Positions 1-64,000 of a DNA stretch of 64,000 bases are shown piece after piece (the first letter of the stretch is position 1; the number at the start of each line of letters is the position of its first letter). Where the stretch lies: positions 2,170,001-2,234,000 of the forward strand of contig NZ_CCBB010000001.1 in NCBI RefSeq assembly GCF_000613185.1, read 5' to 3'. The position numbers and the translations under genes are program-made. Origin of the DNA: Mycolicibacterium cosmeticum (GTDB lineage Bacteria > Actinomycetota > Actinomycetes > Mycobacteriales > Mycobacteriaceae). The notes below the pieces were generated by a model that made no database searches, was not told the DNA's origin, and was given only the letters and a program-made list of their open reading frames with translations.

Positions 1-810
1 ATCACCGCCACGTGGGTGAGCACCGAGTTCAACTCGCTGTTCGAGACGGTGCTGGCCATCTCGGAGCGGGTCGACCCGGTCAAGCTCAATCTCACGCTGA
101 CCGCCGCGGCGGACGCGCTGGCGGGAATGGGCAGCAGGTTCGGCCGCTCCCTGTCGGACGCCGGCGACATCCTCGCCGACGCCAACGCCCGCACCGAGGA
201 CTTCGGGCGCGACCTCCGCGCGCTGGCCGCGCTGGGTGATCGCTACGCCGATGCCGCTCCCGATCTGTTCGACGGGCTGGGCCGGGCGGCGCGCACCGCG
301 GCCACGCTCGACGACGAGCGCGACGCGATCGATCGCGCCCTGCTGGCCGCCGTCGGATTCGGCGCCGACGGCGGTGACATCCTGGAGCGCGGCGGGCCGT
401 ATCTGGCGCGCGGGGCCGCCGACCTGATTCCGACGGCGACGCTGTTCGACCACTACAGCCCGCAGTTGCTCTGCACCATCCGCAACTACCACGACGTGGC
501 ACCGCTGATGGAGGCGACGTTCGGCGGGGACAACGGTTACTCGCTGGATTCGGACGGCACGGTCTTCGGGTTCGGGCTGCCCAACGCCTACGTCTATCCG
601 GACAACCTGCCCAGGGTGAACGCCCACGGCGGGCCGGAGGGCAGGCCCGGCTGCTGGCAGAAGATCACCAAGGATCTGTGGCCCGCACCGTACCTGGTGA
701 TGGACACCGGACTGTCGATCGCGCCGTACAACCATTTCGAGTGGGGCTCACCGATTTTCACCGAGTACGTGTGGGGCCGTCAGGTCGGCGAGCCCACCAT
801 CAACCCGTGA
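1..810 (+). CDS. MceA-family protein, Mce4A-like (5' end outside window)
   Basis: The C-terminal 269 residues of an Mce protein; the reading frame is open from base 1, so the start and the N-terminal membrane anchor and MlaD-like domain lie upstream. The tail carries YPDNLPRVN, GCWQKITKDLWPAPY and VWGRQVGEPTINP, which I recognise from the end of Mce4A rather than Mce1A. Mce proteins form a periplasm-spanning lipid importer; Mce4 takes up sterols. Oddly, no mceB follows: the next gene is an unrelated PPOX protein, so this is either an orphan mceA or the last gene of an atypical locus. The family call is firm; the Mce4A subtype is an inference from the tail motifs. Confidence 0.85.
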   Translation: MTATWVSTEFNSLFETVLAISERVDPVKLNLTLTAAADALAGMGSRFGRSLSDAGDILADANARTEDFGRDLRALAALGDRYADAAPDLFDGLGRAARTAATLDDERDAIDRALLAAVGFGADGGDILERGGPYLARGAADLIPTATLFDHYSPQLLCTIRNYHDVAPLMEATFGGDNGYSLDSDGTVFGFGLPNAYVYPDNLPRVNAHGGPEGRPGCWQKITKDLWPAPYLVMDTGLSIAPYNHFEWGSPIFTEYVWGRQVGEPTINP

Positions 811-851
811 GGGTTGACCTCAACCTTTCTTGAGCTCTTACCGTGGAGGCC

Positions 852-1265
852 ATGACCTTCAAACCACACGAACTGGACTTCCTGCGCAGCACGGTGTTGG
901 GCCGGCTGGCGACAGTCGACCCGCACGGCGCACCTCAGAACAGCCCGGTCGGCTTCACCTACAACGACGAGCTGGGCACCATCGACATCGCCGGCTACCG
1001 GATGTCGGCCAGCCGCAAGTACCGGAATCTGGCGCACAACAACAAGGTGGCCTTCGTCGTCGACGACATCGCCTCGCGCGACCCGTGGCGGGTGCGCTGC
1101 CTGGAGATCCGGGGTACCGCCGAGCAGGTGACGGGCGCCTCCGACCCGGACGGGCAGCTGGATCCGGCGATCATCCGGGTGACACCGCGCCGGATCATCA
1201 GTTTCGGGATCGACGATCAGGACACCGCCCCGCACGACCTGGTGCCCGATATCCGCGACGCCTAG
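852..1265 (+). CDS. PPOX-class F420-dependent family protein
   Basis: A 137-residue protein of the pyridoxamine-phosphate-oxidase-like split-barrel fold. The N-terminal RLATVDPHGAPQNSPVGF, followed by YRMSASRKYRN and a VAFVVDD strand, is typical of the small mycobacterial F420- or FMN-binding PPOX enzymes. Substrate unknown. The start is uncertain: ATG at 852 gives the usual family N-terminus, but a GTG at 843 is in frame and the GGAGG between them sits too close to 852 to be ideal. It converges with the CPBP protease gene, overlapping it by 4 bases. Confidence 0.75.
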   Translation: MTFKPHELDFLRSTVLGRLATVDPHGAPQNSPVGFTYNDELGTIDIAGYRMSASRKYRNLAHNNKVAFVVDDIASRDPWRVRCLEIRGTAEQVTGASDPDGQLDPAIIRVTPRRIISFGIDDQDTAPHDLVPDIRDA

Positions 1266-1861
1266 CGCCGCCGCTGCACCACCAACGCCGCGACGGCACC
1301 CGCCTCGTTGATCGCCAGGTGCACCAACATGGGCGCCAGCAGACTGCCCGATCGCCGGTACAGCCAGTCGAATGCCCAGCCGGCCGCCGCGGTGGCCACG
1401 ACCGTGGCGGCTACTGGCTCTCGCGTACGCCGCGCGTCACCGATGTGGCTGAGCCCGAACGCGATCGCCTGGATCAGCCGGCCGGCGTGCGGGCCGAACG
1501 CCGCGGCGGTGACGCTGCCCAGGCCGGCCCGGAACGCCGCCTCCTCGGCCCACACGGTGGCCAGCGGGATGCGCAACACCAGCCAGCGCAGCGGGTCGGC
1601 GGGTAGCTCCCGGGCCGCCATCCCGGCGCGCACCGGCGGCAGCGCCGTCGAGGCGGCCACCCCGACCGCGATCGGCGTGGCCACCGCCAGACCCAGCCGT
1701 ACCCCGGAACGCAACGCCGGGCGCCGCACCCCGACGGTGGCACCGCTGAGGGCCAGCACGGCCGTCGCCGCGGCGGCCAGCGCGGGCGCGCGGGTCAGCA
1801 CCGACTTCCCCGCCGCCACCGCCACGGCCAGTGCGACGGCCCGGGTCATGGTGGCGGACAT
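1262..1861 (-). CDS. CPBP-family intramembrane glutamic endopeptidase
   Basis: A 199-residue polytopic membrane protein. Its second half has EEAAFRAGL, the EExxxR motif of CPBP (Abi) intramembrane proteases, followed by FGLSHIGD and LVHLAINEAGA, which hold the later conserved His/Asn positions. Such enzymes cleave membrane or prenylated substrates; no substrate can be named here. Its ATG overlaps the TGA of the upstream alpha/beta hydrolase by one base, implying translational coupling at the end of a minus-strand run that starts at pepC. From memory, an equivalent gene lies beside purL in M. tuberculosis (Rv0804 region). Confidence 0.75.
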   Translation of the reverse strand: MSATMTRAVALAVAVAAGKSVLTRAPALAAAATAVLALSGATVGVRRPALRSGVRLGLAVATPIAVGVAASTALPPVRAGMAARELPADPLRWLVLRIPLATVWAEEAAFRAGLGSVTAAAFGPHAGRLIQAIAFGLSHIGDARRTREPVAATVVATAAAGWAFDWLYRRSGSLLAPMLVHLAINEAGAVAALVVQRRR

Positions 1862-3579
1862 CAGTATTGGTCGTCGCTGTCGTCGCGGTGCAGGGCGGCC
1901 CGCACCCGTTCGGTGTCCGCCGGGGTCCAGCCGTCCGGCGGCGCGACGGCCACCCAGCCGTCGAGCACCGAGTCGCCGTAATTGTGGCCGTGGCCGCCCG
2001 GAACGCCGGCGGCGTTGGTCATATCGGCACTCACCTGCCAGAACGTCACGATGGGATACCAGCGCATGGACGCCGTGCGGTCGGCGCCCGGCGGTTCGGT
2101 CAGCCAATCCGGCCGGGAGAACAGCAATTTCGGGGACCACCACACGATCGGGTCGGAGGCGTGCTGCAGGAACAACACCCGGCTCCCGTTCCAGGGGCCC
2201 GCCGCCACCCGGGCGATCGCCTCGGGGCTCTGGGCTTGGGAGAACCGCACCGTGCGGCCGTTGTCGTAGCGGGGTTCCACCTCGGGGGTGCCCGGGTCGC
2301 GGCGCTGCACCAGCCCACTCCACAACGAACTCTCGTTCGGTGGCCCGACCCACAGCACCGAGGAGAAGTCCATCGCGGCGATATCGGGCAGCCAGCCGAA
2401 GGCACCCTGGCCGGCCAGCGACCCGAGACTCTCCCCGTACAGCGCCAACTTCGGCCGGTGCGCCTGCGGCAGTTTGGACCAGCGGTCGTGGATGGCGTCG
2501 ATCATCATCCGGCCGGTCTCCACCGACGTCTCCCGGTCGCCCAGGAACGAAATCCAGCTGGGCAGATACGAGTACTGCATCCCGATCAGGGCGGTGTCGC
2601 CGTTGTACATCATCTCGATGGCCCGCGCCGCGACCGGATTGACCCACCCGGTTCCGGTCGTGGGCACGATCACCAGCAGTTTGCGGTCGAAGGCGTCGGT
2701 GCGTTCGAGCTCGCTGAGCAGCACCGCGAGCCGGCCCTCCGCGGTGTCCGCGGTCTGCAACCCGGCATACACCCGGATGGGTTCGCGGGCCGGTGTGCCG
2801 TTCACCCGGGTGAGTTCGGTGGCATCGGGTCCGCCCGCGACGAAGTTGCGGCCCTGGTAGCCCAGGGTGTCCCAGGGCGCGAAGGATGTCGGACTGCCCG
2901 ACCGTTCGGGCTGCAGCGGCTGGGCGACGCCGGGCCGGGTGGTGGAGTTCTGGGGTTGGAAGACACTGCTGGCGCCGATCAGGAAACCCCGGTACAGCAC
3001 GCCGTTGACCAGCGTGATGAGCAGCACCACCACGATGGCGGTGCCGATGAAGAACGCCACCTCGTGGTGCAGCCGCCAGCGCCTGATCAGCAGCCGGGCC
3101 AGCAGTTTGACCGCGTCGGCCAGTATCCGCCAGGTGGCGATACCGGCGGCCGCCACCAGCACCGCGATGAGCAGCGTGCGCAGGTAGCTGAGGGTGCCGG
3201 GTCCCGCGATACCCATCGCCGCCGACACCTGCCGCTGCCACGCCGCGGCCGGGATGAGCACCAGCAGTGCCGACCCCACCGCCACGATCACGATCGCGGC
3301 CTTGATCAGGCGGATCGCCCGAGGCGCCGGCGGCCACCACGGCCGGTGCCGTAACACCAGGCGGTACAACAGTTTTCCGACGCCGACGCCGATGCCGTAC
3401 CCGATGGCCGCGTTGAGACCGCCGATCAGGCCGGCGAACATCCAGTCACGGGGCAGCAGCGACGGCGTCAACGACAAACAGAACAGCAGGGCACCGAAGG
3501 CGATGCCGACGAAGTCGAGGCGGACCAGGCTCCAGACCCACACCAGCAGTGGGTGGCGGTTACCGGTCCGCTCGGTCAC
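1861..3579 (-). CDS. Membrane-anchored alpha/beta hydrolase (Abhydrolase_9 type)
   Basis: 572 residues. The first 200 or so contain four to five hydrophobic segments (for example residues 20-40, 50-70, 90-115 and 130-150), matching the N-terminal membrane domain of the Abhydrolase_9 family. The C-terminal half carries the nucleophile elbow [11 protein letters not shown], a later [11 protein letters not shown] acid segment and GGHGHNYGD as the likely catalytic His region. Substrate unknown; a lipid or ester is plausible. GTG start, with a 4-base GTGA overlap with the purL stop, so it is translated after purL and before the CPBP protease. Confidence 0.75.
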
Positions 3580-5879
3580 CCGAACAACCCGGGCAGCACA
3601 CCCTCGGAGGTATTGCGCAGTTCGTCCAGCGTCACGCTGAACTGGCCCTGGACCTCCACGGCATCACTGCCCTGGTCGACCACGCCGATCCGGGTGACGG
3701 GCAGGCCGCGTGCCTCACACATCGACCGGAACCGGCTCTCCTCGGTGCGCGGCACCGCGACCAGCACCCGGCCGGCCGACTCGGAGAACAGCGTCACGAA
3801 GGGATCGGCGCCTTCGGGAAGGATGATGCGGCAGCCGGTTTCACCGGCCAGCGCGGCCTCCACCACCGCCTGCATCAGCCCGCCCTCGCTCAGGTCGTGC
3901 GCGGCCGAGATCAACCCGTCCCGCGACGCCGCGGTGAGCACCTCGGCGAGCAGTTTCTCGCGGGCCAGGTCCACCTTCGGCGGCACCCCGCCCAGATGGT
4001 CGGCGGTCACCTGCGCCCAGATGGAGCCGTCGAACTCGTCGTGGGTGTCCCCCAGCAGCAGCAGAGTTTCGCCGGGCTCGGTGCCCAGGCCCGTCGGGAT
4101 GCGGCGCTTCACGTCATCGATGACGCCGAGCACGCCGACCACCGGGGTGGGCAGGATCGCGGTGGTGCCGGTCTGGTTGTAGAAGCTGACGTTGCCGCCG
4201 GTGACCGGAATGCCAAGGGCCGCACAACCGTCGGCGAGTCCGCGCACCGCCTGGGAGAACTGCCACATGACGCCCGGGTCCTCCGGTGAGCCGAAGTTCA
4301 GGCAGTTGGTCACCGCGACCGGGGTGGCGCCGGTGACGGCGACGTTGCGGTAGGCCTCGGCCAGCGCCAGTTGCGCGCCGGCGTACGGGTCCAGTTGGGT
4401 GTAGCGCCCGGACGCGTCCGTCGAGACCGCGACCCCGCGCCCGGTTTCCTCGTCGATGCGCAGCACCCCACCGTCGGCGTGCTCGGCCAGCACGGTGTTG
4501 CCGCGCACGTAGCGGTCGTACTGCTCGGTGATGTACGCCCGGCTGCACAGGTGCGGACTGCCCAGCAGCGCAAGCAGAGTCGCCTTCAGTTCGTCGCCGG
4601 TCGCCGGTCGGGGCAGCTTGGCCGAGGTGTCGGCGATCAACGCGTCCTGGGTGTCGGGCCGGGCCACCGGCCGCTGGTACACCGGGCCTTCGTGGGCGAC
4701 GGTGCGCGGCGGCACGTCGACGACGGTCTGGCCGTGCCAGGTGATCTCCAACCGGTCGCCGTCGGTGACCTCCCCGATGACGGTGGCCAGCACATCCCAT
4801 TTACGGCAGACGGCCAGGAACTTGTCCACGTTCTCCGGCGTGACGACGGCGCACATGCGCTCCTGCGACTCGCTCGACAGGATCTCGGCCGGGGTCATGT
4901 TCGCGGCCCGCTGCGGCACCGTCTCCAGTTCGACCCGCATGCCACCGTCGCCGGCCGATGCGAGTTCGGATGTGGCGCACGACAATCCAGCACCGCCGAG
5001 GTCCTGGATGCCGACCACCAGGTCGGCCGCATAGAGCTCAAGGCAACACTCGATGAGCACCTTCTCCATGAAGGGGTCACCCACCTGCACAGCGGGCAGT
5101 TTCTTGCGGCCCGGGCCGGAGCCCTCGTCGCCGCCGAACGTCTCGGACGCCAGCACCGACACACCGCCGATGCCGTCCAGACCGGTGCGGGCACCGAACA
5201 GGATGATCTTGTTGCCGGTGCCCGACGCGAACGCCAGGTGCAGATCCTCCTTGCGCAGCACCCCGACGCACAGCGCGTTCACCAACGGGTTCCCGGCGTA
5301 GGAGGCGTCGAAGACGGTCTCACCGCCGATATTGGGCAGGCCGAGGGAGTTCCCGTAGCCGCCGATGCCGCGGACCACGCCGTCGAGCACGCGGCGGGTG
5401 TCCGGCGCGTCGGCCGCCCCGAACCGCAGCTGGTCCATGACGGCCACCGGGCGGGCGCCCATCGCCATGATGTCGCGCACGATGCCGCCGACGCCGGTGG
5501 CCGCACCCTGATAGGGCTCCACATACGACGGGTGGTTGTGCGACTCCACCTTGAACGTGACGGCCCAGCCGTCACCGATGTCGACGACGCCGGCGTTCTC
5601 ACCGATGCCGGCGAGCATGCCGGCCCGCATCTCGTCGGTGGTGGTCTCACCGAAGTAGCGCAGGTGCACCTTGGAGGACTTGTAGGAGCAGTGCTCGCTC
5701 CACATCACCGAGTACATCGCCAGTTCGGCGTCGGTGGGGCGGCGGCCCAGGATCTCGCGGATGCGCTGATACTCGTCATCCTTGAGGCCGAGCTCACGGT
5801 AGGGCTGCGGTTGGTCGGGGGTGGTGGCTGCCCGGTCGACGGTGTCAACTTCGGGGCTGTTACCAGACGTCACCGGCAT
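3576..5879 (-). CDS. purL: Phosphoribosylformylglycinamidine synthase subunit PurL
   Basis: 767 residues, the length of the small-type PurL that works with separate PurQ and PurS subunits, both present at 10.7-11.6 kb. It catalyses the ATP-dependent conversion of FGAR to FGAM in purine synthesis in the cytosol. Visible signatures are [14 protein letters not shown] near residue 57, [36 protein letters not shown] [14 protein letters not shown], and [10 protein letters not shown] near the C-terminus. It is nearly collinear with M. tuberculosis PurL as I recall it. The gene is 3 bases from the end of the antiporter gene upstream and overlaps the hydrolase gene downstream. Confidence 0.97.
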
Positions 5880-5882
5880 AGT

Positions 5883-7076
5883 TTATTCGTTCACGCGGTG
5901 ACGGCCGACCAGCACCGGCCCGAGCACGCCCCAGAGCAGGACGCTGCCCAGCACCACCAGGATGGTGCACAACAACACCGCGCGTTCGGCGGCGTCGTCG
6001 AGCACGTTGAAGGCGAGCAGGCCCAGCACGATGGTCGCCGCGCCGCGCGGCGCCAGAACGGCCACCAGCCGCCGGTTCGGCCGGCTCAGTCCGGACCGGG
6101 TCAGCGACAGCACCACCGGGACGAACCGGACCACGGTGACCACCAGCACACAGAACACCACCAGCCCGACGGAGACACCTTCTTCGAGCACGTACCAGGC
6201 GACCGCGCCGAAGACGAACCAGAGCACGGCCGACAGCAGGAACGCGATGTCGTCCAGCAGTTCCAGTTCGCGGCGCTCGTCGGAGTAGCGGCGCAATCCG
6301 TTGAACGCGATACCGCACACGAAGGCCGCGACGAATCCGTTGCCGTGGGAGGCCACGTTGAGGGTGTAGGCCAGCACCGGGGTGCACACCAGGATCAGCC
6401 GGCGGGACCGGTCGGTCATGAGGCCGCGGCGGTCCGCCGCGTTGGCGGCGACCGCCACCGACGCACCGATGACCAGTCCGAGCACGATGGCGCTCAACAG
6501 GTGCGGGACCGCGTCACGCACCGCATGCATCACGCTTTCGGCGCCGGCGTGCTCACCTCCGGTGATCGCCAGCGCAAAGACCAGGATCGGCGCGACGACG
6601 CCGTCGCTGTAGCCCTCCTCGACGTTGAGCAGATTGCGGACCCGGGCCGGGATCCGCTCGTCGTGCAGGAAGGAGGCCACCGGCGCGAAGTCGATGGGCA
6701 CCACCACACAGGCCACCGCCAGCAGCGCCGCCCAGGACAGTCCGGGCAGCAGCCAGCTGCCCAGCAGCACCGACAGGGCCAGGCTCAGCGGCAGCGCGAT
6801 CACGATGAGCCGGAACGCCGGCCCGGCCATCCCGCCGAAGAAACCACCGCGCACGTGGGTGGCGTGACCGAACAGCAGGATCGCCAGGATCAGCTCGATG
6901 ATCGGCAGGATCACGTCGGTGTCGAGGCTCGCGGCCAGGGCGTGGTGGGTGCCGACACCCACCACCGCGCCGACGATCACCAGCACCATCGCCGGCGTGA
7001 TGCGCCAGCGGTCCAACTGCCGGGCGAACAGCGCCCACAGTGCCAGCGTCGCGCTGACGCCGACGACCGACCACAC
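5883..7076 (-). CDS. CPA1/NhaP-type cation:proton antiporter
   Basis: About 397 residues with some 11-12 hydrophobic helices spread over the full length and no soluble tail. The segment with VVPIDFAPVASFLHDERIP, then RNLLNVEEGYSDGVVAP, corresponds to the ion-binding helix region of CPA1 Na+/H+ antiporters. A Na+ or K+/H+ exchanger at the cytoplasmic membrane is inferred. The start is uncertain: GTG 7076 gives an N-terminus immediately ahead of the first helix; a CTG overlapping the VOC stop at 7091 is an alternative. It lies between the VOC gene and purL on the same strand, with near-zero spacing on both sides. Confidence 0.75.
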   Translation of the reverse strand: MWSVVGVSATLALWALFARQLDRWRITPAMVLVIVGAVVGVGTHHALAASLDTDVILPIIELILAILLFGHATHVRGGFFGGMAGPAFRLIVIALPLSLALSVLLGSWLLPGLSWAALLAVACVVVPIDFAPVASFLHDERIPARVRNLLNVEEGYSDGVVAPILVFALAITGGEHAGAESVMHAVRDAVPHLLSAIVLGLVIGASVAVAANAADRRGLMTDRSRRLILVCTPVLAYTLNVASHGNGFVAAFVCGIAFNGLRRYSDERRELELLDDIAFLLSAVLWFVFGAVAWYVLEEGVSVGLVVFCVLVVTVVRFVPVVLSLTRSGLSRPNRRLVAVLAPRGAATIVLGLLAFNVLDDAAERAVLLCTILVVLGSVLLWGVLGPVLVGRHRVNE

Positions 7077-7087
7077 CGTGCCGGCGA

Positions 7088-7435
7088 TCAGGACGCGGCC
7101 ACGCAGAAGGCGTTGCCGTCCGGGTCGGCGAACACCACCCACTGGAACTCGGGGCCGAAATCGTGCCTGCCGGTCTCGGTGGCACCCAGCGAGACCAGGC
7201 GGGCGATCTCGGCTTCGAGATCCTCGGTGTGGAAGTCGACGTGCACGCGGTTCTTGCCGGGCGTCGGGTCGTCGACGCGCTGGAAGCCCAGCCGCAGCCC
7301 GCTCGGCAGCGTGACGAACACGAATTCGCCTGGCATCAGGGCGGTCAGCTCACCCCCGGCGGCTGTGGCCCACCACGCCGCGAGGCGATCGGGATCGAGC
7401 GAATCGACAGTGATCATCTCCACACCAATAGCCAT
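7088..7435 (-). CDS. VOC-superfamily (glyoxalase/bleomycin-resistance fold) protein
   Basis: 115 residues, one VOC domain of two beta-alpha-beta-beta-beta repeats. It starts MITVDSLDPDRLAAWWA after a short leader and ends with HDFGPEFQWVVFADPDGNAFCV, the standard C-terminal VOC motif. Family members bind metals or small ligands; the function here is unknown. It corresponds in place and length to M. tuberculosis Rv0801 as I recall. It sits 16 bases after pepC in the same run. The true start could be the second methionine (residue 7). Confidence 0.75.
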   Translation of the reverse strand: MAIGVEMITVDSLDPDRLAAWWATAAGGELTALMPGEFVFVTLPSGLRLGFQRVDDPTPGKNRVHVDFHTEDLEAEIARLVSLGATETGRHDFGPEFQWVVFADPDGNAFCVAAS

Positions 7436-7451
7436 AGCCGGAGAGTAACCA

Positions 7452-8723
7452 CTACCCCCGACGCGTGCCCGCCGCCGGCGCCAGAAACGCCTGAAGCGCC
7501 GCCGAATACGCGGCCACGTCGGCGGCGCCCATCACCTCGCGGGCCGAATGCATGGCCAGCTGGGCCGCTCCCACGTCGACGGTGGGAATCCCGGTGCGCG
7601 CGGCGGTCATCGGCCCGATCGTCGACCCGCACGGCAGGTCGGCCCGGTGTTCGTAGCGCTGCAGCGGCACCCCGGCCTGCCGGCACGCCAGCGCGAAGGC
7701 CGCCGCGGTGCGGCCATCGGTGGCGTAGCGCAGATTCGGCTGCACCTTGAGTACCGGGCCGGCGTTCACCGCGATGAGGTGGCCGGGTTCGTGCCGGTCC
7801 GGGTAGTTCGGGTGGGTGGCGTGTGCCATGTCGCCGGAGGCGATCATCGATTCGGCGCAGCGGCGCAGGAAGTCCTGCCGATCCTGGCCGCTCGCCAGCA
7901 CGATGCGCTCGAGCACCGTCAGCAGCAGTTCGGACTGCGCGCCGTGATCGGACTGCGAACCGACCTCCTCGTGGTCGAACAGCGCCAGCACCGGGATGTG
8001 ACTCTCCGGTTCGGCGGCGAGCAGCGCCTCGAGCCCGGCATGACAGGTCACCTGGTTGTCCAGCCGGGGCGCGCTGACGAACTCGCGGCCGGCGCCGGTG
8101 ATCGCCGACGGCGCCAGGTCGTGGGTCATCAGGTCGAAGCCCAGCACGTCGGATTCGCGCACCCCGGCGCGTTCGGCGACGAACCCGATGAACGACCGCT
8201 GCTCCCCCACCCCCAAGATCGCGTTGACGTGCCGCTGCGGGTCGGGGCTGACCCCCTTGCGGTCGTCGGACAGGTGGATGGCCAGTTGCGGCACCCGCAG
8301 GATCGGGTCGTCGATCCGCACCAGCCGATGCGCCACCTGGCCGCCATCCACGACGGACAGCCGGCCGCTGATGCCGAGGTCGCGGTCCAGCCACGAGTTC
8401 AGCCACGCGCCGCCGTAGGGCTGCAGGGCCACCACCTGCCAGCCGGCGACCACCCGGTCGGGGTGCTGTTTGACGCGCAGGTTGGGGCTGTCGGTGTGAC
8501 CGCCGACGATCCGGAACGGCACCTGTCCCGGCGTCGAATCCCAGGCCACCAACGAGCCGGCCCGCACGGTGAAGAACTTGCCGCCGGAGTCGGGCCAGGC
8601 CTGCGATTCGGACAGTTCGGTGTACCCGGCAGCCTCCAGCAGCCGCGCGGCCGTCGCGCACACATGGAACGGGGACGGCGAGGCGTCGATGAACTCACAC
8701 AGGCTCTGGGGGCTAGCAGGCAT
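7452..8723 (-). CDS. pepC: M18-family aminopeptidase
   Basis: 423 residues of the aspartyl-aminopeptidase (M18) family: a cytosolic zinc peptidase, usually a dodecamer, that releases acidic N-terminal residues. Metal-site motifs are visible: [13 protein letters not shown] near the N-terminus, [29 protein letters not shown] with the paired glutamates, and the late [18 protein letters not shown] histidine. ATG start. First gene of the pepC-to-CPBP run and divergent from the DyP gene across 51 bases, so the two must share promoter DNA. Confidence 0.92.
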
Positions 8724-8774
8724 CTTTTCATCTTGACCGGTGAGACGTCGTCCGGCCGCGCTAGGGTCTGCGAT

Positions 8775-9806
8775 GTGTCCGATCTTGTTCCGCAGGCGGT
8801 GCTCGCGCCACTGACCCCGGCCGCCATCTTCATGGTCGCCACCATCGACGACGGCGGCGAGCAGACCGTGCACGACGCACTCGGCGATATCTCTGGTCTG
8901 GTCCGCGCCATAGGGTTTCGCGATCCGACCAAGCACCTGTCGGTGATCACGTCGATCGGATCCGACGCCTGGGACCGGTTGTTCAGCGGGCCCCGCCCCG
9001 TCGAGCTGCATCCCTTCGTCGCGTTGGAGGGGCCGCGGCACCGCGCCCCGTCGACGCCGGGTGATCTGTTGTTCCACATCCGGGCGGAATCGCTGGACGT
9101 GTGTTTCGAGTTGGCGGGCAAGATCGTCGCCGCGATGGACGGCGCCATCACCATCGTCGACGAGGTGCACGGCTTCAAGTTCTTCGACAACCGCGACCTG
9201 CTGGGCTTCGTGGACGGCACGGAGAACCCGGACGGCCCGGTGGCGATGAGCGCCAGCCAAATCGGTGACGAGGATCCCGATTTCGCCGGCGGGTGCTACG
9301 TGCACGTGCAGCGCTACCTGCACGACATGTCGGCGTGGAACGCGCTGTCGGTCGAGGAGCAGGAGCGGGTGATCGGTCGCACCAAACTCGACGACATCGA
9401 ACTGGACGACGCGGTGAAACCGGCGAATTCGCATGTGGCCCTCAACGTCATCGAGGACGAGCAGGGCAACGAGCTGAAGATCCTGCGGCACAACATGCCG
9501 TTCGGTGAGATCGGCAAGGGCGAGTTCGGGACCTACTACATCGGCTATTCGCGCACCGCCGCGGTCACCGAACGGATGCTGCGCAACATGTTCATCGGCG
9601 ACCCGCCCGGCAACACCGACCGGATCCTGGACTTCTCCACCGCGGTGACCGGTTGCCTGTTCTTCACCCCGACGGCCGATTTCCTCGACGACCCGCCACC
9701 CATGCCCGGGCCGGCCGAGCCGGCCCCCGCCGTAGCCACCAGCACGCCCACGCCCACGTATTCCGGTTCACTGTCGATCGGCAGCCTGAAAGGACAACCC
9801 CAATGA
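8775..9806 (+). CDS. DyP-type haem peroxidase, encapsulin cargo
   Basis: 343 residues. DyP peroxidases use haem and H2O2 to oxidise dyes, phenols and related substrates. The signature GFVDGTEN lies at 144-151 with distal Asp147; proximal His220 is in PANSHVALN and distal Arg238 and Asn240 in LRHNMPFG, matching DypB spacing. After a Pro/Thr-rich linker (about 303-329) the protein ends [13 protein letters not shown], a classic encapsulin targeting peptide, so the enzyme is packaged in the shell encoded next door. GTG start at 8775. The stop TGA overlaps the encapsulin ATG. Equivalent to Rv0799c in M. tuberculosis. Confidence 0.95.
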
Positions 9807-10600
9807 ACAACCTGTACCGCGAACTGGCGCCGGTCACCGACGAGGCGTGGGCCGAGATCGAGCAGGAGGCCACCCGCACGTTCAAGCGGCACATCGCCGG
9901 GCGCCGGGTCGTCGACTGCACCGGTCCGACCGGCGCCACCACCGCCGCGGTGTCCACCGGTCACCTGCTGGATGTGACCTCCCCGGGTGACGGTGTGATC
10001 GCGCACCTGCGCGACAGCCGTCCGCTGGTGCGGCTGCGGGTGCCGTTCACCATCACCCGCGAGGCCATCGACGACGTTGAACGCGGCTCGCAGGACTCGG
10101 ACTGGGACCCGGTCAAGGACGCCGCCAAGAAGCTGGCCTTCGCCGAGGACCGGGCGATCTTCGAGGGGTACGCGGCGGCCAACATCCAGGGCATCCGCGC
10201 GGCCAGCTCCAACCCCGGCCTGGCGCTGCCCGAGGATCCGCGCGACTATCCCGATGTGATCGCCCAGGCGCTGTCGGAGCTGCGGCTGGCCGGTGTCGAC
10301 GGCCCCTACTCGGTGCTGCTGTCGGCCGACGCCTACACCAAGGTCAGTGAGACCACCGAGCACGGTTATCCGTTGCGCGAACACCTCAACCGGGTGGTCG
10401 ACGGTGACATCATCTGGGCCCCGGCCATCGACGGCGCGTTCGTATTGTCCACCCGCGGAGGCGATTTCGATCTGCAGCTGGGCACCGACGTGTCGATCGG
10501 CTACTCGAGCCACGACGCGGAGACGGTGCAGCTGTACCTGCAGGAGACCTTCACGTTCCTCAACTACACCGCCGAGGCCTCGGTCGCCCTGAGCGCCTGA
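9803..10600 (+). CDS. Encapsulin nanocompartment shell protein (Cfp29-like)
   Basis: 265 residues of the HK97-fold encapsulin family, Linocin-M18/Cfp29 type. It opens [23 protein letters not shown] with the usual N-terminal helix that forms the cargo-binding groove. Later FKRHIAGRRVVD, DVERGS, AFAEDRAIFEG and YLQETFTFLNY are typical of the family, and the length matches a T=1 shell protein. It self-assembles into a 60-mer that holds the DyP enzyme. Translationally coupled to the peroxidase gene by an ATGA overlap. In M. tuberculosis this is Cfp29 (Rv0798c). Confidence 0.96.
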   Translation: MNNLYRELAPVTDEAWAEIEQEATRTFKRHIAGRRVVDCTGPTGATTAAVSTGHLLDVTSPGDGVIAHLRDSRPLVRLRVPFTITREAIDDVERGSQDSDWDPVKDAAKKLAFAEDRAIFEGYAAANIQGIRAASSNPGLALPEDPRDYPDVIAQALSELRLAGVDGPYSVLLSADAYTKVSETTEHGYPLREHLNRVVDGDIIWAPAIDGAFVLSTRGGDFDLQLGTDVSIGYSSHDAETVQLYLQETFTFLNYTAEASVALSA

Positions 10601-10604
10601 CGTT

Positions 10605-10676
10605 CCTCAGGCGAGCGGCCGTGTTTGCACGCCGACACGCCGCATCTGGTGGCATTTCGGGGCCGCTCGCCGGAGG
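10605..10676. repeat. Intergenic inverted repeat between encapsulin and purQ
   Basis: Arms 10605-10620 and 10661-10676 pair at 15 of 16 positions (an 11-bp perfect core GGCGAGCGGCC) around a 40-base loop. The loop contains a second short stem CGTGT/ACACG. The genes on both sides converge here. No T-run follows either arm, so it is not a standard intrinsic terminator; it may still stop or stabilise both transcripts, or be a small mobile palindrome. Only one copy was seen in the window. Confidence 0.6.
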
Positions 10677-10678
10677 AG

Positions 10679-11356
10679 TCAGGCCGTCAGCACCGCATCC
10701 AGCGCGGAGTAGAACAGGCCCAGGCCGTCGTCGGACGGGCCGGTCAGCGGCTCGGTGGCGTGTTCGGGGTGCGGCATCAGCCCCACCACCCGGCCGTCGG
10801 CCGAGCTGACCCCGGCGATCCCGCGCATCGACCCGTTGAGGTTCTCCCGGTAGCGGAAGACCACCCGGCCCTCACCCTCGAGTTCGTCGAGCACGGCCTC
10901 GGACGCCACATACCGGCCCTCGCCCGATTTCAGCGGCACCAGCAGGTCGGCGTCCTGTTCGTAACGGGTGGTCCAGGCCGTGGTGTTCGACGCCACCTGC
11001 AGCCACACGTCGCGGCAGATGAAGTGCAGACCGGCGTTGCGGGTCAGCGCACCCGGCAGCAGGCCCGACTCGCACAGCACCTGGAAGCCGTTGCAGATGC
11101 CCAGCACCGGCATCCCGCCGCGGGCCGCGTCGACGACGGACCGCATCACCGGCGCGAAGCTGGCGATGGCGCCGGCGCGCAGGTAGTCGCCGTAGGAGAA
11201 CCCGCCGGGCACCACCACGGCGTCGACGCCCTTGAGGTCGGCGTCGGCATGCCACAGCGCGACGGCCTCACCGCCGGCCAGCCGCACGGCCCGGGCGGCG
11301 TCGACGTCGTCGAGCGTCCCGGGGAAGGTGATCACACCGACCTTCGCCCCGCTCAT
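10679..11356 (-). CDS. purQ: Phosphoribosylformylglycinamidine synthase, glutaminase subunit PurQ
   Basis: 225 residues, a class I glutamine amidotransferase that hydrolyses glutamine and passes ammonia to PurL. The nucleophile Cys88 sits in [12 protein letters not shown], and the catalytic His196 and Glu198 lie in [12 protein letters not shown]. The N-terminal [15 protein letters not shown] and [16 protein letters not shown] are characteristic of PurQ. The ATG overlaps the purS stop codon by 4 bases, so PurS and PurQ are made together; purL is in a separate run 5 kb away. Confidence 0.96.
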
Positions 11357-11592
11357 GCCTGCTCCCGGGTCACCACGAAGTCCTCGATCACCGTGTTGGC
11401 CAGCAGCGACTCGGCGATCTCGGCCAAGGCCGCGTCGGACACCGAATCGTCGACCTCGAGCTCGAACCGCTTGCCCTGCCGGACGTCGGAGACACCGCCA
11501 TGGCCGAGCCGTCCCAACGCGCCGACGATCGCCTGCCCCTGCGGGTCGAGGATCTCGGCCTTGGGCATCACGTGCACTACGACGCGGGCCAC
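11353..11592 (-). CDS. purS: Phosphoribosylformylglycinamidine synthase subunit PurS
   Basis: 79 residues, the small bridging subunit of the PurL/PurQ/PurS complex that helps channel ammonia. It shows the family pattern: a [19 protein letters not shown] opening, a [10 protein letters not shown] strand and an [12 protein letters not shown] helix near the end. GTG start at 11592, chosen because AAGGAG lies 6-7 bases upstream and it gives the standard N-terminus. First gene of the purS-purQ pair and divergent from the MBL-fold hydrolase gene across 79 bases that must hold both promoters. Confidence 0.93.
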
Positions 11593-11671
11593 GGGTACTC
11601 CTTCACGAGCGGTGAATGTGGTCTTGATCGGCTGTAACTCTACCGACGTGAATACAAGCCACAATGGAGCC

Positions 11672-12325
11672 ATGCAACTCACGCACTTCGGCCACTCCTG
11701 CCTGCTGGCCAGCTTCCGCGACGGCGCCGAAGGCGAGACGACGGTGCTGTTCGATCCCGGGAACTTCTCGCACGGTTTCGAGGGCATCACCGGCCTGGAC
11801 GCGATCCTGATCACCCATCAGCATCCCGACCACGCCGACACCGCCCGGCTGCCCGCCCTGCTGGAGGCGAATCCGCAGGCCAAGCTGTACGCCGATCCGC
11901 AGACCGCGGCACAGCTGGGCGAGCCGTGGGCGGCCGTGCACGCCGGGGACACGTTCACCGTCGGTCACCTGACGGTGCGCGGTGTGGGGGGCACCCACGC
12001 CACCATCCACCCCGACATCCCGGTGATCGACAACACGTCCTACCTGATCGGCGACGGTGACCACCCGGCCCGGTTGATGCACCCGGGCGACGCGCTGTTC
12101 GCCCCCGGCGAGCCGGTCGACGTGCTGGCCACGCCGGCCGCGGCGCCCTGGATGAAGATCGCCGAGGCCGTCGACTACCTGCGCGCCGTGGCTCCGGCCC
12201 GGGCGGTACCGATCCACCAGGGCATCATCGACCCGTCGGCCCGCGGCATCTACTACGGCCGGCTGTCGGAGATGACCGACACCGACTTCCAGGTGCTCGA
12301 ACCGGAGAACGGGACGCAGTTCTGA
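11672..12325 (+). CDS. MBL-fold metal-dependent hydrolase
   Basis: 217 residues of the metallo-beta-lactamase fold (UPF0173/UlaG-like). The metal motif HxHxDH is at 49-54 (THQHPDHAD); a second-site His lies in RLMHPGDALF and the last in AVPIHQGIID. The opening LTHFGHSCLL is shared with this hydrolase group. Substrate unknown. From recall it corresponds to Rv0786c, next to the purS/purQ pair as here. It is followed with no gap by a PAP2 phosphatase. Confidence 0.85.
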   Translation: MQLTHFGHSCLLASFRDGAEGETTVLFDPGNFSHGFEGITGLDAILITHQHPDHADTARLPALLEANPQAKLYADPQTAAQLGEPWAAVHAGDTFTVGHLTVRGVGGTHATIHPDIPVIDNTSYLIGDGDHPARLMHPGDALFAPGEPVDVLATPAAAPWMKIAEAVDYLRAVAPARAVPIHQGIIDPSARGIYYGRLSEMTDTDFQVLEPENGTQF

Positions 12326-12372
12326 ACGGGCACGCACTGCTGCGCTGGTGGCCACCCATCGCCATCGCGGCC

Positions 12373-12966
12373 ATGGTGCTGCTCGGGGTGCTGGTCGGGC
12401 ACGGCAACACCGGCTTCGACGTCACCGCGCTGACCGTGATGAACGACGTGTTCGGCCCGGCCCCGATCTGGATGCTCTACTTCACCTGGGGCGTCGCCAT
12501 GCTGGTGCTGCTGGCCGTCGCGGTGGCGCTGGCGCTGTGGCGGCGACGATGGCGGGTCGCGGTGGTGGTGGCGCTGTGCCCGGCCGTCGCGCTGATCGGG
12601 TCGCGGGTGCTCAAGAAGCTGTTCGGCCGGCACAAGGGCGACGGCACCTCATGGGCGTACGCCTATCCCAGCGGGCACACCACGGTGGTCACCACCGTCA
12701 CCGCGATGCTGGTCCTGGCCGCCGGGTACACGCTGTGGCGGGCGGCGCTGGCCGTGGTGGTCAGTGTGATCGGCGGGCTCGGCATGGCCGCGACCGACCT
12801 GCACTATCTGACCGATATCTTCGGTGGCTGGTTGTGGGCCACCGCGATGGTGTGCCTGGCGGTGCTGGCGGCCGGGCCTCAGGCGGTGTCCCGGGCGGCG
12901 GCCCGGCCCGCGGCCCTGCCGGAGAACACGCAGCCACCCAGGAAGGTGCCCTCCAACGAGCGGTAG
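12373..12966 (+). CDS. PAP2-superfamily membrane phosphatase
   Basis: About 197 residues or more, polytopic. The three PAP2 phosphatase motifs are present: KKLFGRHKGD, then YPSGHTT, then ATDLHYLTDIFGG, which give the phosphate-binding Lys/Arg and the catalytic His pair. Members dephosphorylate lipid phosphates such as phosphatidate or prenyl diphosphates on the outer membrane face. The ATG used here starts inside the first helix; the frame is open upstream to at least a CTG at 12322 that overlaps the MBL stop, so the real start is probably non-ATG and upstream. Its last 88 bases overlap the convergent flavoprotein gene. Confidence 0.75.
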   Translation: MVLLGVLVGHGNTGFDVTALTVMNDVFGPAPIWMLYFTWGVAMLVLLAVAVALALWRRRWRVAVVVALCPAVALIGSRVLKKLFGRHKGDGTSWAYAYPSGHTTVVTTVTAMLVLAAGYTLWRAALAVVVSVIGGLGMAATDLHYLTDIFGGWLWATAMVCLAVLAAGPQAVSRAAARPAALPENTQPPRKVPSNER

Positions 12967-14519
12967 CCGTGCACGCCGCCGCCGCCGAATCCGGCGGCCT
13001 CCCCGGCCGCGTACAGCCCGTCGAAGGTACCGCCGCCGGCCGTCAGCACCCGTGATTCCAGATCGGTGTGCAAGCCGCCCAACGACTTCCGGGTCAGGAT
13101 GTGCAGTTTGACGGCGATCAGCGGGCCGGCCTTGGGATCGGTCAGCCGGTGCGGCGCGACGACGCGGGCCACCCGCTCGGCCAAATAGCCGCGCGCCCCG
13201 CGGATCGCGGTGATCTGCCCGTCCTTGGTGAAGCGGTTCACCACCTCACGGTCACGCGCGGTCACCTCGGCCTCCACCGTGGCGTAGTCCAGGGGTACCA
13301 CGCCGTCGACGCCGTTCATCGCGGACACCAGCTCGCGCAACGAATTTGCCGTCACGAAGTCCGGGCCGCGGTCCACGAAGGCACGCACCGGCGCGGGTCC
13401 GCCGTCGCGTCCGCGGGCCAGCACCGCCCGCACGCTGCGCCCGGTCAGGTCGGGGTTCTGCTCCTGCCCGGACAGGCCGAACTCCTTGGCGATGATGCGG
13501 GCGTTGAGCACGAACCAGGTGTAGTCGTGGCCGGTGCCGGCGATGTATTCCAGGGTGCCCAGCGTGTCGAAGCCCGGGTAGAGCGGCACGGGCAGGCGTT
13601 TTCCGGTGGCGTCCAGCCACAGTGACGACGGTCCGGGCAGGATCCGGATGCCGTGGTTGGGCCACACCGGGTCGTAGTTGGTGATGCCCTCGGTGTAATG
13701 CCACATCCGATCGGAGTTGATGACCTGCGCTCCGGCGGCTTCGGCGATCCCGATCATCCGCCCGTCGACGTGTTCGGGCACCCCGGACAGCATGGTCGCC
13801 GGTGGTGTGCCCATCCGGGCCGGCCAGTTCTTGCGCACCAGGTCGTGGTTGCCGCCGATGCCACCGCTGGCCACGATGACGGCCTGGGCCCGGAATTCGA
13901 ACTCGCCCACGGTGTTCCGTGACGACGCGACGCCGCGTTCGGCGGTCGACGGTTCCAGCACCGCGCCGCGCACCCCGACGGCGGCGCCGTTTTCCACGAT
14001 GAGTTCGTCGACCCGGTGCCGGTGGGCGAACCGCACGGCGGAGTGGCCGAGCAGGCGGCGGGCGAAGATGTCCACCAACGCCGGCCCGGTGCCCCAGGTG
14101 ATGTGGAACCGCGGCACCGAATTGCCGTGCCCACGGGCGTCATAGCCGCCCCGCTCGGCCCAGCCCACCAGCGCGAAGGTCTGCAGCCCGCGGGCGCGCA
14201 GCCAGGCGCGCTTCTCGCCGGCGGCGAAATCGACGTAGGCGTGCGCCCATTCCCGCGGCCAGTGGTCCTCGGCCCGGTCGAAACCGGCCGAACCCAGCCA
14301 GTCCTGCAGGGCCAGTTCGTGGCTGTCCCGGATGCCGAGCCGGCGCTGCTCGGGGCTGTCGACGAAGAACAGCCCGCCGAACGACCAGAACGCCTGACCA
14401 CCGATGTTGGCGGCGTTCTCCTGGTCGACGATCAGCACGCGGCGGCCGCGTTCGATCAGCTCACACGCGGCGACCAGCCCGGCCAGTCCCGCACCCACCA
14501 CGATGACGTCGGCATCCAT
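12879..14519 (-). CDS. FAD-binding dehydrogenase, KstD-like
   Basis: 546 residues of the fumarate reductase/3-ketosteroid delta1-dehydrogenase flavoprotein family. The dinucleotide motif VVGAGLAGLVAACELIERG lies at about 6-24, followed by IVDQENAANIGGQAFWSFGG; the C-terminal FAD segment is GLYAAGEAAGFGGGGVHGYRSLEG with FLGGCVFSGRAAG. It is longer than short-chain oxidases and close to Rv0785 of M. tuberculosis in recalled order. Oxidation of a steroid or other enone is plausible, but the KstD active-site tyrosines cannot be assigned by eye. ATG at 14519. It ends inside the PAP2 gene. Confidence 0.82.
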   Translation of the reverse strand: MDADVIVVGAGLAGLVAACELIERGRRVLIVDQENAANIGGQAFWSFGGLFFVDSPEQRRLGIRDSHELALQDWLGSAGFDRAEDHWPREWAHAYVDFAAGEKRAWLRARGLQTFALVGWAERGGYDARGHGNSVPRFHITWGTGPALVDIFARRLLGHSAVRFAHRHRVDELIVENGAAVGVRGAVLEPSTAERGVASSRNTVGEFEFRAQAVIVASGGIGGNHDLVRKNWPARMGTPPATMLSGVPEHVDGRMIGIAEAAGAQVINSDRMWHYTEGITNYDPVWPNHGIRILPGPSSLWLDATGKRLPVPLYPGFDTLGTLEYIAGTGHDYTWFVLNARIIAKEFGLSGQEQNPDLTGRSVRAVLARGRDGGPAPVRAFVDRGPDFVTANSLRELVSAMNGVDGVVPLDYATVEAEVTARDREVVNRFTKDGQITAIRGARGYLAERVARVVAPHRLTDPKAGPLIAVKLHILTRKSLGGLHTDLESRVLTAGGGTFDGLYAAGEAAGFGGGGVHGYRSLEGTFLGGCVFSGRAAGRAAARDTA

Positions 14520-14549
14520 GCCGCCCACGGTAGCCGGAAGAGCTGGGCG

Positions 14550-15260
14550 TCAGGCCGCATCCGGCTTCGTCAGCGCGGCCGGCGCCGCCCAGCGGTACAG
14601 CGACGGCAGGCAGCGGTGCATCAACGCCAGGTCGATCGCGTCGAGGATCGCGCGGCGGGTCCCGTCGCTGCGCAGTTGACGGGCCGACACCGCCAGTCGC
14701 ACCGTGCCGCCGCGTCGCGCGCTGCGCTCGGCCGACAGGACCAGCGTCCGGCACCACCACGGCTCGGTGAGAAAGCCCTCCCCGATGCCGAGCACCCGGG
14801 CCCGCACGGTGGTGTCGCGTACCAGATCGGTGATGCCGGAGAGGCCGACCAGCAACCGGAAACCGTTGCGCGGCAAGGCGGTGATCGTCCCCTGCGACAC
14901 GTTCCAGCCGGGTGCGGCGAACAGCCGGGTGCGCAGGCCCAGGTGCTCCAGCACCCGGTCGGCACCCATCAATCGCAGGTTCGCCTCGTGCGCGGGCAGC
15001 ACCGCGAACTCGCCGCGGCGGGTCTTGGTGGCGGCCTCGTCGAAACCGTGCAGGACGATCGCGTCGCCGCGGCCGCGACGCCGGCCGAGCCAGTCGACGG
15101 TGTCGCGGTCACCCTCCAGCCGGTAGTCGCCCTTGAGCCGCGGGGCGACCATCAGCGACACTGGTACACCACGGGTGTCCAGTTCGGTGCAGAACGCCGC
15201 CACCTCGGTCAGGGTGCGATCCCTGATGCCCGAGATGGAGACGATCAGTTCTCCTGCCAC
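14550..15260 (-). CDS. DUF2334-like polysaccharide-deacetylase-fold protein
   Basis: 236 residues. The start ELIVSISGIRD, followed by VPVSLMVAPRLKG, then GDAIVLHGFDEA and RLFAAPGWNVSQGT, fits the DUF2334 branch of the NodB/polysaccharide deacetylase barrel: the HGF position corresponds to the metal-binding His, and the APGW position to the region of the conserved arginine-rich motif. The enzymatic role is unproven. GTG start. From recall it matches Rv0784 beside Rv0785, the same pairing as here with the flavoprotein downstream. Confidence 0.65.
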   Translation of the reverse strand: MAGELIVSISGIRDRTLTEVAAFCTELDTRGVPVSLMVAPRLKGDYRLEGDRDTVDWLGRRRGRGDAIVLHGFDEAATKTRRGEFAVLPAHEANLRLMGADRVLEHLGLRTRLFAAPGWNVSQGTITALPRNGFRLLVGLSGITDLVRDTTVRARVLGIGEGFLTEPWWCRTLVLSAERSARRGGTVRLAVSARQLRSDGTRRAILDAIDLALMHRCLPSLYRWAAPAALTKPDAA

Positions 15261-15331
15261 CCGCCCAGTGTGGCAACGTCAGGTGTCGCGACGGTTGCGA
15301 ACACCCGGACGGAAGTTGACTTTTGGGCCGG

Positions 15332-15829
15332 TTATCCGGCCAGTACCGCTTCGATCGCCGCGATCACCTCGGGCGCATCCGGTTCGGTGCGCGGCCGGAA
15401 CCGGTTCACCACCGTGCCGTCGGGCGCCAGCAGGAATTTCTCGAAGTTCCACTGGATGTCGCCGGCCGCGCCGTCGGCGTCGGTGGCCTTGGTCAGTTCG
15501 GCGTAGAGGGGGTGCCGGTCGGCGCCGTTGACGTCGGTCTTGGCCAGCAGCGGAAAGGTCACCCCGTAGGTGGTCGAGCAGAACGTCTGGATCTCCTCGG
15601 CGGTGCCCGGCTCCTGGCCCATGAACTGGTTACAGGGCACTCCGACGACGGTGAGGCCACGATCGCCGTAGGTCTGGGCCAGTCGCTCCAGCGCGCCGTA
15701 CTGCGGGGTGAGGCCGCACTGGGAGGCAACGTTGACGACCAGCGTTGCGCCACTGGACAAGTGGGCCAGCGTGGTGGGCGTGCCGGACAGCGTGGTCAGC
15801 GGGAGGTCTTTGATATGTCCTGAGCTCAC
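15332..15829 (-). CDS. Glutathione/thioredoxin peroxidase (GPx family, cysteine type)
   Basis: 165 residues. The peroxidatic Cys38 lies in NVASQCGLTPQY, the second block is VPCNQFMGQEPG with the conserved Gln, and WNFEKFLLAPDG supplies the Trp/Asn of the catalytic tetrad. It has Cys rather than selenocysteine and, as in other bacteria lacking glutathione, probably uses thioredoxin to reduce peroxides; mycobacteria use mycothiol and thioredoxin. GTG start at 15829 gives the usual N-terminus. It follows the TetR gene by 11 bases and may be controlled by it. Confidence 0.9.
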   Translation of the reverse strand: MSSGHIKDLPLTTLSGTPTTLAHLSSGATLVVNVASQCGLTPQYGALERLAQTYGDRGLTVVGVPCNQFMGQEPGTAEEIQTFCSTTYGVTFPLLAKTDVNGADRHPLYAELTKATDADGAAGDIQWNFEKFLLAPDGTVVNRFRPRTEPDAPEVIAAIEAVLAG

Positions 15830-15840
15830 GGCACCCGACG

Positions 15841-16404
15841 CTAGCCGTCGAACAGGATCGCCGCCAGCCTCTCGACGGTGGCGATGGGATCGCCGGTGGT
15901 GTGCGTCTTGTCGATGGCGTCGTTGAGCCACAGCTGCGCAAAGCCGTGCACCAGCGACCACGCGGCCAGCGCGGCACCGGCCGGGTCGGCCTTGGCGTGC
16001 GGGTCGGCCAGGGTGCCGACACCCCGGTCGAGTTCCGCTCCGGCCGCGGCGGCGGCCGCCACCACCTCGGGATCGCGCTCGTCGTACAGCGATTTGTCGA
16101 ACATCACCTCGTAGTGGCCGGGATGGTCGAGCGCGAACCGCACATACGCCTTGGCGGCGTCGATGAACTGGGGGCGGGCCTCGGTCAGCGCCGCGGTCAG
16201 CAGCCGGAAACCCTCGGCGGCCAGCGCGGTGAACAGCCCGCGCCGGTCGGTGAAGTGATGCGCCGGCGCGGCGTGCGACACCCCGGCCGACCGGGCCAGC
16301 TCACGCAGCGAGATCCCGTCGGCACCGCGCTCGGCGACCAGCACCGCCGCCTCGGCGAGGATGACCGCCCGCAGGTCGCCATGGTGATACGTCCGCTTGG
16401 TCAC
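15841..16404 (-). CDS. TetR/AcrR-family regulator
   Basis: 187 residues. The N-terminal helix-turn-helix is clear: ISLRELARSAGVSHAAPAHHF, with recognition helix at about 38-48. The C-terminal half (GHYEVMFDKSLYDE, then AAWSLVHGFAQLWLNDAI) matches the WHG or TetR_C_33 ligand domain. GTG start. It is divergent from the DoxX-like gene; two copies of a TTGACA/TTGTCA-type repeat in the shared region are likely operators, so it probably represses doxX and itself, and perhaps the glutathione peroxidase gene downstream. Ligand unknown. Confidence 0.85.
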   Translation of the reverse strand: MTKRTYHHGDLRAVILAEAAVLVAERGADGISLRELARSAGVSHAAPAHHFTDRRGLFTALAAEGFRLLTAALTEARPQFIDAAKAYVRFALDHPGHYEVMFDKSLYDERDPEVVAAAAAAGAELDRGVGTLADPHAKADPAGAALAAWSLVHGFAQLWLNDAIDKTHTTGDPIATVERLAAILFDG

Positions 16405-16417
16405 CCGGCCATCGTAT

Positions 16418-16466
16418 CTTGACAGCGTCTAGTTCCGGGCTATCCTTCATCTTGTCACTGTCTAGA
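16418..16466. promoter_or_regulatory. Divergent promoter with paired operator-like repeats (TetR/DoxX)
   Basis: Two related elements, CTTGACAGCGTCTAG at 16418-16432 and CTTGTCACTGTCTAG at 16451-16465, are 33 bases apart start to start (about three helical turns), each partly dyad-symmetric. The first overlaps a TTGACA -35 (16419-16424) that is 16 bases from a TATCCT -10 (16441-16446) reading toward the doxX-like gene; the second overlaps the region just after it. This is a convincing layout for TetR repression, by inference. Confidence 0.6.
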
Positions 16467-16481
16467 TGGAGGTGGTGTGCG

Positions 16482-16913
16482 GTGGCCGTGTTCCTCGCGC
16501 TCGTGCTCGGCAGCGTCGCCGCCCGGGTTACCGTGGCCGATTCCTGGCCGGTGGCCATCGCGGCCGGACTCGCGCTGATGTTCACCATGACGGGCCTGGC
16601 CCATTTCGCACCCGGCATGCGCCGGGACATGCTCGCCATCGTGCCGCCCCGACTGCCATCCCCGGGACTGCTGGTCACCGTCACCGGTGTGCTCGAGCTG
16701 GTGGGCGCGGCCGGCCTGCTCTATCCGCCCACCCGGGCCGCCGCCGCGGCCTGCCTGTTCGTGCTCATGCTGGCCATGTTTCCGGCCAACATCCGTGCCG
16801 CGCGCATGCCCGATCCACCGGCCTCGATGACGGCGAACCTAGCCGTGCGAACCGCCGAAGAGGCTGTCTACCTGGCCGCTGCCGTAGTGGTCGCGGTCGG
16901 CGGTGGCCAGTAA
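16482..16913 (+). CDS. DoxX-family membrane protein
   Basis: About 143 residues with four hydrophobic helices. The signature of DoxX-like proteins is seen in MTGLAHFAPGMRRDM, GVLELVGAAGLLYPPTR and LAMFPANIRAA. Function in mycobacteria is linked to redox and membrane stress only for some members. GTG 16482 is chosen because GGAGG (16468-16472) sits 9 bases upstream and the preceding TetR-controlled promoter then gives a short leader; longer in-frame starts would lie inside the operator. Its last 75 bases overlap the convergent ptrB gene. Confidence 0.72.
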   Translation: MAVFLALVLGSVAARVTVADSWPVAIAAGLALMFTMTGLAHFAPGMRRDMLAIVPPRLPSPGLLVTVTGVLELVGAAGLLYPPTRAAAAACLFVLMLAMFPANIRAARMPDPPASMTANLAVRTAEEAVYLAAAVVVAVGGGQ

Positions 16914-18983
16914 CCAGGCGTACTGGAAGGCGGCTTCCTTCCAGCGTTCATAACGCCCGCTGATGCCGCCGTGGCCGGCCGCCATCTCCGTCTTCAACAG
17001 CACCGGATGGTCGTCGGTCTTGACATGGCGCAGCGCGGCAACCCATTTCGCCGGTTCCACGTAGTAGACCCGGGTGTCGTTGAGCGATGTCATGGCCAGG
17101 ATGGCCGGGTAATCCTTGGCCTCGACGTTCTCGTACGGCGAGTAGGACTTCATGTACTCGTAGACGTTCTTGTCCTCCAACGGATTTCCCCACTCGTCCC
17201 ATTCGGTGACGGTCAGCGGCAGGGACGGATCCAAGATGGTGGTCAGCGGGTCGACGAACGGCACCTGGGCCAGCACCCCGGCGAATGCCTGCGGCGCCAG
17301 ATTGGTCACCGCGCCGATCAGCAGGCCGCCCGCACTCCCACCCAGGGCCACCAGATTCTCCGGGCGGGTCAGGCCGGTCTCCACCAGATGCTCGGCCACC
17401 GCGATGAAATCGGTGAAGGTGTTGCGTTTGTGCAGCATCTTGCCGTTCTCGTACCACGGCCGGCCCAACTCACCGCCACCGCGCACGTGCGCCACCGCGA
17501 ACACCATGCCGCGGTCCAGTAACGACAACCGGGCGATGGAGAAGCGCGGGTCCTCACACGACTCGTAGGCGCCGTAGCCGTACAGCAATGCCGGCGCCGG
17601 GAAAGGCAACCCGACCCGGTGCACGATCGATATCGGGATCCTGGCACCGTCGTCGGCGACGGCCCAGTCCCGACGTTCGATGTAATCATCCGGCCGGTAG
17701 TCGCCGAGCACCGGTTGCTCGCGCAGCAGGGTGCGCTCGCCGGTGGTCAGGTCCAGATCGTAGATGCGTACCGGCAGCACGAACGAGGTTGCGCCGACGC
17801 GCAGCTTCGGCGACGACCAGTTCGGGTTGCCCGACAGGCCGGCCGACATCAGTTCCGACTCGAAAGCGATCTCCTCGGGAGCACCGTAGGAGCCGTCGGA
17901 GGTGATGGGCCACAGCTGGATTCGGGGCAGCGCCTCCCGGCGGTAGCTGACCACGAGGTGCTTCTCGAACGCGTCGACCCCGTCCAGGCGGACGTCGTCG
18001 CGGCCTTCGATGAGGGTGCGGAACGCCGTCGGGTCGCTGACCGGCGCGTCGACGAGGGTGAAGTTGACCGCGCCGTCGTTGTGCATGATGAGGAAGCGGT
18101 CCTCACCGCCGACGACGGCGTGCTCCACCGAGTACTCGACGAGGTCGCGGCGCGGCAGCACCACGGTGAACTCCGCTTCCGGGTCGGCCGCGTCGGCGTA
18201 GCGCACCTCGGTGGTGACCGCACTGCCCGCCGCGATGAGCACGTACTTGTCGCTGCGGGTGCGCCCGACCGCCAGCCAGAAGCGTTCGTCGGGTTCGTGG
18301 TACACCTTCTGGGCGGACAGTCCCGACGCCAGCCGGTGCCGCCACACCGTGTCCGGCCGCCACGCGTCGTCGACCGTCACGTAGTAGACGGTGCGGTTGT
18401 CCGCCGCCCAGGTGACCCCGGCGCCGATTCCGGCGATCACGTCCTCGTACAGTTCGCCGGTGCGTAAGTCCTTGAACCGCAAGGTGTAGCGCTCGTCGCC
18501 CCTGACGTCCACCGAATAGGCCAGGATGTTGCCGTCGATGCTGACGCTGATCGCGCCGAGGGAGAAGAAGTCGTGGCCTTCGGCCTCGACGTTCTCGTCG
18601 AGCAGGATCTGCTCGCCGGGAATCGGGGTGTTCTCGTCCAGCTCCGGCGGCGTCCAGTCGTCGGGATCGGCGATGGGACAGCGGCATTGCACGCCGTACT
18701 GCTTGCCCTCGAAGCTGCGCGCGTAGTACCACCAGTCGCCGCGCCGGGTCGGGACCGACAGATCCGTTTCCTTGGTCCGGGCCTTGATCTCGTCGAAGAT
18801 CTTCTGGCGCAAGGGCGCCAGTTGCGCGGTGACCTGGTCGGCGTACGCGTTCTCCGCCTCCAGGTGCGCGATGACCTCGGGATTGTCCTTCTCGCGCAGC
18901 CACTCGTAGTGGTCGACGAAGACGTCGCCGTGGTGTTCGCGGTGCTTGGGCACGCGTTTGGCAATGGGTGCAGTCTGGCTCAT
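16839..18983 (-). CDS. ptrB: Oligopeptidase B (S9A prolyl-oligopeptidase family), intact
   Basis: 714 residues: a seven-bladed propeller (about 70-420) preceded by an N-terminal segment and followed by an alpha/beta hydrolase domain. The nucleophile Ser lies in [14 protein letters not shown], with [14 protein letters not shown] and [11 protein letters not shown] around the catalytic Asp and His. It cleaves peptides after basic residues in the cytosol. ATG 18983 overlaps the purC stop by ATGA. In M. tuberculosis, as I recall, this gene is split into ptrBa and ptrBb; here it is one uninterrupted frame. The 3' end overlaps the DoxX gene. Confidence 0.93.
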
Positions 18984-19867
18984 GCGCCGATCCAATCGCC
19001 GAAGCTCAGGCCCGAGATGCGTTCGTAGGCCTCGATATAACGTGCCCGCGTGGCGGCCGCGATCTCGGCGGGCAGCGGTGGCGGCGGTGTGCTACCGTGC
19101 CGGTCCCAGCCGGAGTCCGGCCCGGTCAGCCAGTTGCGGACGAACTGTTTGTCGTAACTGGGCTGCACCACACCCGGCTGATACGTGTCGGCCGGCCAGT
19201 ACCGCGACGAGTCCGGGGTCAGTACCTCGTCGGCCAGCACCAACTCGCCGTCGGCATCCACACCGAACTCGAACTTGGTGTCGGCGACGATCACCCCCTT
19301 GCTCAGCGCGTGGTCGGCGGCCTTGGAATAGATGTCCAGGGTGCGGTCGCGCAGCTGCGCGGCCCGCTGTTCGCCGACGAGCCCGACGACGGCGTCGAAG
19401 GCGATGTTCTCGTCGTGATCGCCCAGCTCGGCCTTGCTGGCCGGGGTGAAGATCGGCTGCGCGAACTTACTGGCCTCGCCCAGCCCCGCGGGCAGCTCGA
19501 TACCGCACACGGCGCCGGTCTGCTGGTAGTCGATCAGTCCCGATCCGGTCAGATAGCCGCGGGCCACGCATTCGACCGGCAACATCTCCAGCCGGCGCAC
19601 CACCAGCGCGCGCCCGAGCACGTCGGCCGGGATGCGTTCGTCGTCGGGCGGGCCGGCCAGGTGGTTGGGCACCCCGAGATGGTCGAAGAAGAACACGCTC
19701 ATCGCGGTGAGGATCCGGCCCTTGTCCGGGATCTCGGTGTCCAGGACGTAGTCGAAGGCGGAGATGCGGTCGGAGGCCACGAACAGCAGGTGATCGTCGT
19801 CGATGCGGTACAGCTCGCGAACTTTGCCGCTGGCCAGATGCCGGTAGTCGGTCAGAGCGGGGCGCAT
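18980..19867 (-). CDS. purC: SAICAR synthetase PurC
   Basis: 295 residues. PurC joins CAIR and aspartate with ATP to form SAICAR in purine synthesis. Motifs: [16 protein letters not shown] with the nucleotide-binding Lys, [20 protein letters not shown] [36 protein letters not shown], and [28 protein letters not shown], all canonical (shown here in parts). The length matches the mycobacterial enzyme. It is the first gene of the purC-ptrB pair and divergent from a conserved membrane protein gene across 30 bases. Confidence 0.96.
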
Positions 19868-19897
19868 CCGCCCACCCTATGTGCTGGGATCGAAGCC

Positions 19898-20515
19898 ATG
19901 ACTTCGCGGTACCTGCCCTACGCCACGAAACCGGGTCGGCTGCTGGCGCAGCTGCTCAGTGACATCGCGGTCATCGTCTGGACCGCCATCTGGGTGATGG
20001 TGGGCGGGGCGGTGTACTCGGCCGTCGCGACCATCTCCGAGGTGGGCCGCCAGGTGCAGAGCGGCGCCGACGGGGTGTCGGGCAACCTGGCCTCGGCCGG
20101 TGACAGCACCGATGACGTGCCGCTGATCGGCGGCACCCTGGCCGGCCCGCTGAAGGCGGCCAGCCGCGCGGCGGATGAGATCGCCGGCGCCGGGCACAGC
20201 CTGGACGTGACCGCGAGCTGGCTGGCCTGGGTGCTGGCGCTGGCGGTGGCGGCCACCCCGATCCTGGCCGTGGCGATGCCCTGGCTGTTCCTGCGGGTGC
20301 GGTTCTTCCGCCGCAAGTTGATGGTGTTGTCGCTGGCCTCCAGCCACGCCGGCCAGGAACTGCTGGCCATGCGCGCGCTGGCCAACCGGCCGCTGGCCAA
20401 GCTCACCGCGATCGACCCCGACCCGATCGGCGCCTGGCGCCGTGATGACCGGATGGCGATCCGCGGGCTGGCCCTGCTGGAACTGCACGCCGCCGGCATC
20501 CGGCTCAAGTCGTAG
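19898..20515 (+). CDS. Conserved mycobacterial membrane protein (Rv0779c-like)
   Basis: 205 residues with two transmembrane stretches (about residues 24-48 and 107-132) flanking a soluble, glycine/serine-rich segment of about 55 residues. A basic FLRVRFFRRKL follows the second helix, so the topology is probably both termini cytoplasmic. No catalytic motif is seen and the function is unknown. Position next to purC and cyp126 matches Rv0779c of M. tuberculosis by recall. The stop codon lies one base before palindrome copy 1. Confidence 0.7.
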   Translation: MTSRYLPYATKPGRLLAQLLSDIAVIVWTAIWVMVGGAVYSAVATISEVGRQVQSGADGVSGNLASAGDSTDDVPLIGGTLAGPLKAASRAADEIAGAGHSLDVTASWLAWVLALAVAATPILAVAMPWLFLRVRFFRRKLMVLSLASSHAGQELLAMRALANRPLAKLTAIDPDPIGAWRRDDRMAIRGLALLELHAAGIRLKS

Positions 20516-20516
20516 C

Positions 20517-20565
20517 GATTTGTGGAGCCGCACCCGTAACCATTACGGGTGCGGCTCCACGAATC
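20517..20565. repeat. 49-bp palindromic repeat, copy 1 (upstream of DUF559 gene)
   Basis: Arms 20517-20539 and 20543-20565 are each 23 bases and pair at 22 positions, with a three-base loop CCA. The core arm reads TGTGGAGCCGCACCCGTAA. The same element recurs at 21466-21514 and, with a GC swap in the arm, at 41580-41628. It is not followed by a T-run. It begins one base after the stop of the upstream membrane protein gene and ends 44 bases before the nuclease start codon. Confidence 0.92.
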
Positions 20566-20609
20566 ACAGAGACGGGAACCCGCCGACACCCGCCCGCGTC
20601 GGAAACAAC

Positions 20610-21488
20610 ATGCTCAGTGATCTCCTGCGCGACCACGACGGTGTGATCACCTTGGCGCAGGCTCTGCGGGCCGGCCTCAGCCAGGACGACATCGATTACC
20701 GGCTGCGCACCGGCCAGTGGCTCCGCTGCGCCCGCGGCGTCTACTTCGTCGACGACCGGCAGTTCACCGATGCCGCGCGCGTCCGTGCCGCGGTGTGGTC
20801 GTACGGCGAGGAAGGCGTGGCCAGCGGATTGACCGCGGCATGGTGGCACCGACTGACGCAGTTCGTGCCTGACATCGTCGAGGTGACCGTTCCCAGGGAG
20901 CGACGACGACGGGTGCACCTCGGCACCAAGCTGCGACGACGCAACCTCGACCCCCGTGAGGTCATCGAGGTCGGCGACCTTCGGGTGACCGCCTTGCCCT
21001 TGACCGTCGTCGAGGCCGCAGCCCGTCGCGGTGGTGGCGCCAAGATCATGGACACCGCCTTGCAACGCCACCTCGAACTGCCCGAGCTTTGGAAGTCTCA
21101 CCTGAACAACAAGGGCAGGCACGGCTCGCCGAGGGCGCGCATCATGCTGTTGGCGGCGGGCGACGGCGCGCGTTCCGAGGCCGAACGCCTGCTGGGGAAG
21201 CTGCTCCGGCAGGCCGGCATCACCGGGTGGAAGGCCAATCATCGGGTCGCCGGGTACAAGGTCGACTACGGCTTTCCCGCGGCCGCTCTGGCACTGGAGA
21301 CCGATGGCTGGGCATTCCACAGCGATCCCGACGCGTTTCACAGTGACCGGATCCGGCAGAACGCGTTGATTCTGGCGGGCTGGCACGTTCTGCGCTTCAC
21401 GTGGCTGGACCTCAACGAGTATCCCGACCGGGTCGTCGCTGAGATCAAACGGGCCCTCAAGCAGCGACTTGTGGAGCCGCACCCGTAA
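20610..21488 (+). CDS. AbiEi/DUF559-type endonuclease-like protein in palindrome cassette
   Basis: 292 residues in two parts. Residues 1-50 (LLRDHDGVITLAQALRAGLS, then YRLRTGQWLRCARGVYFV) match the AbiEi-type winged-helix antitoxin domain. Residues 185-285 match DUF559, a PD-(D/E)XK nuclease fold related to Vsr repair endonucleases: KVDYGFPAAALALETDGWAFH holds Asp219, Glu230, Asp232 and His237, followed by the strand GWHVLRFTWLDL. Such genes are common, often orphan, in mycobacteria; the role is unknown. No partner toxin is adjacent. The last six to seven residues, LVEPHP plus the stop, are encoded by palindrome copy 2. From recall this gene is absent between Rv0779c and cyp126 in M. tuberculosis. 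Confidence 0.82.
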   Translation: MLSDLLRDHDGVITLAQALRAGLSQDDIDYRLRTGQWLRCARGVYFVDDRQFTDAARVRAAVWSYGEEGVASGLTAAWWHRLTQFVPDIVEVTVPRERRRRVHLGTKLRRRNLDPREVIEVGDLRVTALPLTVVEAAARRGGGAKIMDTALQRHLELPELWKSHLNNKGRHGSPRARIMLLAAGDGARSEAERLLGKLLRQAGITGWKANHRVAGYKVDYGFPAAALALETDGWAFHSDPDAFHSDRIRQNALILAGWHVLRFTWLDLNEYPDRVVAEIKRALKQRLVEPHP

Positions 21489-21514
21489 CCGTTACGGGTG
21501 CGGCTCCACAAATC
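21466..21514. repeat. 49-bp palindromic repeat, copy 2 (supplies two convergent stops)
   Basis: Arms 21466-21488 and 21492-21514 pair at 22 of 23 positions around the loop CCG. The element lies between the convergent nuclease and P450 genes and codes for both C-termini: read from either side the arm gives VEPHP followed by TAA. The core arm is identical to copy 1. Confidence 0.93.
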
Positions 21515-22706
21515 GCACGAAAAGGTGCCGGATACCGGTGTGCCGGTTGCTGCGCGTCCACTCCACCGGGGCCACCAACTGTGCGCCGGCGAACCGCGCG
21601 AGCAGCTCGGAGAACATCACCCGCAACTCCAGCCGAGCCAGGTTGGCGCCCAGGCAGTAGTGCACGCCGTATCCGAAACCCAAGTGCGGGTTCGGTTTAC
21701 GGGAGATGTCGAAGACGTCGGCGTCGGCGAACACCGCGGCGTCGCGGTTGGCCGAGCCCTCCCACACCTGCACCTTCTGCCCCGCCTCGATGGCGCATCC
21801 GCCCAGCGACACGTCCCGGGTCGCGGTGCGCCGTTTCGACGGCGACGGCGTCGTCCAGCGCACCATCTCCTCGATCGCACTGGGCAGCAAGGACATATCT
21901 GCGCGCAGCGCCGCCCACTGCGACGGATGGGCGATCAGCGACAACAATCCGCCGGCCACCGCGTTGCGGGTGGTTTCGGCACCGGCGCTGAACAGCAGGC
22001 TGAAGAACAGGTACAGCTCGAGATCGGAAAGGTCAGCGTCCGCCGCGTTGGCCACCACCGAGAGCATGTCGTCGGCCGGCTCGGCGCGTTTGGCCGCGAT
22101 CAACTCCATGCCGTAGGTGTACATCCGTGAGCCGGCCTCCTCGGCCGTAAGCTGCCCCACCGACGCGCTTCGGCCCGAGAAGTCGAACTGCGGCTCGATC
22201 GCGTGGAACAGCCAATGCCGTTCGGATTCCGGGATTCCCAGCAGGATGCAGATCATCTGCATGGGCAACTCGGCCGCCACCTCGACCAGGAAGTCCAGCG
22301 GCTCACCAGGTGTCACGGTGTCCAGCAACTTGCGGGTCCGGGCCCGCAGGTCGTCTTCGACGCGGGTGATCATCCGCGGCGTCAGGCCTGAGGACACCAG
22401 CTTGCGGATCTGCGCATGCCGCGGATCGTCCATCATGTTGAGCACCTGCCCGGCGATCGCCAGGTCCTGCAACAAGGTGCCGCCGTACGGCCGGGTACCG
22501 CCGGTGACCGACGAGAACGTCACCGGATCACGCAGCACGGCAAGGGTTTCGGCGTGCGTGGCGACCGACCAGAAGCCTTCGCCGTCCGGGGTGTGTTCGG
22601 TGGGCTCGTGCCAGTACACCGGCGCCTGCGCGCGGTGCACGGCGAACAGCTCATGGGGAAACCCATGGGCGAAGTTGTCCAGATCCGTCAGATCCGCCAG
22701 GGTCAC
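21492..22706 (-). CDS. cyp126: Cytochrome P450, CYP126-like
   Basis: 404 residues. The haem-binding loop [17 protein letters not shown] places the thiolate at Cys351; the I-helix is [12 protein letters not shown] and the K-helix ExxR is in IEEMVRW. It begins without a membrane anchor, as is usual for soluble bacterial P450s needing a ferredoxin. Position directly after purB matches cyp126 (Rv0778) of M. tuberculosis. GTG start overlaps the purB stop by GTGA. The natural substrate is unknown. Its last residues RFVEPHP come from palindrome copy 2, so the C-terminus has been rewritten relative to what the family would need. Confidence 0.9.
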
Positions 22707-24121
22707 AAGATGGCGCCCGAGGTGTACTTGGCCGCCTCGGGGTAGCGGCTCACCAGCTCGTCGACCGCGCTGACCACGGTGTCGACCTGCGCCGAGGCCG
22801 CCCCGCTGAACGCCGCGCGGTCGGCCAGCGCGGCGTCGAGCGCCACTCGGTCCAGCGGCAACCGCGGGTCGGCCGCCAGCCGGTCCAACAGGTCTGGCTC
22901 CGAACCCTTTTCGCGCATGGCCAGCGCCACCGCGACGGCGTGTTCCTTGATGACCTCGTGGGCGGCCTCCCGTCCCACCCCGGCCCGCACGGCCGCGATG
23001 AGGATGCGGGTGGTGGCCAGGAACGGCAGGTAGCGGTCCAGCTCGCGCTGGATCACCGCGGGGTAGGCACCGAACTCGTCGAGCACCGTCAGGAACGTCT
23101 CGGTCTGGCCGTCGATGGCGAAGAAGGCATCCGGCAGCGCGACGCGGCGCACCACCGAACAGAACACGTCGCCCTCGTTCCATTGCGCACCGGCCAGTTC
23201 GGCGGCCATCGACGCGTAGCCGCGCAGCACCACCTGCAGGCCGTTGACCCGCTCACAGGACCGGGTGTTCATCTTGTGCGGCATGGCCGACGAGCCGACC
23301 TGCCCGGGCGCGAAGCCCTCGGTGACCAGTTCGTGCCCGGCCATCAACCGGATGGTGTGGGCGAACGACGACGGGCCCGCCCCCAACTGCACCAGCGCCG
23401 AGATCACGTCGTGGTCCAGCGAGCGCGGGTACACCTGCCCGACGCTGGTGAAAACGTCTGCGAAGCCCAGGAATTCGGCGACCCGGCGCTCCAGCTCGGC
23501 CAGCCGCTCGGTGTCGCCGTCGAACAGGTCGAGCATGTCCTGCGCGGTGCCCATCGGCCCCTTGATGCCGCGCAGCGGGTAGCGGTCGATGAGTTCACGC
23601 AGCCGCTGCAACGCCACCAGCGTCTCCTCGGCCGCCGACGCGAAGCGCTTGCCCAGCGTGGTGGCCTGTGCCGCGACGTTGTGCGACCGCCCGGCCATCA
23701 CCAGGTCGCGGTAGAGCACGGCGCGCTCGGCCAGCCGCGCCACGACGGCCACCCCGTGGGCGAACACCAGCTCCAGCGACCGGCGGATCTGCAGCTGTTC
23801 GACGTTCTCGGTGAGGTCGCGGCTGGTCATGCCTTTGTGCACATGCTCGTGGCCGGCCAGCGCGTTGAACTCCTCGATGCGGGCCTTCACGTCGTGGCGG
23901 GTGACGCGTTCGCGCGCCGCGATGGACGCCAGGTCGACATTCTCCAGCACGCGTTCGTAGTCGGCCACGACCCCGTCGGGCACCGAAACACCCAGTTCGG
24001 CCTGCGCACGCAGCACCGCCAGCCACAGCCGGCGTTCGGCGATGATCTTGGCTTCGGGTGACCAGATGGCAACCATCTCGTCGCTCGCGTAGCGGTTGGC
24101 CAGGACATTCGGGATGCTCAC
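22703..24121 (-). CDS. purB: Adenylosuccinate lyase PurB
   Basis: 472 residues of the fumarase/aspartase superfamily. It releases fumarate from SAICAR and from adenylosuccinate. Motifs: [16 protein letters not shown] near residue 88, [17 protein letters not shown], and the mobile signature loop [21 protein letters not shown] at 24121 gives the standard start [13 protein letters not shown]. It sits 18 bases downstream of a TetR gene and is translationally coupled to the cyp126-like gene downstream. Confidence 0.97.
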
Positions 24122-24139
24122 GACCACACAGCTTACGAG

Positions 24140-24748
24140 TCAGTCGAACGGCGCGAGAACGTCGATCACATCCATCAGGGTGGCGCGGGCCGTCTCGCGT
24201 GGGGTGTCCCCGTCGTCGACGAGGGCGGCGACCACCGCGCCGTCGACGGCCCGCACCATCGCGGTGAGCAGTTCGGCGTGCACCGTGCGCCCGGACCGCT
24301 CCACCACCTCGACCACGGCGTCGGTGCGCTGCCGCAGGATGCGGCGCTGGATATCGCGCAGTTCGGGCTGCCGGGCGCAGGCGATATAGCGCTCGTAGCG
24401 GGAGATGAGTTCGGGCACCCGCGAGCCGGGGTCGTCGCCGACCAGCAGGTCGACCAGCAGGTCGGCCGTGGACTCCGCGCCGCGCTTGCGCCGCGACAGC
24501 GTGGCCACCTGTGACTTCATCTGCTCGGCCTCGCGGGCGCCGAGATGTTCGACGGCCTTGGCGATGAGATCCTCCAGCGAGGAGAAGTAGTAGGTCGTCG
24601 ACGCCAACGGCAGACCGGCCCGTCGCGCAACTGCCCGATGGCGCACCGCATCGATACCGCCCTCGCACAGCAGATCGGCGGCGGCGCTGACGAGAGCGCC
24701 CCGACGCCGTTCTCCTTTGGGAGTCACTGCTGCTGTCACGCCTTGCAT
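24140..24748 (-). CDS. TetR-family regulator (Rv0775-like)
   Basis: 202 residues. The DNA-binding part is GERRRGALVSAAADLL, then DAVRHRAVARRAGLPLASTTYYF, a standard TetR helix-turn-helix. The ligand domain (roughly 70-200) has no recognisable subfamily motif. It is divergent from the esterase gene across 93 bases and immediately upstream of purB, the same neighbourhood as Rv0775 by recall. It may control the esterase; no clear operator was seen in the gap beyond a weak CAGCA/TGCTG dyad near 24751-24771. Confidence 0.8.
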   Translation of the reverse strand: MQGVTAAVTPKGERRRGALVSAAADLLCEGGIDAVRHRAVARRAGLPLASTTYYFSSLEDLIAKAVEHLGAREAEQMKSQVATLSRRKRGAESTADLLVDLLVGDDPGSRVPELISRYERYIACARQPELRDIQRRILRQRTDAVVEVVERSGRTVHAELLTAMVRAVDGAVVAALVDDGDTPRETARATLMDVIDVLAPFD

Positions 24749-24841
24749 GCTGCCAGCAAAGGGCCTGCTGTATGGGGGTTTTTGGGCAATCACGAAGCCA
24801 CTCCACAAGTTCGGTGCACGCCCGATGGCATGATGGCCCGC

Positions 24842-25726
24842 ATGCCAGACGTGACGCGCCGGACGGTTCTGCGGCTGGGCCTGGGCGCGGCCGCGGGTGC
24901 GGCCGGTGCCTACGCGCTGGGCACCGCGGCGAGTGCCCCGGACACCGCCGCCCCGCCGGTGGCGATGACGAGTGTGGGCGCCCCGCTCGCCCCGCCACCG
25001 GTCCCGCAGCAGCCGGCGCCGACGTACGTCACCGGGTCGTTCGTGTCGGCGGCCCGCGGCGGGATCACCACCAACTGGGCCATCGCGCGCCCGCCCGGCC
25101 AGACGGCGCCGCTGCGGCCCGTCATCGCGCTGCACGGCAAGGGCAGCGACGCGGCCACGGTGATGGCCGGCGGGGTCGAGGACGGTTTGGCGCAAGCGGT
25201 GGCCACCGGCATCCCACCGTTCGCGGTGGTGGCGGTCGACGGCGGCGGGGGTTACTGGCACAAGCGGGCCGACGGTGACGACGCCGGCGCGATGGTGCTC
25301 GACGAACTCATCCCGATGCTGGCCGCCCAGGGCCTGGACACTTCCCGGGTCGGCTTCCTGGGGTGGTCGATGGGCGGCTACGGCGCGCTGCTGCTCGGTG
25401 CGCGGCTGGGCCCGGCGCGGACCGCGGCGATCTGCGCGGTCAGCCCGGCGTTGTGGACATCGTCCGGGGCGGCCGCGCCGGGGGCGTTCGACGGCGCCGA
25501 GGACTACGCCGCCAACAGTGTGTGGGGACTGCCCGCGCTCGGCCAGATCCCGATCCGCATCGACATCGGCAACAGCGACCCGTTCGCGTCGGCGACCCGG
25601 CAGTTCATCGCGCAGCTGCCGACGCCGCCGGCGGGCGGCTTCTCCCCCGGCGGCCACGACGCCGGGTTCTGGAGTTCGCAGCTGCCCGCCGAGGCGGCCT
25701 GGCTGGGCCCGCTATTGGTCGCCTAG
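24842..25726 (+). CDS. Exported esterase, alpha/beta hydrolase (Rv0774c-like)
   Basis: 294 residues. The N-terminus [20 protein letters not shown] is a twin-arginine signal followed by a hydrophobic stretch and a Pro/Ala-rich linker, so the protein is probably exported, perhaps by Tat. The catalytic elbow is [25 protein letters not shown] and GGHDAGFW hold the probable Asp and His. This is the esterase D/FGH-like fold of Rv0774c. In-frame ATGs at 24830 and 24833 are alternatives. The last 15 bases overlap purD, which converges. Confidence 0.82.
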
Positions 25727-26989
25727 GCTGATCCGGCCCTCGGCCGCGGCCAGCCCGATGTCGGTGCGGAAATGGCTGCCGGGCAACCGGATCGACTCGA
25801 TCCGCCGGTACGCGTCGGCCCGGGCCGCGGCGAGGTCGGTGCCGGTGCCCACCACCGACAGCACCCGGCCACCCGAGGACACGATGGCACCGTCGTCACG
25901 CCGGCTGGTACCGGCGTGCAGCACCCCCTCGGCCTCGGAGCCGGTGATCACGTCGCCGACGCGGGGCCGGCCCGGATAGTTCTCGGCGGCGACGACCACG
26001 GTGACGGCCGACCCGTCGCGCCAGCGCAGCGGCGGATGGTCGGCCAGCGTGCCGGTGGCGGCGGCGTGCAGCAGTGTCCCCAGCGGGGAGTCCAGCAGCG
26101 CGAGCACCGCCTGGGTCTCGGGATCGCCGAAGCGGCAGTTGAATTCGACGACGGCGGGACCGTTCGAGGTGATGGCCAGTCCGGCGTAGAGCAACCCGGA
26201 GAACGCGCTGCCCCGTGAGACCATCTCGGCGGCAACGGGTTTCACCACTTCTTCGACGATCTGCGTGAGCACCTCGGCCGGCAGCCAGGGCAACGGCGTG
26301 TAGGCGCCCATCCCTCCGGTGTTGGGGCCGGTGTCGTTGTCGCCGACGCGCTTGAAGTCCTGCGCGGGCAGTAGAGGCACCACGGTCTCACCGTCGACGA
26401 CGCAGAACAGCGACACCTCGGGACCGTCCAGGAACGATTCGAGCAGCACCGGGTGGCCGGTCTCGAGGAGTTCGGCGGCGTGCGCGCGGGCGGCGTCCCG
26501 GTCGACGGTGACGACGACACCCTTGCCTGCGGCCAATCCGTCGTCCTTGACCACCCAGGCCCGCTGGCCCGCGGGCGGGCCGAACCGGTCCAGCGCGGCG
26601 TCCAGGTGCGCGGGGTTGTCGACGATCTCGCTGGTGGCCGTGCGCACCCCGGCCACGGTCATCACGTCCTTGGCGAACGCCTTGGAGCCCTCGATGCGGG
26701 CGGCGGCCTTGGACGGCCCGAAGGTGGCGATGCCGGCTTTGCGCAGCGCGTCGCCGACGCCGAGCACCAGGGGCACTTCGGGGCCGATGACCACCAGGTC
26801 GGCGTTCAGCCGCTGGGCCAGCGCGACGACCGCGTCCCCCGACGTCGCATCGACGTCGTGTTGCTCGGCAACCGCGGCGGTCCCGGCGTTACCCGGGGCC
26901 ACGGCCAGGTAGTCGACGCCCGGATCGCGGCTGAGAGCCAGCAGCAGGGCGTGTTCACGGGCACCGGATCCGATCACGAGGACGCGCAC
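25712..26989 (-). CDS. purD: Phosphoribosylamine-glycine ligase PurD
   Basis: 425 residues of the ATP-grasp family, making GAR from phosphoribosylamine, glycine and ATP. Recognisable parts: [13 protein letters not shown] at the start, [22 protein letters not shown] as the ATP-grasp lid, [12 protein letters not shown], and [16 protein letters not shown] for the metal ligands. ATG start. It stands alone here; in M. tuberculosis ggtA lies between its neighbours, and no such gene is present in this window. Confidence 0.97.
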
Positions 26990-27046
26990 GAGTGCTCACC
27001 CTATCGGCCCACGTTCGGCGCCGACACCAAAGCCGCGGCCATACAG

Positions 27047-27103
27047 TTGACAGTGAGGTGTATGGTCATGACAACGAGTGCGGTACGTCACAGGAGGACA
27101 CCG
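27047..27103 (+). promoter_or_regulatory. Promoter and strong RBS region of CYP125-like gene
   Basis: A TTGACA hexamer lies at 27047-27052, but no convincing -10 is seen 16-18 bases further on, so the promoter call is weak. The ribosome site is unusually strong: AGGAGGA at 27092-27098, 5 bases before the ATG at 27104, which decides the start against the in-frame upstream ATG. Confidence 0.4.
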
Positions 27104-28333
27104 ATGACCACGACAAATGCCTGCCCGTTCGGAGACCGGATCGACTTCACCGACCCCGACGTCCTGCTCCGCGGCATTCCGGTCACCGAGTTCGCCGCGC
27201 TGCGCAAGACCGCGCCGGTCTGGTGGAACGAACAGCGGGAATCGATCTTCGGCGACGGTGGTTACTGGGTGATCAGCCGCCACGAGGACATCAAGGCCAT
27301 CTCCCGCAACGGCGACATCTGGTCCACCAACTCCAAGGGTGCGGTCATGCGCCTGCCCGACGGCATCACCGCCGACCAGCTCGAGCTCACCAAGGCCCTG
27401 CTCATCAACCACGACGCACCCGAACACACCCGGCTGCGCAAGCTGGTGTCCCGGCTGTTCACCCCCCGCTCGGTGGCGGCGTTGGAACAGAAACTGGCCG
27501 ACTCGGCGCGCGCCATCGTGGCCGCGGCGAAAGAGAAGGACTCCGGCAACTTCGTCGACGACATCGCCATGGGACTGCCCCTGCAGGCCATCGCCGATCT
27601 GATCGGCGTGCCCGAGCAGGACCGCGAGAAGATCTTCCACTGGTCCAACTGCATCATGAACACCGACGACCCGGATTTCGACTCGGATCCGACCACCGCC
27701 AACGCGGAGTTGATGGGCTACGCGTACACCATGGCCGAGCAGCGCCGGGCATGTCCGGCCGACGATATCGTCACCCGGCTGGTGCAGGCCGATACCAACG
27801 GGGAGTCCATCACCGAGGTCGAGTTCGCGTTCTTCGTCATCCTGCTGGCCGTCGCCGGCAACGAGACCACCCGCAACGCGATGACGCACGGCATGAACGC
27901 GTTCTTCGAAAACCCGGACCAGTGGGAACTTTTCAAGCGGGAGCGGCCCGACACCGCGATCGAGGAGATCATCCGGTGGGCTACCCCCGTGCACTGTTTC
28001 CAGCGCACCGCGTTGGTGGACGCCGAGGTGGGCGGGGTCGCCATCGGCGCGGGACAGCGCGCCGGGTTGTTCTACAGCTCGGCCAATTTCGACGAAGAGG
28101 TGTTCGACGACCCCTTCCGGTTCGACATCCTGCGTAACCCGAATCCGCACCTGGCGTTCGGCGGGAACGGCGCCCATTTCTGCATCGGCGCCAACCTGGC
28201 CCGGATGGAAATCAAGTTGATGTTCAACGAGATCGCCGACCAGATTCCCGACATCTCGAAGCTCGCCGAGCCGCTGCGGCTGCGCTCGGGCTGGATCAAC
28301 GGCGTGAAGGACCTGCAGGTCGCCTACCAGTAA
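27104..28333 (+). CDS. Cytochrome P450, CYP125-like
   Basis: 409 residues. The haem loop FGGNGAHFCIGANLARME gives Cys360; the I-helix is LLAVAGNETTRNAMTHGM and the K-helix EEIIRWATPV. The opening DFTDPDVLLRGIPVTEFAALRK with APVWWN, the SANFDEEVFDDPF block and the ending LRLRSGWINGVK are close to CYP125, the steroid C26-hydroxylase that starts cholesterol side-chain degradation. A side-chain oxidase for a sterol or branched lipid is inferred; it may be a paralogue with another substrate. Followed 9 bases later by a TetR gene. This pair has no counterpart between purD and the CMD gene in M. tuberculosis by recall. Confidence 0.85.
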   Translation: MTTTNACPFGDRIDFTDPDVLLRGIPVTEFAALRKTAPVWWNEQRESIFGDGGYWVISRHEDIKAISRNGDIWSTNSKGAVMRLPDGITADQLELTKALLINHDAPEHTRLRKLVSRLFTPRSVAALEQKLADSARAIVAAAKEKDSGNFVDDIAMGLPLQAIADLIGVPEQDREKIFHWSNCIMNTDDPDFDSDPTTANAELMGYAYTMAEQRRACPADDIVTRLVQADTNGESITEVEFAFFVILLAVAGNETTRNAMTHGMNAFFENPDQWELFKRERPDTAIEEIIRWATPVHCFQRTALVDAEVGGVAIGAGQRAGLFYSSANFDEEVFDDPFRFDILRNPNPHLAFGGNGAHFCIGANLARMEIKLMFNEIADQIPDISKLAEPLRLRSGWINGVKDLQVAYQ

Positions 28334-28342
28334 GCTGCCCGG

Positions 28343-28936
28343 GTGCGCACCCACGGCTGGTCCGGCGACGCCCCGGCGTCCGACGAGGAGGCCGTCGCGC
28401 GCATCCTGTCCGCAGCGGGCAAGGCCATCGACGAGCGCGGCGCCGACTTCTCCATCGCCGACGTCGCGCGCACCCTGGGCGTCACCCGGCAGACGGTGTA
28501 CCGGTACTTCCCCAGCACCGACGCGCTGCTGATGCAGGCCGGCGTCGTCGCGGCCACCGATTTCCTGGAGCGTCTGGCCGCCCACATCGAGGGCATGACC
28601 GATCCGATGGACGCCGCCGTCGAGGCCATCGCGACCGCGCTGGAGTGGTTGCCCAAGGACAAGCACATCGGGCTGCTCCTGGCACCGGGCCGCACGCCGG
28701 CGCTGACCGAGTCCGTGACCTCCGACATCGCCCTGCAGTTCGCGCAATCGGTGGTGCGCCGGTTCGATGTCGATTGGAGCGCAGCGGGTTTCGACGACGC
28801 CGAGCTCGACGAGCTGGCCGAGTACCTGCTGCGCATCATCCAGTCCTTCGTGATCGACCCCGGGCGGCCGCCGCGCACCGGCGCGCGGCTGCGCGATTAC
28901 CTGCGGCGCTGGGTGGCGCCGGCGCTGCGCCGTTAG
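28343..28936 (+). CDS. TetR-family regulator downstream of CYP125-like gene
   Basis: 197 residues with the HTH FSIADVARTLGVTRQTVYRYF at about 36-56, a textbook TetR motif. The rest is helical and gives no ligand clue. GTG start 9 bases after the P450 stop, so both are likely one transcript and the regulator may repress it. Its final codons overlap the convergent HxlR gene by 4 bases. Confidence 0.82.
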   Translation: MRTHGWSGDAPASDEEAVARILSAAGKAIDERGADFSIADVARTLGVTRQTVYRYFPSTDALLMQAGVVAATDFLERLAAHIEGMTDPMDAAVEAIATALEWLPKDKHIGLLLAPGRTPALTESVTSDIALQFAQSVVRRFDVDWSAAGFDDAELDELAEYLLRIIQSFVIDPGRPPRTGARLRDYLRRWVAPALRR

Positions 28937-29388
28937 GGCGCCACCCAGTCCGGCGGCCGCACCGGCCGGGTGTCCTCCGGCCGGATGCCGGTGCCGTCGT
29001 CCGTCTCGTACCGCAGCCGCGGCAACGCCGCGCCGGTGCGCCCGTCGACGAAGACGGTACGCGGTTCCTCGGCGTCGAATGCGTTGTCCGCACCCCACTC
29101 CCGCAGCGCGACGACGAGATGGAACAACTGCCGACCTCGGTCCGTCAACACGTATTCGTGGTAGGCCGAACCGGCAGCGTCCGGGCGTAGCGACAGCACG
29201 TCGGCCTGCACCAGTTGATGCAGCCGGTTGGACAGGATGTTCTTGGCCACCCCGAGGCTGCGCTGGAACTGCGAGAAGCGGGTCACGCCCTCGAAGGCAT
29301 CGCGCAGGATCATCAACGTCCATTTGTCGCCGACGATGTCGACGGCCCGCGACACCGGGCAGGTGGATCGCGCCAGCCGAGAACTCAT
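28933..29388 (-). CDS. HxlR-family winged-helix regulator
   Basis: 151 residues. The HxlR pattern is complete: CPVSRAVDIVGDKWTLMILRD, FSQFQRSLGVAKNILSNRLHQL as the recognition helix, and YHEYVLTDRGRQLF for the wing. Such regulators often sense thiol stress or small electrophiles; Cys10 is the only cysteine near the HTH. It diverges from an MFS gene; a perfect 11-bp inverted repeat in the gap is the likely operator. Confidence 0.85.
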   Translation of the reverse strand: MSSRLARSTCPVSRAVDIVGDKWTLMILRDAFEGVTRFSQFQRSLGVAKNILSNRLHQLVQADVLSLRPDAAGSAYHEYVLTDRGRQLFHLVVALREWGADNAFDAEEPRTVFVDGRTGAALPRLRYETDDGTGIRPEDTRPVRPPDWVAP

Positions 29389-29420
29389 AGGACACCTCCG
29401 TCCACAAATCTGGTTGCACT

Positions 29421-29453
29421 TTGAAACCAGAATCGCCTATCGTCTGGTTTCAA
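29421..29453. promoter_or_regulatory. Candidate HxlR operator (perfect inverted repeat)
   Basis: Arms TTGAAACCAGA (29421-29431) and TCTGGTTTCAA (29443-29453) are exact reverse complements with an 11-base spacer, in the intergenic region shared by the HxlR and MFS genes. A partial third half-site, TCTGGTTGCA, lies at 29409-29418. Binding by the adjacent HxlR protein is inferred. Confidence 0.65.
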
Positions 29454-29483
29454 TCTAGTACCACTTCGTCGCAGAGGATTCAG

Positions 29484-30680
29484 ATGACGTGTACCTCCGT
29501 CACGGCTCCCGCAGTGACCATCGGCTCCCGAATGGCGCTGCTGCTCGCCTTCGTCAGCGGCGCCGCGGTCGCGAACGTCTATTACGCCCAACCCCTGCTG
29601 GACGATCTCGGCACCGATCTGCAGATGTCGCCGGCCGCCCTGGGTTGGGTGACCACGGCGACGCAGGGCGGTTACCTCCTCGGGCTGGTGCTGGCGGTGC
29701 CGTTGGGCGACCGCCTCGACCGGCGGCGGATGATCCTCGCGCAACTGGTCATCACGGCAATCGGGTTGTCTGGCACCGCGGTCGCACCATCGGCGTGGGT
29801 CTTCCTGATCTGCTCGGCGATTTTCGGGGCGGCCTCCACCGTGGTTCAGGTCATCACCGCGTTCGCCGCGGCAGCCAGCCCGGTCGACCGACGCGGCCGT
29901 ACGGTCGGCGTGGTCACCAGCGGCGTGGTGATCGGCATCCTGCTGGCCCGGACCGTCGCGGGCGCCATCACCGACATCTGGGGGTGGCGCGCGGTGTTCG
30001 GCATCGCGGCGGCGATCATGCTGGCGCTGGCCGGGTGGCTGGCCCGGGCGCTGCCACCGGACACCATCGCCAAGAACGCGGTTCCGTACCACCGCGCCAT
30101 CATCTCGGTCGCCGAACTGAGCGTTCGGGACCGGACCTTCCTGGTGCGCAGCGTGATCGGCGGGTTGATGTTCGCCAGCTTCGGAGCGGCCTGGGGTGCC
30201 ATGGCGCTGCCGCTGGCCACCGAGCCATGGCACCTCAGCCCGGCCCAGATCGGGCTGTTCGGCATCGTCGGCGCCGCGGGCGCCCTCGGTGCAGCCGGGG
30301 CTGGGAGGTGGGCCGACAACGGACACGCCGAGCTGGCTACCGGCGCGCTGTTGGTCGCCTTCCTGGTGTCGTGGCTGGCGATCGCGCGGACACCGAGTTC
30401 ACTGCTGGCGCTGGGTTTGGGGTTGGTGGTCCTGGACTTTGCGGGCGAGGCGCTGCACGTCATCAACCAGCATCTGATCGTCGAATCGGATCCGGCCGCG
30501 ACCACCCGCCTGATCGGCGGCTACATGGTGTACTACGCGATCGGCACCGGGGCCGGCGCACTCGCGGCGACCGTGGCCTACGCGCACGGTGGGTGGACGC
30601 GGGCCAGCATCGTCGGCGCCGCGCCGGCCGCGGCGGCGCTGGTGGTGTGGGCCGCGGATCGGCTGATCAAACGACGGTGA
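29484..30680 (+). CDS. MFS efflux transporter
   Basis: 398 residues, 12 predicted helices. The cytoplasmic loop 2-3 motif is GDRLDRRRMILAQL, and the N-terminal NVYYAQPLLDDLGTDL is typical of the bacterial DHA/EmrD-like MFS proteins. A drug or metabolite exporter controlled by the neighbouring HxlR regulator is the natural reading. ATG 29484 has GAGGA 6 bases upstream. It converges with the gene of unknown function, overlapping by 14 bases. Confidence 0.82.
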   Translation: MTCTSVTAPAVTIGSRMALLLAFVSGAAVANVYYAQPLLDDLGTDLQMSPAALGWVTTATQGGYLLGLVLAVPLGDRLDRRRMILAQLVITAIGLSGTAVAPSAWVFLICSAIFGAASTVVQVITAFAAAASPVDRRGRTVGVVTSGVVIGILLARTVAGAITDIWGWRAVFGIAAAIMLALAGWLARALPPDTIAKNAVPYHRAIISVAELSVRDRTFLVRSVIGGLMFASFGAAWGAMALPLATEPWHLSPAQIGLFGIVGAAGALGAAGAGRWADNGHAELATGALLVAFLVSWLAIARTPSSLLALGLGLVVLDFAGEALHVINQHLIVESDPAATTRLIGGYMVYYAIGTGAGALAATVAYAHGGWTRASIVGAAPAAAALVVWAADRLIKRR

Positions 30681-31893
30681 GCGGCAGCGACTTACGCTCT
30701 TCGAACACCCAGGATGCGCCGCCGCTGAACTCGCAGACCTCCACCTCGGGCAGCTTCTTGGCCGCGGTGTCGGCCGTGATCACCCGCACGGTCCAGTCCG
30801 ACTCGGTGCCGGCCACCTCGGCGCGCAGGAACGGGTCGACCGCGGCGACGATGGCCTGCAGCGGCGCGTCGGCCACCGGCGAGACCAGCGAGATCCAGAC
30901 ACCGTCCTCATGCGCCGGTGACCGGCGTACGTGCACGAAGTCCGGATCCACCCGGGCGGACACGTAGGCCGCCGGGTTGAGCAGCGGGTGCAGTTCGAGC
31001 ACACGCAACGCGCCCTTGGCGTCGGCGCTGAGCTTGAGCGCCTTGTGGATTCGGGCCGCGGCCACACCGGCGATGCCGATCAGCTGTTTGGTCCTGATCG
31101 ACCGGGCCAGCGCGGCATCGTCCGCGGCGCGCTTATCCACGGCGATGGCGAACGACTTGACCAGCAGATGCATCTGCAGGCACACCTCGTCGGCGATCCG
31201 GACCAGCGCCGAGTGCGAGAACGCGGCGAAGTCGACATCGGCGAGCAGCTCACCCGAATAGTCGGCATGGCCTTCGTCATCCGGGTCGATCGGATCCAAC
31301 TCACACGTGTAGGCATGAGTGGCGGCCACGATGTCGAGTTCGGGGATGAACGGCACTTCCGGATGGGACTCGTCGATCGTGACTGTCCAGGCACAGTGCG
31401 GGTGCCGGTCCGACGGCGTGCGGGGCGGCCGGTGGATCGGCCGGACCTGCGCCTTCCGGTTGGTGGCCAACGCGGTGGCGTCGAAGGTAGGGTCCTCGAT
31501 GTCGTGGCACATACCCTTGACGTAGTCGGGGCCCATCGGTTCGACGTCCAGCAGCGCGCCGCAGTGGTTCAGGTAGAACTCGCCGTGCCAGCGGTCGTGC
31601 ACGATGTAGCGGAAATCCATGAACTGCGGCGGCGCACCGATGTCCAGCTGCAGACCCTTGAACAGGGTGAAGATGTCCACTCCCTCGTAGTCGAGGGCCC
31701 TCTGCATCCGCTTGGTGTAGAGCGGGCTGGCGGCCGCCCACTCCTCGATGGCGATCTGCAGCATCTCCTCACGACCGAAACTGCTGATGCACCAGGCCAT
31801 CCCGGACCGGTCGATCAACTGGCCGATCAGCAGGAGTTCGGGAACCAGGGTCGCCAGCTCGTCCCGGGTCAGCGCGGCATACCTACTTGTCAT
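30667..31893 (-). CDS. Conserved protein of unknown function, end of aldA operon
   Basis: 408 residues, not recognised. It looks cytosolic: no signal peptide or helices. A striking block at about 90-150 holds FYLNHCGALLDVEPMG, VKGMCHDIEDPTFDATA and RPIHRPPR; similar Cys/His/Asp blocks occur in hydrolase-like families I cannot name safely. The C-terminal part ends in a beta-rich segment. It is the last gene of the aldA-SDR-HIBADH-CMD run, its ATG overlapping the CMD gene by 11 bases, so it probably acts in the same catabolic pathway. From recall it is missing after the CMD gene in M. tuberculosis. Confidence 0.6.
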   Translation of the reverse strand: MTSRYAALTRDELATLVPELLLIGQLIDRSGMAWCISSFGREEMLQIAIEEWAAASPLYTKRMQRALDYEGVDIFTLFKGLQLDIGAPPQFMDFRYIVHDRWHGEFYLNHCGALLDVEPMGPDYVKGMCHDIEDPTFDATALATNRKAQVRPIHRPPRTPSDRHPHCAWTVTIDESHPEVPFIPELDIVAATHAYTCELDPIDPDDEGHADYSGELLADVDFAAFSHSALVRIADEVCLQMHLLVKSFAIAVDKRAADDAALARSIRTKQLIGIAGVAAARIHKALKLSADAKGALRVLELHPLLNPAAYVSARVDPDFVHVRRSPAHEDGVWISLVSPVADAPLQAIVAAVDPFLRAEVAGTESDWTVRVITADTAAKKLPEVEVCEFSGGASWVFEERKSLPLTVV

Positions 31894-32332
31894 CGACGCT
31901 GCCCCCGGAGTGCATCCTGACCGCGGCGTCGACGTTGGCCCGCTTGTCCTCACCCGCACCCTTCTCGGCGGCCTTCTTGCGCTGTCGCACCACCTTGCTG
32001 ACCGCGCCGTCGAGCTTGGAACCCAACGGGAATCCGAGGTAGTGGGTCAGGAACACCGACACCTCTTTGAGTTCCTCGGCGCTGAGCTCACCGTTGTGCA
32101 GGGCGGCGTTGATCTGGATCTCGGCGAGGTCCGAGTTGCCCACCGCGGTCACCGCGGCCAGCGTCAGCAGGCGTTTGTCGCGCATCGACAGTCCCGGCCG
32201 GGTCCAGATGGTGCCGAAGAGGTGTTCCACGGTGAGGTCGAAGTACGGGTCGCCCTGGATGTCGGGCATCTCCCAGCCGTACACCTCGTTCATCTTCTGC
32301 AGGCCCTGCTGCCGACGATCGTCCGTGCTCAT
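31883..32332 (-). CDS. Carboxymuconolactone decarboxylase-family protein (Rv0771-like)
   Basis: 149 residues. The CMD core is RDKRLLTLAAVTAVGNSDLAE, then INAALHNGELSAEELKEV. The CxxC pair of AhpD-type peroxidase partners is absent while the His (ALHNG) is kept, favouring the gamma-carboxymuconolactone decarboxylase branch over AhpD. The C-terminal 40 residues are basic and low-complexity. ATG overlaps the upstream HIBADH-like stop by ATGA. Substrate unknown. Confidence 0.82.
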   Translation of the reverse strand: MSTDDRRQQGLQKMNEVYGWEMPDIQGDPYFDLTVEHLFGTIWTRPGLSMRDKRLLTLAAVTAVGNSDLAEIQINAALHNGELSAEELKEVSVFLTHYLGFPLGSKLDGAVSKVVRQRKKAAEKGAGEDKRANVDAAVRMHSGGSVDDK

Positions 32333-33174
32333 TGCTTCGCTCCTTCGTGTGGCACGCCGAGACCGTCGGCCAGGTTCTGCAAGGCCACCCGGGCCAACGG
32401 AAGGTCCACTCCCAGAACGTCACCCAGCCCGAGGGCCAGCGTCAGATCCTTCTCGGCGAGACCGCGGGTGTGGGTGAACATCTGGTACAGCCAATGATCC
32501 GGTTGCAGCGGCTTGGTGTCGTCGCGCAGGATGATGGCGCCCGGGCCACCGCTCTGCGCATCGCTGTGCCGGACCACCCGGCCCAGTTTCTGCAGATCGA
32601 TACCGGCGGCCTCGGCCAGTGCCATCGCCTCGCAGGACGCCGCGAAACCGATGAAGGTCAGCATGTTGCGGGCCAACTTCATCCGGGTGCCCGCGCCGGG
32701 CTCGCCGGCGCGCACCACCAACGACGCCCACTGCTTGAACACCGGCTTGACCCGCTCGTAGGCCTCGTCGGTGGCACCGACCATGACGGCCAGTTCCCCC
32801 TTGTCGGCCGCGCCCGCACCCCCGCTGACCGGGGCGTCGACGATGTGAATCCCCTTGGGCGCCAGCCGCTCGGCCAGTTCGGCCGCGGTGTCGGGCTCGA
32901 TGGTGGAGTGGATCGCGATGACGGTGCCCGCCGCGGCGTGCTGTCCGAGTTCGGCGACCACGTCGCGCACCTGTGCGTCGTTGAGCACCGTGACACTGAT
33001 GACATCGGCCGCGGCGACGCCGGCGACGTCGTCGGCCAGGTTCGCGCCCAGCTCGGCCAGCGGGGTCATCGCCTCGGTCCGCACGTCGTAGACGACCAAC
33101 CCGTCCGGCCAGTCGGCCAGCCGCTTGGCCATCGGCGCGCCCTGGTTGCCCAGCCCGATATAGCCCAGCTTCAT
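32329..33174 (-). CDS. 3-hydroxyisobutyrate dehydrogenase-like oxidoreductase (Rv0770-like)
   Basis: 281 residues of the beta-hydroxyacid dehydrogenase family. The Rossmann motif is KLGYIGLGNQGAPMAKRL, the substrate motif is DAPVSGGAGAADKGEL, and the catalytic Lys lies in GTRMKLARNML. The family oxidises beta-hydroxy acids with NAD(P)+; the specific acid is unknown. ATG overlaps the SDR stop (ATGA). It is third in the aldA run, which implies sequential aldehyde, alcohol and hydroxyacid oxidations. Confidence 0.88.
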   Translation of the reverse strand: MKLGYIGLGNQGAPMAKRLADWPDGLVVYDVRTEAMTPLAELGANLADDVAGVAAADVISVTVLNDAQVRDVVAELGQHAAAGTVIAIHSTIEPDTAAELAERLAPKGIHIVDAPVSGGAGAADKGELAVMVGATDEAYERVKPVFKQWASLVVRAGEPGAGTRMKLARNMLTFIGFAASCEAMALAEAAGIDLQKLGRVVRHSDAQSGGPGAIILRDDTKPLQPDHWLYQMFTHTRGLAEKDLTLALGLGDVLGVDLPLARVALQNLADGLGVPHEGAKQ

Positions 33175-33923
33175 GAGCGGATGATCTGTCCGCCGTCGAC
33201 GTTGAAGATCTGCCCGGTGATCCACTTGGCCTGATCGCTCAGCAGGAACAGGCACATGCCGACCAGGTCCTCGGGCTGGCCCATCCGCGACAGCGGAATA
33301 CCCTTGACGATATCGGCGACCATCTCCTGCGGGGTGGTGGTGCGGTTGGCCTCGGTGTCGATCGGGCCGGGGGCGATGGCGTTGATGCGGATGTTCTGGC
33401 CGCCCAGTTCGCGGGAGAGCTGCTGGGTGAGACCGTTGACGCCGACCTTGGCCAGGCCGTAGAAGTTCGCGTACATCCAGGCGGCGGTGGAGGATTGGTT
33501 GACGATCGCGCCGCCGCCGCGCTTGGCCATCTTCTTGTACACCGCGCGGGTGCACCACAGCGCGCCGTCGAGGTTCACGCTCATGAACTTCTTGTAGTAG
33601 TCCGGGTCAACGGTCAACAGGAAATCCAGCTTCATGCCACCGAAGATGGCGGCGTTGTTCACCAGGTAGTCGATACCGCCGAACTCCGAAAGCGTCTGTG
33701 CAGCCATCTCTCTGGCCGACTCCGGGTCGGATACGTCGACCCGCACCGCCAGCGCGGTGCCGCCCTCGCCCTTTATACCGTCGGCGACCTTCTGCGCGCC
33801 CTCGACGTTGATATCGGCCACCACGACCGCCGCACCCTCGCGCGCCAGCGCCTCGGCATAGGCCTGGCCGATGCCGCCGCCGGCACCGGTCACGATGCCC
33901 ACCTTGTTGTCGAATTGCCCCAC
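33171..33923 (-). CDS. Short-chain dehydrogenase/reductase (Rv0769-like)
   Basis: 250 residues, classical SDR. Cofactor motif VTGAGGGIGQAYAEAL at the start with a following VADINV acidic turn that favours NAD(H); NNAA at about 89; catalytic Ser in IVNQSSTAAW and Tyr/Lys in YGLAKVGVN. The C-terminal QIFNVDGGQIIRS is standard. Substrate unknown. It lies 12 bases after aldA and is coupled to the next gene. Confidence 0.88.
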   Translation of the reverse strand: MGQFDNKVGIVTGAGGGIGQAYAEALAREGAAVVVADINVEGAQKVADGIKGEGGTALAVRVDVSDPESAREMAAQTLSEFGGIDYLVNNAAIFGGMKLDFLLTVDPDYYKKFMSVNLDGALWCTRAVYKKMAKRGGGAIVNQSSTAAWMYANFYGLAKVGVNGLTQQLSRELGGQNIRINAIAPGPIDTEANRTTTPQEMVADIVKGIPLSRMGQPEDLVGMCLFLLSDQAKWITGQIFNVDGGQIIRS

Positions 33924-33935
33924 TGTGGTTCTCCT

Positions 33936-35405
33936 TCAGTTCGCCAGCGTCGCGATGAGCTTGGTTTCCAGGTACTCCTCGAAGCCGGCCACGCCCATCT
34001 CGCGGCCGACCCCGGACTGCTTGTAGCCGCCGAACGGTGCGTCGGCCGAATACCAGACGCCGCCGTTGACGTTGACGGTGCCGACCCGCAGCCGGGCGGC
34101 CACCGCCTGTGCACGGCCGTCGTCACCGGAGAACACCGTGCCCGACAACCCGTAGGGCGAGTCGTTGGCGATGCGCACCGCGTCGTCGTCGCCGTCGTGG
34201 GCGATGACGGTGAGCACCGGGCCGAAGATCTCCTCACGGGCCACCTTGGCCGAATTGTCCAGGCCGGCAATGACTGTCGGTTCGATGAAGAACCCCTTGT
34301 CCAGGTCGGCGGGCCGTCCGCCACCGCAGGCGAACCGGCCGCCCTCGGCGATCGCCGAGTCCAGGTAGCCCTGGATCCGGTCCCGTTGCCGCGCCGAGAT
34401 GACCGGCCCGCACACGGTGCGCTTGCTGTTCGGATCGCCGGGTTTGATGCCGCCGAGCGTCGCCGCGGCCGCCTCCACGGCCTGGTCATAGCCGGCCCGC
34501 GGGACCACCAGGCGGGTGGTGATCGCGCAGCCCTGTCCAGCGTGCATGGCGACGGTGAAGGCCGCCATGGCGCAGGCACCGTTCAGGTCGGCGTCGTCGA
34601 GCACCAGGAATGCGGACTTGCCGCCGAGTTCGAGGAACACCTTCTTGATGGTGAGGGCGGCGTCGGCCATCACGGAGCGGCCGGTGGCGGTGGACCCGGT
34701 GAACGACACCATGTCCACCCGCGGGTCTTTCGACAACAACGCGCCGACGCCGTGATCGTCGGAGGTGACGATGTTGATCACGCCCGGCGGGAAATCGGTG
34801 TGCTCACTGATGATCTCGCCGAGCACCGCGGCCGCCCACGGGGTATCCGGTGCGGGTTTGAGGACCAGCGTGTTGCCCGCGGCCAGCGCCGGGCCGACCT
34901 TCGCCAGGTTGATCTGGTGCGGAAAGTTCCACGGGGTGATCGCGCCGACCACGCCGACGGCCTCCCGCGCGACGGTCCGGTTGGTCGGAATCCCCTGCGG
35001 TGTCGCGTGTCCCAGATCGGTGCGCCAGGCGTAGTCCTCCGCCGTGTCGGCGGCGAAAGCCAGGTCGTCGATCGGGCCTTCCAGCTGAGCGCCGGAGGTC
35101 AGCATGCGCGGCGCGCCGACCTCGGCGATCGTCAGTTCTCGCAATTCTTCTACGTGCGACTGCATCGCCTCACGCAGCTGACGCAGGCAGCGCACCCGCA
35201 GCTCGGTGTTCGTCGACCAGTCGGTGCTGTCGAACGCGGTGCGGGCCGCGCCGATGGCTGCCGACATGTCGGATTCGTCGGCATCGGCCGCCACGCCGAG
35301 GACTTCCTCGGTGGCGGGGTTGATCGTCGGGAAGGTCCCCGCGCTCGCGGTGACCAACTTGCCGTCGATGAACAACCGGCTCTCGCGGTCAGCCAGCAGT
35401 GACAT
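33936..35405 (-). CDS. aldA: NAD(P)-dependent aldehyde dehydrogenase (AldA-like)
   Basis: 489 residues. Catalytic residues: Asn160 in TPWNFPHQ, Glu259 in FLELGGKSA and nucleophile Cys293 in AGQGCAITTR, with the cofactor motif FTGSTATGR between. It oxidises an aldehyde to an acid in the cytosol. First gene of the minus-strand operon and divergent from the TetR-cyp123-cyp51 operon, matching Rv0768. Regulated probably by that TetR through the palindromes in the shared 175-base region. Confidence 0.93.
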   Translation of the reverse strand: MSLLADRESRLFIDGKLVTASAGTFPTINPATEEVLGVAADADESDMSAAIGAARTAFDSTDWSTNTELRVRCLRQLREAMQSHVEELRELTIAEVGAPRMLTSGAQLEGPIDDLAFAADTAEDYAWRTDLGHATPQGIPTNRTVAREAVGVVGAITPWNFPHQINLAKVGPALAAGNTLVLKPAPDTPWAAAVLGEIISEHTDFPPGVINIVTSDDHGVGALLSKDPRVDMVSFTGSTATGRSVMADAALTIKKVFLELGGKSAFLVLDDADLNGACAMAAFTVAMHAGQGCAITTRLVVPRAGYDQAVEAAAATLGGIKPGDPNSKRTVCGPVISARQRDRIQGYLDSAIAEGGRFACGGGRPADLDKGFFIEPTVIAGLDNSAKVAREEIFGPVLTVIAHDGDDDAVRIANDSPYGLSGTVFSGDDGRAQAVAARLRVGTVNVNGGVWYSADAPFGGYKQSGVGREMGVAGFEEYLETKLIATLAN

Positions 35406-35427
35406 CGGCACTCCCTCACACATTCCT

Positions 35428-35543
35428 GGACAACTGTCCGGTGGCATTGACCCGAACGATAGTCGCAGGCAGCCGAACGAAGCAAGGGCGCATCGCGCTA
35501 CTGGCGCCAATAGTGGCTTTTTAGTGCTGATTTGATCGATCAA
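35428..35543. promoter_or_regulatory. Divergent aldA / TetR-cyp operon regulatory region with three dyads
   Basis: Three dyad elements lie in the 175-base gap: GGACAACTGTCC at 35428-35439 (5 of 6 pairs), CTACTGGCGCCAATAG at 35498-35513 (7 of 8 pairs) and the perfect TTGATCGATCAA at 35532-35543. Any could be the site of the adjacent TetR regulator (Rv0767c-like). Promoter hexamers could not be assigned with confidence. Confidence 0.5.
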
Positions 35544-35580
35544 CTTGCCCATGCCAGCCGTCGTCGGATAACTTAGACAT

Positions 35581-36177
35581 GTGTCCAGCGATGCCGTGGC
35601 AGCCGTCACAAGTGAAGCCGGGGAAACCCCGCGCAACCGCCGGCAGGAGGAGACCTTCCGCAAGGTCCTGATCGCCGGTCTGGAGATGCTGCGCGAATCC
35701 TCGTACTCGGATCTGACGGTGCGGGCGGTGGCCGCCCGCGCCAAGGTCGCCCCGGCCACCGCCTACACCTACTTCTCGTCGAAGAATCACCTGATCGCCG
35801 AGGTCTACCTGGACCTGATGAAGCAGGTGCCCTACTTCACCGATGTGAACGAACCGATGGCCAGCCGCGTCGAACAGGCGCTGCGCAGCATGGCGCTCGT
35901 GGTGGCCGACGAACCCGAGGTGGCGGCCGCGTGCACGGCCGCGCTGCTGACCGGTGCCGATCCGACGGTCCGCAAGGTCCGCGACCGTATCGGCGCCGAG
36001 ATCCATCGGCGCATCCGCACAGCCGTCGGGCCGGACGCCGACCCCCGCGTCGTATCCGCCCTCGAGATGACGTACTTCGGCGCCCTCGTCAACGCGGGCA
36101 GCGGTGCCTTCACCTACCACCAGATCGCCGACCGACTCAGCTATGTCGTCGGCCTGCTGCTCGGAGACGACCAATGA
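35581..36177 (+). CDS. TetR-family regulator of the cyp123-cyp51 operon (Rv0767c-like)
   Basis: 198 residues. DNA-binding helices are DLTVRAVAARAKVAPATAYTYF at about 44-65. The C-terminal domain has the MTYFGALVNAGSGAFTYHQI pattern common in TetR proteins tied to lipid or sterol genes. GTG start at 35581. It heads the plus-strand operon and is coupled by ATGA to the P450 gene, so it is autoregulated if it represses this promoter. Ligand unknown. Confidence 0.85.
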   Translation: MSSDAVAAVTSEAGETPRNRRQEETFRKVLIAGLEMLRESSYSDLTVRAVAARAKVAPATAYTYFSSKNHLIAEVYLDLMKQVPYFTDVNEPMASRVEQALRSMALVVADEPEVAAACTAALLTGADPTVRKVRDRIGAEIHRRIRTAVGPDADPRVVSALEMTYFGALVNAGSGAFTYHQIADRLSYVVGLLLGDDQ

Positions 36178-37376
36178 GCCTGAACACCGCCGCCCCGCTG
36201 CTGGACCCGTACGACTACGACTTCCACGAGGATCCGTACCCCTACTACCGCCGGTTGCGCGACGAAGCACCGTTGTACCGCAACGAGGATCTGAAGTTCT
36301 GGGCGCTGTCCCGGCACCAGGACGTCGTGCAGGGCTTTCGCAACAGCGTCGCGTTGTCGAACAAGCACGGCGTCGCCCTCGACCCGATCTCCCGCAACGA
36401 CGAGGCGCACCGGGTGATGTCGTTCCTCGCGCTGGACGATCCGGCCCACCTGCGGTTGCGCACGCTGGTGTCCAAGGGTTTCACCCCGCGCCGGATCCGG
36501 GAATTGGAAGCCCGGGTCACCGAGATCGCGGTGCAACATCTCGACGCCGCCCTGCAGAACGACACCTTTGACTACGTCGATGATTTCGCGGGCAAGCTGC
36601 CGATGGACGTCATCTCCGAACTGATGGGCGTGCCCGAGGAAGACCGGGTGCGTATCCGGGCCCTTGCCGACGGTGTCATGCACCGCGAGGACGGGGTGGC
36701 CGACGTGCCACTGTCGGCCATCGAGGCCTCCGGTGAACTGCTGGTCTACTACGCCGACATGGTCCGGCAACGCCGCACCGGCACCACCGACGACCTCACC
36801 TCGGCGCTGGTCGAGGCCGAGATCGACGGTGACAAGCTCACCGACGACGAGATCATGGCCTTCCTGTTCCTCATGGTGGTCGCCGGCAACGAGACCACCA
36901 CCAAACTGCTTGCCAACGCGGCCTATTGGGGTCACAAGAATCCGGACCAGCTGGCGCCGGTGTTCGACGATCACGGGCTCATCCCGGCATGGGTCGAGGA
37001 GACGCTGCGGTATGACACCTCCAGCCAGATCCTGGCCCGCGCGGTGGTCGAAGACCTGACGTTCTACGACACCACGGTTCCCGCGGGTGACGTGCTGGTG
37101 CTGTTGGCCGGGTCGGCCAACCGGGACGAACGCGCCTTCGAGAACCCCGACGAGTACCGCATCGGCCGCGATATCGGTTCGAAGCTGGTGAGTTTCGGCA
37201 GCGGAGCCCACTTCTGCCTCGGGGCGCATCTGGCCCGCATGGAGGCCCGGGTGGCGCTGACCGAGTTGTTCAAGCGCATCCGCGGATACGAGGTGGACGA
37301 GGCCAACGCCGTCCGCGTCCATTCCAGCAGCGTCCGCGGATTCGCCCATCTCCCGATCACCGTCCAGCACCGCTGA
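36174..37376 (+). CDS. cyp123: Cytochrome P450, CYP123-like
   Basis: 400 residues. Haem loop FGSGAHFCLGAHLARME with Cys348; I-helix MVVAGNETTTKLL; K-helix WVEETLRYD. Length and place (between TetR and SDR, upstream of cyp51) match cyp123 (Rv0766c). Natural substrate not established. Its N-terminus opens LDPYDYDFHEDPYPYYRRLR, typical of soluble class I P450s fed by ferredoxin, and a ferredoxin gene lies three genes on. Confidence 0.92.
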   Translation: MSLNTAAPLLDPYDYDFHEDPYPYYRRLRDEAPLYRNEDLKFWALSRHQDVVQGFRNSVALSNKHGVALDPISRNDEAHRVMSFLALDDPAHLRLRTLVSKGFTPRRIRELEARVTEIAVQHLDAALQNDTFDYVDDFAGKLPMDVISELMGVPEEDRVRIRALADGVMHREDGVADVPLSAIEASGELLVYYADMVRQRRTGTTDDLTSALVEAEIDGDKLTDDEIMAFLFLMVVAGNETTTKLLANAAYWGHKNPDQLAPVFDDHGLIPAWVEETLRYDTSSQILARAVVEDLTFYDTTVPAGDVLVLLAGSANRDERAFENPDEYRIGRDIGSKLVSFGSGAHFCLGAHLARMEARVALTELFKRIRGYEVDEANAVRVHSSSVRGFAHLPITVQHR

Positions 37377-37397
37377 CCGCCCGAAAGGCCGCCTTGC

Positions 37398-38221
37398 ATG
37401 CCCAGATTCGATCCCCTTCCCGACCGCCGACCCGCGCTGGTCGCCGGTGCTTCCTCCGGTATCGGCGAGGCCACCGCGATCAAGCTGGCCGCCAACGGAT
37501 TTCCTGTCGCGCTGGGGGCACGCCGGGTCGAGAAGCTGCAGGAGATCGTCGAGAAGATCCGCTCCGACGGCGGTGAGGCCATCGCCGTACACCTCGATGT
37601 CACCGACCCGGACTCGGTGAAGGCCGCCGTCGAACAGACCACCGCCGAACTCGGTGATATCGAGGTGCTGGTGGCCGGCGCCGGCGACACCTACTTCGGC
37701 AAGCTCGAGGCGATCAGCACCGAACAGTTCGAATCGCAGGTGCAGATCCACCTGATCGGTGCGAACCGGGTGGCCGGTGCCGTGCTGCCGGGCATGCTGG
37801 AACGCCGGCGCGGCGATCTGATCTTCGTCGGATCCGATGTGGCACTGCGGCAGCGGCCGCACATGGGCGCCTACGGCGCCGCCAAGGCGGCCCTGGTCGC
37901 GATGGTGCACAACTATCAGATGGAGCTCGAAGGAACCGGGGTGCGCGCCTCGATCGTGCATCCCGGCCCCACCAAGACCGCCATGGGCTGGAGCTTGCCC
38001 GCCGAGCTGATCGGTCCCGCACTGGAGGATTGGGCCAAGTGGGGGCAGGCCCGGCACGACTACTTCCTGCGCGCCGCCGACCTGGCGCGCGCCATCACCT
38101 TCGTCGCCGAGACACCGCGCGGCGGGTTCATCGCGAATATGGAGTTGCAGCCGGAGGCCCCGCTGGCCGACGTCAAGGACCGCCAGAAGCTCGCGCTCGG
38201 CGAGGAAGGGATGCCGACGTC

Positions 38222-38225
<4 letters not shown>
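37398..38225 (+). CDS. Short-chain dehydrogenase/reductase (Rv0765c-like)
   Basis: 275 residues, classical SDR. LVAGASSGIGEATAIKL is the cofactor loop; an Arg pair in LGARRVEK after the second strand suggests NADP(H). Tyr/Lys are in YGAAKAALV, with Ser in FVGSDVAL. It sits between two P450 genes, and its stop overlaps the cyp51 GTG by GTGA. A step in sterol demethylation or a related alcohol oxidation is a fair inference only. Confidence 0.87.
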
Positions 38226-39792
<1,567 letters not shown>

Positions 39793-39794
39793 CA

Positions 39795-40349
39795 ATGGCG
39801 TCACGCGAACAGCTCGAAGACTGGACCCAGCGCTGGCTGCAGGCCAACCGGGACGCCGAGGCGGCCGGTGACTGGAAACCGTTGGCGGACTTCTACACCG
39901 AGGACGCCACCTATGGCTGGAACATCGGTCCCAAGGAAGACGTCATGTGCATCGGCCGCGACGAGATCCGGGACGTCGCACTCGGTTTGGAGATGGAGGG
40001 CCTGGAAAACTGGGTGTACGAGTACCAGAAGGTGCTCATCGACGACAAGCAGAACGAGATCGTCGGCTTCTGGAAGCAGATCGCCAACAAGTCCGACGGC
40101 ACCACCGACGAGATCTACGGGATCGGCGGGAGCTGGTTCCGGCTCGCCGCTGTTGGAGAGGATGACCAGCTGCTCATCGAGTGGCAGCGGGACTTCTTCG
40201 ACTTCGGCCACGTGCAGAAGGCATTCATGGACCTGATCACCTCGGGCGACCTCACCCCGACCATGCAGAAGCGCATCGAACGGTCGCTGGCCGGCGAGAA
40301 GTTGCCCGGCTACTACCCCCTCGGTCAAGCTCCGGTGCCCATCTGGTGA
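39795..40349 (+). CDS. NTF2-like (SnoaL-fold) protein, Rv0762c-like
   Basis: 184 residues. The N-terminal RWLQANRDAEAAGDWKPLADFYTEDATYGW, shown here from two adjoining motifs, is a typical SnoaL/NTF2 opening helix and strand; a later IGGSWFRLAAVGEDD and LIEWQRDFFDFG complete the cone-shaped fold. No catalytic residues can be named, so enzyme or ligand binder remain open. It starts two bases after the ferredoxin stop and is part of the same transcript. Confidence 0.6.
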   Translation: MASREQLEDWTQRWLQANRDAEAAGDWKPLADFYTEDATYGWNIGPKEDVMCIGRDEIRDVALGLEMEGLENWVYEYQKVLIDDKQNEIVGFWKQIANKSDGTTDEIYGIGGSWFRLAAVGEDDQLLIEWQRDFFDFGHVQKAFMDLITSGDLTPTMQKRIERSLAGEKLPGYYPLGQAPVPIW

Positions 40350-40392
40350 ATCACCACCAAGCGGTTGCTTGGGGGTAGTGTGATGTGGCTAA

Positions 40393-40405
40393 CTAGAGCC
40401 TCTAG
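40393..40405. promoter_or_regulatory. Dyad element upstream of adhB
   Basis: CTAGAGCCTCTAG is a 13-base dyad (six pairs around one base) in the 91-base gap before adhB, 35 bases ahead of the start codon. It may be an operator for an internal promoter of the second half of the operon. No clear -35/-10 pair was found. Confidence 0.35.
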
Positions 40406-40440
40406 TCTTGAGCTCGAGGCTCTCGTCGAAAGCAGGAGAT

Positions 40441-41574
40441 ATGAAGACCAAAGGCGCTCTGATCTGGGAATTCAACCAGCCATGGTCGATCGAGGAAATC
40501 GAGATCGGGGATCCCGTCAAGGACGAGGTCAAGATCCAGATGGAAGCCTCGGGCATGTGCCACTCCGACCATCACCTGGTGACCGGCGATATCCCGATGG
40601 CGGGATTCCCGGTGCTCGGCGGTCACGAGGGCGCGGGCATCGTCACCGAGGTGGGCCCCGGTGTCGAGCACATCGCCCCGGGTGACCACGTGGTGCTGTC
40701 GTTCATCCCGTCCTGTGGTGAGTGTCCGGCGTGTCAGGAGGGTCTGCGCAACCTGTGCGACCTGGGCGCCGGTCTGCTCGCCGGGACCGCGGTGTCCGAC
40801 GGCACGCATCGCATCCACGCCGCCAAGAACGGCCAGCCCGTCATCCCGATGACCCTGCTCGGCACGTTCAGCCCCTACATGGTGGTGCACAAGAGCTCGG
40901 TGGTGAAGATCGACCCGTCCATCCCCTTCGAGGTCGCCTGCCTGGTCGGCTGCGGCGTGACCACCGGCTACGGCTCGGCGGTCCGCAGCGGTGACGTCCG
41001 TCCCGGCGACGACGTCGTGATCGTCGGTGTCGGCGGTGTCGGCACCGGCGCCCTGCAGGGTGCACTCAACGCCGGCGCCCGCAACATCTTCGCGGTGGAT
41101 CCCGTTGAGTTCAAACGCGACAACGCGCTCAAGTTCGGCGCCACGCACGCCTACCCCGACATCTTCACCGCGATGGCCGGGGTCGCCGAGGTCACCAACG
41201 GCCGGATGGCGCACAAGACGATCGTGACCGTGGGCGAGCTCAAGGGCGAGGACATCGACCACTACATGAACATCACCGCCAAGGGCGGCACCGTGGTGGC
41301 CACCGCCGTGGCGAACATGGCCAGCAACGACGTCAAACTGAACCTGTCGATGCTCACCCTGCTGCAGAAGCGCCTGCAGGGCACCATCTTCGGTGGCGGC
41401 AACCCGCACCACGACATCCCCCAGCTGCTGTCGATGTACAAGGCCGGCCGCCTCAATCTCGACGATATGGTCACCCGGCAGTACAAGCTTGAGCAGATCA
41501 ACGACGGCTACCGGGACATGCTGGAAGGCCGCAACATCCGCGGCGTCATCCGTTACACCGACGCCGATCGCTAA
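40441..41574 (+). CDS. adhB: NDMA-dependent-type zinc alcohol dehydrogenase
   Basis: 377 residues of the medium-chain zinc dehydrogenases. Catalytic zinc ligands are in GMCHSDHHLVTGD and GGHEGAGIV; the structural zinc cluster is CGECPACQEGLRNLC. The Rossmann motif is VIVGVGGVGTGALQGA. The length and the ending RGVIRYTDADR fit the class of NDMA-dependent mycofactocin-associated alcohol dehydrogenases that hold tightly bound NAD (Rv0761c adhB). It oxidises an alcohol arising from the preceding P450 steps, by inference. Palindrome copy 3 begins five bases after its stop codon. Confidence 0.92.
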   Translation: MKTKGALIWEFNQPWSIEEIEIGDPVKDEVKIQMEASGMCHSDHHLVTGDIPMAGFPVLGGHEGAGIVTEVGPGVEHIAPGDHVVLSFIPSCGECPACQEGLRNLCDLGAGLLAGTAVSDGTHRIHAAKNGQPVIPMTLLGTFSPYMVVHKSSVVKIDPSIPFEVACLVGCGVTTGYGSAVRSGDVRPGDDVVIVGVGGVGTGALQGALNAGARNIFAVDPVEFKRDNALKFGATHAYPDIFTAMAGVAEVTNGRMAHKTIVTVGELKGEDIDHYMNITAKGGTVVATAVANMASNDVKLNLSMLTLLQKRLQGTIFGGGNPHHDIPQLLSMYKAGRLNLDDMVTRQYKLEQINDGYRDMLEGRNIRGVIRYTDADR

Positions 41575-41579
41575 CCCGC

Positions 41580-41628
41580 GATTTGTGGAGCGCCACCCGT
41601 AATCATTACGGGTGCCGCTCCACAAATC
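41580..41628. repeat. 49-bp palindromic repeat, copy 3 (solitary)
   Basis: Arms 41580-41602 and 41606-41628 pair at 22 of 23 positions around loop TCA. The outer arm GATTTGTGGAGC and the inner ACCCGTAA match copies 1 and 2; in the middle, CGCACC-type bases are replaced by GCCACC. It lies between adhB and the KSI-like gene, ending only six bases before the latter's GCAGGAG ribosome site, and has no nuclease gene beside it. Confidence 0.9.
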
Positions 41629-41644
41629 GCCGTGCAGGAGAACA

Positions 41645-42061
41645 ATGTCCGAATCCCCCGTCGTGCGCGCGTCCCAGGCGTCGTGGCGCGCCGTGCAGTC
41701 CGGCGACCGCGAGGGCTGGCTGGCCCTGATGGCCGACGATGTCGTGCTCGAGGACCCGATCGGGGTGGCGGTCACCAACCCCGATGGCACCGGCCTGCAC
41801 GGTAAGCAAGCCCTGGCCACCTTCTACGACACCAACATCGGACCGAACCAGCTGACGGTGACGTGCGAGGCGACGTTCCCGTCCAGCTCCCCCAACGAGA
41901 TCGCCTACATCCTGGTGCTGCGCACCGAGTTCCCGAACGGCTTCGTCGCCAGCGTGCGGGGCGTGTTCACCTACCGCGTCGACGACGCCGGCCTGATCAC
42001 CAACCTGCGCGGCTACTGGAACATGGACGCGATGGAGTTCACCGAGGCGAAGGCCGATTAG
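41645..42061 (+). CDS. Ketosteroid-isomerase-like protein (Rv0760c-like)
   Basis: 138 residues of the NTF2/KSI fold. WLALMADDVVLEDPIG is the usual second helix and strand; GKQALATFYDTNIGPNQL follows; the C-terminus NLRGYWNMDAMEFTE closes the pocket. Rv0760c is known as a steroid-binding KSI homologue without proven isomerase activity. ATG 41645 with GCAGGAG upstream. Its ribosome site sits directly after palindrome copy 3, which could shield it in an mRNA hairpin. Confidence 0.82.
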   Translation: MSESPVVRASQASWRAVQSGDREGWLALMADDVVLEDPIGVAVTNPDGTGLHGKQALATFYDTNIGPNQLTVTCEATFPSSSPNEIAYILVLRTEFPNGFVASVRGVFTYRVDDAGLITNLRGYWNMDAMEFTEAKAD

Positions 42062-42911
42062 CACGCTGCTGGCCGGCCGCGCCGCCGTCGTGGTCGGCGG
42101 AACCCGCGGGATCGGGCTGGCCGTCGCCGAGCTACTGGCCGCCGAGGGCGCGTCGGTGGTCCTCAACGGTCGCGATGCCGACACCACCGAGCAAGCCGCC
42201 GAGCGGGTTTCGGGACTCGGCATCCCCGGCTCGCCCGCCGACCCGGCCGTCGCCGACGCCCTGATCGAGGCGTGCGTGCAGGCCCACGGCCGCATCGACA
42301 TCCTGGTGAACTGCGCGGGCACCGCCGAACCCGCCGGATCCTCGATCCTGAACGTGACCTCGGCGCAGTTCCGCGAGCTGCTGGACGCGCACCTACTGAC
42401 GGCCTTCGAGACGTGCCGCGCCGCCGCGCCGCACATGGTTCGGCAGGGCTGCGGCGCGATCGTGAACACCAGCTCGTTCGCCTTCCTGGGCGATTACGGC
42501 GGCACCGGCTATCCGGCGGGCAAGGGCGGTGTCAACGGCCTCACCCTGGCCATCGCCGCCGAATTGAGGGAGCACGGCGTGCGGGCCAATGTCGTCTGCC
42601 CGGGGGCGCGCACCCGACTGTCGGAAGGCGCCGAGTACGAGCGGCACATCGCCGAGCTGAATCGACGCGGCCTGCTCGACGATGTCAGCGCCCAGGGCGC
42701 GCTGGACGCCGCCCCGCCCCGCTATGTCGCCCCCACCTACGGGTATCTGGTCAGTGATCTGGCCAAGGAGGTGACCGGTCGCATCTTCATCGCGGCCGGT
42801 GGCTTCATCGGTGAATTCACCCGTCCGGAAACCGGATTCATCGGGTACCGGGACCACAAGGACACCCCGCCGTATGCCATCGAAGACGTGCAGCGGTTGA
42901 TCGGCGGTTAG
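42057..42911 (+). CDS. Short-chain dehydrogenase/reductase with probable ATT start
   Basis: 284 residues, classical SDR: VVVGGTRGIGLAVAELLAAEG with the NADP-type NGRDAD turn, NCAG, Ser in NTSSFAFLG and Tyr/Lys in YPAGKGGVN. The start is odd. No ATG, GTG or TTG stands in the expected place; the first, GTG 42090, is inside the Rossmann strand and would remove beta-1. An in-frame ATT at 42057 gives MSTLLAGRAAVV if read as Met and overlaps the KSI stop as ATTAG, in the position where coupled genes have ATGA; a GAGGCGAAGG site precedes it. Substrate unknown. It converges with the Lrp-type gene by 4 bases. Confidence 0.8.
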   Translation: MSTLLAGRAAVVVGGTRGIGLAVAELLAAEGASVVLNGRDADTTEQAAERVSGLGIPGSPADPAVADALIEACVQAHGRIDILVNCAGTAEPAGSSILNVTSAQFRELLDAHLLTAFETCRAAAPHMVRQGCGAIVNTSSFAFLGDYGGTGYPAGKGGVNGLTLAIAAELREHGVRANVVCPGARTRLSEGAEYERHIAELNRRGLLDDVSAQGALDAAPPRYVAPTYGYLVSDLAKEVTGRIFIAAGGFIGEFTRPETGFIGYRDHKDTPPYAIEDVQRLIGG

Positions 42912-43948
42912 CTCGCCCGGATCAACCGGCCGTGGGCAACCAACGAACCGACCTGTTTGAGGCGCTTGCTACGGATGCTGACGTCATAGGTCTGGATGTG
43001 GTCGACGGTGGCCAGTCGCTCGGCCAGGTAGCGGTAGAAGTGCTCGACGTCGCGACATATCACCACGACCATCAGGTTGGCCGAACCGCTGACCGCGACG
43101 ACCGAGGCCACCTCGTCGTGCGCCACGATCTGGTCGGCCACCACGGTCAGATGGCGCGGCGGGGTGGAGATCCACATCGTCGCGTTGAGCGGGTATCCCA
43201 GCAGTTCGGGGAGCACATCGAGGTCGTAGGACAGCGTGCCGGACTCCTGCAGTGCTGCCAGCCGGCGCTTGACCCGTGCCGGTGACCATCCGGTGAGTGC
43301 GGCCAGCGCGCTGTCGGAGATCCGCCCGTCGTCGGCGAGCGCGTCGATCAACGGCTGGTCATCGGGTGACGGGGCACTGGGTCGGTTCGGGTGTGCGCTT
43401 GCCGACGGTTGCAGGGCGGCGATCTGCTTCTCGCCGAGGGGGCGGCCGTGGCCGGTCCAGTGTCCACCGGATGCCTGCCCGAACACGTTGAGCACCAGGT
43501 CCACCCGGACATCGAGAACTGCCGACGTGCGGGGCAACCGGTGCAGTAGCCCCTCGCCGGTGTCACCGATGGGCGCACGGACGACGCAGATCAGTTCGGT
43601 ACCGCCGGACAGCACGTTGGCGTGTGTCACCTCGGGCCGACGAACCAGCGCGTCGGCCAGCTTGGGCAGGTTGTCCGGTTTCGCGTGCACCCGCACGACC
43701 CACTGGCACTCGCCGTACACCCGCGGGTTCACCACGCCGATCACCCTGAGTACGCCGTCGCGGCGCAGCGCTCGATAGCGCCGCGCGACCGTCTGCTCAC
43801 CGGCGCCGATCACCTCGGCGATCCGCCGGAACGAGGCTCGCGGCGCGATCTGCAGCGCGTGCAGAATCTGACCGTCCAGAAGGTCCATGGTGTCGATAAC
43901 ACTACGCACGACGCGATCAGGTCGCTTCTTTTTGCCGGTTCGATCCAT
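42908..43948 (-). CDS. Double-module AsnC/Lrp-family regulator
   Basis: 346 residues made of two Lrp/AsnC units. The first (about 20-170) has MDLLDGQILHALQIAPRASF and the HTH ASFRRIAEVIGAGEQTVARRY; the second (about 195-345) has PLIDALADDGRISDSALAAL and TGWSPARVKRRLAAL, each followed by an RAM-like ligand domain (LSGGTELICVV and VSGSANLMVVV). A single-module protein is about 150 residues, so this is a fusion or duplication. Divergent from the LLM gene across 30 bases, which it may control. ATG start at 43948; the Met at about residue 21 is an alternative. Confidence 0.8.
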   Translation of the reverse strand: MDRTGKKKRPDRVVRSVIDTMDLLDGQILHALQIAPRASFRRIAEVIGAGEQTVARRYRALRRDGVLRVIGVVNPRVYGECQWVVRVHAKPDNLPKLADALVRRPEVTHANVLSGGTELICVVRAPIGDTGEGLLHRLPRTSAVLDVRVDLVLNVFGQASGGHWTGHGRPLGEKQIAALQPSASAHPNRPSAPSPDDQPLIDALADDGRISDSALAALTGWSPARVKRRLAALQESGTLSYDLDVLPELLGYPLNATMWISTPPRHLTVVADQIVAHDEVASVVAVSGSANLMVVVICRDVEHFYRYLAERLATVDHIQTYDVSIRSKRLKQVGSLVAHGRLIRAS

Positions 43949-43978
43949 GTGTCTGGCGACAACACCGGCGACCGACCG

Positions 43979-44839
43979 ATGCTGAACACCATGAAACTGG
44001 GAATCGGATTGCCGAACCACATCGCCGGGGTCCCGGGCGCGAGCATCGCGGAGTGGGCACGCCGCGCCGAAGCACGCAGATTCGAGTCGCTGGCCACCAT
44101 CGACCGGCTGTGCTACCCCGGCCTCGACTCGCTGATCGCCCTGGCCACCGCGGCCGGCGCCACCACCGATATGACACTGGTGACGAATGTCCTTCTGGCA
44201 CCGGTATATCCGGTGGTGCCGCTGGCCAAGCAGATCGCCGGGGTGGCGCAGATATCCGGCGGCCGGCTGGTCGTCGGCCTGGGCGTCGGCAACCGGCCCG
44301 ACGATTACGCAAGCACCGGAGCGGATTTCGGCCGCCGCGGCAAGATCCTCGACGAACAGGTCGAGCGGATGCGCGGGCTCTGGGCCGGTACCGGTGATGC
44401 CGCGGTGTGTGCTAGCCCGGTCGCGGTTCCATTGCTGTTCGGCGGCCGGTCGGCCGCCACGGTCCGGCGGGTGACCGCCGTCGGCGATGGCTGGGCAGCC
44501 GGCGCCGTCCGTCACTACGCCAGCCAGACCGAACTGGTCGGCCGCATCCGGTCCGGCTGGGTGGCCGCCGGCCGGAACGGCGACCCGTACCTGCAGGCAT
44601 CGGTGAACTTCGGGGTCGGATCCGACGAGACGGTCGCCGCCGGAAGGCAGCACCTGGCAAGGTATTACGGGTTCAGCCCGGAGTATGCGCAGGTGAACGT
44701 CGATGACATGGTCAGCTCCCCCGCCGAGGCCCGCGCCACGGTCCGCCGGTATCGGGATCTCGGGTTCGACCGGCTGCTGTTCCATCCCACGACCCCTGGG
44801 GTCGACCAGCTCGACCGTCTCGCCGACGCGATCCTCTAG
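43979..44839 (+). CDS. LLM-class (F420/FMN-dependent) oxidoreductase
   Basis: 286 residues of the bacterial luciferase-like TIM barrel. KLGIGLPNHIAGV at the start, LATAAGATTDMTLVTNVLLAP and RLVVGLGVGNRPDDY fit the F420-dependent actinobacterial group. The substrate is unknown. Two starts are possible: ATG 43979 and ATG 43991 (MKLGIG). It is divergent from the Lrp-type regulator and converges with the glycosyltransferase gene with 4 bases of overlap. Confidence 0.82.
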   Translation: MLNTMKLGIGLPNHIAGVPGASIAEWARRAEARRFESLATIDRLCYPGLDSLIALATAAGATTDMTLVTNVLLAPVYPVVPLAKQIAGVAQISGGRLVVGLGVGNRPDDYASTGADFGRRGKILDEQVERMRGLWAGTGDAAVCASPVAVPLLFGGRSAATVRRVTAVGDGWAAGAVRHYASQTELVGRIRSGWVAAGRNGDPYLQASVNFGVGSDETVAAGRQHLARYYGFSPEYAQVNVDDMVSSPAEARATVRRYRDLGFDRLLFHPTTPGVDQLDRLADAIL

Positions 44840-46059
44840 CGCCGGTGCACCCCGAACACCCGGCGCAGCGCGACGAACCGCACCAGGGTGGCCACCAGAT
44901 TCGCGACCACCAGCACCGACAGTTCCACGGCCTTGTCCTTCGTCAACCCGAAGTGGTGCAGCACCAGCAGCGAGCCGCTGGTGATGGCCAGCCCGAACAG
45001 GAAGACCAGCAGCCCGCTGGCCTGGTGCCGGGCCACCCCGGTGCGCCCGCGGATGCCGAAGGTGAACGCCCGGTTGGCCGTCGTGTTGCCGATCGCGGTG
45101 AGCAGCAATGCCGTCAGGTTTGCCGCCTGCGCACCCATCGCCGCGTGCAGCGCGATGAACAGCACGGCGTAGACGATGGTGCTGATGACGCCGACGGTGC
45201 AGAACCGGGCCAGCTGGCCCGCCAGGCCGGGCGGCACGCCTGGCACCAGCGGCTCGCGTCCGAGGCTGGTCTGGAGCTCACGCAGGGGCAGCGCACCGGT
45301 CGCCAGCGCCCGGCCGACCCGCCAGCAGCCCTTGAGGTCATCGATCGCCGTGGCGATGATGTCGACGCGGGAGTCCGGGTCGTCGACCCAGTCGACCGGG
45401 ACCTCGTGGATGCGCAGGCCGGCCCGTTCGGCGATCACCAACAGTTCGGTGTCGAAGAACCAGCCGGTGTCGACCACCAATGGCAGCAATTGCCTGGCCA
45501 CGTCGGCGCGCACCGCCTTGAAGCCGCACTGCGCATCGGAGAATTGCGCGCCGAGGGCACCCCGGAGAATGAAATTGTATGAGCGGGAGATGAATTCGCG
45601 TTTGGGCCCGCGCACCACGCGGGCCGAGGCGGCCAACCGCGATCCGATGGCCACATCGGAATGTCCGGAGATCAGCGGAGCCACCAGCGGCATCAGCGCG
45701 GACAGGTCGGTGGACAGGTCGACGTCCATGTACGCCACCACGATGGCCGGTGAGGCCATCCATGCGGTGTACAGCGCGCCACCGCGGCCCTTGCGGTCCA
45801 GATGGATCACCTCGACGCCGGGCAGTTCGCCGGCCAATCGCCGCGCCACCGCGAGGGTCGAATCGGAACTGGCGTTGTCGGCCACCGTGATCCGCGTCGG
45901 GTAGGGCACCTGCTCGGTGAGGTAGCGATGCAACCGGGTGACACTTGCCGGCAGCGCCCGCTCCTCGTTGTACACCGGGATGACGATGTCGAGAACCGGG
46001 GTGTCGTGCGCAGCCCGGAACCGGCCCCCGTCAGCCTGGGCGCGAGCCAACTCCGTCAT
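44836..46059 (-). CDS. GT2 glycosyltransferase fused to GtrA-like membrane domain
   Basis: 407 residues. Residues 20-245 are a GT-A fold of the dolichol-phosphate-mannose synthase type: VLDIVIPVYNEERALP, TVADNASSDST, and MDVDLSTDL with the metal-binding DxD, ending in the CGFKAVR motif. Residues 280-405 hold four hydrophobic helices with FCTVGVISTIVYAVLF and NRAFTFG, the GtrA/DPMS_C pattern. It would charge polyprenyl phosphate with a sugar for cell-wall glycans. Start at ATG 46059 is a choice: a longer frame reaches to the HIT start. Confidence 0.82.
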   Translation of the reverse strand: MTELARAQADGGRFRAAHDTPVLDIVIPVYNEERALPASVTRLHRYLTEQVPYPTRITVADNASSDSTLAVARRLAGELPGVEVIHLDRKGRGGALYTAWMASPAIVVAYMDVDLSTDLSALMPLVAPLISGHSDVAIGSRLAASARVVRGPKREFISRSYNFILRGALGAQFSDAQCGFKAVRADVARQLLPLVVDTGWFFDTELLVIAERAGLRIHEVPVDWVDDPDSRVDIIATAIDDLKGCWRVGRALATGALPLRELQTSLGREPLVPGVPPGLAGQLARFCTVGVISTIVYAVLFIALHAAMGAQAANLTALLLTAIGNTTANRAFTFGIRGRTGVARHQASGLLVFLFGLAITSGSLLVLHHFGLTKDKAVELSVLVVANLVATLVRFVALRRVFGVHRR

Positions 46060-46141
46060 ATCCTTCACACTCGCGCACCTGGCTGCCACGGCACTGCCGT
46101 GGCCCTGGGAGCTTGCTGCACCCTGACTATGCTCGGTACCC

Positions 46142-46546
46142 ATGGCGACCGTCTTCACCAAGATCATCAACGGGGAGCTCCCCGGCCGTTTCGTCTACGA
46201 GGACGACGAGGTGGTGGCGTTCCTGACCATCGAGCCCATGACGCAGGGCCACACCCTGGTGGTGCCGCGGGCCGAGGTGGACAACTGGCAGGACCTGGAT
46301 CCGGCTCTGTTCGGCAAGGTGATGTCGGTGTCCCAGCTGATCGGCAAGGCGGTGACCAAGGCGTTCGATGCCGAACGAGCCGGCGTCATCATCGCCGGGC
46401 TCGAGGTGCCGCATCTGCACGTGCACGTCTTCCCGGCACGCAACCTCAGCGATTTCGGATTCGCCAACGTGGACCGCAACCCGTCACCGGAATCGCTCGA
46501 CGACGCCCAGGCCCGGATCAAGGCGGCGCTGGCTCAGCTCACCTGA
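46142..46546 (+). CDS. HIT-family hydrolase (Rv0759c-like)
   Basis: 134 residues. [20 protein letters not shown] is the HIT family opening and PHLHVHVFP carries the triad His91, His93 and His95. HIT proteins hydrolyse nucleoside phosphoramidates or dinucleotides. ATG at 46142. It matches Rv0759c, next to phoR, and its last 13 bases overlap the convergent phoR gene. Confidence 0.92.
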
Positions 46547-48006
46547 GCGGCATCGGGCGTGGGCACGGCCACCGGGGTGGCCACCGTGCTGATTTCGGCG
46601 ATGCGCGGCAGGTTCACCCGGAACTGGCAGCCATGCCCGGGAGCGGTTTGCACCGAGACGGTCCCACCGTGGGCATACACCAGCGAATCCACGATGGACA
46701 GCCCGAGTCCGGTGCCGCCGCTGGCGCGCGTGCGTGACGAGTCCGCCCGGTAGAACCGTTCGAAGACGCGTTGGGCATCCTCACTGCTCATCCCCGGTCC
46801 CTCATCGCAGACCTCCAACACCGCATGATCGCCTTCGGTGCCGACGCGCACCGTGATGCCTGCGGATTCCGGGGTGTGCTGCAGGGCGTTGGCCACCAGG
46901 TTGCTCAGCACCTGGCGCAGCCGGGCCTCGTCGCCGAGCACCTCAGGCGTACCGGGACCGTCGAACACCTCCATCCGGATGTGCCGGGCGGGGGCCACCG
47001 ATTGCGCGTCGTGCACGGCATCACTGGCCAGCGCCAGCAGGTCCACCCGGTTGCGTTCCAAAGGCCGTTGCACGTCGAGGCGCGCCAGCAGCAGCAGGTC
47101 TTCGACCAGCAGGCCCATCCGGCGGGCCTCGCTCTCGATGCGACCCATCAGCATGTCCACATCCCGGGCCGCGCCCTGGCGGTACAACTCGGCGTAGCCG
47201 CGGATGGTGGTCAACGGGGTGCGCAGTTCGTGGCTGGCGTCGGTGATGAAGCGGCGCATGCGGTCCTCGGAACCGCGCGCCTGCTCGGCCGAGGCGTCCG
47301 AAGAGGCCACGGCACGCTGGATCTGGGCCAGCATGCCGTTCAGCGCCAGCGACAGCCGGCCCACCTCGGTGCGTGGATCACGTTGTGGCACACGGCGGTC
47401 CAGTTCACCCGCGGCAATGGCGGCTGCCGTCTGTTCGACCTCGACCAGCGGCCGCAGGCTGCGGTGCACCACGGCGAAGCCGGCCACGCCGAGCACCAAC
47501 AGCACGGCCACGCCGATCCCGACCTGGGCGTAGATCAGCGCGCGCACCGTGGACTGCACTTCCGACAGGTCGATCGCGACGGTGGTCAGCTCACCGTGCG
47601 GGCCGCGGACCGTCATGGCACGCCACTCCACGCGGGACCCGTCGACCGATCCGACGGTCACCGGCACCGGGCCGACATTGTTGTCGTCGGGCAGGTCGGG
47701 TTCGGCGTCGCGGTCGTTGACCGCCATCCAGATGTGCCCGTCGGGCCCGATGCCGCGGACGTAGAAATTCGACGGCGGCCGGGCCGGGTTGGGGTCCTCG
47801 GTGGGCTGGGTCGGCATCCGGCGGGGGGCCTGCGCCCAGCTGCGGGACGCGTCCAGCAGCGTCTGGTCGATCCGGTCCACCTCGGTATGCGACATGATCG
47901 AGGTGACCGCGACGCCGGAGGCGAGCAAGCCGAACGCCACCAGCACCAGGGTCGCGGCCACCAGGCCCACCCGCAGCGGCACCCCGCGCCGGCGATTCTC
48001 GGTCAT
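46534..48006 (-). CDS. phoR: Sensor histidine kinase PhoR
   Basis: 490 residues. Helix 1 at about 12-36, an extracytoplasmic sensor (37-155), helix 2 at about 157-180, a HAMP domain (181-235), the dimerisation box [20 protein letters not shown] with His259, and a catalytic domain with [19 protein letters not shown] and GTGLGLSIV. The sensed signal in mycobacteria is linked to acid pH. It phosphorylates PhoP. It lies 59 bases downstream of phoP on the same strand. Confidence 0.95.
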
Positions 48007-48065
48007 GTACTCATTGTTGGCCGGAATCGCCCGGCCGTCCGGATGTTCCGGAATGGTCGTCGCGA

Positions 48066-48785
48066 TCAGCGCGGTTCACGCAGCACGTAACCGACCCCGC
48101 GCAGCGTGTGCAGCAGCCGCTTCTCCCCGGTGTCGATCTTGCGGCGCAGGTAGGACACATACGACTCGACGACGTTGACGTCGCCGCCGAAGTCGTAGCG
48201 CCACACGTGGTCGAGGATCTTCGGCTTCGACAGCACGGTGCCTGCGTTGATGATGAAGTAGCGCAGCAGGGTGAACTCGGTCGGCGACAGCGAGACCGGT
48301 TCGCCGGCCTTCCACACCTCGTGGGTGTCCTCGTCGAGTTCGATGTCGGCGAAGGTCAGCCGGGCGTTGCGCGGTTCCTCGATACCGCGGCCGGTGCGCC
48401 GCAGGATGACCCGCAGCCGGGCCACCACCTCTTCCAGGCTGAACGGTTTGGTCACGTAGTCGTCACCGCCCAGGGTCAGCCCGGCGATCTTGTCCTGCAG
48501 GGTGTCCCGCGCGGTGAGGAACAGGGCCGGGGCATCGATACCGTCGGCCCGCAGCCGGCGCAGCACCCCGAAACCGTCCATGCCGGGCATCATCACGTCC
48601 AGGATCACCGCATCCGGTTTGACCTCGCGAGCCTTGTCCAGGGCGGCCGGTCCATTGGACGCGGTGTGCACCTCGAAACCTTGGAACTTGAGACTCACCG
48701 AGAGCAGCTCGACGATATTCACCTCGTCGTCCACCACGAGGATCCGCGCTTCGGGAATGCTTTCAGGTACCGCCGCCATAGCCAT
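48066..48785 (-). CDS. phoP: Response regulator PhoP
   Basis: 239 residues. Receiver domain (about 13-130) with acidic pocket VVDDE, phospho-acceptor Asp63 in AVILDVMMPGMDG and Lys in TKPFSLEE; OmpR-type winged helix at the end with SLSPTEFTLLRYF, LDHVWRYDFGGDVNVVESYVS and RGVGYVL. It controls virulence lipids, ESX-1 secretion and acid response in M. tuberculosis. The start may be Met 48785 or 48779. A PhoP-box-like repeat lies 45-61 bases upstream, suggesting autoregulation. Confidence 0.96.
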   Translation of the reverse strand: MAMAAVPESIPEARILVVDDEVNIVELLSVSLKFQGFEVHTASNGPAALDKAREVKPDAVILDVMMPGMDGFGVLRRLRADGIDAPALFLTARDTLQDKIAGLTLGGDDYVTKPFSLEEVVARLRVILRRTGRGIEEPRNARLTFADIELDEDTHEVWKAGEPVSLSPTEFTLLRYFIINAGTVLSKPKILDHVWRYDFGGDVNVVESYVSYLRRKIDTGEKRLLHTLRGVGYVLREPR

Positions 48786-48829
48786 ACAACTACTGTCCAC
48801 CCGCCGTTTGGACTCAACCTGCATACCAA

Positions 48830-48846
48830 CTGTGAGATTCCTGTGA
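48830..48846 (-). promoter_or_regulatory. PhoP-box-like direct repeat
   Basis: Read toward phoP the site is TCACAG, five bases, TCACAG: an 11-base-period direct repeat like the known PhoP box of two TCACAGC half-sites. It is in the 136-base gap between phoP and the divergent decapeptide-repeat gene, 45 bases from phoP and 76 from the other gene, so it could control both. Confidence 0.65.
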
Positions 48847-48921
48847 ACCTGGGAATCTGATGTGAGGGTAAGCCCCCTCGACTGGCCACGCGGCGCGCGT
48901 GCCCGCACCTAGACTGGCGCC

Positions 48922-49950
48922 ATGAACCTCGGCAACACCGTCGTGCAGTTTGCCACGGCCCCGGTCCGCCTCGGGCTCGCCGTTGCCGACCTGGGCCTGA
49001 GCATAGCCGGTGGGACGCTCAAGACGGTCCAGCGTTCGCTGAACGATCCCGCCGCGATGAGCGGCGGAGCCACCTCCTTTGCCGGCATGCTCGGCCTGGA
49101 GGACGCGGTGGACCGGGCCAACCGGCTGGCCCGGCTGATGGACGACGACGCCCCGCTGGGGCGCGCGCTGGCACAGGACGGCCCGCTCAACCAGCTGCTC
49201 CGGCCGGGCGGCATGGTCGACCAGCTCACCGCGCCCGGCGGACTGCTGGACCGGCTCACCGCCGAGAACGGACCGGTGGCCCGCGCCCTGGCCAAGGACG
49301 GCCTGATCGATCAGGTCACCGCCGAGGGCGGGCTGATGGACCGATTGACCGCCGACGGCGGCGTGGTGTCGCGGGTGATCGCGCCCGGCGGTCTGGCCGA
49401 CCGGCTGCTCGCCGAGGACGGCGTGGTGGAGCGCGCGCTGCGCCCGGACGGTGTGGCCGATCAGCTGCTCGCCGAGAACGGACCGGTGGGCCGTGCCCTG
49501 GCGCCCGGCGGCCTGGTCGAACAGGTCACCGCCGAGGGCGGGCTGATCGACCGGCTCACCACCGACAGCGGGGCCCTGTCCCGGGTGATCGCCCCCGGCG
49601 GCCTGGCCGACCAGTTGCTGGCCGACGACGGGCTCATCGAACGGGTGCTACGTGAGGACGGGGTCGCCGACAAGCTGCTGGCCGACGGCGGGCTGCTCGA
49701 CACGCTGACCGACCCGGACGGGCCGCTGCTCAAACTGGCCGATGTCGCCGACACGCTGAACCGGCTGGCCCCCGGGCTGGAGGCGCTCGCCCCCACCATC
49801 GACGCGCTGCACGAAGCGGTGATCACCCTCAGTCAGGTGGTGAACCCGCTGAGCAATATCGCCGGCCGGATCCCATTGCCGCGGCAGCGCGGCCGGCGTG
49901 CCACGCCTCGGCCGGTCACCTCGCAACGGGTCATCGAGCACGAGGACTGA
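48922..49950 (+). CDS. Decapeptide-repeat protein of unknown function
   Basis: 342 residues. Residues 1-80 are a non-repeated, mildly hydrophobic, helical N-terminus without a clear signal peptide. Residues 81-270 are 19 exact tandem units of ten residues, no gaps, with the pattern [RQ]-[LAV]-[LTI]-[AR]-x-x-Gly-[LVPM]-[hydrophobic]-[DES]; Gly at position 7 is invariant. The tail (271-342) is helical and then basic, RQRGRRATPR. I do not recognise the family. A solenoid or surface-binding repeat is suggested by the strict period. It is divergent from phoP across a PhoP-box-like site. Confidence 0.8.
   Translation: MNLGNTVVQFATAPVRLGLAVADLGLSIAGGTLKTVQRSLNDPAAMSGGATSFAGMLGLEDAVDRANRLARLMDDDAPLGRALAQDGPLNQLLRPGGMVDQLTAPGGLLDRLTAENGPVARALAKDGLIDQVTAEGGLMDRLTADGGVVSRVIAPGGLADRLLAEDGVVERALRPDGVADQLLAENGPVGRALAPGGLVEQVTAEGGLIDRLTTDSGALSRVIAPGGLADQLLADDGLIERVLREDGVADKLLADGGLLDTLTDPDGPLLKLADVADTLNRLAPGLEALAPTIDALHEAVITLSQVVNPLSNIAGRIPLPRQRGRRATPRPVTSQRVIEHED
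49162..49731 (+). repeat. 30-bp tandem coding repeat with 210-bp higher-order duplication
   Basis: The 19 decapeptide codons form a 30-base periodic array. Inside it, 49252-49461 and 49462-49671 are two adjacent 210-base (seven-unit) blocks that match unit for unit, for example GCCGAGAACGGACCGGTGG at 49261 and 49471. This indicates growth by both single-unit and seven-unit duplication. Confidence 0.85.
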
Positions 49951-49976
49951 CCCGCTAAGCTATACGACGTTCCACT

Positions 49977-50051
49977 GCCTCCGTAGCTCAGTGGTAGAGC
50001 ACCCGCCTTGTAAGCGGAAGGCCGTCAGTTCAATCCTGACCGGGGGCTCCA
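49977..50051 (+). tRNA. tRNA-Thr (anticodon TGT)
   Basis: A complete cloverleaf ending in encoded CCA: acceptor GCCTCCG pairs with CGGGGGC (one G-U), D-stem GCTC/GAGC, anticodon loop CTTGTAA giving TGT (reads ACA), T-stem GTCAG/CTGAC with loop TTCAATC. A TATACG at 49961-49966 is a possible -10. An imperfect hairpin (50055-50075) follows and may end the transcript. Confidence 0.95.
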
Positions 50052-50093
50052 CACGGCATCCGACTTGTCGGTGCCTGCCCGTAGTTTGACCCC

Positions 50094-50498
50094 ATGAACC
50101 TCTGCCGGGGTTGCGGCGCACCGCTTTCCAAACGTAGCCAGAAGGTTTACTGCGGCAATGCGTGCCAGGCACTGGATCGGCGCGAGGCAAACACCAAGCT
50201 GTGGCTCGAAACCGGCGAAGCCTGGGTCGACAGTCGCCGTGACCACTACATCCGCGCATATCTCGCCGAAGCCCAATCGGGCTGCTGCGCGATCTGCGGC
50301 GGGGCGAGCGCCTGGCAAGGGCTGCCTCTGGTCCTGGTCTTGGACCACATCGACGGCAATGCCACCAACAATCGCCGGGAGAACCTCCGCCTGGTGTGCC
50401 CGAACTGCGATTCGCAACTGCCCACCTACAAGAGCCGCAACCGCGGCAACGGCCGCAGCTACCGCAGGCAGCGTTACGCCGACGGACTGTCGTACTAG
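50094..50498 (+). CDS. HNH endonuclease next to tRNA-Thr
   Basis: 134 residues. An N-terminal zinc knuckle has Cys4, Cys7, Cys20 and Cys24 (LCRGCGAPL, VYCGNACQ). The HNH domain at about 69-115 has CAICGG, VLDHIDGNATNNRRENL and CPNCDSQ, giving the two CxxC pairs and the metal His/Asn of this nuclease fold. The basic tail is RNRGNGRSYRRQR. Small lone HNH genes are often from mobile elements or phages. It starts 42 bases after the tRNA and converges on the alcohol dehydrogenase gene by 4 bases. Target unknown. Confidence 0.85.
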   Translation: MNLCRGCGAPLSKRSQKVYCGNACQALDRREANTKLWLETGEAWVDSRRDHYIRAYLAEAQSGCCAICGGASAWQGLPLVLVLDHIDGNATNNRRENLRLVCPNCDSQLPTYKSRNRGNGRSYRRQRYADGLSY

Positions 50499-51556
50499 CG
50501 GTAGTCGATCACGATGCGGCCGTCGATCTGGCCGGCCTCCATCCGGGCGAACACGTCGTTGATGTCCTCCAACCGCGCGCTGTGCACGGTCGGGTGGATC
50601 AAGCCACGGGCGTAGAAGTCCAAGGCCTCGGCCATGTCCTGGCGGGTGCCGACGATCGATCCGCGAATGGTCAGGCCTTTGAGCACGATCTCGAAGATCG
50701 GGGCCGGGAATTCGCCGGGAGGCAGCCCGATGAACACGATCGTGCCGCCGCGGCGCGCCAGCCCGATCGCCTGCCCGAAGGCCTGCGGGTGCACCGCGGT
50801 GACCAACACACCGTGCACCCCGCCGGTGGCCTTCTGCACCTCGGCGACGACATCGGCGGTGCGGGCGTTGACGACCACCTCGGCGCCGAGGCGGGTGGCC
50901 AGTGCGAGCTTGGTGTCGTCGATGTCCACCGCGACCACCCGCAGGCCCATCGCACGGGCATACTGCACCGCGATGTGGCCCAGCCCGCCGATACCTGAGA
51001 TGGCCACCCACTGGCCGGGCCGGGTATCGGTGACCTTGAGGCCCTTGTAGACCGTGACGCCGGCGCACAGGATGGGCGCGACCTCGAGCGGGTCGGCGCC
51101 CTCGGGGATGCGTGCCGCGTGTGCGGCTTCGACCAGCATGAAGGAGCCGAAGCTGCCATTGACGGTGTAGCCACCGTTGCGCTGGCTCTCGCAGAGGGTT
51201 TCCCACCCGGTGCGGCAGTATTCGCACCGGCCGCATGCCGACCAGAGCCAGGCATTGCCGACCTTGTCACCGACCTTCAGGTCGTCGACGCCGTCACCGA
51301 GGGCGACGACGGTGCCGCATCCCTCGTGTCCGGGGACGAAGGGAGGCGTCGGCTTGACGGGCCAATCCCCGTGCGCGGCATGGAGATCGGTGTGGCAGAC
51401 GCCGGAGGTTTCGAGTTTGACCAGCACCTCCCCGTAGCCGGGGGTGGGCAGGTCGAGATTCTCCACCTGCAACGGCTCGCCGAAACCGGTGACGACGGCG
51501 GCGTGCATGACATTGGTGGTGGCCGAGGTGGTGGGAGTGCGCAGGGTACTGGTCAT
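50495..51556 (-). CDS. Zinc-dependent alcohol dehydrogenase (AdhP/AdhA type)
   Basis: 353 residues. Catalytic zinc: SGVCHTDLHAAHGDW and GHEGCG; structural zinc: CGRCEYCRTGWETLC; NAD motif ISGIGGLGHIAVQYA with the acidic VDIDD end of the second strand. This is the tetrameric ADH group resembling bacterial AdhP/AdhA, active on short alcohols such as ethanol. The N-terminal 16 residues are a Thr-rich extension. ATG 51556. Divergent from the DHFR-fold gene. Confidence 0.9.
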   Translation of the reverse strand: MTSTLRTPTTSATTNVMHAAVVTGFGEPLQVENLDLPTPGYGEVLVKLETSGVCHTDLHAAHGDWPVKPTPPFVPGHEGCGTVVALGDGVDDLKVGDKVGNAWLWSACGRCEYCRTGWETLCESQRNGGYTVNGSFGSFMLVEAAHAARIPEGADPLEVAPILCAGVTVYKGLKVTDTRPGQWVAISGIGGLGHIAVQYARAMGLRVVAVDIDDTKLALATRLGAEVVVNARTADVVAEVQKATGGVHGVLVTAVHPQAFGQAIGLARRGGTIVFIGLPPGEFPAPIFEIVLKGLTIRGSIVGTRQDMAEALDFYARGLIHPTVHSARLEDINDVFARMEAGQIDGRIVIDYR

Positions 51557-51664
51557 GAGGACATTCCAGTCCGGAAAACGATCCGCCAGTAGGGTCTTTG
51601 GGCCTCGATCGGCCGCCGGTAACAACCGTCGATGATTTCCCGGCCGTCGTCGGGTCTGACCGGT

Positions 51665-52285
51665 ATGACCTTCACAACCGCGCACATGTCGATATCCCTG
51701 GACGGCTTCGTCGCCGGCCCCGACCAGACCCGCGACGACCCGATCGGGCGCGGCGGCATGGCGCTGCACCAATGGCATTTCGACGCCGCACTGCCCGGCC
51801 ACGAGGTAGACGCCGACTGGACCGGCCGGCTCTTGCGGCCCCGAGGCGCCTATGTGATGGGCCGCAACATGTTCGGGCCCGTCCGCGGGGAGTGGAGCAC
51901 CGCCGAGCCATGGCGGGGCTGGTGGGGCGACGAGCCGCCCTATCACGCACCGGTCTTCGTGTTGACGCATTTCCCGCACGACCCGATCGAGATGGCCGGT
52001 GGCACCACTTTCCACTTCGTCACCGGCGGTATCGCCGATGCACTGGAGCAGGCCAGGGCCGCCGGGGACGGCGATGTCGACATCGCCGGTGGCGCGTCGG
52101 CGGTACGGCAGGCACTGGCCGCGGGCGAACTCGACGAGCTGACGCTCGACATCATCCCCGTGCTGCTCGGCCGCGGTGAACGCATCTTCGACGACAGCAC
52201 CGCCGGGTCTCTCACCCAGCTGGAAGCCGGGGTGTCACCGTGGGCCACCCACATCAGGTACCGCGTGAGCCCCTCAGCGCAATGA
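51665..52285 (+). CDS. RibD C-terminal/DHFR-fold protein
   Basis: 206 residues. FTTAHMSISLDGFVAGPDQ at the start, YVMGRNMFGP, FHFVTGGIADAL, VDIAGGASAVRQAL and LTLDIIPVLLGRGERIF are the DHFR/RibD C-terminal reductase pattern; NADPH binding is expected. The substrate is unknown. Its last 12 bases overlap the EspC-like gene, which converges. Confidence 0.85.
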   Translation: MTFTTAHMSISLDGFVAGPDQTRDDPIGRGGMALHQWHFDAALPGHEVDADWTGRLLRPRGAYVMGRNMFGPVRGEWSTAEPWRGWWGDEPPYHAPVFVLTHFPHDPIEMAGGTTFHFVTGGIADALEQARAAGDGDVDIAGGASAVRQALAAGELDELTLDIIPVLLGRGERIFDDSTAGSLTQLEAGVSPWATHIRYRVSPSAQ

Positions 52286-52573
52286 GTCGTCCAGCCGGCC
52301 ACCGAGTTCTTCGTCGGCCTGCTGATAGGCCGCCGCGGCAGCCGTCAAACTGCTTGCGTAGGTGGTCAATCCACCATGCAGGGTGTCTGCCGCCGAGTCG
52401 AGCGCGTCGGCGGCGAATCGGCTGGCGGCACCCGAAGACATGGTGGTCATCCCGTCGGCCGCCCCGGCCAGCGCGGCGCCGATATCGAGATTCGCCACCG
52501 CCGCTGCCACACCGGCCTGCGCCGCCGCGGCGGCCAGCAAGGCCGCGGGATCGACATGCAGCGGTGCGGTCAC
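52274..52573 (-). CDS. EspC-like ESX (type VII) secretion-associated protein
   Basis: 99 residues, alanine-rich, predicted as two helices with a central turn, like the EspC/DUF2580 and WXG100 helical hairpins. The start LHVDPAALLAAAAAQAG and the late AAAYQQADEELG match that family; the latter contains the YxxxD secretion signal of type VII substrates. GTG at 52573. No esx or ecc genes are nearby, so it must use a system encoded elsewhere. PhoP controls EspA/EspC in M. tuberculosis; a link here is only a guess. Confidence 0.65.
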   Translation of the reverse strand: MTAPLHVDPAALLAAAAAQAGVAAAVANLDIGAALAGAADGMTTMSSGAASRFAADALDSAADTLHGGLTTYASSLTAAAAAYQQADEELGGRLDDSLR

Positions 52574-52645
52574 GCTGTCCAGTCTAAGGTCGGCGTGGGG
52601 CACCGGGTCGCACCTCTTCCCGGCGCCGGACAAGGAGGAACCGTC

Positions 52646-53011
52646 ATGGCCGAGGCCGCATTCTGGGTCGCGTGGGGACTACCGACACGGGGTCGCGAGA
52701 CGAACGCGCTGGGGCTGCTGAAGAAGTCCCGCGACTACCTGCAGCAGGCAGCACAGGACGGCCGGATCGAGCGATTCGAGACGGTCATCCTGCGCCCGCA
52801 GAGCCCCGAACTGGGTGGCTTCTTCCTGATCCAGGGCAGCACCGGCCAGATCGACGCGCTGCGCCGCGATGCCGACTTCGAGACCTGGGTCAACCAGGTG
52901 CAGCTGGTCGCCGATCGGGTTGCGGCGGTGGACGCGTGGGTGGATGCCGGGATCGACGAGGCGATCGGGCTCTATGAGGACGCGCTTCGCGAAGCCGGAT
53001 TGAGCGACTGA
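52646..53011 (+). CDS. Conserved protein of unknown function
   Basis: 121 residues, soluble, not recognised. It has an alpha/beta pattern: a FWVAWGLPTRGRET strand-loop, a helix LGLLKKSRDYLQQAAQDG, then RIERFETVILRP and GGFFLIQGS strands and a final helical part. The order resembles a ferredoxin-like dimeric alpha/beta barrel as in YCII proteins, but that is inference. A strong AAGGAGG ribosome site lies 7 bases before the ATG. It lies alone between the EspC-like and DUF4185 genes. Confidence 0.6.
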   Translation: MAEAAFWVAWGLPTRGRETNALGLLKKSRDYLQQAAQDGRIERFETVILRPQSPELGGFFLIQGSTGQIDALRRDADFETWVNQVQLVADRVAAVDAWVDAGIDEAIGLYEDALREAGLSD

Positions 53012-53106
53012 GAAGTTCCGCGTAACAAAAATTGTCGCCGCTGCGAATATGGGAGGGGTTGCACAAACGGGTTGACCGCCCCGGGCGATTGACGGAGGAC
53101 GCACGC

Positions 53107-55188
53107 ATGGGCGCAGCAGCGCATATCGGTCGGGTCGGCGGTTTGGCGGTGGCGCTGGGCGTGGGCACCGCAATCGCGACGGGTCACGGGATCGCGGCGG
53201 CCGACGACACCGGAACGTCCGGCACTCAGTCCGCCGGCACCCAGTCCTCGGGCAGCGGCACGACCGGTGGCACCAAGACTTCGGACACCAAAGCCGACAC
53301 CAAAGCCGACACCAAGGCCACCGACACCAAGACGACCGAGCCGGCCGGTACCAAGACGGCCGAGGTCAGCGCCCAGACCAACACCGGCACGTCCTCGAAA
53401 CCGGACACCGAAACCGAACCGGAGACCGGGCCCGAGGCCAAGCCCGAGGCTGAAGGCAACTCCGACTCCGACCCCGAAACCCCGGAGCCGGAGAAGGAGA
53501 CGCCCAAACCGGCCAAGCCCAAGAAGGCAGTACGCACCGAGAACAAGGGCACCACCGAAACCAAGAACACCGCCGAGGTCAAGACCACCAAGACCCCCAC
53601 CGCCGCAGACCCCTCGCCCGCCGAGACGAAGACATCCCCCACCGCGACCGCGGCGGTGTCGGCCACGGTGCAACCCGCCGCCTCGGTCGCCGTCTTCGCC
53701 AACGCACGGTCGCTGGCGGCGGCGACATCCGCGACATCCACGACGGCCACACCGGCACCCGTGCCGATCCCGGACGTGTTGCGCAAACCGGTCACCACGG
53801 TGCTCAAGGCCGTCTCCGGCGTCCTGGACTGGGCGCTGAGCTTCGCGCCGAACTCGCCGGCCCAACCGGTGCTGGGCTGGACGCTGCTGGCGTTCGCCCG
53901 CCGCGAGGTGGAAAACCTGCTGACCGCGATCAACCCGAAGAGCGCGGCCGCCACCGGCGGCGTCGCCACCGATACCACCAGCCTGGCGCTGGCCGCGGCC
54001 GCCATGAACCCGCGCCCCGGCTTCCCCTACCCCGGTCAGCAGCTGAGCCCGTCGACCAGCTTCGTCGACTGGGTCACCGGCAACTTCGCCCCGAACGACA
54101 CCTACACCCGGTTCGGCATCTGGGGCACCGACGTCGGCACCATGTGGGACAACGGAATCGCCGACGATCCGAGCACCCCGATCAACGAGCACCAGGTCCT
54201 CATCGCGTTCGGCGACACCTTCGGCGGCCCCAACATGACGGGGACGTGGCGCCTCAACACGCTGTTCCGCAGTTCCGACACCGACCTGTCCAACGGGATG
54301 AGCATTCCGAACGGCCAATGGCTCAACGGCAACATGTTCGGCGGGGCACCGCTGTGGGGCGAGACCTATGCCCGCCAGATCATCCTGCCCGAACGGCTCC
54401 CCGCCGGGCTGCCCACCGGGGTCACGCTGATCCCCACCGCAGGCATCTCGGTGCCCACCCCCGGCACGAAATACGGTGCGACGCAGTATCTCAGCTTCAT
54501 GTCGGTCAAGCAGTGGGGCGCCGCGGGACAGTGGACCACCAACTACTCGGCGATCGCCTACTCCGAGGACAACGGCGAGAACTGGTACATCGCGCCCAAG
54601 AGCGTGCGCACCAATTTCGGCGGGAACGCCAAGTTCCAGCAGGCCGCGCTGGTGCGTCCCGGCGACGGCTACGTCTACTCGTACGGCACCCCCAACGGCA
54701 GGCAGGGTTCGGCCTATGTGTCGCGGGTGCTGGAGAAGGACATCCTCGACGCCAGCAAGTACGAGTTCTACAGCAAGGGCAGCAAGGGCGGGATCTTCGG
54801 GATCGGCGCCTACCCGGCCGGCTGGTACAAGAACGATCCGTCCAAGGCCAGCCCGGTATTCGGCCAGGAGAAGGGCGCCTGCGGCATCGCCAAACCCGGC
54901 AACCAGGTCAGCGAGATGTCGGTGCAGTACAACCAGACGCTGAACAAGTATGTGGTGCTGCACGCCGACCAGTTCAACAACATCATCCTGCGCACGGCCG
55001 ACAGCCCCGAGGGCACCTGGTCGGCGCCGACGGTGCTGATGACGCAGCAGAACGGCGGCATCTACGCCCCGATGCTGCATCCGTGGTCGCCGTCGACCGC
55101 CGGCACGGGCACCGACCTGTACTGGAACCTGTCGCTGTGGAGTGAGTACAACGTCATGTTGATGAAGACCGACCTGACCAAGCTGTGA
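53107..55188 (+). CDS. Secreted DUF4185 protein, candidate arabinan-active glycosidase
   Basis: 693 residues. Signal peptide about 1-33 (cleavage near HGIAAADD). Residues 34-200 are a Thr/Lys/Glu/Pro low-complexity stalk with short KADT repeats. Residues 215-275 (VPIPDVLRKPVTTVLKAVSG, LGWTLLAFARREVENLL) are a module common in mycobacterial surface proteins. Residues 310-693 are DUF4185: FGIWGTDVGTMWDNG, HQVLIAFGDTFGGP, YARQIILPERL, YSAIAYSEDNGENWYI and a five-bladed propeller-like end. Some DUF4185 proteins are endo-D-arabinanases (GH183), so a role in remodelling arabinogalactan is possible. GGAGG is 8 bases before the ATG. Confidence 0.78.
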   Translation: MGAAAHIGRVGGLAVALGVGTAIATGHGIAAADDTGTSGTQSAGTQSSGSGTTGGTKTSDTKADTKADTKATDTKTTEPAGTKTAEVSAQTNTGTSSKPDTETEPETGPEAKPEAEGNSDSDPETPEPEKETPKPAKPKKAVRTENKGTTETKNTAEVKTTKTPTAADPSPAETKTSPTATAAVSATVQPAASVAVFANARSLAAATSATSTTATPAPVPIPDVLRKPVTTVLKAVSGVLDWALSFAPNSPAQPVLGWTLLAFARREVENLLTAINPKSAAATGGVATDTTSLALAAAAMNPRPGFPYPGQQLSPSTSFVDWVTGNFAPNDTYTRFGIWGTDVGTMWDNGIADDPSTPINEHQVLIAFGDTFGGPNMTGTWRLNTLFRSSDTDLSNGMSIPNGQWLNGNMFGGAPLWGETYARQIILPERLPAGLPTGVTLIPTAGISVPTPGTKYGATQYLSFMSVKQWGAAGQWTTNYSAIAYSEDNGENWYIAPKSVRTNFGGNAKFQQAALVRPGDGYVYSYGTPNGRQGSAYVSRVLEKDILDASKYEFYSKGSKGGIFGIGAYPAGWYKNDPSKASPVFGQEKGACGIAKPGNQVSEMSVQYNQTLNKYVVLHADQFNNIILRTADSPEGTWSAPTVLMTQQNGGIYAPMLHPWSPSTAGTGTDLYWNLSLWSEYNVMLMKTDLTKL

Positions 55189-55661
55189 TCATGCCGGCCC
55201 GGCTCCTCGCCCTGCTCGCCACCGCCGCCCTGGCCGTTCCGGCCGTCGCCTCGGCCGATCCCGCTGTGCCACAACCGGACTCCCCGTGCACCGCGGACCT
55301 CGGCGGGGCCGCCACGCTGCCCTTCGGACGGTCCCTGCCACTGGTGTGCCAGGACTCGAGGTGGCAGGCCGTCACCGCGCCCGGCGATCCCAGCGATCGC
55401 TGGGTCAGCTTCGGGCCTCCCATCGCCCTGCACGGCGAAGGCCTGCGTAATCCGAATCTGAGCTCCGGCGCCTGGACGGCGACGCCACTGGACCCGCAGG
55501 CCCAGTGCGCCGCCACCCAGCACGCGGTCGTCAGCGCCGGAGTGGTCGGCCCGCCCGTCACCGCCAAAGGCGAACCGGGGCAGCCATTTTCATTTCAGGT
55601 ACTGCCCAGCCTGTTCGATATCACGATGACCGGGCACTGCCTCTGGACGCGTACCGGCTAA
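55185..55661 (+). CDS. Small secreted protein of unknown function
   Basis: 158 residues. Signal peptide to about residue 24 (LLALLATAALAVPAVASADP). The mature part contains four cysteines (in SPCTADL, LVCQDSR, QCAATQH, HCLWTR) that could form two disulfides. No family recognised. GTG 55185 overlaps the DUF4185 stop as GTGA, so the two are co-translated and probably act in the same place, the cell wall; ATG 55191 is the alternative start. Confidence 0.65.
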   Translation: MIMPARLLALLATAALAVPAVASADPAVPQPDSPCTADLGGAATLPFGRSLPLVCQDSRWQAVTAPGDPSDRWVSFGPPIALHGEGLRNPNLSSGAWTATPLDPQAQCAATQHAVVSAGVVGPPVTAKGEPGQPFSFQVLPSLFDITMTGHCLWTRTG

Positions 55662-55912
55662 GGGCACACGGTGACGTGCCCGAACGGACCCGTCACGCAC
55701 GGCAGGTAGATCCCCGGCCCGTAATCCCAGCCGCGGTGGCGGCCGTTGTCCCAGCGCCAGTCGTCGCCGTGGCCGTGCCCCCAACCGGGGTCCTCGGCAA
55801 ACGGCGCCGACGGTGCCGCCGCGGCGGCCGTCGCCGTACCCACACCCAACGCACCCATTCCCAATGCGCCCACGATCGCCGCCCCCGTGGCGAACTTGCG
55901 CAGCCCGTTCAT
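55658..55912 (-). CDS. Small secreted His/Trp/Asp-rich protein
   Basis: 84 residues. Signal peptide about 1-32 (AIVGALGMGALGVGTATAAAAA). The mature 50 residues are rich in Gly, His, Trp and Asp (WGHGHGDDWRWDNGRHRGWD) and hold two cysteines (LPCVTG, VTVCP). Metal binding is possible by composition. GGAGG is 6 bases before the ATG. Convergent with the preceding gene (overlap 4) and divergent from xdhC. Confidence 0.65.
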   Translation of the reverse strand: MNGLRKFATGAAIVGALGMGALGVGTATAAAAAPSAPFAEDPGWGHGHGDDWRWDNGRHRGWDYGPGIYLPCVTGPFGHVTVCP

Positions 55913-56045
55913 CACAACCTCCAACAACATCTGTCCTGGGTCGAACACGCCCCCGACCCACCCATAACCGACGCCCTGCGGCGCGGCGAAATTCCCGGGC
56001 GTGCGCGGAACTCCCATCGCGGCCCACGCCCCTAGACTCCACACC

Positions 56046-57224
56046 GTGCGCGAGGTTCTCGATGACCTGATGGCCATCTGGCGGTCCGGCGGCACCGCCG
56101 GGCTGGCCACGGTGGTGCGCACGATCAGGTCCGCGCCGCGTCCGGCCGGTGCTGCCCTGGTGGTGGCCCCCGACGGCAGCGTGGCCGGGTCCGTCTCGGG
56201 TGGCTGTGTCGAGGGTGCGGTGTACGAACTGGCCACCGAGGTGGTCGGCGCGGGCGCTCCCGAATTGCAGCGCTACGGGATCAGCGACGACGACGCCTTC
56301 GCCGTCGGCTTGACCTGCGGCGGCCTGCTGGACGTGTTCGTGGAGCCGGTTTCGCAGAAGACGTTTCCCGAGCTCGCCGACGTCGCCGAGGCGATCGCAG
56401 CGCACCGGCCGATCGCGGTGGCCACGGTGATCGCACACCCCGACCGGTCCCGGCTGGGCCGGCGGCTGATCGTCGATCCGGACCGGCATCTGGGCGGCCT
56501 GGGGTCGGAGCGGGCCGATGCGGCGGTCGTCGACGACGCCCGTGGTCTGCTGGTGGCCGGCCGTACCGCGGTGCTGTCCTACGGCCCCGACGGCGAGCGC
56601 CTGGACGAGAGCTCCGGCGGGACCGATACCGGCATGGAGGTGTTCGTCGCCAGTTATGCGCCGCGGCCGCGCATGCTGATCATCGGCGCGATCGACTTCG
56701 CCGCCGCCCTGGCCCAGCAGGCCGCGTTCCTCGGCTACCGCGTCACGGTGTGCGATGCCCGCCCGGTGTTCGCCACTGCGGCCCGCTTCCCCGCCGCCGA
56801 TCAGGTGGTGGTCGACTGGCCGGACCGGTATCTGCGCGGCCAGCAGGAACTCGGCGCGATCGACGGCCGGACCGCGATCTGCGTGCTCACCCACGACCCC
56901 AAATTCGATGTACCCGCCCTCGAGGTGGCGCTGCGGCTGCCACAGGTCGGCTATGTCGGCGCCATGGGATCGCGGCGCACACACCTGGACCGGTTGCAGC
57001 GGCTGCGCGACGCCGGCCTCACCGCGACCGACCTGGACCGGCTGTCCAGCCCGATCGGCCTGGATCTGGGGGCCCGGACGCCGGAGGAGACGGCGGTGTC
57101 CATCGTGGCCGAGATCATCGCCCGGCGCTGGGGCGGCGGTGGCCGCCCGCTGGCCGCCGTCGACGGCCGGATTCACCACGAACTGGTCGGCCGACCATCC
57201 ATGACCAGCGACGACGTGCGGTAA
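56046..57224 (+). CDS. XdhC/CoxI-family maturation factor
   Basis: 392 residues. N-terminal XdhC/CoxI domain with LMAIWRSGGTAGLATVVRT, SVSGGCVEGAVY and LTCGGLLDVFVEP; C-terminal Rossmann domain with MLIIGAIDFAAALAQQA, CVLTHDPKFD and VGYVGAMGSRRTH. These factors sulfurate or insert the molybdenum cofactor of molybdenum hydroxylases. It directly precedes the coxL-type gene by 112 bases, so it is most likely the dedicated factor for that enzyme. GTG start at 56046. Confidence 0.88.
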   Translation: MREVLDDLMAIWRSGGTAGLATVVRTIRSAPRPAGAALVVAPDGSVAGSVSGGCVEGAVYELATEVVGAGAPELQRYGISDDDAFAVGLTCGGLLDVFVEPVSQKTFPELADVAEAIAAHRPIAVATVIAHPDRSRLGRRLIVDPDRHLGGLGSERADAAVVDDARGLLVAGRTAVLSYGPDGERLDESSGGTDTGMEVFVASYAPRPRMLIIGAIDFAAALAQQAAFLGYRVTVCDARPVFATAARFPAADQVVVDWPDRYLRGQQELGAIDGRTAICVLTHDPKFDVPALEVALRLPQVGYVGAMGSRRTHLDRLQRLRDAGLTATDLDRLSSPIGLDLGARTPEETAVSIVAEIIARRWGGGGRPLAAVDGRIHHELVGRPSMTSDDVR

Positions 57225-57336
57225 CGCGACTCTCTTCTTTTGGAATGCTCCCTCTCGCGCTACGATAGCGCCACTCGCAGGCGGGTGTGTCCAGCATCAC
57301 TTACCCGCGCAAGTACTCATGGACAGGAGCCGGTCA

Positions 57337-59670
57337 GTGACGGGACCCGTGGCCACCCGCTACGCAGGAACGCGTGTCCCCCGGGTCGAGGACACCCGCC
57401 TGCTCACCGGCAAGGGCACCTTCGTCGACGACGTGCAGCGACCCGGCATGCTGCACGCCTGCTTCGTGCGCAGCCCCTTCGCCCGCGCCACCGTCAAGGG
57501 CATCGACGCCGCCGCGGCGCTCGCCCTGCCCGGCGTCCACGCGGTGTTCACCGCGGCCGATATCAACCCGGGCGTGCACGAGGCATGGCACGCCGTCGCC
57601 GGGAAGGACGTGCCGGACACCCCCCGGCCGCCCCTGGCCGAGGGTGAGGTGAAGTTCGTCGGCGATCCGGTGGCGATCGTGGTCGCCGAGAGCCGGCGCC
57701 TAGCCGAGGACGCCGTCGACCTGGTCGAGGTCGACTACGAACAGCTGCCCGCCGTCGCCGATTTCCGCGCGGCACCGGAATCCGGCATCAGCGTGCACGC
57801 CGAATATCCCGACAACGTGGCCGGCGGTATGGGCGGGGCACCACCGGACGAGGACGTCTTCGCCACCGCCGCGCATGTCGTGCGGGAGCACATCTACCAG
57901 CAGATGTACGTCCCCGTGCCGATGGAGACCCGCGGCATCGTCGCCGAATGGAGCCCTCCCACAGCCGAACTCACCGTGTGGGCGTCCACCCAGACCCCGC
58001 ACGAGCTGCGCGCGTTCGCCGCGCGCCTGCTGGGCATCCCGGCTCAGGGCGTGCGCGTCATCATGCGTGACACCGGCGGCGGGTTCGGCCAGAAGGTGGT
58101 TCCGATGCGGGAGGACATGGCCATCCTGCTCGCCGCGCGCAAGGTGCCCGCCCCGCTGAAATGGATCGAGGACCGCCGGGAGAACCTGATGTCGGCCGGG
58201 CAGTCCCGTCATGTCGACGGCACCGTCCGGATGGCGTTCGACGCCGACGGCAAGATCCTGGCCGCCGACATCGATTTCGTCCAGGATATCGGCGCCTACC
58301 CCACGCCGTACCCGGTGCTCACCACCGCCGCCATCGGCATGTTCTTCCCCGGCCCCTACCGGGTGCCCAAGGCCAGCTTCAACTACCGGACGGTGTTCTC
58401 CAACACCGCCGGCCTGCACGCCTACCGGGGCCCGTGGCAGTATGAAACCCTCACCCGCGAAATGCTTCTCGACATCGCCGCCCGCAAGATCGGGATGGAC
58501 CCGGTGGAGTTGCGCCGGATCAACATCCTGCGCGGTGACGAGATGCCGTTCGTCAATCCCAACGGCATGCCCTATGACAACTGCGCCCCGGCCGACACTT
58601 TCGAACAGGCCGTCAAGATCCTCGACCACGAGGGATTCCGCAAGGAGCAGGCCGCGGCGCTGGCCCAGGGACGCTATATCGGACTGGGTTTCTCGGCCTA
58701 TATCGAACCGACGGGCGCGGCCACCGGCCACCTGGCCACCGAGGGCGCCACCATCCGGATGGAGCCCACCGGCCGGATCAACGTCTACGTCAACGGCGGC
58801 TCCAGCGGAAACAGTCTGGAGACCACGGTCGTGCAACTGACCGCGGATGCGTTGGGCGCCGATATCGATGACGTGTCGACCATCCAGGGCGACACCGCGG
58901 TGACACCGTACGGCGCGGGCACCCAGGGCAGCCGCAGCGGACCGATGACGGCGGGCGCGGTCAACGAGGCGGGCACCATCCTGCGTAACCGGATCCTCGG
59001 GATCGCAGCCCAGATGCTGGGCGTCGGCGCCGACGAGATCGAGCTCGCCGACTCGCGCGCCACGGTGCGCAGCGACCCGGACAAGAGTGTCAGCTTCGCC
59101 GACATCGCCTACCGCTGCCACTACGAGCCGATGATGTTGGGCGGCGCGAACCCCACCCTGGAGGCCACCGCACGTTTCAACTCGCAGGCAATGATCCACT
59201 GGGCCAACGCCACCCACGCCTGCACGTGCGAAGTCGACATCGAGACCGGCCAGGTCAGGTTGACCCGCTATATCGTCAGCGAGGACGTCGGGCCGATGAT
59301 CAATCCCAATGTGGTGGAGGGCCAGGTGGCCGGCGGCACCGTGCAGGGTATCGGCGGCGCACTGCTGGAGCAGCTGTCCTACGACGACGCGGGCAACCCC
59401 CTGTCCTCGACCTTCGTCGATTACCTGCTGCCCACCGCCACCGAGGTGCCGGCCATCGAATTCGGCCATGTCGAGATCCCCGGCCCCGGCGTCGGCGGGT
59501 ACAAGGGTGCCGGCGAAGGCGGCGCCATCGGCTCCCCGCCGGCGGTGATCAATGCGATCAACGACGCGCTGGCACCGCTCGGCGTCGCCGTCACCCAGCT
59601 GCCCGCCACCCCGGCGGCCATCGTCGCCCTCCTCGAACAAGCGCGGGTTCCCTCGGGAAAGGACCACTAG
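57337..59670 (+). CDS. Molybdenum hydroxylase large subunit (CoxL-like, non-CO signature)
   Basis: 777 residues of the xanthine oxidase/CO dehydrogenase large-subunit family, binding MCD. N-terminal hammerhead domain VEDTRLLTGKGTFVDDV; Moco segments TGGGFGQK, GYKGAGEGGAIGSPPA with the base Glu in GAGEG. At the site where form I CoxL has AYxCSFR and form II AYRGAGR, this protein has AYRGPWQ at 362-368: no Cys, so it is not a form I CO dehydrogenase. Substrate unknown, probably an N-heterocycle or aldehyde. GTG 57337 has AGGAG upstream; ATG 57319 is the alternative. Confidence 0.88.
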   Translation: MTGPVATRYAGTRVPRVEDTRLLTGKGTFVDDVQRPGMLHACFVRSPFARATVKGIDAAAALALPGVHAVFTAADINPGVHEAWHAVAGKDVPDTPRPPLAEGEVKFVGDPVAIVVAESRRLAEDAVDLVEVDYEQLPAVADFRAAPESGISVHAEYPDNVAGGMGGAPPDEDVFATAAHVVREHIYQQMYVPVPMETRGIVAEWSPPTAELTVWASTQTPHELRAFAARLLGIPAQGVRVIMRDTGGGFGQKVVPMREDMAILLAARKVPAPLKWIEDRRENLMSAGQSRHVDGTVRMAFDADGKILAADIDFVQDIGAYPTPYPVLTTAAIGMFFPGPYRVPKASFNYRTVFSNTAGLHAYRGPWQYETLTREMLLDIAARKIGMDPVELRRINILRGDEMPFVNPNGMPYDNCAPADTFEQAVKILDHEGFRKEQAAALAQGRYIGLGFSAYIEPTGAATGHLATEGATIRMEPTGRINVYVNGGSSGNSLETTVVQLTADALGADIDDVSTIQGDTAVTPYGAGTQGSRSGPMTAGAVNEAGTILRNRILGIAAQMLGVGADEIELADSRATVRSDPDKSVSFADIAYRCHYEPMMLGGANPTLEATARFNSQAMIHWANATHACTCEVDIETGQVRLTRYIVSEDVGPMINPNVVEGQVAGGTVQGIGGALLEQLSYDDAGNPLSSTFVDYLLPTATEVPAIEFGHVEIPGPGVGGYKGAGEGGAIGSPPAVINAINDALAPLGVAVTQLPATPAAIVALLEQARVPSGKDH

Positions 59671-59671
59671 C

Positions 59672-60340
59672 GTGGAACTCCACAACGAATTCCGGGTCGC
59701 GGTGCCCGCGGCCACGACCTGGGAAGTGTTCACCGACGTCGAACGCGTCGCCCCCTGCTTGCCCGGTGCCACCCTGCTCTCGGTCGACGGCGACGACTTC
59801 ACCGGCGCGGTGAAGGTCAAGGTCGGCCCGATCACGGTGTCCTACAAGGGTATTGCGACATACCAGGAGAAGGACGAAGCCGGCCGGCGCATCGTGCTGC
59901 GCGCCGAGGGTAAGGAGACGCGCGGCAACGGGACCGCCGCGGCGACCGTCACCGCCCAACTCAAGGACGAGGGTGACGCGACGAGCGTGCTCATCACCAC
60001 CGACCTGGCGATCTCGGGCAAGGCCGCCCAGTTCGGCCGCGGCGTGCTCGCCGACGTGTCCAGCAACCTCATCGACCAGTTCGCCCGCAGCCTGGAGGCC
60101 GAACTTCTCGGCAGCACCGCCGGGACCGGCCCCGAAACCACCACCGTGACAGCGCCACCCGCCGATTCGGTGGACCTGCTCAAGGTGGTGGCGGTGCCGG
60201 TGGCGAAGCGGTACGGACCGGTGCTCGCGGCCGCGGCGGCCGCCGGCGCCGTCGGGTTCCTGGTCGGGCGCCGCAAGCGCAAGGCACCGGCCACCGTCCC
60301 CGCCGAGTTGCAGGCCCTGTTGACCCGGCTGCTGTCGTGA
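59672..60340 (+). CDS. CoxG-like SRPBCC protein with C-terminal anchor
   Basis: 222 residues. The CoxG/carbon monoxide dehydrogenase subunit G fold covers 1-145: FRVAVPAATTWEVFTDVERV, CLPGATLLSVDGDDF, GITVSYKG-like ITVSYKGIATYQ, and LIDQFARSLEAELL. After a linker, a helix at about 188-206 (GPVLAAAAAAGAVGFLVG) and a basic GRRKRK tail suggest membrane anchoring. CoxG recruits the Cox enzyme to the membrane. It starts one base after the coxL stop. Confidence 0.85.
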   Translation: MELHNEFRVAVPAATTWEVFTDVERVAPCLPGATLLSVDGDDFTGAVKVKVGPITVSYKGIATYQEKDEAGRRIVLRAEGKETRGNGTAAATVTAQLKDEGDATSVLITTDLAISGKAAQFGRGVLADVSSNLIDQFARSLEAELLGSTAGTGPETTTVTAPPADSVDLLKVVAVPVAKRYGPVLAAAAAAGAVGFLVGRRKRKAPATVPAELQALLTRLLS

Positions 60341-61212
60341 AGGCCCGCGCGTTCGCCTACCACCGCGCCGACTCGGTCAAGGACGCGGTGGAACTGCTCG
60401 CCGAATTCGGTGACGAGGCGAAGATCCTGGCCGGCGGGCAGAGCCTGGTCCCCATGCTGGCCATGCGGCTCACCCATTTCGAGAATCTGGTCGACATCTC
60501 CCGCCTCGACGAACTCCAGGGCATCGACCTGATCGGCGACGAGGTGGTCGTCGGGGCCGGCACCACCCACGCCCTGGTCGGTATGGACGACGAGGTCGCC
60601 GACTCGGTGCCGCTGCTGACCGCGGCCACACCGCATATCGGGCACTTCCAGATCCGCAGCCGCGGCACCCTCGGCGGCGCCATCGCGCACGCCGACCCGG
60701 CCGCCGAGTTCGCTGCCGTCGCCCTGACCCTGGACGCCACCATGGAAGCCGTCTCGGCGCGCGGTACCCGGCAGATTCCGGCGGCCGACTTCTTCACCGG
60801 GCTCTGGGAGAGCGCGCTGGCCGCCGACGAGCTGCTGCAGGCGGTGCGATTCCCGGTGTGGTCGGGCCGGTGTGGCTTCGCGGTGCACGAATTCGCGCGG
60901 CGGCACGGCGATTTCGCCATCGCCGGGGCCACCGTCGCCGTCGAACTGGACGACGACGATCGCGTCACCCGCTGCTCCGTCGGACTGCTGGGCCTCGGGT
61001 CCACCCCCGAGCGGGGCGCTCCCGCCGAGGCCGCGATGACGGGCCGGCCGGTCACCGACATCGACGCCGTGGAGTTCGGCAGGTTGGCGGTCTCGGGCCT
61101 GCGGGACATCCCGTCGGATCTGCAGGGCTCGTCGTCCTACCGCACCAGGATCGGCGCCACGATGGTCACCCGGGCCTGGACCGACGCAATCACGGAGGCA
61201 CGCGATGCATGA
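60337..61212 (+). CDS. Molybdenum hydroxylase FAD subunit (CoxM-like)
   Basis: 291 residues. FAD-binding blocks are LAGGQSLVPMLAMR at about 31-44 and RGTLGGAIAHADPAAEF at about 108-124, followed by the CO_deh_flav_C domain with FAIAGATVAVELDDDDR. It passes electrons from the iron-sulfur subunit to FAD. GTG 60337 overlaps the coxG stop by GTGA, and its end overlaps coxS by 8 bases. Confidence 0.93.
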   Translation: MKARAFAYHRADSVKDAVELLAEFGDEAKILAGGQSLVPMLAMRLTHFENLVDISRLDELQGIDLIGDEVVVGAGTTHALVGMDDEVADSVPLLTAATPHIGHFQIRSRGTLGGAIAHADPAAEFAAVALTLDATMEAVSARGTRQIPAADFFTGLWESALAADELLQAVRFPVWSGRCGFAVHEFARRHGDFAIAGATVAVELDDDDRVTRCSVGLLGLGSTPERGAPAEAAMTGRPVTDIDAVEFGRLAVSGLRDIPSDLQGSSSYRTRIGATMVTRAWTDAITEARDA

Positions 61213-61693
61213 CCTACCCGTAGACATCTCGGTCAACGGCCGCCGCCGGCACGGCGCGGTCGAACCGCGGGTCACCCTCGCCGACTTCCTGCGCGAGGAC
61301 TGCGGCCTGACCGGCACCCACCTGGGATGTGAGCACGGCGCCTGCGGTGCGTGCACCGTGCTGTTGGACGGCCAGGCGGTGCGCTCCTGCCTGATCTTCG
61401 CGGTGCAGGCCGACGGACAGGAGGTGACGACCGTCGAAGGGATCGCCGCCGAGGACGGTGAGTTGTCCGCGGTGCAGGCCGCCCTTCGCGAATGTCACGG
61501 CCTGCAGTGCGGGTTTTGCACGCCCGGCTTCGTCACCTCCATCACGGCGTTGCTGCGCGACAATCCGGAGCCCACCGACGACGAGATCCGGGAGGGTTTG
61601 TCGGGGAACTTCTGTCGCTGTACCGGCTACCAAGGCATCGTGAACGCGGTGCACCGGGCCGCGCAGATGCTGAGCTCCGACGCCTCCCGGTAA
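61205..61693 (+). CDS. Molybdenum hydroxylase [2Fe-2S] subunit (CoxS-like)
   Basis: 162 residues with two [2Fe-2S] clusters: plant-type CEHGACGACTVLLDG with the final Cys in RSCLIF, and the helical domain LQCGFCTPGF with NFCRCTGYQGI. It links Moco in CoxL to FAD in CoxM. ATG start at 61205 inside the coxM end. Last gene of the xdhC-L-G-M-S operon; no coxD/E genes follow in the window. Confidence 0.95.
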   Translation: MHDLPVDISVNGRRRHGAVEPRVTLADFLREDCGLTGTHLGCEHGACGACTVLLDGQAVRSCLIFAVQADGQEVTTVEGIAAEDGELSAVQAALRECHGLQCGFCTPGFVTSITALLRDNPEPTDDEIREGLSGNFCRCTGYQGIVNAVHRAAQMLSSDASR

Positions 61694-61786
61694 CGACGGC
61701 GCCGGCCGCGGCGATACTTCCCACGACGTTTGCTCGCAAGAGGCTGCGGGCGAACTGCGGACGATGCAGACGGAATGGGAAGACCG

Positions 61787-62098
61787 ATGACGATCAAGCG
61801 CACCCTGGCCGCGGCGGTCCTCGCCGCCGGCGCCATGACGGCCCTGGCGGCTCCGGCCGCGGCCGACGACGGCACCGATCAGAAGTTCCTGATGGCCCTG
61901 GAGCAGCTCAAGATCAACGTGGGCGGCGACGCCAAGGCGATCAGCGTCGCGCATTCGGCCTGTCAGGTGCTCTTCCACGGCAAGCCGCTGTCCTACGCGC
62001 TGTACAGCATCAAGAACCAGACCGACCTGTCCGACGATCAGGCCACCAAATTCGGGGGCGCGGCGCTGCGCATGTACTGCCCCAAATACCTGCCCTGA
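61787..62098 (+). CDS. DUF732-family secreted protein
   Basis: 103 residues. Signal peptide 1-27 (AAAVLAAGAMTALAAPAAAD). The mature part DQKFLMALEQLKINVGGDAK and the cysteines at 59 and 98 (HSACQVL, MYCPKYLP) are the DUF732 pattern of mycobacterial exported proteins. Function unknown. It lies 93 bases after coxS, so it could share that transcript but more likely has its own promoter. It converges with the SDR gene, 10 bases apart. Confidence 0.82.
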   Translation: MTIKRTLAAAVLAAGAMTALAAPAAADDGTDQKFLMALEQLKINVGGDAKAISVAHSACQVLFHGKPLSYALYSIKNQTDLSDDQATKFGGAALRMYCPKYLP

Positions 62099-62108
62099 TC
62101 AGCGCTGG

Positions 62109-62942
62109 TCAGTCGACGACACCGCGCAGGGCGTCCTCGCCGAAGACCGGGCCTAGCATCGAGGACATGTCCGGCCCGCGCCGCAGGCAGTGCCCGCCGT
62201 CGACGTTGATCAGTTGACCGGTGATCCACGCGGCCGCATCGCTGAGCAGGAATACCGCGGCGTTGGCGATGTCCTGCACCTCACCGGGGCGGGGCAGCGG
62301 GGTGCAGCTCGCGTAGTCGGCGCTGATCTCCGGGGAATCCAAGATGGGCGCCACCATCTCGGTCTTGATCAACCCCGGCCGGATGCTGTTCACCCGCACC
62401 CACGACGGCCCCAGTTCGTCGGCGGCCAACTGCAGCAAGTGGTCGAGCGCGGCCTTGCTCGGGCCGTAGGCCGCGAACCAGCGGTGGGTGTTGCTCGACG
62501 CGATCGACGAGATGCCGACGAACGACCCACCGCCGCCCCGCACCATCGCCCTGGCGCTGTGCTTGAGCACGTACATGGTGCCGTTGACGTTGAGGTCCAC
62601 GGTCTGGCGCCACAATTCGGAATCCACCTGCGTCAGCGGGCCGATGGTCAAGGACCCACCCGCACAGTGCACGACGCCGTGTAGCCGCCCGTTCCAGGCC
62701 GCGGCGGCATCCACCACGCGGGCCACCTCGTCCTCGTCGGTGACATCGGCCGGTTCGTAGCGGACCCGGTCCGCCCCGCCCGCGGCGGCGATCTCGTCGA
62801 CCGCGGCAGCGAGCCGATCAGCGTTGCGGCCCACCAGCATTGCGTTGCCGCCGCTGGCGACCACCGCGGCCGCGACCCCCTTGCCGATACCGCTGCCACC
62901 GCCGGTCACCAGAACCGTACGATCCGCCAACGAAAGCTGCAC
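62109..62942 (-). CDS. Short-chain dehydrogenase/reductase with KstR-like site
   Basis: 277 residues, classical SDR: VTGGGSGIGKGVAAAVV, then a VGRNADR turn suited to NADP(H); NVNGT; Ser in GISSIASSNT; Tyr/Lys in YGPSKAALD. It resembles enoyl-CoA/steroid-type SDRs with the ending TGQLINVDGGHCLRRG. GTG start at 62942. A KstR-like dyad lies 55 bases upstream, so a role in sterol catabolism is inferred. Confidence 0.85.
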   Translation of the reverse strand: MQLSLADRTVLVTGGGSGIGKGVAAAVVASGGNAMLVGRNADRLAAAVDEIAAAGGADRVRYEPADVTDEDEVARVVDAAAAWNGRLHGVVHCAGGSLTIGPLTQVDSELWRQTVDLNVNGTMYVLKHSARAMVRGGGGSFVGISSIASSNTHRWFAAYGPSKAALDHLLQLAADELGPSWVRVNSIRPGLIKTEMVAPILDSPEISADYASCTPLPRPGEVQDIANAAVFLLSDAAAWITGQLINVDGGHCLRRGPDMSSMLGPVFGEDALRGVVD

Positions 62943-63236
62943 CGCGATCCCTCCGTAGAGCGTGCGTATCAAACGTGCGCGCTGATGCGCCAAAACTGGA
63001 ACACGTTCTCGTCATCGAACCACGCCGGCTGGCCGCCGTACAGCAATTCGCAGGTCCAGCCATGCCACAGCTATCTTGCAGTCTGCTCACAGGATTGGCG
63101 CGGCGCCGCCCGAATTTCGTAGTCCTGCCAGGTTTTTTCGTCCCCGTCAGCGTATTCTTGGCTCAGGATTCACATCCGACCCTGACCCCGCTCGGCCGAG
63201 AAGAACCGGCCAGCAAATCACAGAAAGCGTGACGCC
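62943..63236. other. Intergenic region between SDR and Ibp1-like gene
   Basis: 294 bases between divergent genes. Apart from the KstR-like site (62997-63010), a TATTCT at 63151-63156 is a possible -10 for the secreted-protein gene. No RNA gene or ORF with coding character was seen. The 14-base leader CAGAAAGCGTGACG just before the start codon is repeated before the next paralogue (63743-63756). Confidence 0.4.
62997..63010 (-). promoter_or_regulatory. KstR-like operator upstream of SDR
   Basis: On the minus strand the site reads GAGAACGTGTTCCA; the KstR consensus TnnAACnnGTTnnA is met at seven of eight fixed positions, the first base being G. It is placed 55-68 bases before the SDR start, as expected for the promoter of a KstR-repressed gene. 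Binding is untested. Confidence 0.5.
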
Positions 63237-63575
63237 ATGGCGACATTCGCCTTCCCTGCCCGTCGACTGATCATTGCCGGCGGCTTCGCCGCGGCGGTCG
63301 TCGCGGCACCCGCGCTTGCGGCCTTCGCCCTCGAGGCGCCCGCCGGACCCGCTCTTGCCGCGTGTCCGACCGGAGAATCCGAGGACACCTTCACCGGCTC
63401 CTGCACTCCCGAGCTGGTGCCCAACTCGCCGGAGTTCGGCAACACCTCCCCGGGTGGTCTGCCGTCCATCGACGGTGTCCCGTGCACCGGCGGTAACTCC
63501 GGGCAGTGCATCGGCCTGTCGGAGGATCAGCCGCAGTTCGTGCAGCCGCACACCAGTGTGAGCTCCAGCCCGTAG
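63237..63575 (+). CDS. Ibp1-like small secreted protein, copy 1
   Basis: 112 residues. Signal peptide about 1-42 (RRLIIAGGFAAAVVAAPALA). The mature motif is CPTGESEDTFTGSCTPELVP with Cys43 and Cys56, followed by NSPEF and a second pair in VPCTGGNSGQC (Cys83, Cys91). NCBI names this group intersectin-EH binding protein Ibp1 by recall; there is no support for that function in bacteria, so it is effectively unknown. A close tandem paralogue follows. Confidence 0.78.
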   Translation: MATFAFPARRLIIAGGFAAAVVAAPALAAFALEAPAGPALAACPTGESEDTFTGSCTPELVPNSPEFGNTSPGGLPSIDGVPCTGGNSGQCIGLSEDQPQFVQPHTSVSSSP

Positions 63576-63595
63576 CGACGTAACAGCGCAGCACT

Positions 63596-63635
63596 CGGCC
63601 GGGACGCCCGTACGCGGGCGTCCCGGCCGCTTTTG
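63596..63635 (+). terminator. Intrinsic terminator after Ibp1-like copy 1
   Basis: A perfect 15-bp stem, CGGCCGGGACGCCCG (63596-63610) and its complement (63615-63629), around loop TACG, then CTTTTG. It is the only hairpin-plus-T-run terminator of this quality seen in the window and separates the two tandem paralogues. Confidence 0.92.
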
Positions 63636-63756
63636 TGCCATCCGATGTGTCACGGGGTAACGAACTCCCAGCCAACTCATGGATCTCATGCAGATTTCTG
63701 TCAGCTTCCTTAGAATCTGTCCGACGTCTCGGTCAATAACTACAGAAAGCGTGACG

Positions 63757-64000
63757 ATGGCGAGCTTCGAGTTTTCCGTTCCACGACTGATCCTTGCCGG
63801 CGGTTTCGCGGTCGCGGTGGCCGCCGCCCCGGTTGTCGCCGTCATCACGACCGTCGGCCCGGCCGACCGCCCGATGCTGGCGTGCGACTCCGGTGAGGAA
63901 GAAGACCTGTTCACGGGCAGCTGCCTGCCGCACACGGTGCCCAACTCCCCGGCAACGCCGTTCAGCTCGATCCCCGGCAACCCCGACCTGCCGGCCATCG
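63757..64000 (+). CDS. Ibp1-like small secreted protein, copy 2 (3' end outside window)
   Basis: The first 81 residues. FSVPRLILAGGFAVAVAAAP is a signal segment; the mature part has CDSGEEEDLFTGSCLPHTVP with Cys43 and Cys56 at the same positions as in copy 1, then NSPAT. It is cut by the window end, so whether the second cysteine pair is kept is unseen. It has the same CAGAAAGCGTGACG leader as copy 1 but its own upstream region after the terminator. Confidence 0.75.
   Translation, partial: MASFEFSVPRLILAGGFAVAVAAAPVVAVITTVGPADRPMLACDSGEEEDLFTGSCLPHTVPNSPATPFSSIPGNPDLPAI

Follow-up and report, generated by a model that had tools for sequence, protein, structure and literature searches.

A nuclease gene flanked by 49-bp palindromes in Mycolicibacterium cosmeticum and its possible part in spreading them within actinomycete genomes

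A nuclease gene between two palindromes

Why should a nuclease gene lie between two copies of a 49-bp palindrome, with a third copy standing alone elsewhere on the same chromosome segment? The question arose from a preliminary description of a 64,000-nucleotide stretch (hereafter the window) of the Mycolicibacterium cosmeticum genome (genome label G000). All three palindromes, and the AbiEi-DUF559 gene that two of them surround, were located where that description had placed them. The features of the locus are as follows.

19898 to 20515, forward strand: Rv0779c-like gene (a presumptive name), marker of the ancestral (canonical) nuclease locus, matched in 194 of 198 genomes of the genus
20517 to 20565, no strand: upstream palindrome, 49 bp (23+3+23), 44 nt 5' of the start codon and abutting the promoter-like -35 box
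20575 to 20600, forward strand: promoter-like motif GGAAC-N17-CGTC, which we take to be ECF-sigma-like, 9 nt 5' of the ATG
20610 to 21488, forward strand: gene for a predicted AbiEi-wHTH plus DUF559/MTES_1575 (EDxHD/Vsr-like) nuclease of 292 aa (Pfam, AlphaFold, Foldseek, PDB-sequence profile)
20682 to 20696, forward strand: nuclease codons 25-29, predicted start of the wHTH recognition helix (covariation, model)
20898 to 20912, forward strand: nuclease codons 97-101 (ERRRR), predicted loop joining two strands (covariation, model)
21174 to 21458, forward strand: predicted nuclease domain with invariant D219, E230, D232, H237 and D246 (Pfam, alignment, Foldseek)
21466 to 21514, no strand: downstream palindrome, supplying the stop codons with which the nuclease gene and the convergent ORF end
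21492 to 23183, reverse strand: convergent ORF, presumably cyp126-like, with its 3' end inside the downstream palindrome and its start assigned mechanically
41580 to 41628, no strand: solo copy from this palindrome family, 5 nt past a stop codon and 16 nt ahead of the next start

The upstream palindrome has 23 arm pairs around a 3-nt center and is 93% identical to the downstream one over 55 nt. The downstream palindrome carries the codons for the nuclease's last residues (VEPHP) together with its stop, and it does likewise, with identical final residues, for the convergent ORF. Searching the 6.46-Mb genome for the window palindrome pattern with up to 3 mismatches gave 17 places and the reversed-pattern control gave none, so the pattern is not a chance one. 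Palindromes beside unrelated genes, which the preliminary description had named as counting against an association with the nuclease, are in part what this genome holds: two of the 17 flank the window nuclease and 15 lie elsewhere. A second nuclease in the genome (L017/L119), 61% identical to the window's, has the same flanked layout with a palindrome pair of different sequence. Separately, positions 49204-49700 of the window hold degenerate tandem repeats spaced 30 nt apart.

Pfam matches to the window nuclease at E ≤ 1 were limited to AbiEi (AbiEi_4, residues 2-45) and DUF559/MTES_1575 (residues 189-283), with no transposase and no HUH/Y1 domain among them. The AlphaFold model has a mean pLDDT of 78.8 and is poor at residues 141-157 and 169-186, which makes residue 171 uninterpretable. 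With Foldseek, the N-terminal two-domain part found an AbiEi structure (6y8q) as its best match, and the C-terminal part found the homing endonuclease I-Bth0305I (3r3p; TM 0.81 by target), which a profile searched against PDB sequences also recovered. PADLOC AbiEi models match the protein as well (best E = 6e-26). Residues D219, E230, D232, H237 and D246 are invariant across 71 aligned nuclease sequences; assignment of E230, D232, H237 and D246 to the EDxHD motif was made by eye, and we regard these residues as putatively catalytic within an EDxHD/Vsr-like domain, as judged from sequence and model. According to passages of a review, the target on which I-Bth0305I dimerizes is nearly 60 bp long (PMC3943268).

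Pairing of nuclease and palindrome across genomes

To the 62 named nuclease loci were added further loci from other genomes, giving 168 submitted loci, of which 161 (duplicates included) could be scored for the best 49-bp palindrome, in pairs out of 24, within a 110-nt window. In a separate step, two short translations (L042 and L192) were removed and duplicates merged, leaving 143. Scores of at least 17 were reached upstream in 127 loci and downstream in 83, compared with 22 of 5,070 control windows and 3 of 972 windows inside the gene. The earlier claim that nuclease and palindrome form a pair thus holds, palindrome number also following the nuclease in 198 genomes (below). Genomes were taken one per species, and kinship therefore inflates simple tests. 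At a threshold of 16 pairs, 115 distinct Mycobacterium units at 19 sites (defined by flank similarity) comprised 104 with an upstream palindrome and 69 with one at the stop codon. The 55 units away from the Rv0779c locus usually have both (upstream 51, downstream 50, both 47), whereas the 60 canonical units have 53 upstream, 19 downstream and 16 both. A nuclease without its flanking palindromes at this locus, the other observation that the preliminary description would have counted against itself, is therefore borne out in part, many canonical nucleases having the upstream palindrome alone. Inheritance of the canonical units looks mostly vertical. Among 21 rows from Rhodococcus and its kin, 19 had an upstream and 13 a downstream palindrome.

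Very long open frames predominate among the top matches of a class-wide search with Pfam MTES_1575. Twenty small DUF559 ORFs were taken from it, 19 belonging to other genomes and one to G000, and by eye about 6 of them (L407, L409, L417, L418, L422 and L423) have similar pairs on both sides; 5 of 157 control windows for this set reach 17 pairs. Random coincidence of DUF559 genes and palindromes was rejected, given the low controls and the lack of a matching pair at the distant G000 paralogs L019, L020 and L021. The L020 gene has an unrelated palindrome of 40 nt near its 3' end (2418-2457), and at another distant G000 paralog, L424, a hairpin stands on just one of the two sides. Similar palindromes stand on both sides of the remote paralog L431 (G200; 15 and 17 of 24 pairs); L427 (G066) has 19 pairs downstream, and L433 (G212) is weak at 14. 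Remote paralogs of this kind may carry their own palindromes, a hint of an older and broader pairing than the present subfamily shows.

Out of concern that hairpin finding favors hairpins, upstream palindromes in 117 units (two from a genome outside the genus but within its order) were selected again by the outer ends GATTT...AAATC alone, with up to 2 mismatches. They were found in 101 units, and 86 of the 101 stop 43-45 nt 5' of the start codon. At inner positions 6-24, which had no part in the selection, 76% of cells are paired, where column make-up predicts 48%; pairing is high in the stretches 6-12 and 20-22 but low at 14-16 and at 23. A GGAAC-N14-20-CGTC motif lies upstream in 117 of 133 nuclease loci (duplicates included) and in 11 of 13,229 control windows; it sits between palindrome and start codon, with a spacer of N17/18. 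The stem of 23 and loop of 3 equal the AbiEi operator geometry given in passages of PMC7319586, two 23-bp inverted repeats 3 bp apart. Standing next to the nuclease promoter, the upstream palindrome is probably the operator of the nuclease itself, which would make the gene autoregulated.

The palindrome varies in sequence from unit to unit but tracks the nuclease protein. Nuclease residues 25, 26 and 29 of the recognition helix covary with palindrome positions 17, 18 and 20 (range 17-20), and loop residues 97-100 covary with positions 6-12. The shuffle null for these relations is uncorrected for phylogeny, and a within-cluster shuffle was uninformative because 98 of 101 units fall in one nuclease cluster; tree-based pairs were used instead, with 3-8 independent pairs on starred branches in each of the seven tests listed. 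The loop code has exceptions: the TGHHP loop is paired with three different half-sites, and SSNGR goes with GTGAGTG in 4 of 4 cases, contrary to the residue-100 rule. At L044 and L050, near-identical nucleases occupy the same locus and their upstream palindromes differ in the inner half; both keep GATTTCGGTGC, which fits the loop-linked positions. The covariation supports well the view that the nuclease very probably recognizes its palindrome. The preliminary description had proposed that it recognizes or mobilizes such elements, and it is the recognition half that this evidence upholds; cutting and copying would be further steps, to which we return below.

Number, placement and turnover of the dispersed copies

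Dispersed copies were counted in 198 genomes with a pattern derived from the window's lineage (positions 1-8 of each arm fixed, at most one mismatch), which matched about 2,475 places in total (summed from means); the reversed pattern gave 0-2 per genome. The median was 18.5 palindromes in the 90 genomes with a nuclease (E ≤ 1e-30) and 2 in the 108 without (P = 3.6e-24, kinship ignored), and medians at zero, one, two and three nucleases were 2, 14, 30 and 38 (n = 108, 62, 23 and 5). Exceptions run both ways. Ten of the 108 nuclease-negative genomes hold at least 10 palindromes, and a deeper search of those ten found only remote paralogs (26-33%) in eight and none in two. Eight of the 90 positive genomes have fewer than 5 pattern matches; variant outer ends in some nuclease-positive genomes escape the pattern.

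In kind, the dispersed copies resemble the palindromes of the units. Across 19 G181 copies, block means are 0.00-0.09 bits at positions 1-12 and 17-22, 0.88 at 13-16 and 1.22 at 23-24. Other sets are less clean: G028 varies at position 19 and G122, from which one nonpalindromic place was omitted, at position 17. Positions 6-12 had served to sort the sets of G000, G028 and G034, and that of G000 was also found in part with a longer pattern. Copies were compared with 104 units, using 23 places from G000 (14+9), 19 of 49 from G181, 16 of 30 from G028 (exact matches minus the unit's own), 12 of 16 from G034 and 8 of 12 from G020, with unit-flanking, duplicate and nonpalindromic places omitted in the last two. 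A unit of the copy's own genome was the best match for 19 of the 23 in G000, which has two units, and was among the five closest for 19/19 copies in G181 and 13/16 in G028. Matching was weak in G034 (3/12) and G020 (3/8). Much of the G034 set belongs to a GTGGAG family whose cognate nuclease occurs in relatives; a nuclease matching that family was searched for in G034 and not found. A third palindrome family of G000, GTGCACGTTC... (L126, L300 and L301), for which no cognate nuclease was found, is possibly an orphan after nuclease loss.

Placement was assessed for 42 solo palindromes (23 in G000 and 19 of the 49 G181 pattern places) with a codon-usage gene caller. They lie between convergent genes in 27 cases, between codirectional genes in 14 and between divergent genes in none, with one in a called CDS; the window's own junctions number 12 convergent, 38 codirectional and 12 divergent (convergent excess, P = 3e-6; divergent deficit, P = 0.003). 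By hand count in the same two genomes, 65 of 68 adjoining gene 3' ends fall at -2 to +12 nt from the palindrome, and 26 of these 68 ends owe their TGA stop codon to a GA contributed by the element.

The sites also turn over. Of 14 G181 sites compared with the sister species G173, 10 carry a palindrome in both, some with two-sided change that preserves pairing (L317 versus L328), and four are not shared: at L303, L304 and L311 both flanks could be matched, at L305 a single one. G173 supplies the one clean empty site, which reads CAAGTGA-AATCAC, between convergent TGA stops, where G181 holds a 43-bp body and a 14-bp tandem copy of the left flank; there is no ordinary target-site duplication, the tandem flank copy being on one side only. 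Between the copies of G181, 42 changes are one-sided and 11 are paired changes on both sides, which speaks against strong selection there for hairpin pairing as such; pairing is 0.84, as is the value from column make-up. G165, which has the same palindrome family around its nuclease, lacks a palindrome at five G181 sites matched on both flanks (L306, L308, L309b, L310 and L312); at the other G181 sites one flank or none was matched in G165. Across 30 loci, the place of the solo palindrome at 41580-41628 carries one of the same type in G165 and G159 and is short and empty in others. Orthologs of window positions 41575-41644 hold a different, longer hairpin family (GAAATNGCATTCCAGC ... GGAATGCNATTTCGGC; L269, L270, L271, L274, L276, L278, L284 and L291) at the same intergenic place, and another dispersed palindrome family may therefore exist in mycobacteria.

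The history of the window unit differs from the one first proposed for it, an insertion between the Rv0779c-like gene and cyp126. A homologous nuclease lies alongside the Rv0779c-like gene in 25 of the 30 best-scoring loci, the window's included, so the position is old and ancestral; recent insertion of a cassette at the window locus is ruled out by orthologous nucleases there in many species. Precise excision between the palindromes was not seen either, losses in G034, G187 and G165 having left remnants. The window nuclease itself belongs to a group (99, starred) whose other members lie at two sites away from this one, in G145, G120, G202 and M. neoaurum, and carry GTGGAG-type or variant palindromes; beside Rv0779c, G120 and G145 hold different nuclease copies (63% and 59% identical to the window's). 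In the nuclease tree the canonical label needs 11 changes, at least six of them on starred branches, and sites change 24 times. The tree thus supports relocation or replacement between sites in the history of the window unit.

A candidate selfish system and its relatives

We think it rather probable that these units are a selfish system resembling REP/RAYT, in which an unrelated nuclease, with an AbiEi reader and an EDxHD/Vsr-like core, spreads the palindromes. Covariation, operator geometry and the model suggest that two nuclease copies would bind one 49-bp palindrome, one on each 23-bp arm, and that in each half the recognition helix would read positions 17-20 and the loop positions 6-12. 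The nuclease may then cut at or beside palindromes or target sites, and repair of the break by the host would seed palindrome copies in trans, mainly those inserted at gene 3' ends surviving. Mycobacteria possess end-joining repair, which would fit the irregular junctions. Occasionally, as the tree pattern suggests, a whole palindrome-gene-palindrome unit may move or replace a resident one, and specificity would drift by joint change of loop, helix and palindrome. In its most specific form, the proposal has a free-standing nuclease, joining an antitoxin-type reader to a homing-endonuclease core, deliver copies of its operator palindrome in trans to actinomycete gene 3' ends and use a short amino-acid-to-base code in loop 97-101 and helix 25-29; in our judgement this is an even call.

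Could the host instead have domesticated the palindromes, bound protein stopping RNA polymerase or easing the conflict of convergent genes, with nuclease activity secondary and with selection, not nuclease-driven copying, setting the positions? The 27 convergent and 0 divergent placements among 42 (P = 3e-6 for the convergent excess) and the 65 of 68 adjoining 3' ends at -2 to +12 nt are what such a road-block would produce, and palindromes persist in genomes without a close nuclease, which allows for some function in the host. We nevertheless consider it unlikely, since the putative catalytic residues are invariant in 71 sequences and sites turn over between sister species, with G165 empty at five sites despite its having the same palindrome family. 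Passages of PMC3733652 report the same intergenic, convergent or unidirectional bias for REPs, so that the bias alone is not proof of host function. Less probable again, and in our view improbable, is an ordinary autoregulated nuclease, antiphage or toxin-antitoxin-like, whose upstream palindrome is just an operator and whose other copies were spread by an unrelated agent. The operator geometry of AbiEi, the promoter-like motif that the palindrome abuts and the PADLOC match all agree with it, and Rv2827c also binds 23-bp repeats in its own promoter (PMC7319586, in part). It leaves unexplained, however, the stop-codon palindrome in 50 of 55 noncanonical units, the dose relation (medians of 18.5 and 2) and the match of copies to their own unit in G000, G181 and G028. 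Plain bidirectional intrinsic terminators of chance likeness are very improbable: the three window copies would form stable hairpins (-36.6 to -43.5 kcal/mol) at gene 3' ends, but their sequence covaries with a protein and their number follows the nuclease. Terminators were set aside on the U-tract criterion, since at the 42 sites a run of 4 T occurs on 0 of 84 sides and 5 or more T in 9 nt on 2 of 84.

The best-known dispersed bacterial palindromes, the REPs, are tied to HUH tyrosine transposases. The preliminary comparison with RAYT and REP sequences proved apt, in that here too an enzyme gene is flanked by palindromes that are also dispersed elsewhere. In REP/REPIN and RAYT (TnpA-REP) systems, likewise, relatives of the flanking palindromes are scattered through intergenic space, mostly between convergent or unidirectional genes, and enzyme and repeat coevolve, as passages of PMC3733652, PMC3116915 and PMC8266576 describe; the 3'-end and convergent bias was found here in two genomes. 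In contrast, the present enzyme has no HUH/Y1 match and would carry an AbiEi reader and an EDxHD/Vsr-like nuclease in place of a tyrosine transposase, and the repeat is a 49-bp palindrome of actinomycetes with operator geometry, GATTT...AAATC ends and no constant GTAG (or CGTC) end. A constant GTAG tetranucleotide was not seen in ten flanks checked, one of which has GTAG by a stop codon. One REP class has no known dedicated enzyme, according to part of PMC3733652.

With AbiEi and Rv2827c, of type IV toxin-antitoxin systems, the protein shares the N-terminal two-domain fold (6y8q) and the operator of two 23-bp repeats 3 bp apart, but it continues into a nuclease domain and its sites are dispersed at gene 3' ends. 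With the EDxHD homing endonuclease I-Bth0305I it shares the catalytic fold (3r3p) and residues, but the gene is free-standing, and the palindrome flanks its own gene and has many solo copies instead of marking one empty allele. MITEs and insertion sequences are similar as small dispersed inverted-repeat elements, probably mobilized in trans; here, in contrast, the protein has no transposase match and the one clean empty site shows no regular target-site duplication. By analogy, then, the system may be said to resemble REP/RAYT in its working but not in its defining enzyme, and to share operator geometry with AbiEi and fold with an EDxHD homing endonuclease, counting as no more than a candidate member of either. 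A mycobacterial CGAAA-N19-TTTCG motif mentioned in part of PMC5217627 differs in spacing from the present palindrome. Our search of open-license papers found none that describes dispersed palindromes in association with a DUF559/AbiEi nuclease, and the system looks like a kind of selfish DNA not described before.

If a nuclease of unrelated origin leaves the same genomic signature, the combination of an enzyme with a dispersed palindrome would have more than one origin. The system would also give a testable role to a common uncharacterized family (2,033 proteins at E ≤ 0.001 among 8,000 candidates scored), whose listed members bear names such as DUF559 or "very-short-patch-repair endonuclease." The covariation offers a residue-to-base code drawn from natural variation, and repeat recognition and spread are testable with purified proteins. 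The dispersed palindromes may in turn affect the transcript ends of convergent genes. If the proposal is true, nucleases that have switched specificity repeatedly would constitute a natural, modular family of sequence-specific nucleases.
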